In this document: positions 1 through 64,000 of the stretch, piece after piece
Layout: each line of letters starts with the position of its first letter
Numbering within the stretch: position 1 is the stretch's first letter
Assembly (NCBI RefSeq): GCF_002192415.1
Contig: NZ_CP021780.1
Location: 1,426,001 to 1,490,000, forward strand
DNA from: Paenibacillus donghaensis
GTDB taxonomy: Bacteria; Bacillota; Bacilli; Paenibacillales; Paenibacillaceae
Length of the DNA: 64,000 nucleotides
Direction: 5' to 3'
Notes under the pieces: generated by a model
What the model saw: the letters and a program-made list of their open reading frames with translations, nothing else
What the model was told of the DNA's origin: nothing
Database searches by the model: none
Translations under genes and position numbers: made by a program

Positions 1-1554
1 GCTGCCAGCCCGGCATACAGCAGGTATGCCGAACCCATCGAGCTGCGCATCGGCTTCAAAGTGCCGGATTCCAGGCTTAATACGGGCGACAGCAATGATA
101 ACAACCCCATTACCCGCTATCTGGAGAGCATCACCGGGGTTAGGGTGATCCATTCCTGGGAGGCCAAGGGGGAGGAGGTTTTTTTTCAGAAGGCCCAGCT
201 CGCCATTGACAGCAATGACCTCCCGGATGCGCTGGTGGTGAACCGGGAGCAGCTCGGCAAGCTGATTGACAACCGGATGATTGAGGATCTGACCGATATT
301 TACGAGGGGTATGCCTCCGAGTTGGTCAAGGACATCTATGACTCTACCAACGGTGAAGCCCTTGGCGATGCAACCCGCAACGGCAGATTGTATGCATTGC
401 CCAACGTGGCGATTCATGCGGACTCGCCTGCCCTGCTCTGGCTGCGCCAGGATTGGCTGGAGAAGCTGGAGCTGCCGCCGCCGCAGACGTATGCGGATAT
501 TGAGCGCATCGCCAAGGCTTTTATAGAGCTGGACCCTGACGGCAATGGCAAACGGGATACGCTGGGACTCAGCGGCTACCGGAATATTGTGTATGGCACC
601 AAGCCGCATGTGGCTGGACTGGATGCAGTGTTCAGTGCATATCATGCCTTCCCTACGAACTGGATCACAGACAGCTCAGGCAACGTGATGTACGGCTCGA
701 TCACGCCGGAAACCAAGCAAGCGTTAGGCAAGCTGGCCGACTGGTACCGCCAGGGTCTGCTGGACCCGGAGTTTGCGCTCTACAAAGAGACTCAGGAGCC
801 GATTATTGCCGGCAAGTCCGGGATGTTCTTCGGCCCGTGGTGGATGCCTTATTATCCTTTGTCCGAGGCGGTGGCGCTGGATACCAAGGCGGAGTGGAGA
901 GCCTATGCGGCCCCGCTGGATGATTCGGGTAAATTTGTGACCCATATGGCTCCGGTGACCGACCGTTATCTCGTAGTGCGCAAGGGTTATGAACATCCGG
1001 AAGCAGTGGTCAAGCTGCTGAATGCCTTCACCCGTCTGGAGAGAAGGCAGGACCCCAATCTTGCGGAGGTGGACAAAATGGACGATTTTGCCGCCGAGAC
1101 CGGAATTCAGCCGCGTGCCTATTACCCGTTCGATCTGCTAATTGACTATTCTGATGCCATTGAGAAGCATTATGCCGACATCCAGCAGGCCTTGCACGAC
1201 AAAATCGACAAAGACACACTGGACCCCGACACCCGCCTGATCTACGATCATTGGATTGCGGAAGAGGAGCAGCCGAAGAAGAACCTGGAGGGCTGGAAGG
1301 CGGTCAATGCCTATAAGTACGGCGTAGCTGTATTGACTTCAACGGCGATTGAGCGGGTACGCAGCGTTTTTTATGGCACAACCCCGCTGATGCAGAGCAA
1401 GTGGCCGGAGCTGCAGAAGCTGGAGCGGGAGACGTTCCTCAACATTATTGTGGGGGATGCGCCGCTCAGCGCCTTTGACACCTTTGTTGCCGAATGGCGT
1501 GCGCTCGGCGGCGACGAGATCACCGCCGAGGTCGCCGCGTTAAGCGGCGGCTAG
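1..1554 (+). CDS. Extracellular solute-binding lipoprotein, LplA/YtcQ-like (5' end outside window)
   Basis: The reading frame is open from base 1 and ends with TAG at 1554, so 517 residues are visible and the signal peptide and lipobox lie upstream of the window. The GTG at 61 is internal, because in-frame codons precede it with no stop. The protein is a paralogue of the 562-residue lipoprotein at 54722-56410: both share the WLRQDW/WLREDW segment, a P-x-T-x-A-D-x-E segment and a C-terminal stretch on fixing the aspartate-rich end. Such proteins capture oligosaccharides or their breakdown products outside the membrane for LplB/LplC-type permeases. No permease follows, so its partners, if any, lie upstream. 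The substrate cannot be told from sequence. Confidence 0.88.
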   Translation, partial: AASPAYSRYAEPIELRIGFKVPDSRLNTGDSNDNNPITRYLESITGVRVIHSWEAKGEEVFFQKAQLAIDSNDLPDALVVNREQLGKLIDNRMIEDLTDIYEGYASELVKDIYDSTNGEALGDATRNGRLYALPNVAIHADSPALLWLRQDWLEKLELPPPQTYADIERIAKAFIELDPDGNGKRDTLGLSGYRNIVYGTKPHVAGLDAVFSAYHAFPTNWITDSSGNVMYGSITPETKQALGKLADWYRQGLLDPEFALYKETQEPIIAGKSGMFFGPWWMPYYPLSEAVALDTKAEWRAYAAPLDDSGKFVTHMAPVTDRYLVVRKGYEHPEAVVKLLNAFTRLERRQDPNLAEVDKMDDFAAETGIQPRAYYPFDLLIDYSDAIEKHYADIQQALHDKIDKDTLDPDTRLIYDHWIAEEEQPKKNLEGWKAVNAYKYGVAVLTSTAIERVRSVFYGTTPLMQSKWPELQKLERETFLNIIVGDAPLSAFDTFVAEWRALGGDEITAEVAALSGG

Positions 1555-1561
1555 CCAGGCA

Positions 1562-1722
1562 CGCAACGAACGAACAAAGGAACGTATGAACGAACCACCG
1601 ACCGACGAACCAATGAACGGATGACACAATGAACGGATGAACCAATGAATCAACGGGCGAATGAACCAATGAACCCGGGCTAGCGAACCAACCAACCAAC
1701 CAACCAACCAACCAACCAACGT
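1562..1722. repeat. Degenerate tetranucleotide tract ending in (AACC)n
   Basis: The 160 bases after the lipoprotein stop codon are made of GAAC/GAAT/GAAC-CAAT tetramers in many variants, ending in a nearly pure run of AACC units at about 1685-1722. It reads as a slipped-strand microsatellite. The minus-strand open frame across it (WLVGWLVGW) is a by-product of the repeat and is not taken as a gene. Together with the hairpins at 1801-1888 it fills the 468-base gap before the iron locus. Confidence 0.75.
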
Positions 1723-1800
1723 GCAGGCATATTGGCAGGCGATCAGCAGCGGGGTGGCGCGTCAGTCCGGCAACAGGAGAATGTACATAGGTAACCACAG

Positions 1801-1828
1801 AAACGGCAGAAATGCCGTTTTTTCTTTT
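1801..1828 (+). terminator. Rho-independent terminator (family D first half)
   Basis: The stem AAACGGCA (1801-1808) pairs with TGCCGTTT (1813-1820) around a GAAA loop and runs into a T-rich tail. It lies about 250 bases after the lipoprotein gene. The same hairpin sequence recurs at 9935, 18509, 19684 and 35521, so it belongs to a repeated terminator family. Confidence 0.8.
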
Positions 1829-1848
1829 CCGCGTGCCCAGAGGCACGC

Positions 1849-1888
1849 CTAGAGTAAAAGGTTGATTAAATTCAGCCCTTTACTCTAG
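1849..1888. other. Inverted repeat
   Basis: CTAGAGTAAA (1849-1858) is the exact reverse complement of TTTACTCTAG (1879-1888) with a 20-base loop. A small hairpin (GCGTGCC/GGCACGC) sits just before it. The position between the terminator and the Fur-regulated promoter suggests a structural or terminator role; no T-run follows. Confidence 0.45.
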
Positions 1889-1949
1889 ATAGACATTCAC
1901 TTTTCTACAAAAAAGCACAATGGAGAGGCCAGCATTCAACGCCAGGCTA

Positions 1950-2005
1950 TTGACAAAAAACAACAATCGCCTTAGACTTTTAAATGATATTGATAATCAT
2001 TATCA
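1950..2005 (+). promoter_or_regulatory. Promoter with Fur box for the siderophore-binding protein operon
   Basis: A consensus -35 TTGACA (1950-1955), a 17-base spacer and a -10-like TAGACT (1973-1978) are followed at 1991-2005 by TGATAATCATTATCA. That is an exact match to the Bacillus 7-1-7 Fur consensus TGATAATNATTATCA. The box overlaps the expected transcription start region, so iron-loaded Fur would block transcription of the downstream iron-uptake genes. Confidence 0.85.
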
Positions 2006-2022
2006 AAAAGGGGATTAGTAAA

Positions 2023-3048
2023 ATGAAGCATGCAAGAAACCAAAAGCTGTACATCTTGTTAAGCATATTGTTTGTAATGGTAATCGTTGTATCCGGCTGT
2101 GGCGGTGGAACCCAAAACACCTCCTCCAACACTGCCAATCAGGCTCAGGCTGCTGAACCAACTGCCGAATCTACTGCCAAGCCTGCAGCAACCAGTACGC
2201 CAGAGCCAGCGGAGACCGGGACGCGCATTATCAAAACGGCTATGGGTGATCTGGAAGTACCGGTTAATCCGCAGCGGGTGGTTGTCAACTGGTACATCGG
2301 TGATGTGTTCACCTTGGGGATCAAGCCGGTAGCGCTCAATGCCTGGTCGCAGGAAACGATGCCATTCTTCGATCAATTTGCGGGTATCCCGAAGATTGAG
2401 AATTGGGAAGCTGAAGATATTCTAACCTATGATCCCGATCTGATTATTACCTATGATCCGCAGGATTTCGAGAAGCTGTCCAAAATCGCACCGGTACTCG
2501 TCATCCCAGAAGGCGATGTCAATACGACGGAACGGTTGGCGATTCTAGGCGAAGCTACAGGCCATGAAGCCGAGGCCCAGGCGGCCATTGCTACTTTTGA
2601 GCAGAAACTGGCTGAAGCCAAGGAGCAGCTGGGAGCAGATATATTTAAAGATAAAACCTTCAGCATCTTCGAGGACTGGGGCCGTGACTCGTACGGAATC
2701 TACTATGAGACAGGTTCACGCGGGGGTACATTGCTCTACGAATATCTGGGGCTGAAGAAACCCGAGAAGATGGAGCAGCTGGTCACAAGTTCGGGTGAAG
2801 GCCGCGGTTCGTTGTCCTATGAGGTGGCTTCGGAATACTTCGGCGATTATGTGCTCTGGTTTCTGCAGGAGGACAAAGAGTCTGAATATGCCAAAACTGA
2901 AATTTGGAACAGCATCCCGGCAGTGCAGGCTGGCCATATTGTTGAAATCCCTGGTGAATACTCCGGGCTGTTCTATTACTCCGATGTTGCCAGTATGACA
3001 GCACAGCTTGATTACATTATTGGCCGGTTGCTGGAACAGGTGAAGTGA
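2023..3048 (+). CDS. Iron-siderophore ABC transporter substrate-binding lipoprotein
   Basis: A 341-residue FecB/FepB-family (periplasmic-binding class III) lipoprotein. I chose ATG 2023, with AAAAGGGG about 9 bases upstream; the in-frame ATG at 1984 overlaps the Fur box and lacks a ribosome site. The signal peptide ends in a VSGC lipobox, followed by a Ser/Thr/Ala/Pro-rich tether and then the binding domain (VVNWYIGDVFTLGIKPVA, DPDLIITYD). It would hold a ferric siderophore at the cell surface. It heads an operon with two FecCD permeases and is under a consensus Fur box. The arrangement matches Bacillus subtilis YfiY-YfiZ-YfhA, which handles schizokinen/arthrobactin-type siderophores; the exact ligand is unknown. 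Confidence 0.9.
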   Translation: MKHARNQKLYILLSILFVMVIVVSGCGGGTQNTSSNTANQAQAAEPTAESTAKPAATSTPEPAETGTRIIKTAMGDLEVPVNPQRVVVNWYIGDVFTLGIKPVALNAWSQETMPFFDQFAGIPKIENWEAEDILTYDPDLIITYDPQDFEKLSKIAPVLVIPEGDVNTTERLAILGEATGHEAEAQAAIATFEQKLAEAKEQLGADIFKDKTFSIFEDWGRDSYGIYYETGSRGGTLLYEYLGLKKPEKMEQLVTSSGEGRGSLSYEVASEYFGDYVLWFLQEDKESEYAKTEIWNSIPAVQAGHIVEIPGEYSGLFYYSDVASMTAQLDYIIGRLLEQVK

Positions 3049-3081
3049 GCCATGCAGAACTTGAAATTATCGGTGTAACAG

Positions 3082-4107
3082 ATGTCTACTCAACGGGAAC
3101 CTACTAAAAAAGGAATGCAGAACTTCGCCGTGTTCATGATGGCGGGCTTAGTCTTACTGGTGCTAGCGGTTGCGGCCTCCATCTCCTTCGGGGCTGCGCA
3201 GATGAATCTGAAGCTTGCCTGGGGGGCGGTGTTCCAGTTTGATCCGGCACTTACCGAGCATCAGATCATCCGTACCTTTCGTCTCCCGCGGACGGTTGCC
3301 GATATACTGGTCGGCTGCAGCCTCGCCGTCTGCGGCTCAGTCATGCAAGGGACAACCCGCAATCCGCTTGCAGACTCGGGGTTGATCGGAATCAGCTCTG
3401 GGTCCACCTTGGCCATTGCCCTGTGCATGGCTTATCTGCCAGGAAGGACATATGCGGATACGATGCTCTTCTCTTGTCTGGGAGCAGCTTTAGCTACCGG
3501 GATTACATATTATATGGCCTCTCTGGGCAAAAACGGGATGACTCCCCAGCGCCTCATACTGGCGGGGTTCTCCATTTCCATGCTGTTTGGTGCGTTCAGC
3601 ACCTTTGTGGCGATCAAATTCAAAATCGGGCAGGCGCTCGATTACTGGACAGCCGGAGGTACTGCAAGTGCGAAATGGGATGAGCTTCTGTATATTTTGC
3701 CGCTGTTTGTGCTCGGTGTGGTCTGGAGTCTAGCCATTTCTCCTTCGATAACGATACTGAGCTTCGGCGATGAGCTGGCGGCAGGACTGGGGCTGCGCAC
3801 ACGTCTGGTCAAAATCTCCTCAACCCTGATCGTGCTGCTGCTGACCGGACTCTCAGTAATTGTTGTGGGTCCTGTCGGGTTCGTCGGGCTGATCGTACCG
3901 CATATTGTGCGTTACATGGTCGGGGTCGATTATCGGTATATCATCCCGGCGTCGGCGCTCTATGGGGCGGTCATTCTGGTGGCTGCCGATATTGTGGGAC
4001 GATTGATCAACCGGCCGCATGAGACTCCGCTGGGCATTATTTTTGCGGTCATAGGGGTTCCTTATTTCCTCTATCTGGTCCGCAAGCAAAGGAGGGAGTT
4101 CATGTGA
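3082..4107 (+). CDS. FecCD-family iron-siderophore ABC permease
   Basis: A 341-residue polytopic membrane protein with the FecCD/BtuC family hallmarks: R-L-P-R-T (about residue 72), G-x-x-x-Q-G-T-T-R-N-P-L-A, G-I-S-S-G-S and the C-terminal VGPVGFVGLIVPHIVR segment. It forms the transmembrane channel for the ferric siderophore bound by the preceding lipoprotein, as a heterodimer with the next gene. ATG 3082 has only a weak ribosome site. An ATG at 3115 is an alternative, and the string ATGCAGAACTT occurs both there and at 3052, where it opens an 8-codon ORF. The stop overlaps the next start in ATGTGA. No ATPase gene is in this operon; the one at 6659-7426 could serve it. Confidence 0.9.
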   Translation: MSTQREPTKKGMQNFAVFMMAGLVLLVLAVAASISFGAAQMNLKLAWGAVFQFDPALTEHQIIRTFRLPRTVADILVGCSLAVCGSVMQGTTRNPLADSGLIGISSGSTLAIALCMAYLPGRTYADTMLFSCLGAALATGITYYMASLGKNGMTPQRLILAGFSISMLFGAFSTFVAIKFKIGQALDYWTAGGTASAKWDELLYILPLFVLGVVWSLAISPSITILSFGDELAAGLGLRTRLVKISSTLIVLLLTGLSVIVVGPVGFVGLIVPHIVRYMVGVDYRYIIPASALYGAVILVAADIVGRLINRPHETPLGIIFAVIGVPYFLYLVRKQRREFM

Positions 4108-5126
4108 ACCGGACCTTTGTAAACCGTCTCATGACGGTGAAGTCGCTTGGCATCATCGCTGTGCTGACTGTACTGTTGATTGCGGTGGCGGTCATCAGCA
4201 TGAATGTGGGCAAAATGAATCTGTCACCGGCAGAGGTCTTCCGTGTGGTTACTGGAGGGGGGACAGCTAAGCAGAATCTTATTGTCTATGAGCTGCGCCT
4301 GCCGCGTATTGTGCTGGCTGTCCTGGTCGGGTTCGGGTTGTCGATTTCCGGCTGTATTATGCAGAGTCTGCTCAAAAACGAACTGGCCAGTCCGGGCTCC
4401 CTCGGGACAAGCTCTGGGGCCGGGTTGTTTGTACTATTCTACATTTCGAGTTTTGCGGGCAGTGGCGGGGTATCTCCGCTGCTGCTTCCGCTGCTTGCTT
4501 TTGTGGGCGGCCTGTCTTCGGCCATTCTGATCTTTCTGGTAGCTTACAGACGGGGAAGGGAAATTTCGCCTACCAATCTCATCCTGACGGGTGTTGCCAT
4601 GAGCAGCGGGTATGGAGCCTTGTCCCTGATGCTCACGCTTAAGCTGGAAGAGAAGAAATATGACTTCGCACTGCGTTGGCAGGCCGGCAATCTGTGGGGG
4701 GATGAGTGGAAATATATTATGGTGCTGCTGCCCTGGGTCGTGCTTATCGGGTTGTATGTGTTCTATAAGTCGCGTACGCTCAATACGTTGAATCTGGGGA
4801 ACCAGACGGCTTCCGGGCTTGGCGTAGCCATCAAACGTGAGTTCCTCGGGCTGGCTCTGGCGGCGGTTGCGCTGGCTTCAGGCAGTGTGGCGCTTGGCGG
4901 CAATTTCTTCTTCGTAGGGATGATTAGTCCGCATATTGCCCGCAGGCTGGTCGGATCGAACCATAAGCTGCTGCTGCCTGCCACGGCGCTGGTAGGGGCA
5001 TTGATTATTGTGGTGGCCGATACGCTCACCCGGTCGATCAGCTTCGGGGCCGATGTGCCTACAGGCATTGTGATTACCATATTGGTGACGCCTTACTTCC
5101 TCTATCTTTTGTCAAAAACCAACTAA
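4104..5126 (+). CDS. FecCD-family iron-siderophore ABC permease
   Basis: A 340-residue second FecCD permease, started by GTG at 4104 with AAGGAGGG about 7 bases upstream. It overlaps the previous stop by four bases, which points to translational coupling. Family motifs visible are L-R-L-P-R-I near residue 65, G-C-I-M-Q-S, G-T-S-S-G-A and FFFVGMISPHIARR near residue 270. It should pair with the preceding permease as the membrane half of a ferric-siderophore importer. Tandem hairpins follow the stop. Confidence 0.9.
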   Translation: MNRTFVNRLMTVKSLGIIAVLTVLLIAVAVISMNVGKMNLSPAEVFRVVTGGGTAKQNLIVYELRLPRIVLAVLVGFGLSISGCIMQSLLKNELASPGSLGTSSGAGLFVLFYISSFAGSGGVSPLLLPLLAFVGGLSSAILIFLVAYRRGREISPTNLILTGVAMSSGYGALSLMLTLKLEEKKYDFALRWQAGNLWGDEWKYIMVLLPWVVLIGLYVFYKSRTLNTLNLGNQTASGLGVAIKREFLGLALAAVALASGSVALGGNFFFVGMISPHIARRLVGSNHKLLLPATALVGALIIVVADTLTRSISFGADVPTGIVITILVTPYFLYLLSKTN

Positions 5127-5136
5127 AAACGGTGAC

Positions 5137-5192
5137 GTTATGCGGGAGCATAACGCAGACCAAGCGTCCGGCTGTGAGCCGGACGCTTGGTC
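5137..5192 (+). terminator. Tandem hairpins ending the siderophore operon
   Basis: CGTTATGC/GCATAACG (5137-5156, four-base loop) is followed by a perfect 14-bp stem, ACCAAGCGTCCGGC/GCCGGACGCTTGGT (5160-5192, five-base loop). The stem is very stable but no T-run follows, so termination is inferred from position right after the operon. Confidence 0.6.
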
Positions 5193-5299
5193 GTGCGCAG
5201 AGGGAGTGGTGGGAGTGAGGAAATGTGAGAAGCTAGAGGGTGTGAGTGAGACTGTAGAGTAGACTAGGCGTGTCGGGTGAGTGAATAGGTGGATGCGAG

Positions 5300-5470
5300 G
5301 TTTACTGCTTAGACCATCGCAGGATATGAGCCGCACAGATTTACCTTCTGGATCGCCCTATCATCAGTTCAGCCACCGATTTAAGTGCGATAAAGCATCT
5401 AAATTGTGGATTTTTTCCGTTTTCGAGTAAATAAGTGCGAAAGCGCATCTAATTTCTCGGAAAGCTCTAG
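5300..5470. mobile_element. Truncated MITE-like element with family A arms
   Basis: GTTTACTGCTTAGACC at 5300-5315 resembles the left terminal inverted repeat of the elements at 41943 and 54226. It is followed by family A arms, in which AAGTGCGA and GCATCTAA strings occur at about 5383-5400 and 5431-5453. No right-hand terminal repeat is seen before the converging nitroreductase gene at 5541, so the element appears cut short. The rest of the 5127-5540 gap shows no gene. Confidence 0.5.
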
Positions 5471-5540
5471 TGCACCACTCTACATCCTTCATGCTGTGGT
5501 TTCACAGCCTTTCCTGTGGATTGCCAAGCGTCCTCATGTG

Positions 5541-6608
5541 TTACCAGAAACGAAGCTTATGCTCGGCTGGCGTACGCGGTTTGCCTTTGGGTACTTTGGC
5601 GGTGTATCCCATGTGCAGAATCGCTACGATCTTCTCGCTGGGCTTCAGGCCCATCCCGGCACAGAAATCAACATTGTCCAGAATATCTGACGATGACCAG
5701 GTCATGCCGATGCCTTCTTCCCAGGCGGCCAGCTGGAAATTCTGCAATGTGCTGCACATGGCCCCAAACTCGGCGCTCCACTCCAGGGGCGGCCGCTCTC
5801 TGTCCAGCACTGCCACAAGATTGAAGGGAATAGAATAGGTTCTTTTCCAGAAAATATTCTTCACCTTGCCGGGCATCAGCTTATAGGTAAGCATATCCTT
5901 GATGGATGCCATCATCAGGTCGGTCATCCGGCTGCGTTCCTCATGACTGCCGGCCTCGATAAACCGCCAGCCTTGACGCAGACTGGCTTCCGGCAGACTG
6001 TCACGCAGCAAACGCTGCACTACAGCGGCCTCGACGGGCTGCTCCGTGAAGCTGCGCACGGTTCTCCGCTCGCGGATGGTCCGGGCGGCTTGGGAAGAAG
6101 CTGCAGCTCTCCGGCTGCACTGTCCTATTCCAAGCACTGCTACAATCCGTTCACCGGCTGCCGTTCCCGCCCAGGCAGTGAAGCCCTCCGCATTCCAATC
6201 GAGTGAAGGCTCCGGGCGGATGCCAATGTCCTGCTCCTCTGCCAGCAGCTTCAGATTCTGGATCAGACACCAGACCGCAGCCTCATCCTCTTGCATAACC
6301 TTTGGCTTGTCGCTGATCTTGACGGTGACGATGAGGTAGGCAGGGGCAGGGGGCAGCCCCGCACCGTCCGGCGATTCTGCGCCTGGCTGTCCACTTCTCC
6401 ATCTCGTCATTCCCTGCACGTACTCCTCCGTAGCAGCTCCGTCTACATAGACAAACTGCCAAGGCTCCCGAAGATGATGGTTAGGTGCCCACACGGCCAC
6501 ATTAAGGATAGATAACAGACTCTCTCTGGACACCGGCTGACCGGTGAAGACGGGAGTTGCCCGGCTTGCTGTCATAGTTTCGTTAATTTTGATAGGGATC
6601 TCCTCCAC
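5541..6608 (-). CDS. Nitroreductase-like protein with two tandem domains
   Basis: About 355 residues in two repeats of the FMN nitroreductase fold. Domain 1 covers about residues 5-170 (SRATPVF, VAVWAPNHHLREPWQF, ending in a VAVLGIG strand). Domain 2 covers about 190-350 (RRTVRSFTEQPV, QGWRFIEAG, ending IVAILHMGY). Usual members are about 200 residues and form homodimers, so this may be a single-chain pseudo-dimer reducing a flavin-linked substrate. It lies between two siderophore uptake loci, so a role in ferrisiderophore reduction is possible but only inferred. The start is unclear: GTG 6608 has no ribosome site, a GGAGGA lies inside its first codons, and the first ATG (6575) is about 24 bases beyond that. 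A non-ATG start near 6590 is possible. Confidence 0.72.
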   Translation of the reverse strand: MEEIPIKINETMTASRATPVFTGQPVSRESLLSILNVAVWAPNHHLREPWQFVYVDGAATEEYVQGMTRWRSGQPGAESPDGAGLPPAPAYLIVTVKISDKPKVMQEDEAAVWCLIQNLKLLAEEQDIGIRPEPSLDWNAEGFTAWAGTAAGERIVAVLGIGQCSRRAAASSQAARTIRERRTVRSFTEQPVEAAVVQRLLRDSLPEASLRQGWRFIEAGSHEERSRMTDLMMASIKDMLTYKLMPGKVKNIFWKRTYSIPFNLVAVLDRERPPLEWSAEFGAMCSTLQNFQLAAWEEGIGMTWSSSDILDNVDFCAGMGLKPSEKIVAILHMGYTAKVPKGKPRTPAEHKLRFW

Positions 6609-6658
6609 TTGTAATTATGACTATGCCAATCCCACCCGTGGCAGAATCAGCGGTCCGG

Positions 6659-7426
6659 CTACCTCGTCTGCAGATAAGCAATGCCCAGTCCGCCGGTCAC
6701 AGGATTGCGATAGGTTTCACACTCCACGTCGAAGACTTCCCCGATTAGTTGTTTGGTCAGGATTTCTTCCGGCTTACCACTAGCCACAACCCGGCCCTTG
6801 TTCATGATATACAGATAGTCGCAATATTCCGCCGCGAGCGCCAGATCATGGAGGGCGGCAAGAATGCCGATGTCCAGTTTTTTGACAATATTCAGAATTT
6901 GCAGCTGGTATTTGATGTCCAAATGGTTAGTAGGCTCATCCAGAATCATAAACTCCGGCTGCTGCGCCAGCACCCGGGCCAGGATTACACGTTGCTTCTC
7001 GCCGCCGGATAATGAATTATAACTGCGGGCCGCATAGGCTTCCAGATTGACCTTGCCCAGGGCGGCATCCACGATGCTGTAGTCGGCCTGTGAGTCGGTT
7101 TCCAGCAGTCCCTTATGCGGGGTTCTGCCCATCATCACCATTTCACGTACCGTGAAGTCAAAGCTAAGCTCATTAAATTGGCCGACGACTCCCAGCTTTT
7201 GGGCAACTTTTTTGGGACTGGATTTGATTACGTCCAGCTCGGACAGGAACACGTCACCCTGGCGTGGTTTAATCACTTTATAGATGCTTTTGAGCAGCGT
7301 GGACTTGCCGCAGCCGTTAGGTCCGATCAGGCCGACGAATTGTTTCTTTTTAACCTGAACTGATACATCCTTCACAATATCGATATTTGAAAAAGAAACA
7401 GATAGATGTTCGACGTTAAGCTCCAT
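6659..7426 (-). CDS. Iron-siderophore ABC transporter ATP-binding protein, FecE/FhuC-like
   Basis: A 255-residue ABC ATPase. Walker A GPNGCGKST is near residue 38, signature LSGGEKQRV near 137 and Walker B FMILDEPTNHLD near 156, with the D-loop and a switch histidine (ALHDL) after it. ATG 7426 is chosen because TGGAGG lies 8 bases upstream and the family starts here; the longer open frame to 7489 runs into the permease gene. It energises import by the adjacent permease and could also drive the upstream two-permease operon, which has no ATPase. Start and stop of the two genes are one base apart. Confidence 0.92.
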   Translation of the reverse strand: MELNVEHLSVSFSNIDIVKDVSVQVKKKQFVGLIGPNGCGKSTLLKSIYKVIKPRQGDVFLSELDVIKSSPKKVAQKLGVVGQFNELSFDFTVREMVMMGRTPHKGLLETDSQADYSIVDAALGKVNLEAYAARSYNSLSGGEKQRVILARVLAQQPEFMILDEPTNHLDIKYQLQILNIVKKLDIGILAALHDLALAAEYCDYLYIMNKGRVVASGKPEEILTKQLIGEVFDVECETYRNPVTGGLGIAYLQTR

Positions 7427-7427
7427 T

Positions 7428-8531
7428 TTATTTGCCTCCAAACGCGTAGCCTTTTTTGACCAGCATGTACATGAACATGGGTGCGCCAATCAGAGCTGTA
7501 ATGATGCCGATCGGCAGCTCTACGCTGGGCACGATGGTGCGGGCGATCACATCGGTCCAGATCAGGAAGAGCGCACCGAACAAGACGGATGCGGGCAGCA
7601 GCCTGCGATGGTCGGAGCCGACGAGTCCTCTTACCAGATGGGGGATAATCAGTCCGACGAAGCCGATCATGCCGCAACTGGCCACCATCACACCGGTAAT
7701 CAGTGCGGTAACGAGCATATAGAGCCGTCGGTATAGACCGAGTTGAATCCCCAGGGTAACCGCGGCTTCGTCACCAAGCAGCATGGTGTTTAATACCCGG
7801 GATTGCAGCAGGAAATAGAAACAGGCAAGCAGCACAACAACCGCAATCAGCGGCAGCTTATTCCAGCTGGATGCGGCCAGGCTGCCCATCGACCAGAAGG
7901 TTACAGTCTTGATGCCTTCCGCATTATTGGCGAAATACACAATGAAATTGGCAAAAGCGGTACAGAGCGCATTAATGACCATCCCTGCGAGCACCAGCTT
8001 GACGGAGGTCATTCTGCCGCCCACACCGGCAAGGACAAGCACCAGCAGCGAAGCGCCCAGCGCGCCAGCAAAAGCCCAGAAGGCCACGCCCGTCTGGCCC
8101 AGCAGGCCCATCGAGCCAAAGCCGATCAGGATAGCGAAGGTTGCCCCAAGCGTTGCGCCTGATGAAATACCGAGGATATAGGGATCAGCCAGCGGATTCT
8201 GCACCGCAGCCTGCATAATCGTTCCGCACAGCGTAAGCCCAGCGCCGATAAACATGGCCATCAGCACGCGCGGGAAACGGATTTTCCAGATAATATCGAC
8301 GAACGAGCCGGAGGTAAGGTCCTGGACATCTCCAATGGTTATGCCTGTGATCTGATGAAGCAGAATCCGGTAGGACTGAGTTAAGGGGATCTCGACCTGT
8401 CCGAATGAAACGGCTGCGCCAACCGAGAACAAGACAAGGATCAGCAGCACTCCTATAACAGCAGTGAAGCCGAAGCGGCTATGGATCACGGATTCTTTTG
8501 GCGGGGCAAGCTCGAGTTTGTTCGTCTGCAT
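7428..8531 (-). CDS. FecCD-family iron-siderophore ABC permease
   Basis: A 367-residue FecCD/BtuC permease with a short hydrophilic N terminus. Motifs include I-R-F-P-R-V, GTIMQAAVQNPLADPYILG, G-I-S-S-G-A and MIGFVGLIIPHLVR. Only one permease gene is present in this unit, so a homodimer is expected, as in BtuC. AGGAGA lies about 12 bases before ATG 8531. It is transcribed away from the lipoprotein gene at 8836, and the spacer between them carries twin Fur boxes. Confidence 0.9.
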   Translation of the reverse strand: MQTNKLELAPPKESVIHSRFGFTAVIGVLLILVLFSVGAAVSFGQVEIPLTQSYRILLHQITGITIGDVQDLTSGSFVDIIWKIRFPRVLMAMFIGAGLTLCGTIMQAAVQNPLADPYILGISSGATLGATFAILIGFGSMGLLGQTGVAFWAFAGALGASLLVLVLAGVGGRMTSVKLVLAGMVINALCTAFANFIVYFANNAEGIKTVTFWSMGSLAASSWNKLPLIAVVVLLACFYFLLQSRVLNTMLLGDEAAVTLGIQLGLYRRLYMLVTALITGVMVASCGMIGFVGLIIPHLVRGLVGSDHRRLLPASVLFGALFLIWTDVIARTIVPSVELPIGIITALIGAPMFMYMLVKKGYAFGGK

Positions 8532-8608
8532 GAGTATGAATGATCTCCTTTTTAAAAATAGTAAGAAAGTATAAGTTCCACCTGCTCCTGTATCCTTCTA
8601 TTTCTCGC

Positions 8609-8650
8609 AGAAACGGTTGTCGTCCCTAAAAGGACAGCGAAGCCGTTTCT
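8609..8650. repeat. Family D hairpin (second half)
   Basis: AGAAACGG (8609-8616) pairs with CCGTTTCT (8643-8650), enclosing a smaller GTC-CCT/AGGACA stem. The same frame, preceded by a CTTCTATTTCTCGC string, occurs at 10037, 18588 and 35602. It lies inside the promoter spacer of the divergent iron genes. The other content of 8532-8835 is the Fur/promoter region. Confidence 0.6.
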
Positions 8651-8686
8651 ACTTGGCAGGTATGTATGTAATGTATAAAATATAAA

Positions 8687-8722
8687 TGAAAATTATTATC
8701 ATTGCAATGATAATAATTCTCA
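8687..8722. promoter_or_regulatory. Twin Fur boxes between divergent iron genes
   Basis: Two 7-1-7 Fur motifs face each other around TTGCAA: TGAAAATTATTATCA (8687-8701) and TGATAATAATTCTCA (8708-8722). Each differs from TGATAATNATTATCA at only one or two positions. Placed between the permease-ATPase unit and the lipoprotein gene, they should allow Fur to repress both directions under iron sufficiency. Confidence 0.82.
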
Positions 8723-8751
8723 TTGACAATTTATTTAAAATTCTATATTCT
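8723..8751 (+). promoter_or_regulatory. Sigma-A-like promoter for the second siderophore lipoprotein
   Basis: A consensus TTGACA (8723-8728) follows directly on the right Fur box. A -10-like TATTCT (8746-8751) sits at 17 bases and a TATATT at 15 bases. The start codon of the lipoprotein is about 85 bases downstream. Confidence 0.6.
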
Positions 8752-8835
8752 ACGATAGTATCTTGCTTAGACAACGACAAAAGCTGGGCCGGATAGGACA
8801 AACCGATGATTATAGACGAAAAGGGGCAAATAGGA

Positions 8836-9906
8836 ATGATCAAGTATCTCAAAAGAAGTATGCCATTGTTAGCGGTTCTGCTGATGGCAGTCATTATGGC
8901 TGGTTGTGCTGCAAATACACAAAATTCGAATACGGCTGCAAGTCCGGAGCCGGCAGGCAATAGCAATAACACCGGTACAGAGAAAGCTGCCACGAGCAGT
9001 AAGACGGTATATCCGCTGACGATTGAGAACTTCAGCATTACCGGGGAAGGCGCCACGCCAACGGCCCATCCGCAAACCTTCGACAAAGCTCCTGAGAAGG
9101 TCGTAGCGAATACCCAAGGCGCGGCTGAACTGCTGATTAAGCTGGGATTGACCGACAAAATGGTAGGCGTTGCTGCGCTCTATGGCGGCGGAGATCCGGC
9201 TGTGGCCGAAGAATTCAAGAAGATTCCCGTTATTTCCAAGGAATATGCCAGTAAAGAGCTGGTGGTGGGGGCAGGTCCCGATCTTGTGATGGGCCGCAGT
9301 GACCTGTATGCTGACGCAGACTGGGGTGTGGGAACAACCACTGGCTTAAATGAGCTGGGAATTAAGACGTTTGTGCAGAATACAAGTGTCAAAGGAGCTA
9401 CCGTTCAGAGCCTGTACACCGACATTGAGCAGCTTGGACAAATCTTCGATGTGCAGGAGAAAGCCGCAGCCTACATAGAGGAATTAAAAGCACGTGCGCA
9501 GGCTCTTAAAGACAGCACGGCAGCCAGCGGCGAGAGAACCTTCGCCTATATTTCGGATGGCGGGAAAGGGGCTATCGCCATTTACAGCGGCAACATCGAT
9601 ACCTTTGCAGGTGATGTGCTGAGTCTGCTCGGTCTGAAGAACAGCTTCGGTGATGTGACCGGCGAGATCAGCAAGGAGCAGCTGATTGCTACCAACCCGG
9701 ATGTGCTGCTGCTCTCCCATTACACCGGAGGGACGGACCCGGAGCAGAGCCTGAAGAGCTTCTACGCCGACTCTTCGCTGCAGAGTCTGAATGCCATTAA
9801 GAACAAGGCGATCTATGTGATCGACTTCAACCAGTTCTGGGGCTACAGCTATTCAATACTGGATGGGGCGGAGAAGCTGGTTTCTGAGCTGGTGGCGAAA
9901 CCTTAA
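8836..9906 (+). CDS. Iron-siderophore ABC transporter substrate-binding lipoprotein
   Basis: A 356-residue FecB-family lipoprotein. ATG 8836 is preferred to the in-frame ATG at 8806 because AAAGGGG lies 9 bases upstream and the signal peptide (basic KYLKRS then a hydrophobic core) starts here; the lipobox is MAGC. The mature part has a long spacer rich in Asn/Thr/Ala and then the class III binding fold (VVANTQGAAELLIKLGL, GAGPDLVMG, ATNPDVLLLSHY). It would present a ferric siderophore to the permease-ATPase pair transcribed the other way. It is controlled by the twin Fur boxes and ended by a family D terminator. Confidence 0.9.
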   Translation: MIKYLKRSMPLLAVLLMAVIMAGCAANTQNSNTAASPEPAGNSNNTGTEKAATSSKTVYPLTIENFSITGEGATPTAHPQTFDKAPEKVVANTQGAAELLIKLGLTDKMVGVAALYGGGDPAVAEEFKKIPVISKEYASKELVVGAGPDLVMGRSDLYADADWGVGTTTGLNELGIKTFVQNTSVKGATVQSLYTDIEQLGQIFDVQEKAAAYIEELKARAQALKDSTAASGERTFAYISDGGKGAIAIYSGNIDTFAGDVLSLLGLKNSFGDVTGEISKEQLIATNPDVLLLSHYTGGTDPEQSLKSFYADSSLQSLNAIKNKAIYVIDFNQFWGYSYSILDGAEKLVSELVAKP

Positions 9907-9934
9907 GCATGGGGATTCACGAATAGACATGTGG

Positions 9935-9958
9935 AAACGGCAGAGATGCCGTTTTTTT
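9935..9958 (+). terminator. Rho-independent terminator (family D first half)
   Basis: AAACGGCA/TGCCGTTT with a GAGA loop, followed by seven T residues, 28 bases after the lipoprotein stop codon. It is the first half of a composite repeat whose second half lies at 10037-10080. Confidence 0.88.
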
Positions 9959-9983
9959 GTGAATATATTTATAGGTTCATGCT

Positions 9984-10022
<39 letters not shown>

Positions 10023-10036
10023 CTTCTATTTCTCGC

Positions 10037-10080
10037 AGAAACGGATGCCGCCTCTTGCAGAGGACGGCGAAGCCGTTTCT
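10037..10080. repeat. Family D nested hairpin (second half)
   Basis: AGAAACGG/CCGTTTCT at the ends enclose GCCGCCTCT/AGAGGACGGC around a TGC loop. It is almost identical to 35602-35645. Confidence 0.75.
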
Positions 10081-10117
10081 GTTTGCGTGGAGGAAACGAA
10101 AAGCCCTCAGCCACCTG

Positions 10118-10312
10118 CTAACTGTATTGTGTACATTTATTTCAGGCGAAAATGGGCCAAAAACGATTTTAACTGTATTCGGTACAATTAAATTTGGCCA
10201 AAACGCTGCTGAATGGCTAAATAGGGAGAAATAAATGTACGAGATACAGTTAACTCTTCCTAACCTGTCTAAATCGCTAATATAGCTGTACCAAATACAG
10301 TTACATTTCTGT
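10118..10312. repeat. Family C repeat cluster
   Basis: Four arms of the type TAACTGTATT-N-GTACA-N-TATTT occur here in alternating orientation (about 10124, 10168, 10230, 10283), each separated by 25-40 bases containing GCTGAATGGC-like spacers. The same arrangement is found at 37345-37535. No reading frame across it looks like a gene. Confidence 0.75.
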
Positions 10313-10373
10313 TGATGGGAATTATGTCCTACTATTGCTGAGTTATTGATGGAGCCGCTGGGTGTGGCTTCCA

Positions 10374-10478
10374 GGTGCTAGGTGCTAGGTGCTAGGTGCT
10401 AGGTGCTGGAGGCTAGATGCTAAGTGCTAAGTGCTAAGTGCTAGGTGCTAGGTGTTCGAAGCTAGATGCTAGCTGCTG
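10374..10478. repeat. GGTGCTA heptamer tandem repeat
   Basis: About 14 copies of a 7-base unit, GGTGCTA with variants AAGTGCTA and AGATGCTA, form the last part of the 9907-10501 non-coding gap. It is a simple tandem repeat and a likely variable locus. Confidence 0.8.
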
Positions 10479-10501
10479 GCTGTGATCTGCGTTGGCCCTA
10501 A

Positions 10502-11056
10502 TTAGGCGTGTCTGCGGTAGGGTGTGATCCGGCTGCCCAAGGTAAGTCCAAGCCACACGAGGCTGAGCACGAGCGGGAGCACCAAGGCAGTGCTTTTGAG
10601 AATGGTGACTGGACCCGCCAATCCGGCGTCCCAGAAGCGGTAGAGGGCATAAGCTCCATAAGGAATCTCAATGAACAAGGCTGTGGCCACACCAGCGGAA
10701 TAACTGCGAAGCGCCAGTGAGATGCCGAGATGCTTCACCCCATCACCGAGCATTACAGCTACGATGCCGATGAACAGCAGATTCAACTGGCCGTCTGTCT
10801 GAAAGCGTTCTGCCGTCAAGGCAGCCACAACCGTGAGTACTAGTCCCAGCAGCAGGACCGCCACTGTGAATTGGATGGTGATATTCTTGTCAGGGTTCAG
10901 CAAGCGGTTCTCAAAGGTAATCCGCGGATTCTCTTTGGCCTTGCGCAGCCAACGCTCCATGGTTCCAATCTCTTCACCGTCATGAATGAAAAAGGCAACC
11001 GGCAGCAGCCAAATCAAGGCCTCCAGTCGTACAAGCCCATCAATATAAGATAACAT
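10502..11056 (-). CDS. HXXEE-family membrane protein
   Basis: A 184-residue integral membrane protein with the family-defining H-x-x-E-E motif at residues 25-29 (HDGEE), near the end of the first hydrophobic segment. Three or four more membrane segments follow, at about 65-85, 90-110, 120-140 and 150-172. ATG 11056 has AGGAGA 11 bases upstream. The biochemical role of the family is not established. The upstream region carries the same 16-base palindrome as the promoter of the TetR gene that follows it in the map, so that regulator probably controls it. Confidence 0.8.
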   Translation of the reverse strand: MLSYIDGLVRLEALIWLLPVAFFIHDGEEIGTMERWLRKAKENPRITFENRLLNPDKNITIQFTVAVLLLGLVLTVVAALTAERFQTDGQLNLLFIGIVAVMLGDGVKHLGISLALRSYSAGVATALFIEIPYGAYALYRFWDAGLAGPVTILKSTALVLPLVLSLVWLGLTLGSRITPYRRHA

Positions 11057-11112
11057 GCATATAGTTCTCCTCTCATTTCAGGAAGCAGCAGACTAGTTGC
11101 TGATGTTATTAA

Positions 11113-11128
11113 TTGAGCACTCACTCAA
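11113..11128. promoter_or_regulatory. Probable TetR operator upstream of the HXXEE gene
   Basis: TTGAGCACTCACTCAA is a near-palindrome of the form TTGAG-N-CACTCAA. It lies about 57 bases before the HXXEE start codon and matches the site at 11857-11872 in 12 of 16 positions. Confidence 0.7.
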
Positions 11129-11185
11129 CATTTAGTTAAAAAACAACTGTCCTCATAAAATCACCAGTTATGGCTGAGCACAGTC

Positions 11186-11833
11186 TTATTGCGCTGAAGC
11201 ATCTATGCTGCTGTTCTCCAGACCTTGCAGAAGCAGCCTTGCCAGTTGTCTGACATAACTTTCGTCCTTAAATCCAAGCGTTTCTGCTCCAAAACGAGCA
11301 TTCATCATGTAATACACCAGTAGAGAGGAGTGCAGAGTTGTTAGAGCTACCCGAAAGGCGGCTTCATTCCACGTTCGTTCTGCCATGGCAGGCTTGAACC
11401 ATTGCGCGCCCGTTATCCCTATGCGTTCGATCAGCTGTCTTACCTCCTGGGAGACCGCTTCATCGCGGACCAGCTCCGGCGACCAGATCAGCATGAGATA
11501 ATCGATATTCTCCTGCAGGAAGTGCAGGTAGTTCAGTCCATACTCGACCAGAGTCTCTTCCAGTGACAACCCCATGCTCTGAGCCGCTCCGGCATCTGCC
11601 TGCAATTGCTGCAAGAAGGTGAATTGTCTGACGATTTCCAGCAGTAGCTTGCGTTTATCCCCGAAATAGTAGAAGATCAGCCCTTCGGCAACGCCGCTTT
11701 CAGCCGCAATTTCTTTGGTGGAAGCTGCATGGAACCCTTTTTGTGAGAAAATCTTCAATGCGCCAGCAAGAATCTGCCGCTTCTTAATGTCCTTGGTCTC
11801 TTGTCTTGACAAACGATTGTATGCCTCCTTCAT
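11186..11833 (-). CDS. TetR/AcrR-family transcriptional repressor
   Basis: A 215-residue regulator. The N-terminal TetR helix-turn-helix (about residues 20-65) has the usual ILAGALKIFSQKGFHAAST, IAAESGVAEGLIFYYFGDKRKLL pattern, followed by a divergent all-helical ligand domain. ATG 11833 is taken as start because AGGGGT lies 10 bases upstream; the frame extends to 11872 but would run through the operator. Palindromes in its own promoter and before the HXXEE gene suggest it represses itself and that neighbour. The inducer is unknown, though family members often sense hydrophobic compounds. Confidence 0.88.
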   Translation of the reverse strand: MKEAYNRLSRQETKDIKKRQILAGALKIFSQKGFHAASTKEIAAESGVAEGLIFYYFGDKRKLLLEIVRQFTFLQQLQADAGAAQSMGLSLEETLVEYGLNYLHFLQENIDYLMLIWSPELVRDEAVSQEVRQLIERIGITGAQWFKPAMAERTWNEAAFRVALTTLHSSLLVYYMMNARFGAETLGFKDESYVRQLARLLLQGLENSSIDASAQ

Positions 11834-11856
11834 CTTAAAATAACCCCTATCAATTA

Positions 11857-11872
11857 TTGAGTATACACTCAA
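11857..11872. promoter_or_regulatory. Probable TetR autoregulatory operator
   Basis: TTGAGTATACACTCAA is a 16-base palindrome with one mismatched pair, 24 bases upstream of the TetR start codon. The paired site at 11113 shares TTGAG....CACTCAA. Confidence 0.75.
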
Positions 11873-11994
11873 ATTATAGCTGCTGGCAGATTATTGTCAA
11901 GGTGTTTGCTATCCGCTTCGCCGAACAATTATAGTAATAGTAGTTACATATATATCTATCGTATATTCAGAGAGAGAACCCAAGGAGGATGAAG

Positions 11995-13290
11995 ATGACA
12001 GAACGGATTGAGTGTCAAACACCGGGCTGCAGCGCGACGATTCTGCCGGCAACCGCTGCCAAAACAGGCGGGTACTGTATGCCCTGCCATCAGGAGCAGC
12101 AGCGCGAGGAGCAGCGGATTTTTATTGAGCAAAACCGCAAGGAAGTGGATTTATATGAAGAGATTACCGACCCTGTAGAGGTGCTTCGCATTATGCATAC
12201 TTCCCGCAGGTACGATCCGCTGATTGAATATGTTCCCTATCCTCTGAACCGTGAGCAGCTGTATACAGCGTTATCCTTGGAAGAGGCCGAGCGCATGCAG
12301 GCTTATGCGCTGGAGCTGCTGGAAGCAGGGGATGAGGATACTGCCACCGAAATTCTTGCCTCACTGGTATGCTACTCCGGCAAACTGCTGGACAACTGCT
12401 GGCTGGAGCTTATGGAGCAGAATGTCTACAATCCGGCTATTCTGTTCAAGGATGCTCCACCTTCTATTCGCAATCTGCTGCTGGAGAAGGTGGAGATTCA
12501 CAGCGGCAACCGTAATCCCCTGCTGCTGGCCTTGGCCTGGATCGGTGACGAGGCCGTAGTTCAGCAGTTCCTGGAATGGCGGCGAGCAGCACCGGAATGG
12601 GCGCAAGAGCTGTATGTCACGCCAGAGCGCTATGCACAGGAAGCCGGGTGGGAGCTTACCGCAGCAGGCGAACGGAGAGATCTGTTTGCCCGGAAGAATT
12701 ATGCCATGGAGCGGATGGATGCGCCACTGGAGGCCGGGGATCAAGCATCTGAAGCTTTTGTGACGGTAAGCCATCAGCAGTGCCCCTGGTGCGGTGGCCA
12801 GCTGACTACACTGGTTGAACTGCAGAAGGGCCACCCGGCCCTGAAGGAAATAGCTTGGGATGGGGAGCGGCTGGCCGTCGATACCTGTGTGATCTGCGGA
12901 AGCTACAGTGTCATTTATATGGAGGTTGATCCTGCAGGAACGCCCTTTTGGAGCAAGCATAACCAGCGGCCGGACTATCTGCCGGATATTAATTTGGACG
13001 ACTATGGCCAGGACTATCTGGCGGCCGGTCCTTTGCTCAGTACAGCGGAAAGCCCACGCAACACTTATCATTCGGCGGTGTGGGGGATTGATCCGATCGT
13101 TTCACAAATCGGGGGACATCCGTCCTGGGTTCAGGATGCTGAGTATCCGGTATGTCCTTGCTGCTCACACACCATGTCCTTCATTGCTCAACTGGACTGG
13201 GGTCAACTGGAGGAATACGGTGAAGGTATTTATTATATGTTCAGCTGTGCGAAGGACCGGATCACGGCCACGCTGTATCAGCAATCCTAA
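11995..13290 (+). CDS. Uncharacterised zinc-ribbon protein with a DUF1963-like C-terminal region
   Basis: 431 residues from ATG 11995 (AAGGAGG 6 bases upstream; the ATG at 11989 overlaps it). Cysteine pairs suggest zinc sites at the N terminus (CQTPGC...YCMPC), in the middle (CPWC...CVIC, residues about 263-302) and near the C terminus (CPCC). Residues 60-230 look helical with leucine-rich repeats of the ARM/HEAT type. The stretch IGGHPSWVQDAEYPVCPCC-MSFIAQLDW resembles the DUF1963/YwqG core also found in the protein at 17593. Such proteins often act as immunity partners of polymorphic toxins, but no toxin gene is next to it, so this is only a suggestion. Confidence 0.6.
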   Translation: MTERIECQTPGCSATILPATAAKTGGYCMPCHQEQQREEQRIFIEQNRKEVDLYEEITDPVEVLRIMHTSRRYDPLIEYVPYPLNREQLYTALSLEEAERMQAYALELLEAGDEDTATEILASLVCYSGKLLDNCWLELMEQNVYNPAILFKDAPPSIRNLLLEKVEIHSGNRNPLLLALAWIGDEAVVQQFLEWRRAAPEWAQELYVTPERYAQEAGWELTAAGERRDLFARKNYAMERMDAPLEAGDQASEAFVTVSHQQCPWCGGQLTTLVELQKGHPALKEIAWDGERLAVDTCVICGSYSVIYMEVDPAGTPFWSKHNQRPDYLPDINLDDYGQDYLAAGPLLSTAESPRNTYHSAVWGIDPIVSQIGGHPSWVQDAEYPVCPCCSHTMSFIAQLDWGQLEEYGEGIYYMFSCAKDRITATLYQQS

Positions 13291-13324
13291 AGGCAGCAAA
13301 ATTACCTATCTAACCATAGGCCAT

Positions 13325-13356
13325 ACCTCTCTCAGAGGACGGCGATGCCGTTTCTA
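13325..13356. repeat. Partial family D hairpin
   Basis: CCTCTCTCAGAGGACGGCGATGCCGTTTCT matches the right half of the family D second hairpin, without the left AGAAACGG arm. It lies in the spacer before the nucleotidyltransferase gene, next to a short very AT-rich tract (13420-13470). Confidence 0.6.
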
Positions 13357-13486
13357 CTTGATGAGACAGTTTTCTGGTCTCCCAGATTATGTTATGATTT
13401 GCAGGAATATAGATTAATATAATTATTTATTAATTAATAAATATATTAACTATTGGCAAAATTAAAATAATAAGGGGTGTTCGGAA

Positions 13487-14272
13487 GTGTACAAACATCA
13501 TCAAGCCGCCATTGATTCCATTACCGTGAAGCTGAAGGCCAGGGAGGAGGTCCTCGGTGTGATCATCGGGGGTTCAATCGCTCATGGTTACGCCAATGAG
13601 GCTTCGGATCTTGACATAATGCTGGTGCTGTCGGAGGAAGCCTATGAGCGGGCGCATGCGGAGATGGATCTTGGTTTTTTTGAGACTGAGTCGTGTTCCT
13701 ATGAAGGCGGCTATGTAGATGGAAAAAGCATAAGTATAGACTACATACATAAGGTTGCGGAATATGGCAGTGAACCAGCCAGATTTGCCTTCAAGGACGC
13801 GTTCCTGTCCTACTCAAAGGTAGAAGGGCTGGACAAGCTGATCCTGAAGGCGGCCAGCTATCCTGTAGAGAAGAAATTAAGCAACCTGAACCAATTCTAC
13901 GCCCAATTCGAGACCTGGAAATGGTATTACTATGAAGGCTTGAAAAGGGATAATCGGTTGCTGGTGGATTACAGCCTGACGAATTATGTTTTTTTTGCCG
14001 GAAGATTGATCTTGGCCTATAACGAAAGGCTGTTCCCCTCGTATAAATGGTTTCTGAAAGAACTGGAGCAAGTGGAGCACAAGCCTGATGGATTGATGCA
14101 CCTGCTGGATCAGGTGATTGAGTTAAAAACTCCCGCTGCGGTTGAAGCGCTATACCATAATGTGATGGGCTTTAACGAGTGGAACAGCTCAGATAAACAC
14201 TGGTCGATCCAATTTATGCTGGACAGCCAGTTAAACTGGCTGGATGGGGAAGTGCCTGTCTTAGATTTGTAG
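13487..14272 (+). CDS. Nucleotidyltransferase-domain protein
   Basis: A 261-residue protein started by GTG at 13487 with AAGGGG 10 bases upstream. Residues 28-44 carry the polymerase-beta-type nucleotidyltransferase motif G-G-S-x-x-H-G with S-D-x-D (GGSIAHGYANEASDLDI); an SIDYIH segment near residue 83 may provide the third carboxylate. The C-terminal 140 residues are helical, as in aminoglycoside- or MNT-type transferases. It would transfer a nucleotide to a small molecule or a protein; the substrate is unknown and no HEPN partner is adjacent. Locus context gives no more: it is followed by a large repeat cluster. Confidence 0.75.
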   Translation: MYKHHQAAIDSITVKLKAREEVLGVIIGGSIAHGYANEASDLDIMLVLSEEAYERAHAEMDLGFFETESCSYEGGYVDGKSISIDYIHKVAEYGSEPARFAFKDAFLSYSKVEGLDKLILKAASYPVEKKLSNLNQFYAQFETWKWYYYEGLKRDNRLLVDYSLTNYVFFAGRLILAYNERLFPSYKWFLKELEQVEHKPDGLMHLLDQVIELKTPAAVEALYHNVMGFNEWNSSDKHWSIQFMLDSQLNWLDGEVPVLDL

Positions 14273-14436
14273 GCGGGGATATATGAGAAAGCACAGGTGG
14301 AACTGTGGGTTAAAGTGCGATATGTAATGTAACACAGATGTTCCAGCAAGCACGTCAGCGCCTGAATGTGGACCCTGATCCATCCAGGCGGTTGCTAGTA
14401 TATTCGTCTGCTCCAGCCCAGTTCGTATTTGCTATT

Positions 14437-15003
14437 GGACCGTATAGCCGCTATTTGCTTATTTTGGCCGCAGCTGCGGTTCTTGGGGACTGTATAGCCT
14501 CTATTGCTCCCAAATGGCGCATCAGCAAGAGCATTTGGAGCAAATAGAGGCTCCTCAGTCCGTAAGAAGCAAAAACAGCAGTGATTTGGCAAAATAGAGG
14601 CTCCTCGGTCCGCAACTTGCGTGCCACGGCAGATCGTGGCTGACTTACGGACCGTATAGCCTCTATTTGCTTATTTTGGCCACAGCTGCGGTTCTTGCGG
14701 ACTGTATAGCCTCTATTGCTCCCAAATGATGCATCTGCAAGGGCATTTGGAGCAAATAGGGGCTCCTCAGTCCGCAACTTGCGTGCCACGGCAGATCGTG
14801 GTTGACTTACGGACCGTATAGCCTCTATTTGCTTATTTTGGCCGCAGCTGCGGTTCTTGCGGACTGTATAGCCTCTATTGCTCCCAAATGATGCATCTGC
14901 AAGGGCATTTGGAGCAAATAGAGGCTCCTCAGTCCGTAAGAAGCAAAAATAGCAGTGATTTGGCAAAATAGAGGCTCCTCGGTCCGCAACTTGCGTGCCA
15001 CTG
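14437..15003. repeat. Family B repeat cluster, three units
   Basis: Three units begin with GGACCGTATAGCC at 14437, 14649 and 14811. A unit has arms of the type GCGGACTGTATAGCCTCTATT and its partner AAATAGAGGCTCCTCAGTCC, facing each other around an ATGCATCTGCAAGGGC loop, followed by an AACTTGCGTGCCACGGC linker. The first and third units contain an extra 50-base arm (GTAAGAAGCAAAAA...GGTCC). Open frames across it (LRTEEPLFAPNALADA-type peptides) follow from the repeat and are not annotated. Nothing else is seen in 14273-15078. Confidence 0.85.
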
Positions 15004-15078
15004 CCCGCACGGCTGATCTATGCACCGTATCCCGGCCCGCCGCGGCACACCTTTTCATATTATTCAGACCGTAACCCT

Positions 15079-15726
15079 TTATACTCGCAGCTGATATGTT
15101 CGGCTGCGTTGTGTACCGCTGACAATATCCAGAAGCTGCCGATCTACGAGCTGATGCAGGATTCTGCGGGCATGCTTAATGGTTACTTTCAAATGTTCTC
15201 TCAGCTCCATCGGAGTGAAGGGACGCAGCAGACGGCGGGCGTAACGCAAGGCTTCCGCTTCAAGCCAAGTTAAGGAGGCAGGAACATCGGTTGCAGTGAA
15301 TTTGCCGACGAAAGCGAGCACCAGCTGCTGGCATTGCTGCGGTTCCTCTACAATGGAGGGGTAAGCAATCGGCAGGAAAGACCAACCGTCCAGTGCAAGC
15401 AGGCAGTGCCGCCGGCATAAATCCTTAAACCGCCTTACATCTAGATCCCTTGCATGAGGCCCATACCCCTGAATTTCAATGCCTCCCTTGGCGCCTCCGG
15501 GCCGGTAGGCCAGGTCAAGGTAACGATATCCGTTATTGAAATCGCGGACCTCCCATTCCGGGTACAAATGCTCCAGATTACCTACAGCCGGAAACCATAC
15601 TGACCGCAGAAACTCCACCGTACCGTGACCCAGACCCTTGCTAAGTAACTCTTGTCGCCTGTGGTTGTTCTCCCGCTCCAGGTTGTTTGCCAGCCACTCC
15701 GAATACTGCTGCTCAAATCTCGACAT
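15079..15726 (-). CDS. Nuclease-fold plus winged-helix protein, uncharacterised
   Basis: 215 residues; GGGGGGATTAG precedes ATG 15726. The N-terminal half resembles the DUF559/VSR-type PD-(D/E)xK fold: an early FLRSVWFP helix, then DLAYRPGGAKGGIEIQGYG, where Asp and the Glu-x-Gln could be catalytic, then RRFKDLCRRHCLLALDGW. The C-terminal 60 residues (PFTPMELREHLKVTIKHARRILHQLVDRQLL) look like a winged helix. The usual Lys of the E-x-K motif is replaced by Gln, so activity is uncertain. It lies between two family B repeat clusters (14437-15003 and 15977-16168), which makes a link between protein and repeats worth testing. Confidence 0.6.
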   Translation of the reverse strand: MSRFEQQYSEWLANNLERENNHRRQELLSKGLGHGTVEFLRSVWFPAVGNLEHLYPEWEVRDFNNGYRYLDLAYRPGGAKGGIEIQGYGPHARDLDVRRFKDLCRRHCLLALDGWSFLPIAYPSIVEEPQQCQQLVLAFVGKFTATDVPASLTWLEAEALRYARRLLRPFTPMELREHLKVTIKHARRILHQLVDRQLLDIVSGTQRSRTYQLRV

Positions 15727-15764
15727 TATCTAATCCCCCCTTGTTACTATTGGAACACAGAAAA

Positions 15765-15825
15765 GCCGCTCCAACACAATTCCTTCCGACGTTTACACGT
15801 CAAGGACGAAATTGTATCAAGCGGC
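15765..15825. other. Long nested inverted repeat upstream of the nuclease-like gene
   Basis: Paired blocks in order are GCCGCT/AGCGGC (15765-15770 with 15820-15825), ACAATT/AATTGT (15776-15781 with 15810-15815), CCTT/AAGG, and GACGT/ACGTC around TTAC. The structure is about 60 nt and lies 40 bases upstream of the gene start, so it may be a leader-RNA structure or an operator. Confidence 0.5.
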
Positions 15826-15976
15826 ATATTCTTTATGACCATTAAAGTAATTATAGCTTGAAAGTGTGAGTTCAACAATCCCGTTCGCAAAAATCCACAG
15901 CTTCGTTATTCAGTCACGCTTCGTCAGGCACAATAGTGGGTGGCTGCAGCGAAAATAGTTCGAAATCCCGTCCGCT

Positions 15977-16168
15977 GCGGACTGTATAGCCGCTAATTGC
16001 TTATTTTGGTCGCTGCTGCAGTTCTTGCGGACTGTATAGCCTCTATTGTTCCCAAATGATGCATCTGCAAGGGCATTTGGAGCAAATAGAGGCTCCTGAG
16101 TCCGTAAGAAGCAAAAAGTGCCCCGATTTGGCCGGATAAGGGCTATACGGTCCGCAACTTGCGTGCCT
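15977..16168. repeat. Family B repeat, one unit
   Basis: It starts GCGGACTGTATAGCCGCT and contains the same ATGCATCTGCAAGGGC loop, the AAGAAGCAAAAA arm and the closing CCGCAACTTGCGTGCC linker as the 14437 cluster. It is followed by a C-rich stretch (16169-16289) with no recognisable gene. Confidence 0.8.
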
Positions 16169-16289
16169 ACGCCTCGCCGCCGCGGCCGTGCCTGCGCCCA
16201 GCCGCTCCTCCCGCTTCTGTGTCCCGCCGCGGCGCTTCGCTTGCCCAGCCGCACTACTCACGGGTCCGCCTAGCGCCCCAGCCCCGCCC

Positions 16290-16694
16290 TTACTCCGCGT
16301 TCCCCGGGACCTGCATTTCCTGCCCGCCGCTAAGCAGCAGATAATCCTCCAGCAGCTTGCTTTTGTCGCCATGGAGGTTATCCAGATGCTGCTCACCCCA
16401 GTTGCAGAGACTAATCAGCAGGTCAGCCAGCTTCCAGCCATATGCCGTGACCTCGTACTCCACCTTCGGGGGGTTCTGGATGTGAAGAATGCGGTGGATA
16501 ATCTGATCATGTTCAAGCTCCCGCAGCTGCTGGGTCAGTACTTTCTGGGTAATCTCGGGAATCAGTGTACGCAGCTCATGGGTCCGTTTTCTGCCCGTAG
16601 AGAGATGGAAGAGGATGATGCCTTTCCATTTGCCGCGGATTACATCCAGGGCCGCTTCGAGTCCGAGTTTATATTTTTTGGGCGTATCCATCAT
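16290..16694 (-). CDS. HxlR-family transcriptional regulator
   Basis: A 134-residue winged-helix protein with the HxlR signature: LDVIRGKWKGIILFHLSTGRKR-T-ELR near residues 16-44, I-P-E-I-T-Q-K-V-L-T-Q-Q-L-R-E-L (47-62) and YEVTAYGWKLADLL (79-92). GGAGGA lies 8 bases before the first of two adjacent ATGs. It is divergent from the quinone-reductase-type gene at 16833, a common pairing in which the regulator answers to electrophile or quinone stress. The likely operator lies in the 138-base spacer; I see no clear palindrome. Confidence 0.9.
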   Translation of the reverse strand: MMDTPKKYKLGLEAALDVIRGKWKGIILFHLSTGRKRTHELRTLIPEITQKVLTQQLRELEHDQIIHRILHIQNPPKVEYEVTAYGWKLADLLISLCNWGEQHLDNLHGDKSKLLEDYLLLSGGQEMQVPGNAE

Positions 16695-16832
16695 AAGGTT
16701 TGTCCTCCGTTAGGTTATTTAAGGAACCACAGCACCTCAAAGTGCGTACTTCACAGCTCCGGCAGCATCCCATACAATAGGACCTGTAATCCTCTCCACT
16801 ATAACATAGAGAAGAAAGAAGGTTGTTTGTAA

Positions 16833-17393
16833 ATGAAGGTTTTGCTCGTAGTCACACACCCCAGAGAAGTTTCCCTGACCCATGCCGTCAAAAATCGTTT
16901 CGTGGAAGCCCTCCAGCAGAACAACCACGAAGTGGATATTCTGGATCTGGATCATGACGGATTTAACCCCTTATACAGCGTTGAAGATGAGCGGGACTGG
17001 ACCAACCCCGATAAAGTTTATGCCCCCGAAATACGCAAGGAAATGGATCGGATTGTGGCTGCGGACGCGCTGGTTTTTGTGTTTCCATTATGGTGGTACA
17101 GCGTGCCTTCCCTGTTAAAAGGGTATCTGGACAAGGTCTGGAACATGGGTCTGCTGAAAGAGTCGATGTCCAAAAAAGTGCTCTGGATCTGCCTCGCCGG
17201 CGGAGATGAGGAGCATCTGATCAAATACGGCTATAAGCCGATGATTACCCATTATCTCAATGTTGCCATTGCCGGCTATGCGGGAGTGAAGGAGTCCCAG
17301 GTGGAATTCCTCTACGATACGCTTTCCCCATCGGAAGAATACATAGCAGGTCTGCTGGACCAGGCTTATGCATTAGGGCAGTCTTATAACTAA
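16833..17393 (+). CDS. Flavodoxin-fold NAD(P)H oxidoreductase (quinone reductase type)
   Basis: 186 residues with the flavodoxin-like NADPH-dependent oxidoreductase pattern: MKVLLVVTHP-R-x-x-S-L at the N terminus (FMN/FAD phosphate loop), DLDHDGFNPLYS near 40, the active-site string ADALVFVFPLWWYSVPSLLKGYLDKVW (77-104) and an AGGDEEH segment near 124. Members reduce quinones with two electrons. The ribosome site is weak (AGAAAGAAGG, 10 bases). The divergent HxlR gene probably controls it. Confidence 0.88.
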   Translation: MKVLLVVTHPREVSLTHAVKNRFVEALQQNNHEVDILDLDHDGFNPLYSVEDERDWTNPDKVYAPEIRKEMDRIVAADALVFVFPLWWYSVPSLLKGYLDKVWNMGLLKESMSKKVLWICLAGGDEEHLIKYGYKPMITHYLNVAIAGYAGVKESQVEFLYDTLSPSEEYIAGLLDQAYALGQSYN

Positions 17394-17592
17394 CTCGCCA
17401 GCTTGCTGGAATACCCTCATAGCAATCGGCAGATTCACATGAAGATGTGGATATGCCGGTTTTTTGTGTGATGGAGTAGTGGGCAGGTTCGACTACCTAT
17501 ACCTGATTGCGTATAATAATACTTGATTCCTATATCTTATAAGGTAACGTACAAACCCATTATTATCCGAATATCAAGGAGGACAGAGCCTT

Positions 17593-18480
17593 ATGCCACT
17601 GCACGAAAACAATCGTAACAAGCTGGAGCGTCTGATCGAGGAGCATGATTTCAGCTTTGCCGCACAGTATGTACTGGAACATACACGACAGGGTATTTGC
17701 TGGACCAAAAAGGGCCCATCCGATTACAGCACTCCTTGCAGCTCGAGAATTGGGGGAGATCCGGACCTTCTGCCAGCTACGGTATGGCCAATCACTTCCG
17801 ATGGCATTCCTATGACATTTTTGGCCCAGCTTAATCTGAAGCAGCTGTCTGAGATGGATGAGTCTGCAGGATTGCAGGGTGGCGGGATGCTTTACTTTTT
17901 CGTGGGAGTGGATGAACCGGCTTATAATATTGAGCACCATGTATTGTTCCTGCCTGAGTCCAAGTTGCCGGAAGCCCATCGCTGTATCCCGCCTGAAGTT
18001 ACGGCCTTGGAGGAGAAGTTCAGTGGATATGAGATTGAACCCCTGGCTACCCTGGAGGCACCCAATTACGGTTATGTCGATTATGAAGCTGTGGAGGACG
18101 ATCAGCATGACTTCGAAGATTATGAGGAGCTGAGGGAAGCCATGCGCGGAGGAGCAGATGAAGCAATCGCCGTTATGTTCGGGTATCCGGCAACCCAGCA
18201 TGGGGATTGTGAAGTTGAAGCTGCTCTGATGCTGCTGACGGGCCAGAATTATAACTACCGTCCGGCAGAAGCGCTGCAGCAGATTACTGCCCATCTGGGT
18301 GGTGATGAGGAGCGGGCCAAGCAAGAGGTTCAGGATACATTGCTGCTGCTGGAGATTGATTCTGACGATGATGTGGGCTTTTGCTGGTGGGATGCAGGTA
18401 CGCTGCAGTTTTTTGTGCGCAAGGAGGATCTGCTCGCTGGACGCTGGGACCGGACTTATTGCTCGCTCTATTCCAGTTGA
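17593..18480 (+). CDS. DUF1963/YwqG-family protein
   Basis: A 295-residue cytosolic protein. It shows the DUF1963 core: SSRIGGDPDLLPATVWP (residues about 50-66), P-M-T-F-L-A-Q-L-N-L (73-82), GMLYFFVG, a central HQ.GDCEVEAALM stretch and, at the end, GFCWWDAGTLQFFVRKEDL. AAGGAGG lies 9 bases before ATG 17593. The function of the family is not known; some members are encoded as immunity proteins of toxin systems. It is a single-gene unit here, between the flavodoxin-fold gene and a family D element. The protein at 11995 has a related C-terminal core. Confidence 0.8.
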   Translation: MPLHENNRNKLERLIEEHDFSFAAQYVLEHTRQGICWTKKGPSDYSTPCSSRIGGDPDLLPATVWPITSDGIPMTFLAQLNLKQLSEMDESAGLQGGGMLYFFVGVDEPAYNIEHHVLFLPESKLPEAHRCIPPEVTALEEKFSGYEIEPLATLEAPNYGYVDYEAVEDDQHDFEDYEELREAMRGGADEAIAVMFGYPATQHGDCEVEAALMLLTGQNYNYRPAEALQQITAHLGGDEERAKQEVQDTLLLLEIDSDDDVGFCWWDAGTLQFFVRKEDLLAGRWDRTYCSLYSS

Positions 18481-18508
18481 CGGTTACATGACAAATTGAC
18501 CGTGGAGG

Positions 18509-18667
18509 GAACGGCAGGGGTGCCGGTTCTTTGTTGAATATATAAATTTATATGTTTCACGCTATCCATGATCCTTTTATTTCTCGCAGAAACGGATACC
18601 TGAAAGCGATACGTAGTATCGCTACTTCGGAAGCATACGCTTTTCAGAGGGCGGTGAAGCCGTTTCT
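18509..18667 (+). repeat. Family D composite element (terminator plus nested hairpin)
   Basis: The first hairpin, GAACGGCA/TGCCGGTTC (18509-18529) with TTT, terminates the DUF1963 gene. A short TATAAATTTATATGTTTCACGC linker follows, and then AGAAACGG (18588) pairs with CCGTTTCT (18660-18667). This copy has a larger insert in the second hairpin, containing GCGATAC/GTATCGC. Together with the RBS region it fills the 303-base gap. Confidence 0.75.
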
Positions 18668-18783
18668 ACTTGTATTGTGGCTGTATTGACCGCCGCCGCC
18701 CTCGGCCCTAGCAGGAGCAGGCAAGAATTGCACGGCAGCCATAGATCGCACAGCCTAAGATAAGGATGGAAGGAGGGCGGGGC

Positions 18784-19677
18784 ATGGACTGGTTTCAACG
18801 GATGAACCGTGCGCTAGACTATATAGAGAGCCGACTGGACAGTGTGATCGACAACAGGGAAGCAGCACAGTTAGCCTTATGCTCGGTATATTATTTTCAG
18901 AAAATGTTCTCGATTCTGATGGATATCCCGCTGGCGGAATATATCCGGCGGCGCAGACTGACGCTGGCGGCTTTCGATATTCAACACAGCCAAACTAAGA
19001 TTATCGATATCGCCTTGAAATATGGCTATGATTCGCCTGAAGCGTTCGCGCGGGCTTTTCATGTGCTCCATGGTGTTACTCCAACCTCAGCGCGCGGGGA
19101 AGGGGTCAGTCTGAAGGCTTATCCTCGTCTCTCCTTTCAAATTTCGATTAGGGGAGCAGTGGCTATGGATTATCGTATCATTAACAAAAGCTTGTTCAGC
19201 GTGTATGGAATTGACCGTAAGTTTACGGTGGAGCAAGAAGAACAGTTCGCGGCGATCCCGCAGTTCTGGCTGGAGTGTATGCGGGATGGACGACTGGAGG
19301 CGCTGTCGCGTTCCGCACATGCGGACCCGGAGAAAGAGCATGTCCGCAGTCCGGTCCACGGTATCTCATGGAACTCCAAGAGTGACCCGGACAACACTTG
19401 CCGGTATATGCTGTTCAACTTCGTTAACCAGGAGTGTCAGTCTGACGGGTATACCTTGCTGGATGTTCCTGCAGCTACTTGGGCAGTGTTTCAGACTAAG
19501 GAGCACACCCAGGAAGAGACCAGCTCGGTCATTCAGGAGTTGAACAAACGTCTCTACAGCGAATGGCTGCCTACCGCGTCCTACCGCAAAATCGATGGCT
19601 ATGAGCTGGAGTTGTATTACGGAGAAGGTGCGCATTGTCACTGCGAGCTGTGGATAAGAGTTGAACCTATAAGCTAG
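18784..19677 (+). CDS. AraC-family regulator with GyrI-like effector domain
   Basis: A 297-residue Rob/MarA-type regulator. Two helix-turn-helix units occupy residues 1-105 (MNRALDYIESRLD, YYFQKMFSILMDIPLAEYIRRRRLTLAAFDI, YDSPEAFARAFHVLHGVTP). From about 115 a SOUL/GyrI-like effector-binding domain follows (LSFQISIRGAVAMDYRII ... GYELELYY). ATG 18784 with AAGGAGG 8 bases upstream is preferred to ATG 18766, which lies before the ribosome site. Such proteins bind small hydrophobic molecules and control efflux or detoxification genes. No target is obvious beside it. Confidence 0.88.
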   Translation: MDWFQRMNRALDYIESRLDSVIDNREAAQLALCSVYYFQKMFSILMDIPLAEYIRRRRLTLAAFDIQHSQTKIIDIALKYGYDSPEAFARAFHVLHGVTPTSARGEGVSLKAYPRLSFQISIRGAVAMDYRIINKSLFSVYGIDRKFTVEQEEQFAAIPQFWLECMRDGRLEALSRSAHADPEKEHVRSPVHGISWNSKSDPDNTCRYMLFNFVNQECQSDGYTLLDVPAATWAVFQTKEHTQEETSSVIQELNKRLYSEWLPTASYRKIDGYELELYYGEGAHCHCELWIRVEPIS

Positions 19678-19683
19678 CATTTG

Positions 19684-19712
19684 AAAAAACGGCAGAAATG
19701 CCGTTTTTTTTG
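19684..19712. terminator. Bidirectional Rho-independent terminator
   Basis: AAAAAACGGCA/TGCCGTTTTTT around GAAA with A- and T-runs on either side, lying between the converging AraC genes. It can end transcription from both. It is the first half of the family D element. Confidence 0.88.
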
Positions 19713-19728
19713 CTTTTCCGTAACATAA

Positions 19729-20592
19729 TTATCCCCTGCTATCCCCTTCAATCAGCGGATTACGGGTATGCAGGCGGTTCTCCTTGCGGTAGTCGAGCGG
19801 GGAGCGATTGCATTCCCGTTTGAAGGTCTGCGAGAAATACGACTGTGATTTGAAGCCGATGATCTCGGAGATTTCCAGAATCGAGTAATTGGTGGATTCG
19901 AGCAGAAATTTCGCTGTTTCCACCCGGACGTGAGTCAGATATTTGACCGGCGACACGCCATAGGTTTTTTTGAAAATATGAGAGAGGTAATATTTGTTGA
20001 TATGTGCTTCTTCGGCGAGTGATTCCAGCGTAATATTGCTTTTGAAATGCACATCGATGAAATTTTTGACCAATGCCGCTTCCTTCTGAACCTTCTCTGA
20101 CATCGCCAGATTAATGGCAATATGCTTCTTGCGCACGATCAGGATCAGAATGATGCGGATCAGATATTTGCATAACTCCGTATATGCCTCTTGCTTGGCT
20201 GAATACTCCTCGAATGCTTTGTACAAATACAGCAGAATGCTGCGATCCGGGTCTTTGATTGTGACATAGGCCAAGAGCTCATCCTCTGATACAAACGAAA
20301 TCCCGTTAATGCCAATAACAAAATATTCCAGTGGATCATGGAAGTCGGATATCTCCGTATGCTCAATGTTCGGATTCACAATAATGACATCATTCTTCTG
20401 AAGCGGCAGCTTCTCATCCTTGACCAGGAACTCACCGGTTCCGCTGGTTACATAGAACAGCTCGGCGAAATGATGTGTATGCTTCAGCCCAATCCAGTTG
20501 TTGCTGTCTGTGTCCGATTTGTTGATATAGATCAGTTCGATGTTCAAACCCGTTGCCAGGTCAATCTCAGATAAGGGTTGGGTGCCGTTCAT
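19729..20592 (-). CDS. AraC-family regulator with cupin sensor domain
   Basis: 287 residues. The N-terminal cupin-type sugar-sensing domain (about 20-110) carries an H-x-H-x-x-E pattern (HTHHFAELFYVTSGTGEFLV). The C-terminal AraC DNA-binding domain (about 185-280) has ESLAEEAHINKYYLSHIFKKTYGVSPVKYL and IIGFKSQSYFSQTFKRE. It is divergent from the sugar ABC importer/GH112/GH29 operon, so it is the likely activator of that operon in response to the imported sugar. Three AGCAAT half-sites at exact 21-base spacing between the two genes are its candidate binding sites. Confidence 0.9.
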   Translation of the reverse strand: MNGTQPLSEIDLATGLNIELIYINKSDTDSNNWIGLKHTHHFAELFYVTSGTGEFLVKDEKLPLQKNDVIIVNPNIEHTEISDFHDPLEYFVIGINGISFVSEDELLAYVTIKDPDRSILLYLYKAFEEYSAKQEAYTELCKYLIRIILILIVRKKHIAINLAMSEKVQKEAALVKNFIDVHFKSNITLESLAEEAHINKYYLSHIFKKTYGVSPVKYLTHVRVETAKFLLESTNYSILEISEIIGFKSQSYFSQTFKRECNRSPLDYRKENRLHTRNPLIEGDSRG

Positions 20593-20697
20593 AGTAAGAA
20601 TCCTTTCCTGTTAAATATTGTATACGCTAAAAATGTATCACTCTAATATGTCACTAATCAAATGATAACACGGATTGTTATTAATATTTAAATGAAT

Positions 20698-20745
20698 AGC
20701 AATATCTATAAAAAACATAGCAATAAACTCATATATATAAGCAAT
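20698..20745. promoter_or_regulatory. Three AGCAAT direct repeats, candidate AraC operator
   Basis: AGCAAT occurs at 20698-20703, 20719-20724 and 20740-20745. The spacing is 21 bases each time, two helical turns, in the same orientation, and the first two extend to ATAGCAAT. This is the layout expected for AraC-family monomers or dimers binding one DNA face. It sits in the AT-rich spacer about 45-95 bases before the lipoprotein start. Confidence 0.6.
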
Positions 20746-20790
20746 TATGGTCTTTATAATTGAAATATATAAAACATGGGAGGCGTTCAA

Positions 20791-22116
20791 ATGTTGAATA
20801 AAAGGATTGGCGCAGCTGTTTTAACCGCTATGATGCTTACAGTATCCGCTTGTGGCTCTAATGGAGCATCCTCAACCACTGAAGACGGAAAACCTGTTTT
20901 GAAAATGGCTGCTCTTGAAGGCGGTTACGGCAAGGAGATATACAGCGAAGTAATTGCCGAATTCGAGAAGCAGCAGGATGTAAAGGTCGAACTGACCATC
21001 AGCAAAAGCATTGAAGATGAAATTACCCCCAATATGAAGGCAGGGAAATATCCGGATGTTGTGGTGCTTGGACAGGGCCGCAGCTCAGGACTTACCGAAA
21101 CACTGATTAAGGATAAAGGGCTTGAGGATCTTACCGGAGTGCTGGCGGCGAAGGTGCCGGGCGAAGAGGTGACGGTTCAGGACAAGCTGGTGGATGGATT
21201 GATCGGCACATTGGGTACCAACCCGTATGGCAATGAGAGCACCTATCTGATGCCGATGTTCTATTCCCCGACAGGACTTGTCTACAACAAGGGACTGTTT
21301 GAGCAAAAGGGCTGGGAGGTGCCGACTACCTGGGATGAGATGTTTGCGCTCGGAGAGACGGCCAAGCAGGAAGGAATCGCCCTGTTCACCTATCCTACAG
21401 CGGGTTACCTGGACTCCTTCTTCTTCGCTCTTCTGGCTGATGTCGGCGGTCAGGAGTTCTACGATAAAGTGATGAATTATGAGCAGGACATCTGGCAGAG
21501 CGCAGAAGCCACACAGGTACTGGAGATTACGACGAAGCTGCTGAGCTATTCCTCGGATACCACAGTTGCTTATGCCAATGAACAGGATTTCACCAAGAAT
21601 CAGCAGAGCATTCTGGACAATACAACGCTGTTTATGCCTAATGGCACCTGGATCGCCGGAGAGATGGGCGATGCGCCTAAGGCAGAAGGTTTCGCCTGGG
21701 GCCTGATGCCGATTCCGACGCTGAACGAAGGCGACGACAGATACATTGTTACTTCCATGGAATCGGTATGGGTGCCTTCAGAGAGCAAGAATAAAGAGCT
21801 CGCCAAGGAGTTTGTCGCGTTCCTCTATTCCGACAAGGCCGCAGCTATCTTCGCCAAGTCGAACGCGGTTCAGCCGATTAAGGGAATCGCCGAGCAGTTG
21901 ACCGGCGAGAATCAATCCTTCTACAGTGTCTATGACGCTCCGCAGGTGAAAGCGCTTGTTGGCGGATTCGTCAGCACCAAACCAGTAGAGGGCGTGAATA
22001 TTAAAGCGGTATTATTTGATACGGCAAACAGTATTATCTCCAAGCAAAAAACGGCTGAAGATTGGCAGAAAGACCTGAACCAGGCCAGCGAGAAAATGAG
22101 AGCCGCCAAAGAGTAA
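20791..22116 (+). CDS. Carbohydrate ABC transporter substrate-binding lipoprotein
   Basis: A 441-residue family 1 (MalE/UgpB-like) binding protein; ATG 20791 has GGGAGG 8 bases upstream and the ATG at 20776 precedes it. The lipobox is VSAC after a short hydrophobic signal. Typical features are EFEKQQDVKVELTI, PDVVVLGQGRSS, a WEVPTTWDEMFALGETAKQEG lid and a VTSMESVWVPSESKNKELAKEFVAFLYSDKAA end. It is the first gene of an operon with two permeases, GH112 and GH29. From the enzymes, the ligand is likely galacto-N-biose or lacto-N-biose or a fucosylated form; this is inference. Confidence 0.9.
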   Translation: MLNKRIGAAVLTAMMLTVSACGSNGASSTTEDGKPVLKMAALEGGYGKEIYSEVIAEFEKQQDVKVELTISKSIEDEITPNMKAGKYPDVVVLGQGRSSGLTETLIKDKGLEDLTGVLAAKVPGEEVTVQDKLVDGLIGTLGTNPYGNESTYLMPMFYSPTGLVYNKGLFEQKGWEVPTTWDEMFALGETAKQEGIALFTYPTAGYLDSFFFALLADVGGQEFYDKVMNYEQDIWQSAEATQVLEITTKLLSYSSDTTVAYANEQDFTKNQQSILDNTTLFMPNGTWIAGEMGDAPKAEGFAWGLMPIPTLNEGDDRYIVTSMESVWVPSESKNKELAKEFVAFLYSDKAAAIFAKSNAVQPIKGIAEQLTGENQSFYSVYDAPQVKALVGGFVSTKPVEGVNIKAVLFDTANSIISKQKTAEDWQKDLNQASEKMRAAKE

Positions 22117-22144
22117 TTGGACCCGGCAGGAAGCAGGTGGGAAG

Positions 22145-23035
22145 GTGAATCAGAAGAAGGGCAGAAGCAAATTTATATTCTTATGTGTCGCTCCGGCATT
22201 TATCCTGTTTGCTATCTTTATGATTATCCCGACAATCAATGTATTTCGGATGTCTGTGTATAAATGGAGCGGCTTCTCTGCAAGCAAGGAATTCGTAGGC
22301 TTCGACAATTTCAGAATCCTCTTCGAGGATATGGTGTTTATCAAGTCATTCCAGAATACCGTGCTGCTGCTTGTGGTGGTTACGATCATTACCATGTCGC
22401 TGGCGCTGCTGTTCGCCGCGATCATGTCCCGTGAGCAGGTGAAGGGCAAGGATCTGTACCGGGTGGTCTTCTATATCCCTAACATCTTGTCCGTCGTTAT
22501 TATCGCGGCGATCTTCTCGGCCATTTATGATGCCAAGGACGGGCTGCTGAACGGATTCCTGGGTATGCTGCGGCTGGATTTCCTGCAGAATATGTGGCTG
22601 GGCGACCAGCGGATCGTAATCTATAGTGTAGCCGCCGCTATGATCTGGCAATCGGTCGGCTATTATATGGTGATGTATATGGCCAGCATGTCCAGCATCC
22701 CCGAGAGCTTCTATGAAGCCTCGGCGCTGGAAGGAACCGGCAAGGTGCGGCAGTTCTTCTCCATTACCCTGCCGCTGATCTGGCAGAACCTGCGGAATAC
22801 GCTGACTTTCTTCATTATCAGCTCGATTAACTTAAGCTTCACGCTCATCAAAGCGATGACCGGCGGCGGACCTGACGGCTCCACCGAAGTGTTCTTGAAC
22901 TATATGTACAAACAGGCCTATACGAACTCCTCCTATGGCTACGGGATGGCGATCGGTTCTATTGTATTCCTGTTCTCCTTCGGTCTGTCCCTGGCCGTCA
23001 GCAGAATTACGAAACGGGAGACACTGCAATATTAG
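22145..23035 (+). CDS. Sugar ABC transporter permease, MalF/UgpA type
   Basis: A 296-residue six-helix permease started by GTG at 22145 (ribosome site AGGTGGGAAG is weak and close). The cytoplasmic EAA loop reads YEASALEGTGKVRQFFSITLPLIWQN near residues 198-222, the contact point for the ATPase. It forms the import channel with the next permease. No ATPase gene is present in the operon; in Bacillota such importers commonly use a shared MsmX-type ATPase encoded elsewhere. Confidence 0.92.
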   Translation: MNQKKGRSKFIFLCVAPAFILFAIFMIIPTINVFRMSVYKWSGFSASKEFVGFDNFRILFEDMVFIKSFQNTVLLLVVVTIITMSLALLFAAIMSREQVKGKDLYRVVFYIPNILSVVIIAAIFSAIYDAKDGLLNGFLGMLRLDFLQNMWLGDQRIVIYSVAAAMIWQSVGYYMVMYMASMSSIPESFYEASALEGTGKVRQFFSITLPLIWQNLRNTLTFFIISSINLSFTLIKAMTGGGPDGSTEVFLNYMYKQAYTNSSYGYGMAIGSIVFLFSFGLSLAVSRITKRETLQY

Positions 23036-23056
23036 AGAGGAGCAACCGGAGACCCT

Positions 23057-23920
23057 ATGATATCGAATAAATTATACAAAGTGTTCATCTATGTAATTCT
23101 TAGCCTGCTTGCCCTCTCCATTGTGGTGCCGATGCTGTGGGTTCTGCTGGCATCGGTCAAGGAGAAATCGGAGTTCTACGGGAACCCGTGGTCGATACCC
23201 GCCGGGGTGTTCATACAGAACTACATCGAGGCCTTCACGGAAGCCAGCATGGGGTCGTACCTGCTGAACTCGCTGTTCGCGACACTGCTTGCGCTGGTGA
23301 TTCTGCTTGCGGTTGCTGTGCCGGCGGCCTATGTGCTGGCACGTTATAAATTCAAAGGACGGAAGATTCTGAACCTGCTGTTTATGGGCGGCCTGTTCAT
23401 CAATGTCAATTATATCGTCGTTCCCATCTTCCTGATGCTGCTGGACGGAGACAAACTGCTCGGCAATTGGTTTCCGAATGGGCTGTTCATCGACAATCTG
23501 GCTGTGCTGGCATTAGTGTATGCGGCGACGACGATTCCGTTTACGATCTATTTGCTGTCCGGTTATTTCCAGACGATCCCGGAGGTCTTTGAGGAGGCGG
23601 CCGCTATTGACGGCTGCTCCCATTTCACAACCATGGTCAGGATTATGATCCCAATGGCCAGACCCAGTATTGTAACGGTGATTCTGTTCAACTTCCTGGC
23701 CTTCTGGAACGATTATATTATTGCCCTGACCCTGCTGCCCGGACCCCATAAGACGCTGCCCGTCGGGCTGCTGAACCTGATGACCGCCCAGAAAGCTGCT
23801 GCCAACTATGGGCGTCTGTATGCCGGACTGGTCATTGTCATGGTTCCCGCCCTGATTCTCTACATTCTGGTGCAGCGTAGACTGGTGGAAGGGATGACGG
23901 CAGGCGGCACAAGAGAATAG
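23057..23920 (+). CDS. Sugar ABC transporter permease, MalG/UgpE type
   Basis: A 287-residue six-helix permease. The EAA loop is EEAAAIDGCSHFTTMVRIMIPMARPS near residues 178-204, followed by a LLTLLPG-type end. GAGAGGAGCAACC lies just before ATG 23057. It is separated from the first permease by 21 bases and from GH112 by 12 bases, so all are one transcript. Confidence 0.92.
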   Translation: MISNKLYKVFIYVILSLLALSIVVPMLWVLLASVKEKSEFYGNPWSIPAGVFIQNYIEAFTEASMGSYLLNSLFATLLALVILLAVAVPAAYVLARYKFKGRKILNLLFMGGLFINVNYIVVPIFLMLLDGDKLLGNWFPNGLFIDNLAVLALVYAATTIPFTIYLLSGYFQTIPEVFEEAAAIDGCSHFTTMVRIMIPMARPSIVTVILFNFLAFWNDYIIALTLLPGPHKTLPVGLLNLMTAQKAAANYGRLYAGLVIVMVPALILYILVQRRLVEGMTAGGTRE

Positions 23921-23932
23921 AGGAGGATCAAC

Positions 23933-26095
23933 ATGGCATTGCATAAAGGAAGAGTAACCCTGCCAAGTGAAGAAGGGTTCGTAGCAGAAACCAAGGAAAT
24001 GATGGAGCGCTGGGGTGCGGATGCGATCCGCGACAGTGACGGGACGAAGCTGGATGAGGCGGTGAAATCGCTGGATGCCAGAATCTATACCGCTTATTTC
24101 CCTTCAAGAGGCCACAACGAATTCATCGAGCAGCATATGGAGGAATGCCCGCAGATCTTTCTGCTGTCCGACTTCTGCCTGGCAAGACAGGAAACGCTCG
24201 AAATTGAGTTCCTGAAACCTTACTACCGCGACCAGCTGGAGCCGGATTACATCCATGATCCGAAGCACTACTGGCAGGTAACCGACCGGACCAGCGGAGA
24301 CCTTGTGCCGGCATCCGATTGGGATATTGCTGAAGATGAGCATAAGGTGATGATCCGGGGGACGGTGCCCTGGCATGAATATACCGTATCCTTCCTCGCC
24401 TATATCCAGTGGGACCCGGTGCAAATGTATAACCACATCACCAACGATTGGGGCGACAAGCCGCATGAAATACCGTTTGATGTGAAGCAGCCGCATTCGA
24501 ATGCTTTTATATACAAGACTATGAAGCAGTGGCTGGAGCAGAACCCTGAGGTGGATGTCGTCCGGTTCACCACGCTGTTCTATCAGTTCAGCCTTGTCTT
24601 CAACCAGCTGGGCAAAGAGAAATTTGTGGACTGGTTTGGCTACGGGGCAAGCGTCTCGGTAGCGATGCTGGAGGATTTCCGCCAGGAGAAGGGCTACGCC
24701 TTGACTGCAGAGGATTTCGTAGACCAAGGCTATTACAACTCTTCATTCCGGATTCCTACCATCCGCTATCTGGAATATGTTGATTTCGTTTCCCGGTTTG
24801 TATCAGCGGAGACGAAGAAACTGGTGGACCTGGTGCATGCACACCGGAAGGAAGCGATCATGTTCCTGGGCGACCAATGGATTGGCACCGAGCCTTACGG
24901 CCCTTACTTCGAGAGCATTGGGCTGGACGCGGTGGTTGGCAGTGTGGGCGACGGCACCACCCTGCGCATGATCTCGGATATCCCGCATGTGAAATATACG
25001 GAGGGGCGTTTTCTGCCTTACTTTTTCCCGGATGTCTTCCATGAAGGCAATGATCCTGTGATCGAAGCCAACGGCAACTGGCTGTCGGCACGGCGGGCCA
25101 TTCTGCGCAAACCGATTGACCGCATGGGCTATGGCGGCTACCTGAGTCTTGCTTACAAGTTCCCGAGGTTCATTGATTATGTGGAGAAAATTACGGATGA
25201 GTTCAGGGAGATTCATGAGCATATTCAATCAAGCAAGCCTTATTCCGGCCTGAAGGTGGCCGTGCTGAACTGCTGGGGAGCGCTGCGGACCTGGCAGGCG
25301 TTTACGGTGGCGCACAGCTTGTATTCCAAGCAGGCCTATTCTTATTACGGAATACTCGAATCGCTCAGCGGTATGAATGTTGACGTGCAATTTATCTCTT
25401 TTGACGATGTGCTGGCGAACGGAATTGATCCTTCCCTGGATGTCATCATCAATGCTGGGGATGCCCATACTGCGTTCTCCGGCGGAGAGGTGTGGAAGAA
25501 CGCCAAGCTGGTAGAGCTGCTGCGGGAATGGGTGTATGGCGGCGGCGGATTGATCGGGGTAGGCGAACCGGCTGCGGTGCCGCATCAGGGGAGATATTTT
25601 CAGCTGGCCGATTGCTTCGGAGTGGATAAGGAGCTGGGCTTCAGCGTATCCACGGATAAGTACTTCCACACCGTAACAGAGCAGCACTTCATTACTGCCG
25701 ATCAGAGCGGCTATGCCTTCGGGGAGAGTATGAGAAGTGTCTACGCGCTGCACGGCGAGGTAGATATACTGGAGTATTCAGAAGGCGAGATCCATCTGTC
25801 CGCCAATCAGGCAGGAGCAGGCCGTGCGGTTTATATCGCTGGATTGCCGTATTCGCCGGAGAACACGCGGCTCCTGATGAGAAGCCTGTATTATGCCGCA
25901 GGCCGGGAGCAGAAGCTGGAACGCTGGTATGCAGCCAATCTGAACTGTGAGGTTCATGCCTATCCGCAGCAGGGAGTGTATGCAGTAGTCAACAACACGA
26001 ATTCTCCGCAGCGTACGGTAGTGTATGACGGAGACGGAAATTCATCTGTCGTAGAGCTTGGCGCAAGCGAGATTCAGTGGAAGCCAATCCACTAA
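23933..26095 (+). CDS. GH112 galacto-N-biose/lacto-N-biose phosphorylase
   Basis: A 720-residue cytosolic enzyme of family GH112 (1,3-beta-galactosyl-N-acetylhexosamine phosphorylase). It splits Gal-beta1,3-GalNAc or Gal-beta1,3-GlcNAc with phosphate to galactose 1-phosphate and the free N-acetylhexosamine. The N-terminal TIM-barrel includes VVRFTTLFYQFSLVF and, at residues 313-324, GDQWIGTEPYGP. Asp314 corresponds by position and context to the catalytic acid Asp313 known from the Bifidobacterium longum enzyme. A glutamine-amidotransferase-like region (about 447-620, LNCWGALRTWQ, VIINAGDAHTAFSGG) and a beta-sheet end follow. Length is usual for the family. GAGGAGG lies 7 bases before ATG. 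It follows the two permeases closely. Substrate preference (GNB, LNB or galactosyl-rhamnose) cannot be read from sequence alone. Confidence 0.92.
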   Translation: MALHKGRVTLPSEEGFVAETKEMMERWGADAIRDSDGTKLDEAVKSLDARIYTAYFPSRGHNEFIEQHMEECPQIFLLSDFCLARQETLEIEFLKPYYRDQLEPDYIHDPKHYWQVTDRTSGDLVPASDWDIAEDEHKVMIRGTVPWHEYTVSFLAYIQWDPVQMYNHITNDWGDKPHEIPFDVKQPHSNAFIYKTMKQWLEQNPEVDVVRFTTLFYQFSLVFNQLGKEKFVDWFGYGASVSVAMLEDFRQEKGYALTAEDFVDQGYYNSSFRIPTIRYLEYVDFVSRFVSAETKKLVDLVHAHRKEAIMFLGDQWIGTEPYGPYFESIGLDAVVGSVGDGTTLRMISDIPHVKYTEGRFLPYFFPDVFHEGNDPVIEANGNWLSARRAILRKPIDRMGYGGYLSLAYKFPRFIDYVEKITDEFREIHEHIQSSKPYSGLKVAVLNCWGALRTWQAFTVAHSLYSKQAYSYYGILESLSGMNVDVQFISFDDVLANGIDPSLDVIINAGDAHTAFSGGEVWKNAKLVELLREWVYGGGGLIGVGEPAAVPHQGRYFQLADCFGVDKELGFSVSTDKYFHTVTEQHFITADQSGYAFGESMRSVYALHGEVDILEYSEGEIHLSANQAGAGRAVYIAGLPYSPENTRLLMRSLYYAAGREQKLERWYAANLNCEVHAYPQQGVYAVVNNTNSPQRTVVYDGDGNSSVVELGASEIQWKPIH

Positions 26096-26116
26096 AGAAA
26101 CGGGAGGATGACGCAG

Positions 26117-26272
26117 ATGAGAGTCGGATTGCGGATCATCATGATGTTGAGCTGTGTGGGCCTGGTTGTGTTTGGACACCGTGAGGTCGGCTATGGCTCT
26201 TTGGGACTGATGTTCGTTGGTCTTATAGGGCTGCTGGGCTTACTCTATGACTATAACCGCAAATACCAATAG
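26117..26272 (+). CDS. Small membrane protein, 51 residues
   Basis: An ORF between GH112 and GH29 with GGGAGGATG 9 bases before ATG 26117. Two hydrophobic stretches (about residues 4-20, I-I-M-M-L-S-C-V-G-L-V-V-F; and 27-43, LGLMFVGLIGLLGLLY) are linked by a short charged turn GHREVGYG, and the end is basic (DYNRKYQ). That fits a hairpin of two short membrane helices. Its good ribosome site and operon position argue that it is real. I do not recognise a function; small proteins of this kind may assist the importer. Confidence 0.7.
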   Translation: MRVGLRIIMMLSCVGLVVFGHREVGYGSLGLMFVGLIGLLGLLYDYNRKYQ

Positions 26273-26300
26273 AAATGACCAGAAAGGATTACCGCAGCAG

Positions 26301-27731
26301 ATGAATATGAAGGATATCGCCAACATCAGGCCGTCACGTAGACAATATGGCTGGCAAAAACTGGAGTTCTACGGGTTCATCCACTTTGGCATAACAACGA
26401 TGACCGGACGGGAGTGGGGGCTTGGACATGAGGAGCTGTCGCTGTTCAATCCCCGGCAGCTGGATGCTGCAGAATGGGTGAAGCTGCTGCAGGAAGCAGG
26501 GATGAAGGCTGTGATCCTGACCTGCAAGCATCATGACGGATTCTGCCTCTGGCCGAGCCGCTATACGGAGCATACCGTGGCGAATACGCCGTGGAGAAAC
26601 GGTAGTGGTGATCTGGTGAAAGAGGTTGCCGAGGCGTGCCGGGAGCAGGGTCTGAAATTCGGCGTGTATCTGTCGCCGTGGGACCGCACGGAATCTTCCT
26701 ATGGAGAAGGCAAGGCCTACGATGATTTCTATGTGCAGCAGCTGACTGAGCTGCTCACGAATTACGGCGAGATCGGCTGCGTCTGGCTCGATGGCGCCAA
26801 TGGGGAAGGACCCAGCGGCAAGAAGCAATATTATGATTGGGACCGGTATTATGAGACGGTCCGCCGTCTTCAGCCGCAATGTGTGATCAGTGTCTGCGGC
26901 CCGGATATCCGCTGGGTCGGCAATGAAGCAGGCCATACGAGGAAGGAAGAATGGAGTGTGGTGCCGCGAATCGTCCAGGACGCCGAGAAAATCGCCGAGA
27001 AATCGCAGCACGCGGACGACGGGGAGTTCTCCCGTTCGTTCAATTCCATGGACGAGGATCTGGGTAGCCGCAGCGCCATCGCGGGCTATGACGGGGAGTG
27101 GGTCTGGTACCCTGCTGAGGTGAATACGTCGATCCGGCCGGGCTGGTTCTACCATGAAGAAGAGGACAGTCAGGTGAGAAGCGACCGTGAACTGTTCGAG
27201 ATCTATCTGAATGCGGTGGGAGGCAATACGACCTTTCTGCTCAACATTCCGCCGGATAAGGACGGAATCATTGCTGAACCAGACCGGGAGGTCCTGCGGA
27301 GGCTTGGCAAGCGGATTGCCGCTCTGGGCGAGGCGAATCTGGCTCAGCAAGCCGCATTTACCGTATCCAGCTCTGAATATAATGCCTATGCTGTCAAATG
27401 GCTTGCCGGTGAGCATTCCGAGGCCTGCTGGAAGCCGGTGCAGGAGGACCTGGAGCCATGGGTCGAGCTGGCTTTCTCGGAACAGATAGAATGGAACACG
27501 ATTATTCTGCAGGAGCATATTCTGCTGGGACAACGGGTGGAGGCCTTTGAAATATGGTCGGCCGACCCCGGCGGGTGGCAGAAGCTTGCAGAAGGGACCG
27601 TGATCGGCTACAAAAAAATCATCCGTGTTCCGCAGACCTCATCCACACATCTGAAGCTTGTATTCAAAGAGTTCCGCGAGTTCCCTACGCTCGCACAGAT
27701 TAGAATCCTTAACATCCAGAATGATGCTTAA
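26301..27731 (+). CDS. GH29 alpha-L-fucosidase
   Basis: A 476-residue enzyme without a signal peptide, so acting inside the cell on imported sugars. The GH29 barrel shows FYGFIHFG (23-30), LTCKHHDGFCLWPS (73-86) and the nucleophile strand GCVWLDGANGEG with Asp164 as the predicted nucleophile. A beta-sandwich domain follows (from about 355, WVELAFSEQIEWNTIILQE), as in the subfamily that cuts alpha-1,3/1,4 fucose. The frame extends back to 26247 inside the small membrane-protein gene; ATG 26301 (AAAGGA 12 bases upstream) is preferred. With GH112 it would convert fucosylated Gal-beta1,3-HexNAc units to galactose 1-phosphate and HexNAc. Confidence 0.88.
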   Translation: MNMKDIANIRPSRRQYGWQKLEFYGFIHFGITTMTGREWGLGHEELSLFNPRQLDAAEWVKLLQEAGMKAVILTCKHHDGFCLWPSRYTEHTVANTPWRNGSGDLVKEVAEACREQGLKFGVYLSPWDRTESSYGEGKAYDDFYVQQLTELLTNYGEIGCVWLDGANGEGPSGKKQYYDWDRYYETVRRLQPQCVISVCGPDIRWVGNEAGHTRKEEWSVVPRIVQDAEKIAEKSQHADDGEFSRSFNSMDEDLGSRSAIAGYDGEWVWYPAEVNTSIRPGWFYHEEEDSQVRSDRELFEIYLNAVGGNTTFLLNIPPDKDGIIAEPDREVLRRLGKRIAALGEANLAQQAAFTVSSSEYNAYAVKWLAGEHSEACWKPVQEDLEPWVELAFSEQIEWNTIILQEHILLGQRVEAFEIWSADPGGWQKLAEGTVIGYKKIIRVPQTSSTHLKLVFKEFREFPTLAQIRILNIQNDA

Positions 27732-27743
27732 TACGCAGCACAG

Positions 27744-27776
27744 AACCCTCTCTCTTCGCGCTGCGGAGAGAGGGTT
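27744..27776. terminator. Terminator-like hairpin between converging genes
   Basis: AACCCTCTCTC/GAGAGAGGGTT, 11 perfect pairs, with an 11-base loop, followed by GTGTTGT. It lies between the fucosidase gene and the converging LtrA gene. Confidence 0.7.
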
Positions 27777-27810
27777 GTGTTGTACGCTGCTTATGACCCT
27801 ATTGCTGCAA

Positions 27811-28899
27811 TCAAATCGTTGACTTGGCAAACACTACGAAGAACAACATAATTTCCGCCAGCAGCAGATGCACCGGCACCGTAATGAGCAGATCAATGCC
27901 GAACAAGACGCAGAGCATAACGCCGAGACCAAGGATAACCTTATAGTCGGTTCTGCGGTGACTGAAGCTGTAGCGATTAAAGACAAAGCTTACGGCAAGG
28001 AAATAGATCAGCACAGAGCCGAAGGTGAAGCACACCAGGAACAGGTAATCCATTTGCCCGACAAACATCAGCTGCAAGGCGGCGGCGATCATGCTCAGCG
28101 AGAAGTATATAAACAAATGTCCGTACATCAGTGTCTGTCCAGCCGTCTCCGTGGTCTCATCCATATGATGCTCCAGCTTCTCGAAATATTGCCACCAGAT
28201 GGAAATTACGCAGATGAAGGCCATGACCGCGAACCCGACCGTTGATGCCGTGAAGGCTTCGGACTGCAGTACCGCGAGCATGCTGATGACGGATTCGCCC
28301 AGCAGAATCAGAGTGAACAGCCCAAAGCGTTCCAGCAAATGAGCGGTATGGATGGGTGTAATCACTAATTTGCGGCGGCCGATCAGCGGGACCAGGACAT
28401 CTACAGCAATCCCGGCGTAGAGAACGAAATATCTGATCCAGGAATCGAAGAACAGCGAGCAGCAGGAAATCACAATCCCGATCCAGAAGTAGGTGCCGAA
28501 GAACTGCGCGGTTTCTCTTTTGTGACCGGTATGAACACGTGCAGTAAGCAGATACTGTACAATCGTAAGCGTCCTTAAGCCGATATATCCAATTAGAAAA
28601 GACAGATAATAGGCGTTGAAATCCGTGTTCAGACTGGCAGTCATTATCAGCACAAAAAACAATTGCAAAATCATAAAAATTCGCTGTTTATTGCTGTCCT
28701 CGCCGAAACGGTTGTTGTATACGCTCTGCCCAACCCATGCCCACCAGATCGGGATGAAGATCAGCATAAACTTCGCCAGATGCTCGGCGGTAATCACACC
28801 ATGCTCAACATGCAGCAGAACATGCGTGGCTTTGGACACTGCGGCCACAAATAACAGATCATAGAACAACTCAAGCCAGGTAACCTTTTTATGCTTCAT
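27811..28899 (-). CDS. Low temperature requirement protein A (LtrA) family membrane protein
   Basis: A 362-residue protein with about 8-10 membrane helices and the LtrA N terminus VTWLELFYDLLFVAAVSKATHVL. Further family marks are FIPIWWAWVGQSVYNNRF (52-70) and ERFGLFTLILLGESVISML (about 200-218). ATG 28899 is chosen: GAGAGGAG lies 10 bases upstream and the family begins here; the frame extends to 28923. LtrA was named for cold growth of Listeria, but its biochemical role is unresolved. It is a single-gene unit. Confidence 0.9.
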   Translation of the reverse strand: MKHKKVTWLELFYDLLFVAAVSKATHVLLHVEHGVITAEHLAKFMLIFIPIWWAWVGQSVYNNRFGEDSNKQRIFMILQLFFVLIMTASLNTDFNAYYLSFLIGYIGLRTLTIVQYLLTARVHTGHKRETAQFFGTYFWIGIVISCCSLFFDSWIRYFVLYAGIAVDVLVPLIGRRKLVITPIHTAHLLERFGLFTLILLGESVISMLAVLQSEAFTASTVGFAVMAFICVISIWWQYFEKLEHHMDETTETAGQTLMYGHLFIYFSLSMIAAALQLMFVGQMDYLFLVCFTFGSVLIYFLAVSFVFNRYSFSHRRTDYKVILGLGVMLCVLFGIDLLITVPVHLLLAEIMLFFVVFAKSTI

Positions 28900-29052
28900 T
28901 TTGCCTGAGCTCCTCTCCATCATCCTTTTCTGTCATCAAAATGTGAATATTCTGTGATAACAGCTTTTATTTATACTTTAATCTATAGATCATGCCACTA
29001 CAATATGTTCTCAGAATAGTTCTCTTCTGAAGAATGCTCTAAAAAGGGCGGG

Positions 29053-29226
29053 ATGGAATTAGCTACATTTGTCCGGGGAGAACGATCAGGCACAGCGGGA
29101 TATTACATGCTTTGCAATGAAGAGATCCGCTGCAATTTCCGCAACGGCGTGGATATGAAACAGCTGATAGATCAATACGGCTTATCTATGGACAGCATCA
29201 GAAAGATCGTCTATTCAAGAACATAA
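29053..29226 (+). CDS. Short HTH protein or gene remnant (57 residues)
   Basis: A short frame with ATG 29053 and a weak ribosome site (AAGGGCGGG). Its C-terminal 35 residues, NEEIRCNFRNGVDMKQLIDQ and YGLSMDSIRKIVY, fit the C-terminal helix-turn-helix of Mor/CD3324-type small regulators (N-x-x-I-x-x-x-x-x-x-G-x-x-x-x-x-L-A-x-x-Y-x-L-S-x-x-x-I-R-x-I). Those proteins are about 85-90 residues, and the N-terminal half is missing here, so this may be a truncated remnant. It lies alone after LtrA. Confidence 0.5.
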   Translation: MELATFVRGERSGTAGYYMLCNEEIRCNFRNGVDMKQLIDQYGLSMDSIRKIVYSRT

Positions 29227-29304
29227 TCAATCCCCGACAGCTCCTCTGCTGAGGATTCTCTTATTGTGTAGAGATTATGATTTACTTTAGTTGTGGATAA
29301 TGTA

Positions 29305-29623
29305 GTTACTACCGACCGTCCCCGCGATTTAGCGTGTTGCTCTGCAACCTTCAGAGTAATTAAGTGCGAAACTGCAACTAAATTCCACCGAAACTCCTGT
29401 CAGGGAACAAATAAGTGCGAATCTGCAACTATTTTCGAGAAAATCGCTTCTTTAAAGCTCAAAACTTCAAATTAGATGCTTATTTGCACTTATTTCCTCC
29501 AAAAAGGAAAAAATAGGCTAATTAGATGCGTTTTCGCAACTAAATTGGCGGACTCTCTTCTTATGAAGCTATCAAGAGGCTGAGGGTTTGATGCCCTTAT
29601 CATACGGAGGCCTAAATACTAAC
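29305..29623. mobile_element. MITE-like element with family A arms, 319 bp
   Basis: The left end GTTACTACCGACC and right end GGCCTAAATACTAAC are degenerate versions of the terminal inverted repeats at 54226-54543, and the lengths are 319 and 318 bases. The inside is collinear with that element: AAATAAGTGCGAATCTGCAA, then GCTCAAAACT-N-ATTAGATGC, then AATTAGATGCG. No reading frame is supported. It explains most of the non-coding stretch after 29226. Confidence 0.75.
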
Positions 29624-29639
29624 ATAAGGATTATATAAA

Positions 29640-29990
29640 GTTAAGGTCTTGCGCATTCCGCAGGAACAGCCCGCCTGTGACCTTAACCCCGGCGTGCATC
29701 CCGTCAGGGATAGCGGGCCAGCCCCTGCGGCGTCCAAGCGGTCCCGAAGGGATAAGCGTTCCACCCTCCCCAGCTCCCTAAACACCGTACCGTCAGACTC
29801 ATTCGCCAAACTTGCGGGAGTCCAGAGGGTGCAGCCCTTTGAGGCCCTCCCTTGGAAGGGAGGGTTTGGGTGGGATCGAATCTTGGTATCGAATCTTGGT
29901 ATAGATTTTTTATAGCAGAACTAGCCATATTCTCCCCCTCCTTATGTTCCTATAATGAAGGTAATACAGAGTGTACAGGAGGAGAACCCA
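29640..29990. other. Non-coding GC-rich stretch before the GNAT gene
   Basis: It contains a perfect stem CCCTCCCTT/AAGGGAGGG (29845-29864) and a 13-base direct duplication TCGAATCTTGGTA (29876-29888 and 29889-29901). Open frames here have no coding character that I can recognise. The last 50 bases hold the promoter and ribosome site of the next gene. Confidence 0.4.
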
Positions 29991-29992
29991 AA

Positions 29993-30904
29993 ATGAAAAC
30001 ACATTACAGAGACTATAACCCGGAGGATATGATCAAGGTCCGCAATTTTCTCTCCAGCTCATATGCCAAGCTGAAGCGGCCGAGCAACTGGCTGATTGGC
30101 CGTTTTGAGTTTGAGGTGTTTTTTATGAACAAACGGGCAGGCTGGCTGCCGGGCTGGGAACAGAATATCGGGCTATGGGAGGATGAGCACGGAGAACTGG
30201 CCGCCGTGGCAGGCCGGGATGGCGATTATTATTTTCTGCTGGATTCCGAGGAGCCGCCGGCTGAGCTGCTGCGTGAAATATTTGCTTTTATGGAGAAAAA
30301 GAGCTTTCAGAATTCCGGTGACCGCTGCAAGGTGGCGATTCCTGCCGGAATGGTTCAGCTCGAGGAGCTGGCGGCAAGCCGCGGCTATCAGCTGCTGAAT
30401 GAGCGGGACAGTACAGGCTGCATCGAGCTGAGCCGCGAGTTCCCGGTTCGGCTTCCGGCGGGCTATCAGCTCCGCAGCGGAGAGGAAGTCAGCGACAGGG
30501 ACAAGGCGATGGGACATATCATGGCGTTCGATTACCCGGATACGGAGCGGGCCGAGCTGATGCTTGAGCATTTTGGCGGCATTCGTGAAGCGCCCAGCTA
30601 CCACCCCGAGCTGGATTTGGCCGTGGTGAACGGGCAAGGAGAGGTCGTTTCCTTCTGTAATGTGTTCTTGGATGAGGACAATAAGCTTGGGGTATTGGAA
30701 CCGGTGGGTACCCACAAGGGCTATAGAAAGCAGGGTCTGGCTAAAGCCATCATCTATGAATGCCTGAACCGGCTGCGGGCCATGGGCATGCTGAAAGCAT
30801 ATGTCGGCCCTATGCAGCCTTTCTATGAACGGATCGGATTCGTACAAGCTGTAGAACTTAAGGTATGGGAGTCCACCATCCGTTATAATCAAGAGGAGCG
30901 CTGA
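29993..30904 (+). CDS. GNAT-family N-acetyltransferase
   Basis: A 303-residue protein. ATG 29993 has AGGAGGAG about 9 bases upstream; the longer frame back to 29852 has no ribosome site. The acetyl-CoA-binding GNAT core is at the C terminus: GVLEPVGTHKGYRKQGLAKAIIYECLNRLRAMGM (about residues 225-258), with the R/Q-x-x-G-x-A pyrophosphate loop. The first 150 residues (FEFEVFFMNKRAGWLPGWEQNIGLWED) look like a second, degenerate GNAT half. The substrate is unknown. It appears to be in an operon with the next two genes. Confidence 0.82.
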   Translation: MKTHYRDYNPEDMIKVRNFLSSSYAKLKRPSNWLIGRFEFEVFFMNKRAGWLPGWEQNIGLWEDEHGELAAVAGRDGDYYFLLDSEEPPAELLREIFAFMEKKSFQNSGDRCKVAIPAGMVQLEELAASRGYQLLNERDSTGCIELSREFPVRLPAGYQLRSGEEVSDRDKAMGHIMAFDYPDTERAELMLEHFGGIREAPSYHPELDLAVVNGQGEVVSFCNVFLDEDNKLGVLEPVGTHKGYRKQGLAKAIIYECLNRLRAMGMLKAYVGPMQPFYERIGFVQAVELKVWESTIRYNQEER

Positions 30905-30949
30905 ACCTCAGTAAGGGAGCGCACCGGATAACGGGAGGTGCAGAAGAGC

Positions 30950-31627
30950 ATGATCAGAATCATGGCAAGAGCACAGCTGAGGGATGAAGGGGAGGCAGGT
31001 ACGGCATACCTGCGGACCGGCGGAGAAGCGGTAAGGTTGATCGGTGCAGGTCAATTGATGACTGCCGCCGCCTACAAGTGGAACCGCAATGTGTTCCTCT
31101 ATTATGAATGCAAGGAAGCGGCGCTGACTCCGGAAGCGCTGCTTCCTTGCGTGTCGGAGATGCTGGAGGATTGGCCGGGAATCGCCGAGCCGCGCAAGTG
31201 GGTTCCGCTGATCGATGTGTTCCATTTCAATGCCCCGCAGGATGCAGAGCATTGGCGGCGCAAGCAGCCTGTAGAGCGGCAGGTCGGCAGGGTAGCGCAC
31301 CTGAAGCCGGAGATGGTCGCCAGCTACATTTATTATCACTATCAGCTTCAGGAGGAGCAGGCTTTCTACGGGCCGAAATACGAGATCATCGGGCTGCACG
31401 AGAACCTGCTGTTCGGCTATCAGGAGTTCCCGGCGGTTGTGGAAGAGCCTGTCGTCACAGGAAAGCTGGCTACCTCGGGCACACCTGAAGACTGGAGTCA
31501 GTCACGGATGGACCTGCATTTCCAGCCCTGGCCGGACGGCCATTTGTATTTCAAACCTGTGGAAACCTTGTTTAGCCTGCAGGAGAAGGACGGGCAACGA
31601 AGCAGCCTGGAGGAAGAGAAGGAGTGA
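30950..31627 (+). CDS. Uncharacterised protein (225 residues)
   Basis: I do not recognise this family. ATG 30950 has GGGAGG 11 bases upstream; GTG 30938 overlaps that site. It has no signal peptide or membrane segment. Features are an N-terminal strand-rich part (MIRIMARAQLRD, NRNVFLYYECK), a helical middle, then LKPEMVASYIYYHYQLQEEQ, FGYQEFPAV and an acidic-charged tail. The pattern suggests an alpha/beta-barrel-type cytosolic protein. It is 45 bases after the GNAT gene and 6 bases before the VOC gene, so the three are probably co-transcribed. Confidence 0.6.
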   Translation: MIRIMARAQLRDEGEAGTAYLRTGGEAVRLIGAGQLMTAAAYKWNRNVFLYYECKEAALTPEALLPCVSEMLEDWPGIAEPRKWVPLIDVFHFNAPQDAEHWRRKQPVERQVGRVAHLKPEMVASYIYYHYQLQEEQAFYGPKYEIIGLHENLLFGYQEFPAVVEEPVVTGKLATSGTPEDWSQSRMDLHFQPWPDGHLYFKPVETLFSLQEKDGQRSSLEEEKE

Positions 31628-31633
31628 AGAACA

Positions 31634-32020
31634 TTGGTTACCAGGCTATTACAGTCTCACAGCATATTCCCTACGCTTGATATTGAACAGACAGCCGCAT
31701 ACTACGTTCAGTATCTGGGTTTCAGAGCTGTACCTTATTTGGATGCTCAGGAGCCTCTTATTTGCTTATACCGTGATGATACGGAGATTATATTAACCTG
31801 CTCCCGGGGGCAGAGGGTGATTCCCAACCGGGAATTGTACGGGTATGGATATGATGCTTATTTTATTACAAGAGATCAGGAGCAGCTGGAGCAGGAATTG
31901 GCCGCAGCCGGGGTGAAGATCGTGCGCCCACTGATGAATACGGACTATAACAATAAGGACTTTGTGATCGAGGATATAGACGGCCGCTGGATCTGCTTCG
32001 GCATCAAACAGAACGGTTAA
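31634..32020 (+). CDS. VOC (glyoxalase/bleomycin-resistance) superfamily protein
   Basis: 128 residues from TTG 31634, with AAGGAG 9 bases upstream. It shows the beta-alpha-beta-beta-beta pattern of VOC proteins: HSIFPTLDIEQTAAYYVQYLGF (9-30), ELYGYGYDAYFIT, DQEQLEQELAAAGVKIVRPL, and at the end FVIEDIDGRWICFG, the usual D-P-D-G-N/W-x-I-x-F motif position. Substrate or ligand unknown; single-domain members often act as dimers in detoxification or antibiotic binding. Confidence 0.82.
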   Translation: MVTRLLQSHSIFPTLDIEQTAAYYVQYLGFRAVPYLDAQEPLICLYRDDTEIILTCSRGQRVIPNRELYGYGYDAYFITRDQEQLEQELAAAGVKIVRPLMNTDYNNKDFVIEDIDGRWICFGIKQNG

Positions 32021-32065
32021 GCTCATAGCATGTTGATTATTTCCATTCGCTCAGGAGGGTGACAG

Positions 32066-32255
32066 ATGATCTATATTACAGGTGATCTTCACGGCACCCA
32101 CTTATTTTCAGGCCATTGAAGACCGTCTGCAGTATAAGCAATGGTTCTTTGGCCATTATCATCAGAATGCCGAGCTGCCGCCAGAAGAAGATTGCTGTAC
32201 CGCGAACGTGTGCTGGTCTCAAATTCTCCTGTATAGTTTAATAAGTAATAGCTAA
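32066..32255 (+). pseudogene. Metallophosphoesterase remnant
   Basis: AGGAGGGTGACAG precedes ATG 32066, which starts MIYITGDLHGTH, the metal-binding beginning of calcineurin-like phosphoesterases (GD-x-HG). The frame stops at 32119. From 32103 another frame reads YFQAIEDRLQYKQWFFGHYH, the GHxH motif found near the C terminus of the same family, and ends at 32255. The middle (about 150-200 residues) is deleted and the ends are out of frame, so this is a relic. Confidence 0.75.
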
Positions 32256-32291
32256 ATTTATAAGTATTATAAATAGGAGGCTATGCAACTT

Positions 32292-33431
32292 ATGAGAAAA
32301 GCGTTCATCAGTCCAAGCAAATATGTGCAAGGGGAAGACGAACTGCTCAATTTGGGGTATTTTGTGAAATCCTTTGGGGAATCGGCTCTGCTGATCGCTC
32401 ACCAGGATGATGTGAAGCGTGTGCGCGGCAAGCTGGATGCTACGGCGGCGAAATTCGGCATCTCGTTTGTGGAGAGCGATTTTAAAGGAGAATGCTCACG
32501 CCAGGAGGTGGCAAGACTGCAGGCCATTGCCAAGGATAAGGGCTGTACCTGCACGATTGGTCTGGGCGGAGGTAAAGCAATTGATGCGGCCAAATGTGTA
32601 GCCGAAGGAGAAGCGCTGATTATCTGTCCGACGATTGCGGCTACCGATGCGCCAACCAGCCATTCTGCGGTGCTGTATACGCCGGAGGGTGCTTTTGACG
32701 ATTATGCCTATTTCAAGCAGAGTCCATCTGTGGTTCTGGTAGATACTACGGTGATTGCCAATGCGCCTACACGATTCCTGGTAGCGGGAATGGGCGATGC
32801 TCTATCGACTTATTATGAAGCGAGAGCGACGTCCCGGTCTTATTCCAGAGTGAATGCGAGCCTGCCGACAGGCTCCAGGGAAGGGTTTTGCCCGCCTGCC
32901 GTAGGTACCCATGCCGCGCTTGCGCTCGCCACGCTATGTTATGAAATGCTCTTGAAAGACGGTCCCCAGGCCAAAATCGCCAGCGATTGCAATAGTGTTA
33001 CCCAAGCGCTCGAGAATATCGTGGAGACCAATATCCTGCTCTCAGGTCTTGGCTTCGAAAGTGCGGGACTAGGCGCAGCGCATGCGATTCATGACGGGCT
33101 GACGATCCTGGAAGGTACTCATCACTATTATCACGGGGAAAAGGTAGCCTTCGGCACCCTTGCGCAGCTGGTCCTGGAGAACGCGCCTGCTCAAGAGCTG
33201 TATCAGGTGCTGGATTTCTGTCTGGAGGTAGGTTTGCCTGTCTGTCTGGCAGACATCGGCGTGAAGCATATTACCCAGGCTGAGCTGCTGGAGGTCGCCG
33301 AAAAAGCCTGCATTCCGGAGGAATCGATCCATGCAATGCCATTCCCGGTGACCGTAAACGGAGTGGCAGCAGCCATTGCGGCGGCGGACCGCATCGGCCA
33401 AGCGTATAAGAAGCTAAGGGAGGCTGAATAA
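32292..33431 (+). CDS. gldA: Glycerol dehydrogenase
   Basis: A 379-residue iron/zinc-type alcohol dehydrogenase. It oxidises glycerol to dihydroxyacetone with NAD. Motifs include the NAD-binding GLGGGKAIDAAKCVA (about residues 91-105), PTIAATDAPTSHSAVLYTPEG (119-139), AGMGDALSTYYEARA with the metal-binding Asp, and HAIHDGLTILEGTHHYYHGEKVAFG with the two metal-binding His. ATG 32292 (AGGAGG 11 bases upstream) is preferred to 32283, which is too close. The dihydroxyacetone kinase gene starts one base after its stop, so the pair takes glycerol to dihydroxyacetone phosphate. Confidence 0.93.
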   Translation: MRKAFISPSKYVQGEDELLNLGYFVKSFGESALLIAHQDDVKRVRGKLDATAAKFGISFVESDFKGECSRQEVARLQAIAKDKGCTCTIGLGGGKAIDAAKCVAEGEALIICPTIAATDAPTSHSAVLYTPEGAFDDYAYFKQSPSVVLVDTTVIANAPTRFLVAGMGDALSTYYEARATSRSYSRVNASLPTGSREGFCPPAVGTHAALALATLCYEMLLKDGPQAKIASDCNSVTQALENIVETNILLSGLGFESAGLGAAHAIHDGLTILEGTHHYYHGEKVAFGTLAQLVLENAPAQELYQVLDFCLEVGLPVCLADIGVKHITQAELLEVAEKACIPEESIHAMPFPVTVNGVAAAIAAADRIGQAYKKLREAE

Positions 33432-35210
33432 ATGAAGAAAATCATTAACTCTCCTGAGAACATCGTGCTTGAAATGTGCAATGGCATGGTGCAGGCGCAT
33501 CCCGAGCTGACCTTTCTGCAGAAATATAAAGTGATCATGAAGCGGGAGCTTAACGCGGATAAGGTCAGCCTGATCAGCGGCGGCGGCAGCGGGCATGAGC
33601 CGGCACATGCGGGTTATATCGGCAAAGGCATGCTGGACGCGGCGGTGTGCGGAGATATTTTTGCCTCTCCTTCCCAGATTCAGGTGTATCAGGCGCTTAA
33701 GGCCACCGCAAGCTCCAAGGGCACCTTGATGATTATCAAGAATTACAGCGGCGATATGATGAACTTCAAGAATGCGGCTTATCTGGCGCAGGAAGACGGA
33801 ATCCAGGTGGAGTATGTGCGGGTGGATGACGACATTTCGGTGAAGGACAGCTTGTATACAGTGGGACGCCGCGGTGTGGCCGGAACGGTGTTCGTGCATA
33901 AAATCGCCGGCGCGGCCGCAGAGCAGGGGCGCAGTCTGCAGGAAGTAAAAGCTGCGGCGGAACAGGCGGCGGCCAACGTCCGCAGCATCGGCTTTGCCTT
34001 AACCTCCTCTACCGTCCCGGCCAAGGGGACACCAACCTTTGAACTCCCAGCAGATGAGCTGGAGTATGGTGTCGGTATTCACGGAGAGCCGGGCATCCGG
34101 CGGGAGAAGCTGGTCTCTGCCGATACGCTGGCCCAGCGGATGGTAGAGGCGCTGCTGGCTGACCTCGGCATTGTGGACGGCCAGCCGTCCGAAATCGCCC
34201 TGATGGTCAACGGCTTCGGCGGAACGCCGCTGCAGGAGCTATACCTGCTGAACAACTCCGTTAACCGCGAGCTGGCGAAGCGGCCGGGGATTAAGCTGTG
34301 CAGAACCTTTGTCGGCAATTATATGACCAGCATTGATATGGCCGGGGCATCCCTGACTGTATTGAAGCTGGATGAAGAGCTGAAGGGACTGTTGTATCAG
34401 GAGAGCGATACCCCGGCGTTCAAGGTTGCTGCAGGGGCAGCCGAGAGTGCGGAGTTTGTTGAGGTCATTGATGAAGCCAAGGCAACGGATGCTCCGGTTT
34501 CGCATGCAGTTCAGACGCCGGAAGCTTATGCCGTCATTCAAGGCAACCGTTTCTCACTGGATAATATGGTCTACCTGATCGACAAGATGAGTGAGATTGT
34601 TATCGAGAATGAGGTTCCTTTCTGCGAGCTGGATTCCCAGGCTGGTGACGGTGATTTCGGCATGAGTATAGCCAAGGGCTTCCGGCAGCTGAAGCGTGAA
34701 TTGCCGCATATTCTGGAGGAGGGCAAGACCGATATCGGCAGCTTCCTGGATGCCTGCTCACTGGTTATTATGGAGTACTGCGGCGGGGCTTCCGGGCCGA
34801 TCTGGGGCTCGGCGTTCCGTTCAGCGGCCAAGGCGGTGGGGGATAAGACGGAGCTTAGCCAGGCCGATTTCGCCGTGATGCTGCAGGCTGCCGTGCAGGG
34901 TATTCAATCCACCGGGGAACGCTCCTTCGGCCGGGGGGCCGTTGTCGGCGACAAGACGCTGATTGATGCGCTTGCACCTTGTGCGGATGCCTGGGAGCAA
35001 AGCGCGCAGGAGGGCGTGGATTTCCACACCGCGCTGGCCAGAGGCGCAGCGGCAGCGGTGGAAGGCGCGAAGCAAACCGAAACGATCGTAGCCCGCATGG
35101 GCCGCGCCGGCGCAGTCGGTGAGCGCAGCCTGGGCTACCCGGATGCGGGCGCTTACGCGCTGGGCGTGATTTTCACGCAGCTTGCCGAGCATATGAAGGG
35201 TGCGGAGTAG
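33432..35210 (+). CDS. Dihydroxyacetone kinase, fused DhaK-DhaL
   Basis: A 592-residue ATP-dependent kinase. The DhaK substrate domain (1-335) has GGGSGHEPAHAGYIGKGMLDA (50-70), GDMMNF and His217 (GVGIHGEPG), which forms the hemiaminal bond to dihydroxyacetone in this family. The DhaL nucleotide domain (about 370-592) has ELDSQAGDGDFG with the Asp residues that hold Mg-ATP and a GGASGPIWGSAF loop. Fusion of the two is typical of ATP-using enzymes as in Citrobacter and eukaryotes, while phosphotransfer-system forms are split. GGGAGG lies 9 bases before ATG. It is translationally close to gldA. Confidence 0.93.
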   Translation: MKKIINSPENIVLEMCNGMVQAHPELTFLQKYKVIMKRELNADKVSLISGGGSGHEPAHAGYIGKGMLDAAVCGDIFASPSQIQVYQALKATASSKGTLMIIKNYSGDMMNFKNAAYLAQEDGIQVEYVRVDDDISVKDSLYTVGRRGVAGTVFVHKIAGAAAEQGRSLQEVKAAAEQAAANVRSIGFALTSSTVPAKGTPTFELPADELEYGVGIHGEPGIRREKLVSADTLAQRMVEALLADLGIVDGQPSEIALMVNGFGGTPLQELYLLNNSVNRELAKRPGIKLCRTFVGNYMTSIDMAGASLTVLKLDEELKGLLYQESDTPAFKVAAGAAESAEFVEVIDEAKATDAPVSHAVQTPEAYAVIQGNRFSLDNMVYLIDKMSEIVIENEVPFCELDSQAGDGDFGMSIAKGFRQLKRELPHILEEGKTDIGSFLDACSLVIMEYCGGASGPIWGSAFRSAAKAVGDKTELSQADFAVMLQAAVQGIQSTGERSFGRGAVVGDKTLIDALAPCADAWEQSAQEGVDFHTALARGAAAAVEGAKQTETIVARMGRAGAVGERSLGYPDAGAYALGVIFTQLAEHMKGAE

Positions 35211-35283
35211 GGACTTGGCGGGAGCAGGGTGTGGAAAGCGCGGATTGCGCGCACCCAGCACCGTTCTACTCGCAGCCTATAGT

Positions 35284-35470
35284 TGCGGACCGTATAGCTT
35301 CTATATTGGGCGATTTTCACGATTTTGGCGGTTTAGCGGACTGCATAGCTCTCCCTCTGCCGCCAGAATGATTCCGATCGAAGCCAATTCTGGCGAATAG
35401 GGGCATCTGAGTCCGCTAAGCAAGCTAAAGGGCCGGATTTCAAGCAAATAGAGGCACCTGAGTCCGCAAT
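35284..35470. repeat. Family B repeat cluster
   Basis: GCGGACCGTATAGC starts the block; GCGGACTGCATAGC lies at about 35336 and two AATAGGGGCATC/AATAGAGGCACC-TGAGTCCGC arms face the other way (about 35396 and 35447). Sequence between the arms is different from the 14437 cluster, so copies share arms more than spacers. Confidence 0.75.
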
Positions 35471-35520
35471 AAGCTAAGTTGGCCTAAAGCATGATGTAAG
35501 TACAACCTAACCAGCCACCG

Positions 35521-35645
35521 AAACGGCAGAGATGCCGTTTTTTTTTTGAAAATATAAGAATTTATATGTTCCACTCTATAAATTATCCTTCTATTTTTCG
35601 CAGAAACGGATGCCGCCTCTTGCAGAGGACGGCGAAGCCGTTTCT
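35521..35645 (+). repeat. Family D composite element
   Basis: AAACGGCA/TGCCGTTT plus a run of T (35521-35547), a linker with ATAAGAATTTATATGTTCCAC, and the nested hairpin AGAAACGG...CCGTTTCT (35602-35645). This is the most regular copy. With the family B cluster it fills the 35211-35769 gap. The first hairpin can serve as terminator of the glycerol operon. Confidence 0.8.
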
Positions 35646-35769
35646 TCTTAATTTTCGGTAGGCTAGAGGGTAGCAGCTTCCAGAAACTTGAAACCTTACA
35701 CCCAGCGCTTATCGTATGTGGTAGAGGAAATCAAATGGATGATTTCACTACTATGATGGAGATGATCAT

Positions 35770-37083
35770 TTGCTGCTCACCCGATCCTCTTTAACCGAAA
35801 CCCGGCAAGCCCTTGATGGGGCTGAGTCTTCCAACCGGCTTCAGCAATTCTACACCGAATATTGGCAACGGATGGAGCGGCTTGAACCTGACATTTGTGC
35901 ATTTGTTGCTGAGACGGATGCCCGTCAGCGAATAGAGCAGGAAACGAGACGGCTACTAGGCAAGTATGCCAACTTTGAGCCGAAACCAGCTCTCTATGGT
36001 ATTCCTGTCGGCATCAAGGATCTGATGCATGTGCAGGGTTTACCCACGAGAGCAGGTTCCCTTCTACCGTCCGAGGGTTTAGCTGGGCCTGAAGGTTCCT
36101 TGGTGAAACGTCTGCGGGAATTAGGCGCGGTCATTGCCGGCAAAACAGTAACCGAAGAATTTGCTTATGCCGGACCCATGCCGACCCGCAATCCGTATCA
36201 CCGGGATCATACGCCGGGAGGGTCAAGCGCAGGGTCTGCTGCAGCGGTGGCTGCCGGTCTTTGTCCACTGGCTGTAGGTACGCAGACTTTGCGATCGGTT
36301 ACCGCACCGGCTTCCTTTTGTGGTGTGGTGGGGTACAAGCCCAGTTATGGCCGGATTCCGCTCGATGGAGTGATCCGGCTGTCGCCGTCGTTTGATACGG
36401 CCGGATTGTTTACTCAGGATATCCCTGGGATGGAATATGCGGCAGCTCAGCTTATCCCTGATTGGACGACGCTGGTTCAGCCGAACCGCAGGCCTGTGCT
36501 TGGCATTCCAAGCGGCATTTACATGGAGTTTATGAGCGATGAGGTGAGGCTTGTTTTTGAGCAGCAGATTGCAGGTCTTAAGCAGCAGGGGTATGCCATC
36601 CGGCAGGTGGATATGCCTTGGGAGGATGCTTGGCTGGCGGGGGATACCATGCTGCGGCTGGTTGAAGGCGAGATGGCGCGGGTGCATGCCGATTGGTTCG
36701 AGCGCTATCGGGATGACTACAGGACTCCGGTAAAAGAGGCCATTCTCAGAGGCAGGCTCATAAGTGACAGCGAGCTGGAGCAATATCGCCAGGAGCAGAC
36801 CTGCTTGCGGCAGGGTCTGCAGGATACGATGAACCAGATGGGAGTGGACCTCTGGGTTTCACCCGCCCAGGGCGGAACCGCGCCCAAGTTCGGAGAACGG
36901 ACGGGCTGGCCGGGAATGACGGCGGTCTGGACCTTAGCAGGTTGTCCGACGCTCAGTATTCCGGCAGCATCCATTAACGGTTTGCCGCTTGGCTTTCAAT
37001 GTATTGGAGGCTACGGCCAAGATGAATTGCTGCTGGCCTGGTCAAGGCAGATCGCTGTGCTGCTGCAGGAAATGTCTGTCTGA
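35770..37083 (+). CDS. Amidase-signature family protein with altered nucleophile loop
   Basis: 437 residues from TTG 35770 (weak GGAG site; no in-frame ATG upstream). The amidase-signature Ser-cisSer-Lys triad aligns as Lys83 (VGIKDLMHV), Ser152 (PGGSSAGSAAAVAAG) and Ser176, with the spacing of malonamidase E2. The loop before the nucleophile normally reads T-G-G-S or T-A-G-S; here it is T-L-R-S (GTQTLRSVTAP), so the glycine that helps form the oxyanion hole is Arg. The protein may be a poor enzyme or may have a changed substrate. It stands alone between repeat blocks. Confidence 0.82.
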   Translation: MLLTRSSLTETRQALDGAESSNRLQQFYTEYWQRMERLEPDICAFVAETDARQRIEQETRRLLGKYANFEPKPALYGIPVGIKDLMHVQGLPTRAGSLLPSEGLAGPEGSLVKRLRELGAVIAGKTVTEEFAYAGPMPTRNPYHRDHTPGGSSAGSAAAVAAGLCPLAVGTQTLRSVTAPASFCGVVGYKPSYGRIPLDGVIRLSPSFDTAGLFTQDIPGMEYAAAQLIPDWTTLVQPNRRPVLGIPSGIYMEFMSDEVRLVFEQQIAGLKQQGYAIRQVDMPWEDAWLAGDTMLRLVEGEMARVHADWFERYRDDYRTPVKEAILRGRLISDSELEQYRQEQTCLRQGLQDTMNQMGVDLWVSPAQGGTAPKFGERTGWPGMTAVWTLAGCPTLSIPAASINGLPLGFQCIGGYGQDELLLAWSRQIAVLLQEMSV

Positions 37084-37344
37084 AGCGGATGTGCAGATCA
37101 TCTGGGCTGCGGCACTTGCATGACGGGCAGGGCCAAGCTCAATTGTAACTCCAGCCTCAGAAAATAACGCAAAGTGCAGCCAAAAGAAGTCACACTGGTT
37201 AAGAGTAACTATAGAACTAAGAGTAACTATAGAATGTGAACTAAAGAGGGTTACAAACGGAATTGTCAGAAGGTCCTGTGCATTAAGGTTTGCTGGTAAC
37301 CCGACTATTCCATTCTAAAGTTCATCATATATAACTCTTTGCTG

Positions 37345-37535
37345 CTGGTAACTGTATTTCATACATCTATTTCAAGTAAATATCGCTCCAAACTGACTTT
37401 AACTGTATTCTGTGCAGCTATATTCCGCCAAAACACCGCTGAACGGCTAAACGGGGAAATATAGCTGTATGAAATACAGTTACATCTCCCCCACACGCCT
37501 AAAAAGCAAATATAGTTGTATGAAATGCAGTTAGG
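37345..37535. repeat. Family C repeat cluster
   Basis: It is collinear with 10118-10312: TAACTGTATTTCATACATC, CTGACTTTAACTGTATTCTG, CAAAACACCGCTGAACGGC, then reversed arms GCTGTATGAAATACAGTTA and GTTGTATGAAATGCAGTTA. The 37084-37737 gap otherwise shows only a short direct repeat (AGAGTAACTATAGAA, about 37203 and 37220) and no gene. Confidence 0.75.
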
Positions 37536-37737
37536 GCCTGGGCCGACTATGTTTACATGTTGCCTCGATGAATACCTATCAACAAACAGACGGGCACTTC
37601 CTCTGGGACACCACATAAGCTGATGCAGCAATATGCCCGTCTCGCGATTCACAGCCACACCGTACTCCACAGCAGTGTCTAACCGCACATTACCTCACCT
37701 AACTGTAATTCACTGTACATCACGCACGCATCTCATC

Positions 37738-38040
<303 letters not shown>

Positions 38041-38261
38041 AGCTTAATATCAGCTTCCGATTGTGCTGCCTTCAGAGCCATTTGATTGAATTCCACTTCA
38101 GTCACTCTCCCGGGTGTAAGTTGTATAACCACAAGCTGTATCTGGCACATCACGCGGTTAGCATTTCTTAATACCCTGAACCCGGGAGGAGGAAGGAATA
38201 CTTTTTGATATTTACATCGCTCCTCACGGTTCGCCCTTAAACTGCTATTCACGAGGGCCAT

Positions 38262-38410
38262 AGACTAACTCCGGGAAAGTAATGGTAGAATGCTTTGCCT
38301 CAAATATTTCACATCATACCGTTTCTGAAAATGGGATTAATATTCATTTAATCCTTAAATTTACCGATGGTTATATCGAAGAGGGTTGTGCGTTGCGTAA
38401 ATACTTCTAG
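38262..38410 (+). pseudogene. Remnant related to the broken secreted-protein gene at 39915
   Basis: The reading frame VECFASNISHHTVSENGINI followed by HLILKFTDG parallels, at DNA and peptide level, the region 40268-40380 (AANISHDF and FKNGITIHLILKVSDD). It stops at 38410 and has no start or upstream part. It marks the left edge of the AT-rich island. Confidence 0.6.
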
Positions 38411-38465
38411 TAATTCTCACAGTTCAAATTTGTAGAAGCTAACAGAATTGAGAGAGGGGAATAAA

Positions 38466-38924
38466 TTGAGAGAAAAATCGATTTTTAGAATAAAGGGAAT
38501 AGGTCAAGTTATAGGTGTAGTTATTCTACATATGCTTATCATTAATTTTTTAAATATTAAGATAAGTAACTGGGAGGGAGAGGAGATAAAGCTAATTATT
38601 CTAATTTATTGTATTCCAATAATTCTCATGTATATAACTTGTATGATGTCTTTAAAGGCTAAGAAGGTTAAATACAACCTGTTTTGGTTAATAATTAGTC
38701 TTTTTCCAAGTACTTTTATTCTTTTTTATTTAAAAGATATACAAGGAAATAAGGCTAATGTGCCTGGCATAGTTGATACAAGTTACTTTAACTTTAACTT
38801 TGATAAAGGTCAGATTGAGCTTATGTTTTTGTTTCCTTTAACTTACTTGGTAATTCAATTAATCTTTATTGGTTTCGATGTGGATTATGAAGCTAACAAA
38901 ATAATCTTTTCCAATTCTATATAA
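38466..38924 (+). CDS. Small membrane protein, island paralogue 1
   Basis: 152 residues from TTG 38466 (GAGAGGGG 7 bases upstream). Four hydrophobic segments, at about 12-30, 42-62, 70-88 and 115-135, alternate with short charged loops. It shares the layout of the next genes: a first helix, N-I-K-I-S-N-W-E at the first loop, Y-x-x-P-x-x-L, a K-Y-x-x-F-W-x-x-x-S-x-x-P-S block, and a late F-x-F helix. It is the most diverged member. Codon use is very AT-rich compared with genes on either side. Function unknown. Confidence 0.65.
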   Translation: MREKSIFRIKGIGQVIGVVILHMLIINFLNIKISNWEGEEIKLIILIYCIPIILMYITCMMSLKAKKVKYNLFWLIISLFPSTFILFYLKDIQGNKANVPGIVDTSYFNFNFDKGQIELMFLFPLTYLVIQLIFIGFDVDYEANKIIFSNSI

Positions 38925-38934
38925 GGGGGTTCTA

Positions 38935-39366
38935 ATGAGAAAGTTAATATTCATCAAATCTATGCTTTATATTTCTTCTATTATTCTATTACATGTTGTT
39001 TTAATCTACTTTCTTAAAATGTGGGTAGAAGAATGGGGAAAAAGCATGTTAATCGAATTACGTATGACCTACATTTTGCCGCTTTTATTGTTAAGTTTTA
39101 ATTGTTTCCTTTGCTTAAGAAAAAGATTTCTCAAATATCTGAAAGCTTGGATTATAACAAGTACGATCCCAAGTCTATTCATTCTATTTTCTATTAAAGT
39201 GAACTTGGATTTAGTGAAAAGTAACAATGCAGAAAACATGATTGGTGTTACATTCCCAAATTATTATGTTGAATTAGTTTACTTTTTTCCTATTTTTTAC
39301 TTTATAATACAAAATATATTTTTATTAGTTTTAATTTTTAAGTTAAGGAAGGAAAAAAATCATTGA
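38935..39366 (+). CDS. Small membrane protein, island paralogue 2
   Basis: 143 residues; AAGGGGG lies 6 bases before ATG 38935 and the previous stop is 10 bases away. Family blocks are HVVLIYFLKMWVEEWGKS, ELRMTYILPLLLLSFNCFLC, RKRFLKYLKAWIITSTIPSL and FPNYYVELVYFFP; four membrane helices are predicted by eye. It is closest to the truncated copy at 41372. No known domain recognised. Confidence 0.7.
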   Translation: MRKLIFIKSMLYISSIILLHVVLIYFLKMWVEEWGKSMLIELRMTYILPLLLLSFNCFLCLRKRFLKYLKAWIITSTIPSLFILFSIKVNLDLVKSNNAENMIGVTFPNYYVELVYFFPIFYFIIQNIFLLVLIFKLRKEKNH

Positions 39367-39456
39367 AAATTATTGGTTGTTTCGTAATGTCTAAGAGATT
39401 CAAAAGGACATTATTATACTGGTTAATAAACTAAATCTAGTAGGAGGAGATGAAAA

Positions 39457-39894
39457 GTGAAAGCGATAAGGAATATACTTCTGGCCATACTTTATGTTTT
39501 ACTGGTTGTTGGATTACATCTAATCTTAATCTATTTTCTTGATATAAGAATAAAAGGCTGGGAGAAAGAATTAATAAAAGAATTAGGTAAGGTGTACTTT
39601 CTACCGCTATTCTTGTGTTTTATTAATTCTTTAATGTTTATAAGGACTCGGAGGATAAAGTATCATGTCACCTGGTTTTTGGTAACTACGATCCCAAGCT
39701 CGTTACTCCTGTTATTTTTCAAAGCAATACAAGGTGTTGGAGATAGTGAGTATGGGGTTGTTGTTTCTATTGAATTTTTTCCGAAATATTACGCGGAAAT
39801 GCTCATTCTGCTTCCTGGGAGCATTTTAGTAATCCAATTTATTTTGACTTTATATTATCTCATAAAAATAAGAAAAGAAGTTATCGTTCGATAG
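39457..39894 (+). CDS. Small membrane protein, island paralogue 3
   Basis: 145 residues; TAGGAGGAG lies 8 bases before GTG 39457. Blocks equivalent to paralogue 2 are LHLILIYFLDIRIKGWEKEL, ELGKVYFLPLFLCFINSLMF, RRIKYHVTWFLVTTIPSS and FFPKYYAEMLILLP. Four hydrophobic segments; the loop G-W-E/G-K is the best conserved polar site of the set. AT-rich codon use as in its neighbours. Confidence 0.7.
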   Translation: MKAIRNILLAILYVLLVVGLHLILIYFLDIRIKGWEKELIKELGKVYFLPLFLCFINSLMFIRTRRIKYHVTWFLVTTIPSSLLLLFFKAIQGVGDSEYGVVVSIEFFPKYYAEMLILLPGSILVIQFILTLYYLIKIRKEVIVR

Positions 39895-39914
39895 TATAGA
39901 GAGGGATTTTTACT

Positions 39915-40519
39915 ATGAAAAGTTTTTTTTCGATCAGTATAATTATTACAATTTTCGTTTCTTTATTTAGTTCAACTGGAAGTTTTTAAAATTATACATA
40001 TGCTAGTTCAGTTAAGGAGTCGGTGTACAGCAACAATCAATCCGAACAGTCTTCAATCGGAATATTGAGCACATCAGTCTATCCAGATAATGCTGTTGTG
40101 AAATTTGGAGAGAAGATATACATCAATTATAGCTTCAATGATAAAGCTCACCCAGTACTTATTAACATTTATAAAGATGATGTCTTACAATCGGAATATA
40201 TCTTAAGGCGGGAGAGGCAAACCGTGGGGTGGGTTGTTGTTAAAAGTTGCTTAGACTAACCTCGGTTGAATGATGGTGCAGTACTTTGCAGCAAACATTT
40301 CACATGATTTCGTTTACAAATTTCGTTTTCAAAAATGGAATTACTATTCATTTAATTCTTAAAGTTTCCGATGATAACATAAAAAGGGATATTTGGTTCG
40401 TGGATACTTTTGTTGAGTCTCATAGTTACAAATTTATTGATGTAAACAGAAGTTATATTGAATTTCAAAGGAAGGTGTTGCAGAACTATCATCAACCTAA
40501 AATATGTGGAAAATCGTAA
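39915..40519 (+). pseudogene. Secreted-protein gene broken by a stop codon and frameshift
   Basis: ATG 39915 (GAGAGGG upstream) starts a clear signal peptide, MKSFFSISIIITIFVSLFSS, but TAA interrupts the frame at codon 25. The same frame goes on as NYTYASSVKESVYSNNQSEQ and then a beta-rich stretch (VYPDNAVVKFGEKIYINYSF) to 40259. After that the sense continues in another frame (ISFTNFVFKNGITIHLILKV) to 40519. The product would have been an extracellular or surface protein of about 190 residues. A relic copy of its 3' part is at 38262. Confidence 0.7.
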
Positions 40520-41196
40520 GGAGGGGATATATTCTGGTTATTCTATTTAGCATAGTATTCCTCGTATTTAGTGCCTTTGCAGGAGTAGAAATTTGGATAT
40601 CAGTTTTGAACATCGCGCTACATTATACTAAACAGAAAGGTTATATTGAGTCACAATATGAAACTGCTGTAATTCCCATCGTTATCTTATCCATTGTAGT
40701 GTTTTTCTACGTTCTTTTTATAATATTCTCAATCAAAAAGAATAAGCAGAACCTAATGTTTATATGTTTTATCGTTTCTATAGTTTTCTTTGTATCTACA
40801 CCTCGATTAGGATGGATATATGATGTAAAAGATTATTTCCATAAAGTTAGCATAGAAAGTAATGAAAAATTTCTAAACAATATCCAAACTGAAATTAACA
40901 ATCAACCTATTCCATCATACCTAATTGATACTAAAGCAAGTGAGAGAAGAGTAAAGGAGTTAAAAACAAAGTACGTTGTAGTGCTAGTGAAAAATACAGA
41001 GGGTGCAATCACTAAAAATGAAGTCGGGTACTTTTTGGATGTAGCCAGAAGCAAAAAATTCAAAAACGTGAATTTATTATTTTATGATAAATCAAAAGAG
41101 AATTCTGTTGATATAAGTATGAATTTCGAGAATGGAGTTACTTTCTGCTATCCCAATATGGAGTGTGAAGATCTTGGTGTAAAAGAGAATGAATAA
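40504..41196 (+). CDS. Uncharacterised membrane protein (230 residues)
   Basis: Three hydrophobic segments (about residues 8-30, 55-78, 83-98) are followed by a soluble C-terminal domain of about 125 residues with FLNNIQTEINNQPIPSYLID, YVVVLVKNTEGAITKNEVGY and CYPNMECEDLG. ATG 40504 overlaps the end of the broken gene and lacks a ribosome site, while AAGGAGGGG at 40517-40525 lies inside the frame. A start just after it (no ATG there) cannot be excluded. AT-rich like the rest of the island. Family not recognised. Confidence 0.6.
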   Translation: MWKIVRRGYILVILFSIVFLVFSAFAGVEIWISVLNIALHYTKQKGYIESQYETAVIPIVILSIVVFFYVLFIIFSIKKNKQNLMFICFIVSIVFFVSTPRLGWIYDVKDYFHKVSIESNEKFLNNIQTEINNQPIPSYLIDTKASERRVKELKTKYVVVLVKNTEGAITKNEVGYFLDVARSKKFKNVNLLFYDKSKENSVDISMNFENGVTFCYPNMECEDLGVKENE

Positions 41197-41371
41197 CTAA
41201 AAATAGGGAGGTTATATACTAGATCAGGTATGAGGATTCACTAAAGCGGCTGCAAGAAACCTAGTGGATATTTATTGCTTGCATTGTTTTTTGGCATTTC
41301 CCGAAAGCGATATCATATTGAATAGCATAAAACATATGCATGTTCAGGAATAGCACCCAAGGAGGGATTAA

Positions 41372-41703
41372 ATGAGGAATTTCATAATACTCAAATCCAT
41401 TCTTTATGTTTCTATCGTTATTCTATTACATAGTACGTTAATCTACTTTTTTGAGATGAAGATAGAAGGATGGGGAAAAAGTCTTCTGAATGAATTATGT
41501 AAGACCTACATTTTGCCGCTACTATTATTATTTTTTAATTGTATGTTGTGCGTAAGGAAACGAGTGCGCAAATACCAAATAGGTTGGTTTATTACAAGCA
41601 CAATCCCTAGTTTTTTACTGCTCAGCTTTATAAAAGTAACCGAAAATATGGACACGACTACAGTATGATCTTTTTTGAGTTTCCAGAGTATTATGTATCT
41701 TAA
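41372..41703 (+). pseudogene. Island paralogue 4, frameshifted and truncated
   Basis: ATG 41372 (AAGGAGGG upstream) begins 98 residues very like paralogue 2: LYVSIVILLHSTLIYFFEM, KIEGWGKSLLNELCKTYILP, KYQIGWFITSTIPSFLLLSF. It stops at 41668. In another frame, MIFFEFPEYYVS continues to a stop at 41703, matching the FPxYY block of the family, and the last membrane segment is missing. Confidence 0.7.
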
Positions 41704-41805
41704 TGTACTGAAATTAAACAGGTAGTGAAGCTGCTGCCGAAGACGATGTCTTCATTCCGCTGACCATTTCTTTAGACCAATAGCTCTCATACGTAATTAA
41801 GTCTG

Positions 41806-41846
41806 AAAGCGATGTCACGGCAACCACGGTGATCTCGCTTTTTTAG
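41806..41846 (+). terminator. Terminator-like hairpin at the right side of the island
   Basis: AAAGCGA (41806-41812) pairs with TCGCTTT (41835-41841) with an inner TCAC/GTGA, followed by a T-run (41839-41844). The surrounding 41704-41942 shows no gene. Confidence 0.6.
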
Positions 41847-41942
41847 TTTGCCTGGGAACGATAAAAGGTAAGCTGCAGATTGCTCCCACTTCCGCCGGAG
41901 TTGCTGAACCCTTAGGAATGACCTATATTAGTTGGATAAGCA

Positions 41943-42280
41943 GTTACTGCTTAGGTCCTCCTTTCCCTATGTGTTACTCGCCCAGCCTCTGATTCAACAC
42001 CCCGCACTAAAGAATAGTCAGGGAAGGGTGTCGCCCGTAACCCTCGCTTCGATTTCAGACGGTTGCGGACTCAGGAGCCCCTATTTGCTGTAAATAGGCA
42101 GGTTTGCAGGATTAACGGACCCAGGAGCCTCTATATTACAGAAAACCCTCGGTTTAGAGCCTGTTTTGACGTCTTAGGGGCTATACGGTCCGTAAGACTT
42201 CAAAATATTATACGGTCCGCTAGAAAAGGGGTTACCTATAGTTCAAGTGCTTGGGGTGTCGCAGGGTCCTAAGTAGTAAC
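41943..42280. mobile_element. MITE-like element with family B arms, 338 bp
   Basis: GTTACTGCTTAGGTCC (41943-41958) is the inverted match, one mismatch, of GGTCCTAAGTAGTAAC (42265-42280). These terminal repeats are the same as at 54226-54543. The inside, however, holds family B arms (42063-42215: GCGGACTCAGGAGCC, CGGACCCAGGAGCCTCTAT, GGGGCTATACGGTCCG), not family A. It lies between the island and the glucuronate regulator and carries no gene. Confidence 0.75.
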
Positions 42281-42329
42281 GATAAGCTTACTCATGATTG
42301 TGAACAGAACCTGAAGGAGTGCAGTACAT

Positions 42330-43043
42330 ATGATGAAGGTATCCCCCAAGCAGCCCGGTGAGAACAGCAAGGATTACTCCTACCGTGTGATTAAGCAGAA
42401 TATTATGTCGCTTACCCTGGCGCCAGGGCAGGTAATCAGCGAGATTGACTTGGCTGAAGCACTGCAGATTTCGAGAACTCCTGTCCGGGAGGTAATCGCG
42501 AAGCTGAAGGAAGAACATCTGATTGATGTGATCCCCCAAGTTGGAACCTATGTCTCCAAAATCACTGGTCAGCTCATTGAAGAGGCTGCGTTCATGCGGC
42601 TTACGCTGGAGCAGGAAATTCTGCTCCGCTCGTCCCGCTCTTTCCCGGCGGAGGTCCTGCCGGAGCTGAGAAGAAATGTTGCCCAGCAGGAGCTGCTGCT
42701 GGAGCAGCAGGGCAGAGAGCTGGATTTCCACCAGCTGGACACGGAATTCCATCAGCTGATCTTCCGCGGCAACCGCAGAGAGAATGTCTGGACAGCCATT
42801 ACACGGCTAAGCACCCATTACAACCGGATGCGGCTGCTCTCCGAGATGGAGCACAACTTCGGCGAAGCGGTCTCCCAGCACCGCGAGATGCTGCGCATCA
42901 TCGAGCTGCATCTGACAGAGCAGGTCGAACCGGCAGTGAGGCAGCATATTATTGAGCCGATGAAGGATTGGGAGCAGCTGTATCAGCCTGGAAGCAGATA
43001 TGCGGCTTATTTCGATGTTGGCTCGCCCATCGGATTGGCGTAA
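42330..43043 (+). CDS. GntR-family (FadR/FCD type) transcriptional regulator
   Basis: 237 residues. The N-terminal winged helix (about 12-78) includes YRVIKQNIMSLTLAPGQVIS, IDLAEALQISRTPVREVIAKL and VIPQVGTYVSKI. The FCD effector domain (about 90-225) shows H-x-x-D-x-x-F-H-x-x-I (HQLDTEFHQLIF), with Asp and His residues that bind a metal and a sugar acid in this family. AAGGAG lies 11 bases before ATG 42330. It precedes uxuA-uxuB-uxaC and a perfect palindrome at 43104; it is the likely regulator of glucuronate use. Confidence 0.9.
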   Translation: MMKVSPKQPGENSKDYSYRVIKQNIMSLTLAPGQVISEIDLAEALQISRTPVREVIAKLKEEHLIDVIPQVGTYVSKITGQLIEEAAFMRLTLEQEILLRSSRSFPAEVLPELRRNVAQQELLLEQQGRELDFHQLDTEFHQLIFRGNRRENVWTAITRLSTHYNRMRLLSEMEHNFGEAVSQHREMLRIIELHLTEQVEPAVRQHIIEPMKDWEQLYQPGSRYAAYFDVGSPIGLA

Positions 43044-43103
43044 GGCAAGGAATGCGCTGAAAGGGTCTTCATTTTGTGTTGCGCATTCTTTTTGCTTATG
43101 CTA

Positions 43104-43117
43104 GCATACTAGTATGC
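43104..43117. promoter_or_regulatory. Perfect palindrome, candidate GntR operator
   Basis: GCATACTAGTATGC, 14 bases, perfect two-fold symmetry, 73 bases before the uxuA start and directly after the regulator gene. FCD-type GntR proteins bind short palindromes with an A/T-C/G core like this. Confidence 0.6.
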
Positions 43118-43189
43118 AAGTCAGATGCGAAGAAGCAACATTTTAACGAATGTGTTGACGAAGAACAAATCCAAGGAGGTCCATGACAA

Positions 43190-44242
43190 ATGGAAATGAC
43201 ATTCCGCTGGTATGGCGAAGAAGATCCGGTGAAGCTGGAGTATATTGCCCAGATTCCGGGGATGAAGGGTATTGTTACGGCAATCTATGATGTGCCGGTA
43301 GGCGAAGTCTGGCCGATGGAGAAGATTACCGCGCTGAAGGAACGTGTTGAAAGCGTTGGACTGAAGATCTCCGTTATTGAGAGCGTTCCCGTACATGAGG
43401 ACATTAAGCTGGGGCTGCCCACCCGTGACCGTTATATCGCCAATTACAATCAGACGATCCGCAATCTGGGGCAGGCGGGAATTCCGGTAATCTGCTATAA
43501 CTTTATGCCTGTGTTTGACTGGACGCGCTCCGACCTTAATTTTGAACTGCCGGACGGATCGACTACGTTGATCTATGAGCAGAGCATCGTCGAGAAGATG
43601 GACCCCAAGCTGGGCGAATTATCCTTGCCGGGCTGGGACACCTCCTACGGGGAAGGCGGTCTGGGCCAGGTGCTGGAGCAATACGAGCAGGTAGATGAAG
43701 AGAAGCTGTGGGAGCATCTCGGTTACTTCATCGCAGGCATCCTGCCGGTTGCGGTGGAGAGCAAGGTGAAGATGGCGATCCACCCGGATGATCCACCTTG
43801 GTCTATTTTTGGCTTACCGCGGATTATCACGAATAAAAACAATCTGGAGCGTTTCCTGAACTTATACGATTCTCCTTACCACGGTCTGACTCTGTGCTCC
43901 GGCTCGCTGGGCTGTGATCCGAATAACGATTTCGTGGACATGGTCAACTATTTCGGCGGAGTGAAGGACCGGGTGCATTTCGCACATCTGCGCAATGTGA
44001 AGATTACCGGAGAGAAATCGTTCTGGGAATCCGGCCACCTGTCCGAGTGGGGTTCTCTGGATTTCTACGAGATTGTAAAAGCTTATCTGGACTACGGCTT
44101 CGACGGACCTTTCCGTTCCGACCATGGCCGGATGATTTGGGGCGAGACGGGCAGAGCGGGCTACGGTTTGTATGACCGTGCACTGGGTGCCGTTTATATT
44201 AATGGCTTAAGCGAAGCCATTCGTAAATCTTCACAAGCATAG
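43190..44242 (+). CDS. uxuA: Mannonate dehydratase
   Basis: A 350-residue TIM-barrel enzyme that turns D-mannonate into 2-keto-3-deoxygluconate (EC 4.2.1.8). The start [20 protein letters not shown] is typical of UxuA. Other marks are [48 protein letters not shown] and [15 protein letters not shown], with metal-binding His, Cys and Asp residues. AAGGAGG lies 10 bases upstream. It is the first enzyme gene of the operon, followed after 17 bases by the oxidoreductase. Confidence 0.93.
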
Positions 44243-44259
44243 AGGAGGCAGCATTTGCT

Positions 44260-45120
44260 ATGACAACCTTACCTTTTACAATTGATCTAAGCGGCAAAGT
44301 AGCCGTTGTAACCGGTGGCGCGGGTGTGCTGTGCTCGCAATTCGTCGATGCGCTGGCAGCCTGCGGAGCGAAGGTGGCGATCCTTGACCGCAACCTGGAT
44401 ACTGCTGAAGCGAAGGCGCATGAGGTTAAGCAGGCCGGCGGCATCGCCCTTGGCGTGCAGGCCGATGTGCTGGACAAGGCCAGTCTGAAGCTTGCCCATG
44501 AACGGATTGCTGCAGAACTGGGCCTCTGCGATATTCTGATCAACGGGGCGGGAGGCAATCATCCGCTGGGCACCACAACCAAGGAATATCTGTTTGCCGA
44601 TGACCTGAAGGAGAAGCTGGAGGATACCATCACCTTCTTCGATCTCGATGCAGAGGGCGTCCAGTTTGTGTTCAACCTTAATTTTCTCGGCACACTGCTG
44701 CCTTCACAGGAATTCGCCTCTGATATGATTAACCGCAAGGGCGCTACGATCATTAATATATCCTCGATGAACGCCTACACGCCGTTGACCAAAATACCGG
44801 CATACAGCGGCGCCAAAGCGGCAGTGAGCAATTTCACCCAATGGCTGGCGGTGCATATGTCGAAGGTGGGCATCCGCGTCAATGCGATTGCCCCGGGCTT
44901 CTTCGTGACGGCGCAGAATGAGAAGCTGCTCAAGAATCCGGACGGCAGCTTCACCGAACGCTCCGAGAAGATTCTGCGCAATACGCCGATGGACCGCTTT
45001 GGCGAAGCGAAGGAACTGGTCGGCACGCTGCTATACCTGGTCAGCGAGGACGCCTCCAGCTTCGTTAATGGTGTCATTATTCCGGTGGACGGCGCCTTCT
45101 CGGCCTATTCGGGTGTATGA
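44260..45120 (+). CDS. SDR-type D-mannonate oxidoreductase
   Basis: A 286-residue short-chain dehydrogenase. It has the NAD-binding VVTGGAGVLCSQ (residues 16-27), the NGAGGN strand and the catalytic Ser-Tyr-Lys (IINISSMNAYTPLTKIPAYSGAKAA, Tyr/Lys near 184-188). In this operon it should reduce D-fructuronate to D-mannonate, taking the place of the long-chain UxuB of enteric bacteria; this role rests on context. It overlaps uxaC by four bases (ATGA). Confidence 0.88.
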   Translation: MTTLPFTIDLSGKVAVVTGGAGVLCSQFVDALAACGAKVAILDRNLDTAEAKAHEVKQAGGIALGVQADVLDKASLKLAHERIAAELGLCDILINGAGGNHPLGTTTKEYLFADDLKEKLEDTITFFDLDAEGVQFVFNLNFLGTLLPSQEFASDMINRKGATIINISSMNAYTPLTKIPAYSGAKAAVSNFTQWLAVHMSKVGIRVNAIAPGFFVTAQNEKLLKNPDGSFTERSEKILRNTPMDRFGEAKELVGTLLYLVSEDASSFVNGVIIPVDGAFSAYSGV

Positions 45121-46532
45121 TGACTACATTCATACATGAGGATTTTCTGCTGCAGAACGAGACGGCCAGGAAGCTGTACCATGATTATGCCGAGGCGCAG
45201 CCCATCATTGACTATCACTGCCATCTGGACCCCAAGGCAATTGCCGAGAACCACCGCTTCAGCAATATCAGTGAGCTGTGGCTGAGCGGGGACCATTACA
45301 AGTGGCGTGCGATGAGAATGTATGGGGTAGAGGAGCGATACATCACCGGAGACGCCTCCGCTGAAGAGAAGTTCAAGAAGTGGAGTGAGGTACTGCCTTA
45401 CACACTGGGCAATCCGCTGTTACACTGGTCGGCACTTGAGCTGAAAGCCTATTTCGGGGTGGAAGACCTGCTGACCTCAGATAATTGGGAAGAGATTTAT
45501 AAGCGCTGCAATGAGGTGATCGCCCAGCCGGATTTCACCGTCCAGGAGCTAATTACCCGTTCCAATGTGAAATGGATCTGCACCACCGACGATCCGGTAG
45601 ACGATCTGCGTTACCACAAGCAGCTGGCAGAGCAGCAGACCTTCACAACAAAAGTGACGCCCACCTTCCGGCCGGATAAAGCGCTCCAGATCGGGGCACC
45701 TGCCTTCGGAGAATATTTGACCTTGCTGGAGAATGCCGCAGGCTATGCGATTGATTCCTATGCCTTGATGAAGCAGGCTATGCTGGAGCGGATGGACTAT
45801 TTCCACCAGGCAGGCTGCATGATCTCGGATCACGGGTTCTCGACCCTGCCCTATGCTGAGGCTTCCCTATCCGAGCTGGAAGCGATCTTCACCAAACGGC
45901 TGGAAGGGGCAAGCCTGAGCGGACTGGAATGTGACCAATATATCACTGCCCTGTTCCTGGCGATGGGCCGCAAATATGCCGAGCTGGGCTGGGCCATGCA
46001 GCTGCATATCGGGGCCATCCGCAACCCGAACTCGCGGATGTTCCGCGAGCTTGGAGCGGACAGCGGCTACGATACGATTGGAGACGGCAATTATGCCGAC
46101 AATCTGTACCGGCTGTTGGATGCGCTAGACGTGAGCAACCAGCTGCCGAAGACGATCCTATACAACCTGAACGCTGTGCACAATGATGTGCTGGCGACGA
46201 TGGCCGGTTCTTTTCAGCAGAGCGGGGTACGCGCCAAGGTTCAATTCGGCTCCGGCTGGTGGTACAACGACCAGAAGGATGGCATGCTGAAGCAACTGAC
46301 CTCCTTGTCCAGCCTCGGGCAACTGGGCTGCTTCGTCGGCATGCTGACGGATTCACGCTCCTTCCTGTCCTATACACGCCATGAGTATTTCCGGCGGATC
46401 CTCTGCAATCTGCTCGGCGGGTGGGCCGAGAGCGGAGAGGTACCCAAGGATATCCCATTCCTGGGACGGATCGTGGAGGATATTTGCTTCAACAACGCCA
46501 ACAATTACTTCGGACTGGATCAGCGGGTCTGA
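45117..46532 (+). CDS. uxaC: Glucuronate isomerase
   Basis: A 471-residue amidohydrolase-fold uronate isomerase that converts D-glucuronate to D-fructuronate (and galacturonate to tagaturonate). Near the N terminus IDYHCHLDPKAIAEN supplies the first metal-binding His pair; WICTTDDPVDDLRYH, GCMISDHGFSTLPYAE, MQLHIGAIRNPNSRMF and GWWYNDQKDGM are further family blocks. Its ATG overlaps the stop of the SDR gene. With uxuA and the reductase it completes glucuronate to 2-keto-3-deoxygluconate; the kinase and aldolase are not in the window. Confidence 0.93.
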   Translation: MMTTFIHEDFLLQNETARKLYHDYAEAQPIIDYHCHLDPKAIAENHRFSNISELWLSGDHYKWRAMRMYGVEERYITGDASAEEKFKKWSEVLPYTLGNPLLHWSALELKAYFGVEDLLTSDNWEEIYKRCNEVIAQPDFTVQELITRSNVKWICTTDDPVDDLRYHKQLAEQQTFTTKVTPTFRPDKALQIGAPAFGEYLTLLENAAGYAIDSYALMKQAMLERMDYFHQAGCMISDHGFSTLPYAEASLSELEAIFTKRLEGASLSGLECDQYITALFLAMGRKYAELGWAMQLHIGAIRNPNSRMFRELGADSGYDTIGDGNYADNLYRLLDALDVSNQLPKTILYNLNAVHNDVLATMAGSFQQSGVRAKVQFGSGWWYNDQKDGMLKQLTSLSSLGQLGCFVGMLTDSRSFLSYTRHEYFRRILCNLLGGWAESGEVPKDIPFLGRIVEDICFNNANNYFGLDQRV

Positions 46533-46567
46533 TGTGATGTGAAGCGGCATAGATTCGCACAACGAAA

Positions 46568-46597
46568 CAGCTGCCCCTTTGGATGAGGAGGCAGCTG
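46568..46597 (+). terminator. Terminator hairpin after uxaC
   Basis: CAGCTGCC/GGCAGCTG with CC/GG extension around a short loop, followed by ATTTTG. It lies 36 bases after the uxaC stop. Confidence 0.65.
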
Positions 46598-46700
46598 ATT
46601 TTGCTATGTGAAAATAAAAGCAATCAAGTAGGCTATTGCCTATGTCTAAATAGGCAGATGTACATAATATATCTCATAAAACATATTATGGAGGTTGAAG

Positions 46701-47072
46701 ATGTACTCTTATCAAGGATATCCATATTACACTCAAGGACGTATCCCCCCTATTTTATTGCATATTAATGATTTAAAACCGTTCATAGGAAAATGGGGAA
46801 TATTCACTATAGGTAATGAGAAAGTGGTTGCCTATGTTGATAGTGTGGATACTGCAGCTAATTCTGCAAAAGTATATTACCCGGATAACTCTACAGGGGT
46901 TATCGATATAGCCATGATATCCATGGCTGCAGGACCTTATGTGACTATGCCTACGGGTACGGGCCCCACGCCTTCCCCGACGCCCATACCCACGCCTGCA
47001 CCGACACCGCTACCAACAAATTGTCAGTGGGTGTATCTTCCTGCAATCGGGTGGAAATACCTTTGCCTCTGA
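46701..47072 (+). CDS. Small protein with Pro-Thr linker, uncharacterised
   Basis: 123 residues from ATG 46701 (GGAGG 7 bases upstream). The start MYSYQGYPYYTQGRIPP is Tyr-rich; residues 15-75 look like a small beta-barrel (WGIFTIGNEKVVAYVDSVD, AKVYYPDNSTGVIDIAMISM). A PTP-x-PTP repeat follows (about 86-107), and then NCQWVYLPAIGWKYLCL with two Cys. There is no signal peptide. The make-up recalls spore-coat or surface-associated proteins of Paenibacillus, which is only an impression. It is a single-gene unit with its own terminator. Confidence 0.65.
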   Translation: MYSYQGYPYYTQGRIPPILLHINDLKPFIGKWGIFTIGNEKVVAYVDSVDTAANSAKVYYPDNSTGVIDIAMISMAAGPYVTMPTGTGPTPSPTPIPTPAPTPLPTNCQWVYLPAIGWKYLCL

Positions 47073-47140
47073 TATTTCTTTTATGAAAGACAATCCGGTA
47101 AAAACTAAAGAACGGTTTTTTACAAATACGCTGAAACTAA

Positions 47141-47186
47141 AAACACTTCAAACCTTTGCCCTCGGGGAAGGTTCTGGAGTGTTTTT
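47141..47186 (+). terminator. Rho-independent terminator
   Basis: AAACACT/AGTGTTT outside and AACCTT/AAGGTT inside, loop TGCCCTCGGGG, followed by TTTTT. It lies 68 bases after the Pro-Thr protein gene. Confidence 0.82.
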
Positions 47187-47336
47187 GACTGATATCGCTG
47201 ATATCTTAGTGATGATGAACAATAAATCGGATGGATTTTGGCTGAGATGACAATTAACCTAACATTATCTTTGAAACGGCGAAGCTGCCGCGATATAATA
47301 CCTCCTAATAAGATGCTACGGAAGGGTATGAGGACG

Positions 47337-48758
47337 ATGAGCCTGGAACTGCTGAACCAGCGAGTGAAACAAGATTTAGCTTATTTGGCTTTTGGCGGAG
47401 CGGATTGGGTCCGGCCTGTGGCGCATGCGGAGGGTCATGTGTATGATGTGGTCATTGTTGGCGGAGGGCAAAGCGGCTTGGGCGCTGCCTTCGGTCTGCT
47501 GCGTGAGCGGATCTCGAATATTCTGGTGATCGACGAGAACCCGGAGGGGCTGGAGGGTCCGTGGGAGACCTATGCCCGGATGGTGACGCTGCGCACGCCG
47601 AAGCATCTGACTTCCATTGACCTTGGAATCCCTTCACTGACGTTCCGCGCCTGGTGGGAAGCACAGGTAGGGCCGCAGGGCTGGGAGGTGCTGGACAAAA
47701 TCCCACGCGGGGCCTGGATGAATTATCTGCGCTGGTATCGGCATATTCTTGGCCTTCCGGTCATGAATGAGGTGAAGCTGAAGCGGATTGAGCCGGGTGC
47801 AGAGGGCGTGCACCGGCTGGTAATTGAAGGAGCCGGTGCGCCGCCGTCCGGGAAGCTGCTAGCGCGCAAGGTCGTGCTGGCTACAGGGATTCAAGGCGGC
47901 GGGGAGTGGTATGTGCCGCCGATGATTGCCGAGAATTTGCCGCAGCGGCTGTATGCCCATACTTCGCAGCCGATTGATTTTGCCGCGCTGAAGGGGAAGC
48001 GGGTGGCGGTGCTGGGGGGCGGAGCATCCGCTTTTGACAATGCGAATTATGCGCTGGCGGAGGGAGTGGCTGAGGCGCATGTATTCGTCCGCCGCCAGCA
48101 GCTGCCCAGCGTCAACCCGATCCGCCAGATGGAACTGTCCGGGATGATCGAGCGTTTCCATGTGCTCTCGGATGCCGACAAGTACACGGCGATCTCACAT
48201 TTCTTCAAATTCAATCAGCCGCCGACGAATGATACGTTTGAACGTGCGGCTGCTTGGGATGGGTTCCGGCTGCACCTTGGTTCTCCGTGGCTGAGTGTGG
48301 AAGCAGCCGGGGAGGGGGCTAAGGTGACTACGCCTCATGGCGAATTCACCTTTGACTTCCTGATCGTCAGCACGGGGCTGCTGAACGAGACCCGCCTGCG
48401 CCCGGAGCTGCAGCTGGTCGAGGGCCACATCGCCCGCTGGAGCGACTGCTATCAGGCTCCGGCGGAGACAGCGAATGCGCTGCTGGACGCGCATCCGTAT
48501 CTCAGCCCCGGCTTCGCAATGATCAGCCGGGATGAAGCGGGCAAGCCGCTGCTGCATGGGCTGTTCGTGTTTAACTACTCTGCGCTGGCGAGCTGCGGAT
48601 TGTCGGCTTCGGCGATCTCGGGCACCCGCAACGCGGTGCCTAAGCTGGTCTCGGCGATCGCGGATCAGCTGTTCCTCGACGACCGTGAAGCAATCATGGC
48701 TAATTTCCTTAACTATAATGAACCGGAATTTGTGGGAGAGTGGCGGGGCAAGGCATGA
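47337..48758 (+). CDS. FAD/NAD(P)-dependent flavoprotein, monooxygenase-like
   Basis: 473 residues. The FAD-binding Rossmann motif is VVIVGGGQSGLGAA (about 38-51) and a second, NADPH-type motif is VAVLGGGASAFDNA (about 221-234). Between them lie P-W-E-T-Y-A-R-M-x-T-L-R-T-P-K-H and an ATG.Q.G segment, as in flavin monooxygenase-like proteins. The start is uncertain: ATG 47337 (GAAGGG 10 bases upstream) or ATG 47328; the frame reaches 47238 without a ribosome site. The substrate is unknown, and no partner gene is adjacent. Confidence 0.82.
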   Translation: MSLELLNQRVKQDLAYLAFGGADWVRPVAHAEGHVYDVVIVGGGQSGLGAAFGLLRERISNILVIDENPEGLEGPWETYARMVTLRTPKHLTSIDLGIPSLTFRAWWEAQVGPQGWEVLDKIPRGAWMNYLRWYRHILGLPVMNEVKLKRIEPGAEGVHRLVIEGAGAPPSGKLLARKVVLATGIQGGGEWYVPPMIAENLPQRLYAHTSQPIDFAALKGKRVAVLGGGASAFDNANYALAEGVAEAHVFVRRQQLPSVNPIRQMELSGMIERFHVLSDADKYTAISHFFKFNQPPTNDTFERAAAWDGFRLHLGSPWLSVEAAGEGAKVTTPHGEFTFDFLIVSTGLLNETRLRPELQLVEGHIARWSDCYQAPAETANALLDAHPYLSPGFAMISRDEAGKPLLHGLFVFNYSALASCGLSASAISGTRNAVPKLVSAIADQLFLDDREAIMANFLNYNEPEFVGEWRGKA

Positions 48759-49109
48759 GCGGAGCGGGCCGGGCCGCTGCTCAAAGTTTCCTTGCATCTG
48801 GAGTAGGATGTGGCACATGGAAGATGGGAAATTCCGAGATTCCCGAATGTGCGGCTGCTGTATGAGGTTAAGGTAACATTTGGATCGTAGTCCGCGTCTG
48901 GACCGTAAGATGGGGAAGCGTGAAAAGGATGGATGAGCTGGAAATATCTCTGAATTAGTAAGATTACCCAAGGATATAGTTACTGCTAGGTGCGTCCAAG
49001 TCCCATTTTAGATACAACGTCGCTTATTACACACTGTCGCCTATTACACACTATCGCCTATCACTGCTTCTCACCCCTCATTTGAGTAACATATTATTGA
49101 ACTGAAAGT

Positions 49110-49675
49110 TTGAAATGTGTGCCAGAGCGGGATAAGGTGGAATGAGAGGCAAAAAGGCCTTTGAAATGTGTGCTGGAGCAGAATATGGTGGAATAAGAGG
49201 CAAAAAGGCCTTTGAAAGGTGTGATGGAGCGGGATAAGGTGGAGTGAGAGGCAAAAAGGCCTTTGAAAGGTGTGCTGGAGCGGGATAAGGTGGAATAAGA
49301 GGCAAAAAGGCCTTTGAAATGTGTGATGGAGCGGGATATGGTGGAGTGAGAGGCAAAAAGGCCTTTGAAAGGTGTGCTGGAGCGGGATAAGGTGGAATAA
49401 GAGGCAAAAAGGCCTTTGAAATGTGTGGTGGAGCGGGATAAGGTGGAGTGAGAGGCAAAAAGGCCTTTGAAATCTGCGCTGAGGCGGGATAAGGTGGAAT
49501 GAGAGGCAAAAAGGCCTTTGAAGTGTGTGATGGAGCGGGATAAGGTGGAGTGAGAGGCAAAAAGGCCTTTGAAATGTGTGGTGGAGCGGGATAAGGTGGA
49601 ATAAGAGGCAAAATGGCCTTTGAAATGTGTGCTGGAGCGGGATAAGGTGGAGTGAGAGGCAAAAAGGCCTTTCAG
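49110..49675. repeat. 51-bp tandem repeat array, about 11 copies
   Basis: The unit GAAATGTGTGCTGGAGCGGG ATAAGGTGGAATAAGAGGCAAAAAGGCCTTT repeats every 51 bases with small changes (ATGGAGC/GTGGAGC, GAGTGAG/GAATAAG). Each unit contains the palindrome AAAGGCCTTT. The length is a multiple of three, so all frames stay open on the minus strand (repeating 17-residue peptides), but there is no ribosome site or known domain. Together with the next array it fills most of 48759-50156. Confidence 0.85.
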
Positions 49676-49721
49676 AGGTCAGGTGGGTGTAGTAGCAGAC
49701 TGTGGCAAGTGTTCGAGGGGT

Positions 49722-49965
49722 AAAATAAGGGAGATATCCCATAAATTCGGCGCGTAAGGCCGGATACGACGAAAAATAAGGGAGATATCCCATAAATTCG
49801 GTGTGTGGGGCCGGATACGACGAAAAATAAGGGAGATATCCCATAAATTCGGTGTGTGGGGCCGGATACGACGAAAAATAAGGGAGAAATCCCATGAATT
49901 CGGCGCGTAAGGCCGGATGCGACAAAAAGTAAAGGATAAATCCCATAATTTCAGCGCGGCGAGCG
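49722..49965. repeat. Second 51-bp tandem array, five copies
   Basis: The unit AAAATAAGGGAGATATCCCA TAAATTCGGTGTGTGGGGCCGGATACGACGA starts at about 49722, 49773, 49824, 49875 and 49926; the last copy is the most changed. Its sequence is unrelated to the first array, yet the period is also 51. Each unit has GGGAGATATCCC, an imperfect palindrome. Confidence 0.85.
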
Positions 49966-50067
49966 GGTCTGCCAGTGCTGAGGCGCGTCCGCACCCGGAC
50001 TCTTCCCCGCACGCCCCCGGCAACAGCCCATAGGCAGCGGCCACGGCATACAAGCTATGAAACGGAG

Positions 50068-50110
50068 AATGCCTCCACAGCATGGCGACTAGCCATAACT
50101 GGGAGGCATT
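50068..50110. terminator. Nested hairpin downstream of the aldo/keto reductase gene
   Basis: AATGCCTCC (50068-50076) pairs with GGAGGCATT (50102-50110), with ATGGC/GCCAT inside. It lies 47 bases beyond the stop of the minus-strand gene. No long T-run is seen on either side. Confidence 0.5.
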
Positions 50111-50156
50111 TGTTCACGTGTTGAGTTAACCTGTTTATCCTCAACACCGACTGCGA

Positions 50157-51092
50157 CTAGTCGCGGAAAATCGCATCAATCTCGCTAATTTCACCCGGTG
50201 TCAGCTGAACCTTCAGCGTCTGCAGATTCGAGATTACCTGCTCCGGCCGCTTGGCGCCCGGGATCAGCGCATCAATGGAAGGTACACTCAGATACCACGC
50301 CAGCACCAGATGGGCGATTTCTACGCCTTTGGACTCAGCTATGGGGCGGATTCGCTCCACCTTGGCCAGACTGCGGGCGAAGCTCTCGCCCTGGAAAAGC
50401 GGATCATTCTTGCGGATATCGTCGAAGGTATCCTCCGGTTTGTATTTGCCGCCAAGCAGCCCGGAAGCTAACGGGAAATAAGGCACGAAGGAAAGGCCAT
50501 GCTCCTGCGTATATGGCAGCAGATCCAGCTCCGCGTCCCGGTGAAGCAGGTTGTAATGCGACTGAAGCACATCGACATGACCATCACGGTTTGCTTCCTT
50601 CAGCTGCTCGATCGAGAAGTTGGAGACACCGATGGCCCGGATTTTGCCTTCATCCTTCAGCTTCTTCAGCTCACCGACCGCTTCATCCTTCGGCGTGTGT
50701 TCATCTGGAAAATGGATATAATATAAGTCGATATAATCCGTCTGCAGCCGCTTCAGGCTGCCTTCGACAGAAGCTCTGAGAAAGGCGGGAGAGTTGTCCA
50801 GCTCCACACCGTCTGCGGTCAGCTTGTGGGCACCCTTGGTCGCCAGCACAATCCGGTCCCGGCCGCCTCGTTCCTTCAGCACCTCGCCAATCAATTGCTC
50901 CGACCGCTCCGGTCCATAAATAAAAGCTGTGTCCAGGAAGTTAATGCCGCTCCCCAGTGCGGTGCGGACGATCTCTCTGCCGGTTTCATCATTCAGCCCC
51001 GTGAACAGATTATGTCCTCCAACTGCGTTTGCCCCTAATCCGATCGGAAGGACATGTAAATCTGTAGACCCCAATTTCGTCAGGTTAGTCAT
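50157..51092 (-). CDS. Aldo/keto reductase
   Basis: A 311-residue NADPH-dependent (beta/alpha)8-barrel reductase. The tetrad is visible as Asp ([11 protein letters not shown], Asp near 54), Tyr (AFIYG, near 59), Lys ([10 protein letters not shown]) and His (LYYIHFPDE), in the usual order. Other marks are [11 protein letters not shown], and at the C terminus [18 protein letters not shown] for cofactor binding. The substrate is not known. It is separated from YihY by a short spacer, each with its own start. Confidence 0.92.
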
Positions 51093-51176
51093 AATTCCTG
51101 CTTCAGCTCCTCTACGTTTGAATTATACTTACTTATTGTATCGGAAAATGACGTTTATTCCAACCGGCTTAAGAGA

Positions 51177-52007
51177 TCAAGCCTTCTGTTCAGCCAATGT
51201 CGCATTGATTTCTCCGCCTACCAGCACAATGATCGAGCTGATATAGAGCCACAGCAGCAGCACGGTGACGCCGCCAAGACTGCCATAGGTTTTGGTGAAA
51301 TCACTGAACTGGCTGACATAGATAGAGAACAGCACGGAAGCCGTGATCCAGCTTACGGTAGTGAAAGCAGCACCGGGAAGAACAGTTTTATAGGGAATTC
51401 TGCGGTTGGGCGCTATCCAGTACAACAGTGTGAAGACGATAAACATCACCAGCAGCGGAACGGCATACTGCAGCAGATTCCACAGCTGATAGAAAATATA
51501 CGGCAGATCGGTCAGCAGGAACACCTGCTTCTTCAGCCAGCTTCCGAAGACCAGCAGCAGCGTGCTGAACAGGATCACCAGACCTACAGCCAGGGTGGCG
51601 AGCAAGGACAAGCCGCGGAGCCGCCAGAACACCCGGTTCTCCTCAATCCCATAGGCCCGGTTCAATCCTTTGATTACCGCGTTAATCCCACGTGAGGCCG
51701 TCCACAGCGTAGCCAGCATCCCGAAAGAGAGCAGCGCCTGGCTCCGTCCCTCCGAAACCTCCTGCACAATTTCCTCGATAATCGCTACCGCTTCGGCAGG
51801 CATGATCTCCTCAAGGTATTTTATGTTGTCGCTCATTGTAATGTTGGCATAGCCTACCAGCGTCATAATAAAGATCAGGAACGGGAACAGGGAGAGGATC
51901 AGATAAAAGGTTAGCTGTGCGCTGATTCCTTGGACATCGTCATTTTTAATTTTGCGCAGCAGCTGCCTGAACATTTCTATGCGGGGGTGGATGCGGATCA
52001 TCTTCAT
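51177..52007 (-). CDS. YihY/BrkB-family inner membrane protein
   Basis: 276 residues with six membrane segments. The family pattern is seen in QGISAQLTFYLILSLFPFLIF (about 26-46), LWTASRGINAVIKGLNRAYG (101-120), RLRGLSLLATLAVGLVIL and TKTYGSLGGVTVLLLWLYISSIIVLVGGEINA at the end. AGGAGGGAC precedes ATG 52007. Once annotated as ribonuclease BN in enteric bacteria, which was wrong; the true role of the family is unknown. Confidence 0.9.
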   Translation of the reverse strand: MKMIRIHPRIEMFRQLLRKIKNDDVQGISAQLTFYLILSLFPFLIFIMTLVGYANITMSDNIKYLEEIMPAEAVAIIEEIVQEVSEGRSQALLSFGMLATLWTASRGINAVIKGLNRAYGIEENRVFWRLRGLSLLATLAVGLVILFSTLLLVFGSWLKKQVFLLTDLPYIFYQLWNLLQYAVPLLVMFIVFTLLYWIAPNRRIPYKTVLPGAAFTTVSWITASVLFSIYVSQFSDFTKTYGSLGGVTVLLLWLYISSIIVLVGGEINATLAEQKA

Positions 52008-52298
52008 TTGTCCCTCCTTTGCCGGTATTGTGCTGTAACTTATGAAATTATGTATCTGTCTATTGTTTTAACCTGTATCCATGGTACCACAGCAACTAGT
52101 GAATCTATAATGCCCATGAGCGGGTGGGTAGAGCTGCGGTGGTTCAGAACATTAGTATTCCGGGCGGGACAGACTTAGACCTTACGGTTTCAAGGTTTTC
52201 GGTCATTGTCATTTTATATTATACTGGTGAGGTGAGATTAGATTCTGAGGTTGGACAACAGGCAGGAATGTCACGCTGCTTAGAAATGGAGCCATGAG

Positions 52299-54137
52299 AT
52301 GAATTACCGCAATTTAGAAGAATGTATAATCGATTTGGAGAAAAATGGGCATCTGGTCCGCATTACTGAAGAGGTGGACCCGCATCTGGAGATGGCCGCC
52401 ATTCATATGAAGGTATATGAGGCTGGCGGTCCGGCATTATTATTTGAAAAGGTCAAGGGATCCAGCTACCGTGCCGTATCGAATCTGTTTGGAACACTGG
52501 AGCGGAGCAAATTTATTTTCCGTGATACGTGGAAATCAACCCAGAACGTCATTGCGCTGCGCAATGATCCGATGAAGACGCTTAGGCAGCCTTTTAAATA
52601 CGTTGGCACCGGACTGTCCGCCCGCAAAGCATTGCCACTCAAGAAGCGGGGCAGCCTGCCCGCAGGCTTCCGCGAGATCCAAATCTCCGACCTGCCGCTG
52701 GTCAAGCATTGGCCGGAGGATGGCGGCGCATTTGTCACTCTGCCCCAGGTATATTCGGAGGACCCCGGCAAGCCGGGCATTATGAATTCCAACCTCGGGA
52801 TGTACCGCGTGCAGCTGAACGGCAATGAATATGAGCTGAACAAGGAGGTCGGCATTCATTACCAGATCCATCGCGGCATCGGCGTGCATCAGGCTGCGGC
52901 CAACAAGCTGGGCCAGCCGCTTAAGGTCAGTTGCTTCATCGGTGGTCCCCCTGCGCATACGCTGTCGGCGATTATGCCGCTGCCAGAGGGCATGAGCGAG
53001 CTTACCTTTGCAGGCCTGCTGTCCGGCCGCCACTTCAGCTACAGCTACGTAGACGGCTTCTGCATCAGCAATGACGCCGACTTCGTGATCACAGGAGAGA
53101 TTTATCCCGGCGAGACGAAGCCGGAAGGACCGTTCGGCGATCATCTGGGCTATTACAGCTTAACGCATCCGTTCCCCGTGATGCGGGTGCATAAAGTGTA
53201 CGCGAAGGAGCGTGCTATCTTCCCGTTTACTGTCGTAGGGCGGCCGCCGCAGGAGGATACAGCGTTCGGTGCATTGATTCATGAGCTGACCGGAGGCGCG
53301 GTCAAGCAGGAAATTCCCGGCGTGAAGGAGGTTCACGCTGTCGATGCCGCGGGCGTGCACCCGTTGCTGCTGGCGATCGGCAGCGAACGGTACACACCTT
53401 ATCAGCAGTTGAAGCAGCCGGCGGAGATTCTGACGATTGCGAGCCGCATCCTGGGAACGGGACAGCTGAGTCTGGCCAAGTTCCTCTTCATTACCGCGGA
53501 AGAGGGGCAGCCGCTGGACATCCATGATATCGCGGCCTTCTTCGGCTATATCCTGGAGCGGATCAATCTGCGCCGGGATCTGCATTTCCATACCCATACA
53601 ACAATCGATACGCTGGATTACTCCGGTACGGGCCTGAACAGCGGCAGCAAGGTGATCCTTGCGGCAGTAGGCGAGAAGAAACGCGAGCTGTGCCGCGAGG
53701 TGCCGCATAGTCTGCTGAGATTGCCGGAAGAATACCAGGTGAAGCTGGTGATGCCGGGCATAGTGGCTCTGCAGGGACCGAAGTTCAGCAGCTATGCTGA
53801 AGCGCAGCAGGAGCTGGCTGCACTTAAGGCCTTGATTGAAGAGCAGGGGCCGCTTGATTCCTGCCCGATGCTGATTCTCTGTGATGACAGTGAATTCATC
53901 AGCGCCCATCTGGATAATTTTCTGTGGGCTACCTTTACACGGAGCAACCCTTCCCACGATATCTATGGGGTGAACAGCGGGTATGAGAATAAACACTGGG
54001 CCTGTGACAACGTAATTATTGATGCCCGGAGCAAGCCCCATCAGGCACCGCCGCTGATCCCTGATCCGGCGGTCGAGCAGAACATCAAGCGGCTGTTTAC
54101 CGAAGGCGGTAGCTTAAGCAGAATGCGTTTGTCTTAA
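52299..54137 (+). CDS. UbiD-family prenyl-FMN decarboxylase
   Basis: 612 residues; GAGCCATGAG is a weak ribosome site before ATG 52299. The UbiD fold is shown by IHMKVYEAGGPALLFEKVKG, MNSNLGMYRVQ, YQIHRGIGVH and the acidic catalytic block ITGEIYPGETKPEGPFGDHLGYYS (two conserved Glu with Asp). The enzyme needs prenylated FMN made by UbiX, which is not in the window. It is longer than E. coli UbiD (about 500), with a C-terminal extension. It may work in menaquinone synthesis or aromatic acid decarboxylation; which one cannot be decided. Confidence 0.9.
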   Translation: MNYRNLEECIIDLEKNGHLVRITEEVDPHLEMAAIHMKVYEAGGPALLFEKVKGSSYRAVSNLFGTLERSKFIFRDTWKSTQNVIALRNDPMKTLRQPFKYVGTGLSARKALPLKKRGSLPAGFREIQISDLPLVKHWPEDGGAFVTLPQVYSEDPGKPGIMNSNLGMYRVQLNGNEYELNKEVGIHYQIHRGIGVHQAAANKLGQPLKVSCFIGGPPAHTLSAIMPLPEGMSELTFAGLLSGRHFSYSYVDGFCISNDADFVITGEIYPGETKPEGPFGDHLGYYSLTHPFPVMRVHKVYAKERAIFPFTVVGRPPQEDTAFGALIHELTGGAVKQEIPGVKEVHAVDAAGVHPLLLAIGSERYTPYQQLKQPAEILTIASRILGTGQLSLAKFLFITAEEGQPLDIHDIAAFFGYILERINLRRDLHFHTHTTIDTLDYSGTGLNSGSKVILAAVGEKKRELCREVPHSLLRLPEEYQVKLVMPGIVALQGPKFSSYAEAQQELAALKALIEEQGPLDSCPMLILCDDSEFISAHLDNFLWATFTRSNPSHDIYGVNSGYENKHWACDNVIIDARSKPHQAPPLIPDPAVEQNIKRLFTEGGSLSRMRLS

Positions 54138-54155
54138 CACAGTAGGACAGCATAC

Positions 54156-54204
54156 AAAGAGGGTGTTCCCAGAGCCAATTACATGGCTCCGGGACACCCT
54201 CTTT
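54156..54204 (+). terminator. Strong terminator after the UbiD gene
   Basis: AAAGAGGGTGT/ACACCCTCTTT outside, GAGCC/GGCTC inside, with CCC/GGG between. It starts 19 bases after the stop codon and is followed by ATATATAAATAT. Confidence 0.85.
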
Positions 54205-54225
54205 ATATATAAATATAAGAAGTAT

Positions 54226-54543
54226 GTTACTACTTAGGTCCCTCTGAGGATGTAGAATGCTCCCCAAAGTGTTTTCAGAGAAATTAGATGCGAAAGTGCA
54301 TCTAATTTCAGCTGAAACTCATGTTATGGGCAAATAAGTGCGAATCTGCAACTATTTTGGAGGAAAACGTTTGTTTCACGCTCAAAACTCGAGATTAGAT
54401 GCGTATTCGCACTTATTTGCTCCAAAACAGAAAAAATCGGTGAATTAGATGCGTATTCGCACTTAAATCGGTGGCTGGACTAAGGTGGTGCTCAAGAAAT
54501 CACATCTTGGATGCTCCTATCTTATGGAGTCCTAAGTAGTAAC
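54226..54543. mobile_element. MITE-like element with family A arms, 318 bp
   Basis: The left end GTTACTACTTAGGTC (54226-54240) is the inverse of GTCCTAAGTAGTAAC (54529-54543) with one mismatch. Family A arms lie inside: ATTAGATGCGAAAGTGCATC (54290), AAATAAGTGCGAATCTGCAA (54331), ATTAGATGCGTATTCGCACT (54394 and 54445). A second right end, GGGTCCTAAGTAGTAAC (54609-54625), follows with a related 80-base stretch, so the right part seems duplicated. There is no gene in 54138-54721. Confidence 0.8.
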
Positions 54544-54657
54544 CAGATTCGCAACTAATTCGGTGGATTGGACTGATGTGGCGATCAGACTTTGATGCCT
54601 ATCCTATTGGGTCCTAAGTAGTAACAGAATTATAAGCTATACGCCATTAATATTCCT

Positions 54658-54707
54658 GGATTATCGCAAAAACGGGTACCACCTCTCAAAGAGGTGGTAC
54701 CCGTTCT
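54658..54707 (-). terminator. Long perfect-stem hairpin after the lipoprotein gene
   Basis: GGATTATCGCA ... AACGGGTACCACCTCT pairs with AGAGGTGGTACCCGTT ... TGCGATAATCC around a CAA-type loop, about 22 pairs in all. It is 15 bases after the stop of the minus-strand gene at 54722. The general design is like the family D nested hairpin, with a different sequence. Confidence 0.8.
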
Positions 54708-54721
54708 GCGATAATCCAATC

Positions 54722-56410
54722 TTATTTTGCAGCAGTAGCTTCAGCCGATACGGATTTGTACCATTCGTTCACTTCTTTAGTGATCTGGTCGCCGCCGTTG
54801 GCTTTCCAGTTGGTTACGAATTCATCAAAAGCATCAACCGGCAAATTGCCGTAAATGATCTTGTTGAAAGTTTCCAGCTCGGATTGATTCAGCAGGTTCC
54901 ATTTGGAGACCATGGTTGGTGTAGCTGCACCAGTAAAGTAGTTCTGTTTGCGGATATCAATTTGAGACATAACAACTTTACCAGCAGCCCAGTTTTCCGG
55001 TTTGCGGAACTCAGCCATCTGTTTCTCATAAGGGGTTTCCGGTTTCTCGCCGTCAGCAAGCTTAACCAAAGATTTCATGAACAGATCCGGAATACGCGGA
55101 GGACCGGTCAAGAAAGGAAACTCGTTGGAGAATTCTTTGATCTTGTCTTTGTTACTGGTTGGCTGACCGTCAATGATATCCCAGTCATAGCCTTTGGCGA
55201 AGCCATATTCATATTCGCTGCCGGCAGCCGGGTTGGCCAGATTCTCCAACAGATAGTTGTAATACAGGAAAATCGCTTCTGGATGTTTGGCATCCTTGTT
55301 GATCATGATACTTGCGTTGACGCCAGTGTTCTGCCATTTGGTTCCGATCAGTCCGTCCGGACCGGCAGGAACCGGATAAGCTTTGTACTTGGAACCAGGA
55401 ACGGTCTTCAGCAGGTCGGGAGCCGGCCAATCCGGTACCCAGTTGGCGCCGGGCAGAACTCCTGCAGCGCCTTTGGTCCAGCTCTCAGCGGCCTTTCCTT
55501 CATCCCACAGCGCGGAGTCGGCATGGATATAACCTTTGTCCATCCATTCGCTCAGCTTAGCCAAGGCTTGTTTCGCACCCGGGTTGACAGAGCCGTATTC
55601 CAGGTTGCCGTCGGCATCCTTATTCCACTGCTCTTGAACGGTGCCGTAAGCACCGAACAGCCAGTCAAGCTGACCCATCCAGGTATTGGTTTTGTTCTTC
55701 AGTGAGATGGCCAGCGGGTATACGTCTTTGGCAGCCAGACCATCCGGGTTCTGGTTCTTGAATTTATCCATGATGTTCTCAAGATCAGCGATGGTCTTAG
55801 GAGCTTCCAGATTCAGCTTCTCCATCCAGTCTTCACGGAGCCAGAGCAGGGTATCGTCATTGTCCGTATATTCCATGATTGGCATATTGTATTTCTTGCC
55901 GTCTTTGGTGAAGGGATACCACAGCTCAGGATGAGCGGCCGCATGTTCCTTCAGAATAGGGCTGGCATATTTCTCGAACATGTCGTCAATAGCGATGAAC
56001 TGGCCGGAATCAATCAGCTGGTTCGTGAGCACGGCATTGGATGGCACGGATACGAAGTCAGGCAGTTTCTCGCCGGAAGCGATAGCCAGCTGAAGCTTCT
56101 GTCTGTACTGGTCGTCACTAGCCGGATACCAGGTATCCTTGTGTTTCATTCCCAGCGTCTCCAGCATCCAGCGGTCATGGACGTTGTTTTCCTTGGTGTC
56201 GCCTTGAACATATTTTTTTATCGGCATCAGCACAGAGCTGAATTCGATTGGCGGATCGTATTTACCCGCTGCAAAAGCGGCGTCAGCTTCCGAGGAACCT
56301 GCGGCATTGTTGCCGTTCGCTGCGTTGTTGCCATTATTCCCGCCGCATGCTGTAAGCGTAACCAACGATAGAACGACGAGCAGCGATCCTAATTTTTTGA
56401 ATTTGGTCAT
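54722..56410 (-). CDS. Extracellular solute-binding lipoprotein, LplA/YtcQ-like
   Basis: 562 residues with a signal peptide and LTAC lipobox (Cys22), a Gly/Asn/Ala-rich tether, and a long class I sugar-binding fold: WMLETLGMKHKDTWYPASDD, LLWLREDWMEKLNLEAPKT, ADLENIMDKF, GMFF-like lid and a C-terminal FDEFVTNWKANGGDQITKEV. A GGGGGAAT ribosome site precedes ATG 56410. Its permeases are the divergent genes at 60084 and 61051, with the two-component genes between. Size and neighbours match importers of plant polysaccharide fragments; the substrate is unknown. Paralogue of the partial gene at the window start. Confidence 0.92.
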   Translation of the reverse strand: MTKFKKLGSLLVVLSLVTLTACGGNNGNNAANGNNAAGSSEADAAFAAGKYDPPIEFSSVLMPIKKYVQGDTKENNVHDRWMLETLGMKHKDTWYPASDDQYRQKLQLAIASGEKLPDFVSVPSNAVLTNQLIDSGQFIAIDDMFEKYASPILKEHAAAHPELWYPFTKDGKKYNMPIMEYTDNDDTLLWLREDWMEKLNLEAPKTIADLENIMDKFKNQNPDGLAAKDVYPLAISLKNKTNTWMGQLDWLFGAYGTVQEQWNKDADGNLEYGSVNPGAKQALAKLSEWMDKGYIHADSALWDEGKAAESWTKGAAGVLPGANWVPDWPAPDLLKTVPGSKYKAYPVPAGPDGLIGTKWQNTGVNASIMINKDAKHPEAIFLYYNYLLENLANPAAGSEYEYGFAKGYDWDIIDGQPTSNKDKIKEFSNEFPFLTGPPRIPDLFMKSLVKLADGEKPETPYEKQMAEFRKPENWAAGKVVMSQIDIRKQNYFTGAATPTMVSKWNLLNQSELETFNKIIYGNLPVDAFDEFVTNWKANGGDQITKEVNEWYKSVSAEATAAK

Positions 56411-56497
56411 TCTTCTATTCCCCCTACGGTGTATGTTCTTTACATCTGTAACTTTATCAATTTTTGGGGGAAGGCATCTATAGGATTTTGTTAGTTT

Positions 56498-58126
56498 TCA
56501 TAGGACTCTATCATGCTCTTTGTTTCCTTCCCTGTATTCCTGAGGGGTAACCCCGAATTGTCTTTTGAACACTTTGATGAAATAAGCAGGGTCCATATAG
56601 CCGATTTCGAGCGCGATTTCATAGACCTTTTTGTCGCTGGTCTTCAGCTTATGGCAGGCGCGGTCCATCCGCAGTCGGGCGATATAATCGCTGATGCCTT
56701 CACCGGTCTCAATCTTGTAAATCTTGGACAGGTGGGTGGGATGCAGCTTCACATGATCCGCCAGCACACGCAGAGAGACGTCCAGATGCAGATTCTTGTC
56801 CGTGAACTCCTGAATCTGTCTTACATATAGAGAGCGCATATCCTTGATTTCGTTGGAAGTGCCTTCTTTCAGCTTGGCCAGCACGTCAAGCGACCACTTA
56901 CGAAGCTTGGCGATGGTAGAGAAGGCGTCTCCGCTGAGCAGCGGCTCGATATCGTTTCCCAGCAGCTTGGCCAGGGTATGGCTATTGCGGTGGGCCAGGT
57001 TCGTGAAGGAGGCCGAGATCAGAAATCCTGCCTCCATACAGTGCTCCCAGGAATCAGGCCACTGCTCGTCCAGCTCGGCGCAGACGGCAATCAGCTTCGC
57101 TTCGGCTGCCTCCCAATGTCCCGCCTCCAGCAGATGGATCAGGGAAGGGGGCAGGTAGAGTGCATCCAGCGGCCGCTGCGCTGAGGCCGGCTCTTGCGGA
57201 CTGACCCTCATCACGAATTCGCGTTCATCTCCGACAATCTGCCGGAAATAGGCAGTAGCCTGACGGAACTGCTCAGGTAGCTGCTGCGGGAAGCTGAACC
57301 ATTCTGTCACTACGATGGAGAGGCTGCCTTTGAGGAACTGCTTCACCTTGCTCTGCAGCTGCAGCGACAGCTTCTCCAGAATCGTTTCCTTGCTGCTGCT
57401 TACAGCACCATCCTTCAGCTGCAGCAGGAATACAAGGTAGCCATGCTCCTCCTTAACACCCCAGACCTCCATGAATTCGCCCATAATCTCTTCAGCCATA
57501 TTGATAATCGCATATTCGATCAGCGGTTGGCCGTTATTGCGGTATTGACCGAATTCCTCCTCCAGTCTGACCAGCATAAGGGCAGACTCGCCTTCATGGA
57601 ATGGCAGCTCATAATTCCCGAGCTTGCGTTCCCATTCTTCCGGAGAGAGGTGGTGTCCCTGAAGGGCGTCGAGCAACAGCTGGCCGCGGAGGAGCGGCAG
57701 ATTCTCCCGCAGCGTAAACCGCGTATGCTCCAGGGAGCTGACCAGCTCCCATTCATTGTTCAACTGGTCGATGGCCGTTCCGACAGCCTCCATCAGCTCG
57801 GCATCGGTTGGCGGCTTAAGCAGATAATCAACCGCTTTGTTCTGAACGGCCCGCTTGGCGAATTCAAATTCCGAGTGGCCGGAGAGGATGATGCAGCGGA
57901 TCTTTTTATTATGCTCTCTGATGCGTTCTATTAATTCAAGCCCGTTCATTTCGGGCATCTGGATATCGGAAATTACAATATCAACCGGGTTCGTTTCGAT
58001 AATCTCCAGCGCTTCTCTGGCAGAATAGGCTCTGTGCACTACTTCAATGCCGAGGGTGTGCCAGGGTTTGGTTGTGGCCAGGTTGTCCACCCAATGCGCT
58101 TCATCGTCAACTATAATCATTTGCAT
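56498..58126 (-). CDS. YesN-type response regulator with AraC output domain
   Basis: 542 residues. The receiver domain (1-125) has the acidic pair DDEA and phospho-acceptor Asp54 (VDIVISDIQMPEMNG), then LSGHSEFEFAKRAV and the conserved Lys of YLLKPP. A linker of about 280 residues follows. The AraC-type DNA-binding domain (about 435-538) has VLADHVKLHPTHLSKIYKIE and ALEIGYMDPAYFIKVFKRQF. AGGAGA lies 8 bases before ATG. It should be phosphorylated by the kinase encoded 4 bases upstream and activate the sugar-uptake genes on either side. Confidence 0.92.
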   Translation of the reverse strand: MQMIIVDDEAHWVDNLATTKPWHTLGIEVVHRAYSAREALEIIETNPVDIVISDIQMPEMNGLELIERIREHNKKIRCIILSGHSEFEFAKRAVQNKAVDYLLKPPTDAELMEAVGTAIDQLNNEWELVSSLEHTRFTLRENLPLLRGQLLLDALQGHHLSPEEWERKLGNYELPFHEGESALMLVRLEEEFGQYRNNGQPLIEYAIINMAEEIMGEFMEVWGVKEEHGYLVFLLQLKDGAVSSSKETILEKLSLQLQSKVKQFLKGSLSIVVTEWFSFPQQLPEQFRQATAYFRQIVGDEREFVMRVSPQEPASAQRPLDALYLPPSLIHLLEAGHWEAAEAKLIAVCAELDEQWPDSWEHCMEAGFLISASFTNLAHRNSHTLAKLLGNDIEPLLSGDAFSTIAKLRKWSLDVLAKLKEGTSNEIKDMRSLYVRQIQEFTDKNLHLDVSLRVLADHVKLHPTHLSKIYKIETGEGISDYIARLRMDRACHKLKTSDKKVYEIALEIGYMDPAYFIKVFKRQFGVTPQEYREGNKEHDRVL

Positions 58127-58130
58127 GCTG

Positions 58131-59942
58131 TCATTCTCCTTGTGGTTTCAAAAGTTTAGCCGGAAGCTCTTCTGGAGGGATCTCCCAGACCACTTCTGTC
58201 CGGAAGCCACCCAAGGGTGATTGCTTAAACAACAGGGCAGAGTTGCTGCCAAATTGGTGAATAATCCGCTGGTTCGTATTCCACAGCCCGCAGCCCATTT
58301 CTTCCTGCAGGGGACCCTGCATCTTCAGATTCAAGGCGGCTTCCAGCTCTGGAGTCAGCCCAGGGCCGTCATCGTCAATGTAGATTCTGCACATGTTCCC
58401 GTCAATTTCACCGCTGATCCTGATTTCTCCCGAACTGTAGGATTTGCCTACACCATGAATCACCGAATTCTCTACAATCGGCTGCAGCATCAGGCGCGGG
58501 ATGGAATAACCCATCATTTCCCTGGAAATATCAATCTGATATTCAATTCGGGCGTTGCGCAGCTTCTGGATATCAAGATAGTTGACCAGCAGCTTGAGTT
58601 CTTCCTCAACGGTAGCCGTTTCTTTCTCCATTCGGGTCGTATAACGGTAATAGGCACTCAGGTTATAGGCCATAGATACCACGGCTTCCTCTTCCTTCAT
58701 CTGTGCCATATTAATAATATACCCCAGGCAGTTATAGAGGAAATGGGGATTAATCTGGGCCTGCAGCTGCTTCAGCGTGGCTTCGCGGGCACGGATTTTC
58801 TCATTAAATACATTTTCAATCAAATCCTGGATTTGCCGGGACATATCGTTAAATCGATGGAACAGAAAGGAGAATTCATTGTTGTCCTTCGCATACAGCC
58901 GCACAGAATAATCTCCGTGCTGCACGCGCCGCAGCCCGTTAATCAGCTTCTTGATCGGACGCTGCACATTTCTGTAGAGCAGCACGGAGGCTGATATGCC
59001 TACCAGCAGCAGCAGGAACATGGATAAGTAGAACAGATTGCGGCTGAAGGAGATGGGGTCGAGAATCTGGTCCAGTGGAACCACATCAATCAGATGCCAG
59101 TCCAGATATTCGGACTTCACCGAGCTGACCAGATAGCTCTCGCCATCAAGCTTCACCACCTGCTGGGTTCTGCTCTCCGGTGAATGTTGATCAAGATACT
59201 GAATTAGATCATTCGACAGCTCCTTGTCTGCGGTCCGGCTAAGAATAGGAAGCTCGCCTTTATGATAGAGAAAAGGGTTGCCCTTGCCCCCCGCTTTGTA
59301 GGAATCCAGCATGTTCTGGATATTCTCATAGCTGAAGCTAGCCTCTATGACCAGACTGCTTCCCGTCAATCCGCCGGACTGATTGAGAGAATCTGTATAA
59401 AACCAGTAAAAAGCCTGCATTGCACCAGGGGCAGCAGGTCTTCCGTCTCCATAGTTCCATTGTCCGGTCAGGTTTCTCTTCAAGTATTCATTATCAAACC
59501 CGTTTATATCATCGTAGTTGGCGATAACGTCCTTGTTCTGCTGGGAATAGACGGCATATCTTGCCGGCCACATATCCTCGAAGCCCGCTTGCAGCATCAT
59601 CTTCTCCTGCAGCACATAACGGGTCTGCATCCGGCCATAGCGGTCTTCCCAGATATTAAGTCCATTAAACTTGCGGACATTGGGGTCTTTGGAGAAAATC
59701 ACACTGAAATCCATCATCTGGCTGATCCGTGAATCAATCTGTCCGGCCAGGAAGTTCAGCTGCCTGGTGTTGGATACCTGCAATTCTTCACTAACTACAT
59801 CAAAGGTTACGTCATTGGAGTACGAATATAAAATAATGATCGGAATAAATAAGATGATGATCAGACTGTTCATTTTGGCGAACAAACTTAACCGTCTTGG
59901 ACCGGTTCCTCTAATGAAAGCCATGCTTTTCTTAATATACAT
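58131..59942 (-). CDS. YesM-type sensor histidine kinase
   Basis: 603 residues; ATG 59942 has GGAGGAG 7 bases upstream and is preferred to the frame start at 59993. Two membrane helices (about 24-44 and 300-322) bracket a large extracellular sensor domain. HAMP follows (RPIKKLINGLRRVQHGDYSV), then the His_kinase block with the phospho-acceptor His in LQAQINPHFLYNCL and the ATP-binding VENSVIHG and DDGPGL motifs. Sensors of this class detect extracellular sugars, often through the partner lipoprotein. It is directly upstream of the regulator gene. Confidence 0.92.
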   Translation of the reverse strand: MYIKKSMAFIRGTGPRRLSLFAKMNSLIIILFIPIIILYSYSNDVTFDVVSEELQVSNTRQLNFLAGQIDSRISQMMDFSVIFSKDPNVRKFNGLNIWEDRYGRMQTRYVLQEKMMLQAGFEDMWPARYAVYSQQNKDVIANYDDINGFDNEYLKRNLTGQWNYGDGRPAAPGAMQAFYWFYTDSLNQSGGLTGSSLVIEASFSYENIQNMLDSYKAGGKGNPFLYHKGELPILSRTADKELSNDLIQYLDQHSPESRTQQVVKLDGESYLVSSVKSEYLDWHLIDVVPLDQILDPISFSRNLFYLSMFLLLLVGISASVLLYRNVQRPIKKLINGLRRVQHGDYSVRLYAKDNNEFSFLFHRFNDMSRQIQDLIENVFNEKIRAREATLKQLQAQINPHFLYNCLGYIINMAQMKEEEAVVSMAYNLSAYYRYTTRMEKETATVEEELKLLVNYLDIQKLRNARIEYQIDISREMMGYSIPRLMLQPIVENSVIHGVGKSYSSGEIRISGEIDGNMCRIYIDDDGPGLTPELEAALNLKMQGPLQEEMGCGLWNTNQRIIHQFGSNSALLFKQSPLGGFRTEVVWEIPPEELPAKLLKPQGE

Positions 59943-60083
59943 ATTGGACTCCTCCAGCTGGCACCCTAATAAAACCCTATCTGAGCCTAACAATGTTATA
60001 TAGTCAAAACTCAGAAATGCTTGATACTATTTATAACAGAGATTGTGATTCCACACAAAATATTTTTTGAACGGGAGAGAGCT

Positions 60084-61034
60084 ATGGGAGCTAATACGGT
60101 ACAGCAGGGTAATCCTGTAAAACCCAAACGGGTTAAAAACAAAAAAAGCTACAAACAGCCGTGGATACTTCATTTTATGGTGCTGCCTGCAGCAATTATG
60201 GTGTTTATTTTTGCTTATATCCCCATGTCAGGCGTTCTGATGGCATTTCAGGACTATAAGCCGGCATTGGGGTTTTTCGATTCTCCATGGGTCGGGCTGA
60301 AGCATTTCCGCTACATGTGGGAGAATGAATATTTCCTGCAGATTACCTATAACACCCTGTTTTTCGCCATTTCCAAAATGGTGATGAACCTGGTCATTCC
60401 GTTCTTCTTCGCGCTTCTACTCAATGAGGTCCGCAAGATGGCGCTGAAAAGAACGATCCAAACACTCGTGTATCTGCCTCACTTTCTGTCATGGGTTACC
60501 CTGTCGGGTATCTTGATTGATATCCTGGCCCAGACCGGTCTGATGAATCAGTTCCTCACCAGTGTGTTTGGCATTAAGCCCATCTTCTTCCTGGGGGATG
60601 GCGGCTGGTTCCGCTTCACCGTTATTTTCAGTGATGTGTGGAAGGAATTTGGTTTCAATATGATTATCTTCCTGGCGGCATTGTCCGGCATTAACCCGGC
60701 CCTCTATGAAGCAGCTGAGGTAGACGGCGCAGGCCGCTGGAAACAGACACTTTATATTACCATACCGTCTCTGATTCCGATTGCGATTGTTATTGCCACA
60801 CTGGCACTCGGCAACGTGCTTAACGCCAACTTTGACCAAATCTTTAACCTCTACAGCCCGCTGATTTACCAGCAGGGGGATATTATTGATACGTTTGTAT
60901 ACAGAGAAGGCCTGCTTAGCGGCCAGTTCAGCTTCGCTACCGCAGTCAATCTGTTCAAATCCTTCATCAGCTTGATCTTGATCGTAATTTCATATCGTCT
61001 GGCATACCGTTTTGCCGGCTACAGAATTTTCTAG
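60084..61034 (+). CDS. Sugar ABC transporter permease, LplB type
   Basis: A 316-residue six-helix permease. ATG 60084 (GGGAGAG 6 bases upstream) is chosen; the open frame starts at 60021 without a ribosome site. The N terminus is Lys/Arg-rich. The EAA loop is YEAAEVDGAGRWKQTLYITIPSLIP near residues 212-236. It is transcribed away from the kinase gene. No ATPase gene is present, so a shared one is expected. Confidence 0.92.
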   Translation: MGANTVQQGNPVKPKRVKNKKSYKQPWILHFMVLPAAIMVFIFAYIPMSGVLMAFQDYKPALGFFDSPWVGLKHFRYMWENEYFLQITYNTLFFAISKMVMNLVIPFFFALLLNEVRKMALKRTIQTLVYLPHFLSWVTLSGILIDILAQTGLMNQFLTSVFGIKPIFFLGDGGWFRFTVIFSDVWKEFGFNMIIFLAALSGINPALYEAAEVDGAGRWKQTLYITIPSLIPIAIVIATLALGNVLNANFDQIFNLYSPLIYQQGDIIDTFVYREGLLSGQFSFATAVNLFKSFISLILIVISYRLAYRFAGYRIF

Positions 61035-61050
61035 AAAGGGGGACAACGCG

Positions 61051-61923
61051 ATGTATCATAAAACAACTTCGTACCGGATTTTCAGTGTATTCAACAATGT
61101 GATTCTGACCCTAGTATCGATTCTGTGCTTATTGCCGCTATACCATCTGTTGATGGTGTCGCTCAGTTCTACTGCTCCGGCGAATGCCGGTCTGGTTACC
61201 TTCTGGCCGATCGGCTTCACGTTGGAGGCTTATGCCAAGACGTTCAACAACGTCAACTTCCTCAATTCCCTATGGGTATCCGTACAGCGTACCGTGCTAG
61301 GAACTGGACTTGCCCTGGTCGTCAATACGATTGCCGCCTATGCCCTGTCCAAGGAGACCCGGGTCTTCCGGGCACGGAACATCTATCTGTGGTATTTCGT
61401 AGTGACCATGCTGTTCAGCGGCGGACTGATTCCGGGATATATCCTGATTCTGAAGCTCGGCCTGATGAACAACCTGCTGGCACTGATTCTTCCGGGACTT
61501 GTGGCTGTATTCAATATCATTCTGCTGCTGAACTTCTTCCGTGGCGTTCCGAGGGATCTGGAGGAAGCGGCCTTCATCGACGGAGCGGGTCACTTCCGCA
61601 CCTTCATCAGTATTTATCTGCCGGTCTCCCTGCCGGTTATCGCTACAGTCTCCCTGTTTATGATGGTGGGACACTGGAATGCGTATTTTGACGGAATTAT
61701 CTATATCAGAGATGCTGAGAAGCTGCCTCTGGCTACGTTCATGCAGACAATTATCGTTCAGGCGGACATGTCGAAGCTTGATCCGTCAGCTGTGGCGAAT
61801 CTGTCCCAGCGTACGATCCGGGCCTCGCAGATCTTCATCAGCGCCTTGCCGATCCTGCTGGTCTACCCGTTCCTGCAGCGTTTCTTCGTTACAGGCATCG
61901 TGGTTGGCGCAGTCAAAGAATAA
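61051..61923 (+). CDS. Sugar ABC transporter permease, LplC type
   Basis: A 290-residue permease. ATG 61051 has AAAGGGGG 9 bases upstream; the frame from 61012 overlaps the previous gene. The EAA loop is EEAAFIDGAGHFRTFISIYLPVSLP near residues 171-195, and the end ILLVYPFLQRFFVTGIVVGAVKE is typical of LplC/YtcP proteins. It pairs with the preceding permease; 16 bases lie between them, and GH3 follows after 31 bases. Confidence 0.92.
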   Translation: MYHKTTSYRIFSVFNNVILTLVSILCLLPLYHLLMVSLSSTAPANAGLVTFWPIGFTLEAYAKTFNNVNFLNSLWVSVQRTVLGTGLALVVNTIAAYALSKETRVFRARNIYLWYFVVTMLFSGGLIPGYILILKLGLMNNLLALILPGLVAVFNIILLLNFFRGVPRDLEEAAFIDGAGHFRTFISIYLPVSLPVIATVSLFMMVGHWNAYFDGIIYIRDAEKLPLATFMQTIIVQADMSKLDPSAVANLSQRTIRASQIFISALPILLVYPFLQRFFVTGIVVGAVKE

Positions 61924-61954
61924 CTATCAAACTTAGACAAAGGATGACGACATC

Positions 61955-64000
61955 TTGGAAAATATACAATTGACTGAATTGCTACAGAAGATGACTCTGG
62001 AGGAAAAAGTAGCACAAATGCTGCAGCTCGTAGCCTCCTATTTCATCGGATCTGGGGAAGACAGCCAGATTACCGGTCCGATGGAGTCACTCGGAATTAC
62101 AGAAGAAACGGTAGCACAGGCTGGGACCGCACTAGGTCTTGGCGGTGCGGCCAAGATCATCCAGGTTCAGGAAAACCATATGAAGAATGACCGCCTGGGC
62201 ATTCCGTTGATTTTCATGGCGGATATTATCCACGGCTACAAGACGATCTTTCCGGTACCGCTGGCTATCGGCAGCTCCTGGGATCAGGAGCTGGCGGAAC
62301 AGAGTGCAGCGATTGCGGCTAAGGAATCGGCTGTGTCGGGATTGCATGTGACATTTGCTCCAATGGTGGACCTGGTGCGTGATCCGCGCTGGGGCCGTGT
62401 GATGGAATCGACCGGAGAAGATTCGTATCTGAACAGCCTGTTTGCCCGCGCATTTGTGCGCGGTTTCCAGGGGGAGGATCTGACGAATGATTTCAGCCGT
62501 GTCGCTGCCTGTGTGAAACACTTCGCCGCCTATGGTGCGGGTGAAGGCGGACGGGAATACAACACGGTTGATCTCTCGGAGCGTCAACTGCGCGAATATT
62601 ATTTCCCGGCCTATAAGGCTGCACTGGAAGAGGGCTGTGAGATGGTTATGACTTCGTTCAATACCGTCCACGGTTCTCCGGCTACCGGGAACAAACCGCT
62701 GATGCGCGGGGTGCTTCGCGAGGAATGGGGCTTCGATGGCGTGTTGATCTCGGATTGGGGCGCAGTGATTGAGCTGATTGCCCACGGAGTGGCCGAAGAT
62801 GAGAAGGCAGCTGCTCTACTGGCGGTGAACGCGGGTGTTGATATTGAGATGATGACCTCCTGTTATCCTAAATTTCTGCCGGAGCTGGTCCGCAGCGGCC
62901 AGGTGGACGAAGCATTGATCGACGAGGCGGTGCTCAGAATCCTGACGCTGAAGAACAAGCTTGGCCTGTTCGAGAACCCGCTGCGCGGAGCAGATCCTGA
63001 AGCGGAGCGTGAGGTCGTCTATTGCGACGAGCACAGAGCGGCAGCACGCAAGCTGGCTTCCAAATCTGCAGTTCTGCTGAAGAACTCCGGCATTCTGCCA
63101 CTTGAGGCGGATCGCAAGCTTGCACTGATCGGACCTTTTGCCCAGAGTACCGATATTCTTGGTCCTTGGGCCTGGAACGGCGCCGAGGGAAACATTGCTA
63201 CCCTTGAAGAGGCATTCAAAGGCAAGATTGAAGCGTCCAATCTGCTGGTCGCTCAAGGCTCCGGCATAGATACGGTAACGACAGGGCAGCTTGAAGAAGC
63301 ACTGCGGACCGCAGCACAGGCCGATGTGATTGTACTTGCACTGGGTGAAAGCTCACCGATGAGCGGAGAAGGCGGCAGCCGGGCGGATATTACCCTGCCT
63401 AAAGCACAGCTTCAGCTGATTGCCCACCTGCGCACCTTGGACAAGCCGATGGTAACCATCCTGTTCAACGGACGCCCGCTGGATCTGCACGGTGTTTATG
63501 ATCAGGTCGATGCGCTGCTGGAAGCCTGGTTCCCGGGCAGTGAGGGTGCACTGGCGATTGCGGATATTATTTTTGGTGCCGTGAATCCGTCCGGACGTCT
63601 GTCTATGTCGTTCCCGCAGGCAGTAGGACAGATTCCGGTCTATTATAATCATTTCAACACCGGACGTCCGAAGAAAGCCTCCGAGCCGGAGAACCGTTAT
63701 GCTTCACAGTATCTGGATATTCCGAATGAGCCCTTATATCCATTTGGCTTCGGCCTTAGTTATACAGAATTTGAGTATAGCCAGATGACGTTGTCTTCGG
63801 AGGAAATGAATCCGCAGTCCGCGCTGGAGGTCAAGGTAACACTCACGAATAAAGGCGTGCTGGCCGGGGAAGAAGTGGTTCAGCTCTATATTCGTGATAT
63901 TACAGGCGAAGTAGTCCGTCCAGTGAAAGAACTGAAGGGATATTCCAAGGTTCTGCTGCAGCCTGGAGAGTCGAAGCAGGTCAGCTTCATCGTTACCGAG
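61955..64000 (+). CDS. GH3 beta-glycosidase (3' end outside window)
   Basis: 682 codons are visible from TTG 61955 (AAAGGATG 11 bases upstream) to the window end with no stop. No signal peptide, so it is cytosolic. The GH3 barrel includes IPLIFMADIIHGYKTIFPVP, FAPMVDLVRDPRWGRVMEST, CVKHFAAYGAGEGGREYNTV and GVLISDWGA with Asp267 the predicted nucleophile. The second domain has SAVLLKNSGILPL and, near 460, LGESSPMSGEGGSRADI with the likely acid/base Glu. FGFGLSYTEF and a fibronectin III-like domain follow, cut by the window. It would hydrolyse the imported beta-glucoside or beta-xyloside; the exact sugar is not known. Confidence 0.92.
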   Translation, partial: MENIQLTELLQKMTLEEKVAQMLQLVASYFIGSGEDSQITGPMESLGITEETVAQAGTALGLGGAAKIIQVQENHMKNDRLGIPLIFMADIIHGYKTIFPVPLAIGSSWDQELAEQSAAIAAKESAVSGLHVTFAPMVDLVRDPRWGRVMESTGEDSYLNSLFARAFVRGFQGEDLTNDFSRVAACVKHFAAYGAGEGGREYNTVDLSERQLREYYFPAYKAALEEGCEMVMTSFNTVHGSPATGNKPLMRGVLREEWGFDGVLISDWGAVIELIAHGVAEDEKAAALLAVNAGVDIEMMTSCYPKFLPELVRSGQVDEALIDEAVLRILTLKNKLGLFENPLRGADPEAEREVVYCDEHRAAARKLASKSAVLLKNSGILPLEADRKLALIGPFAQSTDILGPWAWNGAEGNIATLEEAFKGKIEASNLLVAQGSGIDTVTTGQLEEALRTAAQADVIVLALGESSPMSGEGGSRADITLPKAQLQLIAHLRTLDKPMVTILFNGRPLDLHGVYDQVDALLEAWFPGSEGALAIADIIFGAVNPSGRLSMSFPQAVGQIPVYYNHFNTGRPKKASEPENRYASQYLDIPNEPLYPFGFGLSYTEFEYSQMTLSSEEMNPQSALEVKVTLTNKGVLAGEEVVQLYIRDITGEVVRPVKELKGYSKVLLQPGESKQVSFIVTE

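Follow-up and report, generated by a model that had tools for sequence, protein, structure and literature searches.

Putative IS66-type miniature elements with exchangeable four-unit array interiors in Paenibacillus donghaensis

Bacterial miniature inverted-repeat transposable elements (MITEs) such as MITEPsy1 are described as short, non-coding elements that share their terminal inverted repeats with a parent and duplicate their target (PMC3189936). ISDge4 of Deinococcus geothermalis, an IS66-family member of the ISBst12 group as that group is defined in PMC12898284, has a single transposase gene, an 8-bp direct repeat and the ends GTGACTACTCAGCA and GTAACTGCTCAGCA. Insertion sequences that target REP palindromes insert at or near the symmetry axis of dispersed palindromes, which are often clustered (Tobes and Pareja 2006, PMC1525189); the cases given there belong to IS3, IS110 and IS4, and the word IS66 does not occur in the main text. 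BIME- and REPIN-type repeats are short palindromic units that cluster between genes and occur in both orientations, and they are linked to a REP-associated tyrosine transposase; the families treated in PMC3733652 carry GTAG/CGTC tags, and the text on them does not contain the word Paenibacillus.

Here we describe blocks in a 64,000-nucleotide stretch of the Paenibacillus donghaensis genome (hereafter the window) that resemble each of these systems in several of the respects just named. Their ends, of the form GT[TA]ACTACTTAGG, are close to those reported for ISDge4. Beyond what is described for ISDge4, this genome has hundreds of such ends, mostly without a transposase, with arrays as cargo and with a preference for palindromic targets. 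Unlike MITEPsy1-type MITEs, one pair of ends encloses several interiors of the same internal geometry, and unlike in the described REP targeting, the MITEs of the transposon themselves carry some of the target repeats. In contrast to BIMEs and REPINs, the units here keep a near-fixed + + - - order and a 50/61/50 spacing across differing unit sequences. The explanation that accounts best for these features, and that we regard as very probably right, is that of IS66-type MITEs with captured arrays and a preference for one unit family, the A-type units, as target. As far as the MITEs are concerned, this explanation is of a known kind; it does not account for the fixed geometry of the array.

Terminal ends, target duplications and parent insertion sequences

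The elements of the window, which by eye sit between the main ORFs, are the following.

54226-54625, plus strand: putative composite family-A MITE, best read as an outer element with a second A insertion in a last unit (ends; 7/8 target duplication)
54226-54241, plus strand: left terminal inverted repeat GTTACTACTTAGGTCC (end scan)
54528-54543, minus strand: right terminal inverted repeat closing the inner insertion (end scan); after it stand cagattcg and CAACTAATT, the right-hand half of an A unit
54610-54625, minus strand: right terminal inverted repeat of the outer element (end scan, duplication)
54218-54225: target-site duplication, left copy agaagtat
54626-54633: target-site duplication, right copy agaattat, 7/8
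54285-54465: four A-type inverted-repeat units forming an array (cores at 54285-54304, 54335-54354, 54396-54415 and 54446-54465; spacing 50/61/50)
29305-29623, plus strand: putative degenerate family-A MITE (four units from 29361, 29412, 29473 and 29523; spacing 51/61/50)
41943-42280, plus strand: putative family-B MITE of 338 bp, upstream of an ORF at 42330 (GntR-type regulator-like by eye)
41935-41942: target-site duplication, left copy gataagca
42281-42288: target-site duplication, right copy gataagct, 7/8
42063-42195: B-type units (centres 42073.5 (+), 42123.5 (+) and 42184.5 (-); the fourth missed by the pattern)
5301-5488, minus strand: truncated, inverted family-A fragment with one degenerate end (3 mismatches)
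14433-14989: B-type array of 11 units, without IS66 ends (distances 50, 61, 50, 51, 50, 61, 51, 50, 61, 50)
15975-16157: B-type array without IS66 ends, four units (50/61/50)
35283-35469: B-type array with three recognised units and without IS66 ends (distances 114, 51)

A preliminary description of this DNA held that three of these blocks are bounded by shared inverted ends. In a window scan, the 13-base end was exact at 54226, 54531-54543, 54613-54625 and 42268-42280, and was found with one mismatch at 41943, two at 29611-29623 and three at 5301. The left end at 29305, GTTACTACCGACC, is degenerate; it has more than three mismatches and is absent from the list of matches with at most three. 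The ends with at most two mismatches are real, and that at 5301, like the one at 29305, is degenerate. Within the window alone, the number of 13-mer ends with up to three mismatches was at chance level (11 against a mean of 7.9, with 16 of 100 shuffles reaching 11). In the 8,542,333-base (8.54-Mb) genome, the 16-bp end GTTACTACTTAGGACC gave 439 matches with at most two mismatches (211 + 228) against five for the reversed control (3 + 2), and the 318-bp and 338-bp blocks had 73 and 44 matches, respectively. The further genome copies that a mobile element was expected to have are thus many. Without mismatches, the 16-base end occurred in three of 100 genomes of the genus, 225 times in the present genome, twice in genome G085 and once in G018, and in a relatives search none of the 59 other genomes, 36 of which belong to congeners, had a match to the 318-bp block.

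An element-free orthologous site was found as well. The interval 54226-54625 is flanked by a UbiD-like ORF (52299-54137) and an extracellular binding-protein ORF (54722-56410), both named by eye from their translations. In genome G122 the same two genes are adjacent, with an interval about 430 bp shorter and no such end. The gene pair is also kept in genomes G121 and G107, where the DNA between the two genes is different and lacks a pair of such ends; in G121 there is one lone end match with four mismatches. A terminator or another gene-linked structure, the reading that had been set against a mobile element, is rejected on the grounds of the hundreds of dispersed ends, the target duplications and this element-free site. 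A search of the window for known structured RNAs in Rfam gave no match at gathering thresholds.

Target duplications were scored for 74 innermost left-right end pairs at most 500 bp apart, in loci of the present genome that had mostly been fetched by end or element similarity and not at random. Perfect 8-bp flanking duplications were present in 32 of the 74 pairs and one-mismatch duplications in a further 18, compared with 1.15 and 4.03, respectively, upon random re-pairing of the flanks. Duplications of 9-12 bp were absent among the 74 pairs, and one of 7 bp was seen. Within the window, the duplications around 41943-42280 and 54226-54625 match at seven of eight positions each, the one at 29305-29623 has eroded to 5/8 (ataatgta/ataaggat, by eye), and the pair 54226/54543 has none. 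The earlier statement that there is no clear target-site duplication was thus mistaken for the genome and for the window.

The 82 bp past 54543 (54544-54625) form an A-element tail with 96% identity to the family member A310. As this tail begins in the middle of the last unit, the most fitting reading of 54543 is that a second insertion into an A unit has its right end there, and the stretch between the two left ends has presumably been lost. The end noted previously at 54609-54625 as an extra right end is indeed present, exact over 54613-54625, and closes the outer element. The supposed left end at 5300 does belong to a family-A fragment with a single end, and this fragment comes from an A element that is truncated and stands in reverse orientation. 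The assignment of the first two blocks to family A (82% identity over 202 bp between 54226-54543 and 29305-29623) and of the third to family B was borne out.

A transposase gene between the same ends, the missing partner in the preliminary description, is present in the genome. PF03050 matched at six places, comprising three intact insertion sequences, two fragments, and one place with none of these ends within three mismatches in the surrounding 5 kb. The three intact copies are 1602-1627 bp long, are bounded by these ends (0-1 mismatch each) and have perfect 8-bp duplications (cacttttg, caaaaagg and cgatatcg). Each consists of one ORF of 501-509 aa that fills the 1.6-kb element, without tnpA or tnpB, as in the ISBst12 group. 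Two of the transposases align as identical and the third is 86% identical to both. The transposase at locus L098 scored 170.6 bits with PF03050, 38.7 bits with zf-IS66 and 315.7 bits with NF033517 (cut-off 180), so that Pfam and NCBIfam assign these proteins to the IS66 family as DDE transposases with a zinc-finger domain. IS66-family ends start with GTAA; the present elements have ends starting GT(A/T)A together with the 8-bp duplication. All three intact copies are located in A-type units, and the insertion sequence at locus L100 is nested in another end-bounded element which has its own duplication, catatttg.

For relatives of the transposase, GTDB genomes were scanned and the best 80 loci kept, among which the own genome possibly does not figure; 35 IS66-related loci (32 of these 80 and three others) were then examined for ends. 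A repeat with an 8-bp duplication was called in 19 of the 35 and not in the other 16. In 18 of the 19, the ends were of the GT[TA]ACTA[CT]T[TC]AG type (GTTACTACTTAGG in 12, GTAACTACTTAGG in three and GTAACTATTCAG-like in three), the end of the remaining locus (L199) being apparently unrelated. The same or near-identical ends with 8-bp duplications therefore occur in relatives of other species and genera. Genome G085 has one intact and one interrupted IS66 copy (L095, L096); the intact transposase is 46% identical to that of the present genome and its element has the same end.

Taken together, the 439 ends, the 8-bp duplications and the intact IS66 elements with the same ends mark the blocks, as judged from sequence, as putative IS66 (ISBst12-like) MITEs. 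They are short, have terminal inverted repeats and a fixed 8-bp duplication, lack a transposase gene and coexist with a parent that has the same ends. Recurrent families measure 269-425 bp, and single end pairs of 74-251 bp also occur. Three dissimilar interiors are found on the same ends: A (A310, A318), B with its relatives C, E and F (298-425 bp), and D (269-280 bp). The view of a modular, non-autonomous, MITE-like element with shared ends and exchangeable insides is thus supported by the copies, the same-end transposase and the element-free site; what it had missed are the IS66 parent, the duplications, the double role of the A arms as content and target, and the fact that the insides form one class of four-unit arrays.

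MITEs classically arise by internal deletion of an insertion sequence, and the arms could then be its remnants. The shared ends fit such an origin, and the first 26 bp of the element F412 are those of the insertion sequence. However, only three of 16 tested elements (E425, E414 and F412) showed any similarity, limited to 25-31 bp at an end, and the other 13 had no match to the two insertion sequences at E 1e-4. Moreover, the A, B and D interiors are unlike one another, and A and B arrays recur without ends. Internal deletion is thereby largely refuted as a source of the tested interiors, and we regard it as highly improbable.

Two single elements deserve mention. A 74-bp element (locus L028, 1085-1158) has both ends and a perfect duplication and no array, which means that arrays are not needed for spread. 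At locus L029 (2042-2439), a D-type MITE (G398) has an extra foldback insert of about 100 bp near position 100, apparently another small element, and a second right end.

Insertion at the centre of A-type units

Among the 50 insertions with a duplication (at most one mismatch), 38 lie at the centre of A-type units, TAGATGC-N6-GCATCTA, when both half-sites jointly match at least 10 of 12 letters; the duplication is typically C-N6-G. With stricter matching, each half-site reached at least 5/6 in 36 of the 50 insertions and both reached 6/6 in 26. The block at 41943-42280 is one of the two weakest among the 38. In the 12 insertions outside units, T and A were found at positions -6 and -5 with frequencies of 0.79 and 0.71, compared with 0.29 and 0.28 in the far flanks; one of these 12 sites (L029) comes from the inner pair of ends in a nested element, the outer pair of which lies in a unit. 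Several A elements (L005, L107, L011 and L132) themselves stand outside A units. A lower share was seen in an evenly spaced 800-kb sample, where an A-like half-unit (at least 5/6) stood at the right distance from 10 of the 23 left ends and from 8 of the 27 right ends, compared with 1.1% of random positions. These data suggest that the A-type units are a preferred target of the transposase.

The same register was seen in P. faecis, where all four copies are centred in TGC-N6-GCA inverted repeats with CCTG- or GATG-like half-sites. Apart from P. faecis, the insertion sequences of other species among the 35 loci had no palindrome evident by eye at their sites, and the preference for palindromes is therefore not universal. 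In 800 kb of the present genome, inverted repeats that combine a TGC/GCA core with 5-bp arms (at most one mismatch) peaked at a loop length of 6 (40 repeats), with 5-11 repeats at lengths 2-5 and 7-10.

Clustering in A units might also reflect survivorship, with other insertions lost by selection and old elements serving as safe ground. The position of the window elements between the main ORFs is in line with this, nesting in old copies would be harmless, and in the evenly spaced sample an A half-unit adjoins less than half of the ends. Survivorship would nevertheless not predict that 38 of 50 insertions fall on the unit centre, as the unit core makes up only 20 bp of a 310-bp element, nor that insertions outside units retain a TA...TA symmetry and that P. 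faecis copies keep the same register in other inverted repeats. We therefore consider it quite unlikely.

It is somewhat less unlikely, though still improbable, that the units act as hairpins (cruciforms or RNA stem-loops) and that this hairpin structure is what the transposase recognises. Insertion into REP palindromes is known (PMC1525189), and the single-strand fold of 54226-54625 is far better than that of shuffled sequences (z -8.9, 0 of 100). On the other hand, the family-B block folds modestly better than its shuffles (z -2.2), and both half-sites carried equal arm variants in only 8 of 47 units, where 15.4 would be expected if they varied independently. Base-paired hairpins are thus unsupported by the arm variants. 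The half-sites match each other no more than by chance, which argues for recognition of the duplex, and we favour a transposase that would recognise the inverted-repeat duplex and not a paired stem.

Four-unit arrays with and without ends

The insides of the elements consist of four inverted-repeat units of about 22 bp in the order + + - -. The unit spacing is 50/61/50 in all four of B369, C298, E425 and F412, and complete A arrays have 50 or 51, 61, and 50 or 51 bp. Among D elements the spacing is 51/62/51 in D279b, incomplete in D280 (51/113) and partly different in D269 (51/62/41). A survey of 864 kb (40 stretches and the window; permitted distances 48-63 or 108-115 bp) returned 15 A and 16 B arrays, in which nearly all distances were 50, 51 or 61 bp. 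IS66 ends with at most three mismatches stood within 260 bp on both sides of 10 of these 31 arrays and on one side of eight, and 13 had none; the chance of a left end in 260 bp is 0.01. Three end-free arrays lie in the window (14433-14989, 15975-16157 and 35283-35469). A covariance model built from two A units had a poor predicted structure with nine pairs and was left unused.

Arrays of this geometry also occur in other species. In loci of G101, P. faecis, P. eucommiae and P. alginolyticus, TGC-N6-GCA units follow one another at 49-51 and 59-62 bp, and a few distances are 80-119 bp; the places in the latter two species were hand-picked, partly for closely standing pairs. B-like units are present at low number in congeners, with a match in 44 of 100 genomes, the present one included. 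At 20 hand-picked B-like places in eight other genomes, a full 50/61/50 array (each distance within 1) was found 13 times, a partial one four times and none three times, when a second pattern match 11 bp from a unit was disregarded in five loci. The end-free arrays of other species had no common terminal repeat at their boundaries by eye. Since arrays occur without ends both here and in other Paenibacillus genomes, we conclude that they form a separate class of repeat, to which the ends are added as a second layer. In register, A and B arrays are 34% identical, compared with 26% for shuffles, which neither proves nor disproves a remote common origin.

Units of the CCTGC type were also noticed. 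CCTGC-N6-GCAGG palindromes number 447 in G124 (P. ferrarius) and 198 in G123 (P. faecis), with 8 and 20 in the reversed controls, and 150 in the present genome against 6. Locus L130 (8701-9760) has four tandem copies of a repeat of about 324 bp, each with two such units 50 bp apart and, by eye, two GATGTA...GCAGGTA units. In the present genome, locus L142 (9060-9300) has a CCTGC-type array with two recognised units 62 bp apart and, by eye, two weaker units about 50 bp outside; no IS66 ends were seen.

The near-constant 50/61/50 geometry with and without ends, across unit families and several species, and the 13 of 31 surveyed arrays without an end within three mismatches raise the question whether function resides in the four-unit array itself, perhaps as a binding array for a host protein or as a structured RNA, with the IS66 ends as incidental passengers. 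We view this as possible, though on balance doubtful. It leaves the ends, the duplications and the matching insertion sequences unexplained, and the copy number is very uneven among species, as for mobile DNA: the consensus A-type unit has 814 copies in the present genome and 13 in G101, against 0-2 in each of the other 98 genomes. A function of the arrays would be compatible with captured arrays in IS66-type MITEs and does not exclude them. Among the papers listed in literature searches (titles and starts of abstracts, with subscription journals mostly outside them), none describes the array or an IS66 MITE in palindromes. With slightly less than even confidence, we tentatively propose that Paenibacillus carries an undescribed class of intergenic repeats, with four units + + - - at 50/61/50 bp and a geometry that outlasts the sequence, and that an IS66-type element lands in one unit family and has packaged arrays, thereby spreading its own targets.

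Proposed mechanism and meaning

The shared ends and duplications suggest that the transposase would act in trans on DNA between two inverted copies of GTTACTACTTAGGnCC, and that insertion would duplicate 8 bp of the target. The arrays (+ + - -, about 50/61/50 bp), as a separate repeat class of the genus, were probably captured by these ends more than once (A, B and D), because different unit families coexist with and without ends; the capture step and its order are our reconstruction. The transposase may prefer a symmetric target of approximately TAGnTG-N8-CAnCTA. Since A-type units fit this preference closely, a complete A array would offer about four landing sites, so that new copies could enter old ones and generate nested, multi-ended blocks with swapped contents. 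Later recombination or deletion may then have left orphan ends such as 54543 and 54625.

The locus provides a clear case of several interiors on one pair of transposon ends, in which the parent is intact, the target is defined and nesting in older copies is built in. The arrays add a repeat architecture that keeps its 50/61/50 spacing though not its sequence, which asks for a functional reason. If the undescribed array class and its packaging by IS66 ends are confirmed, this would be a transposon that disperses its own targets.
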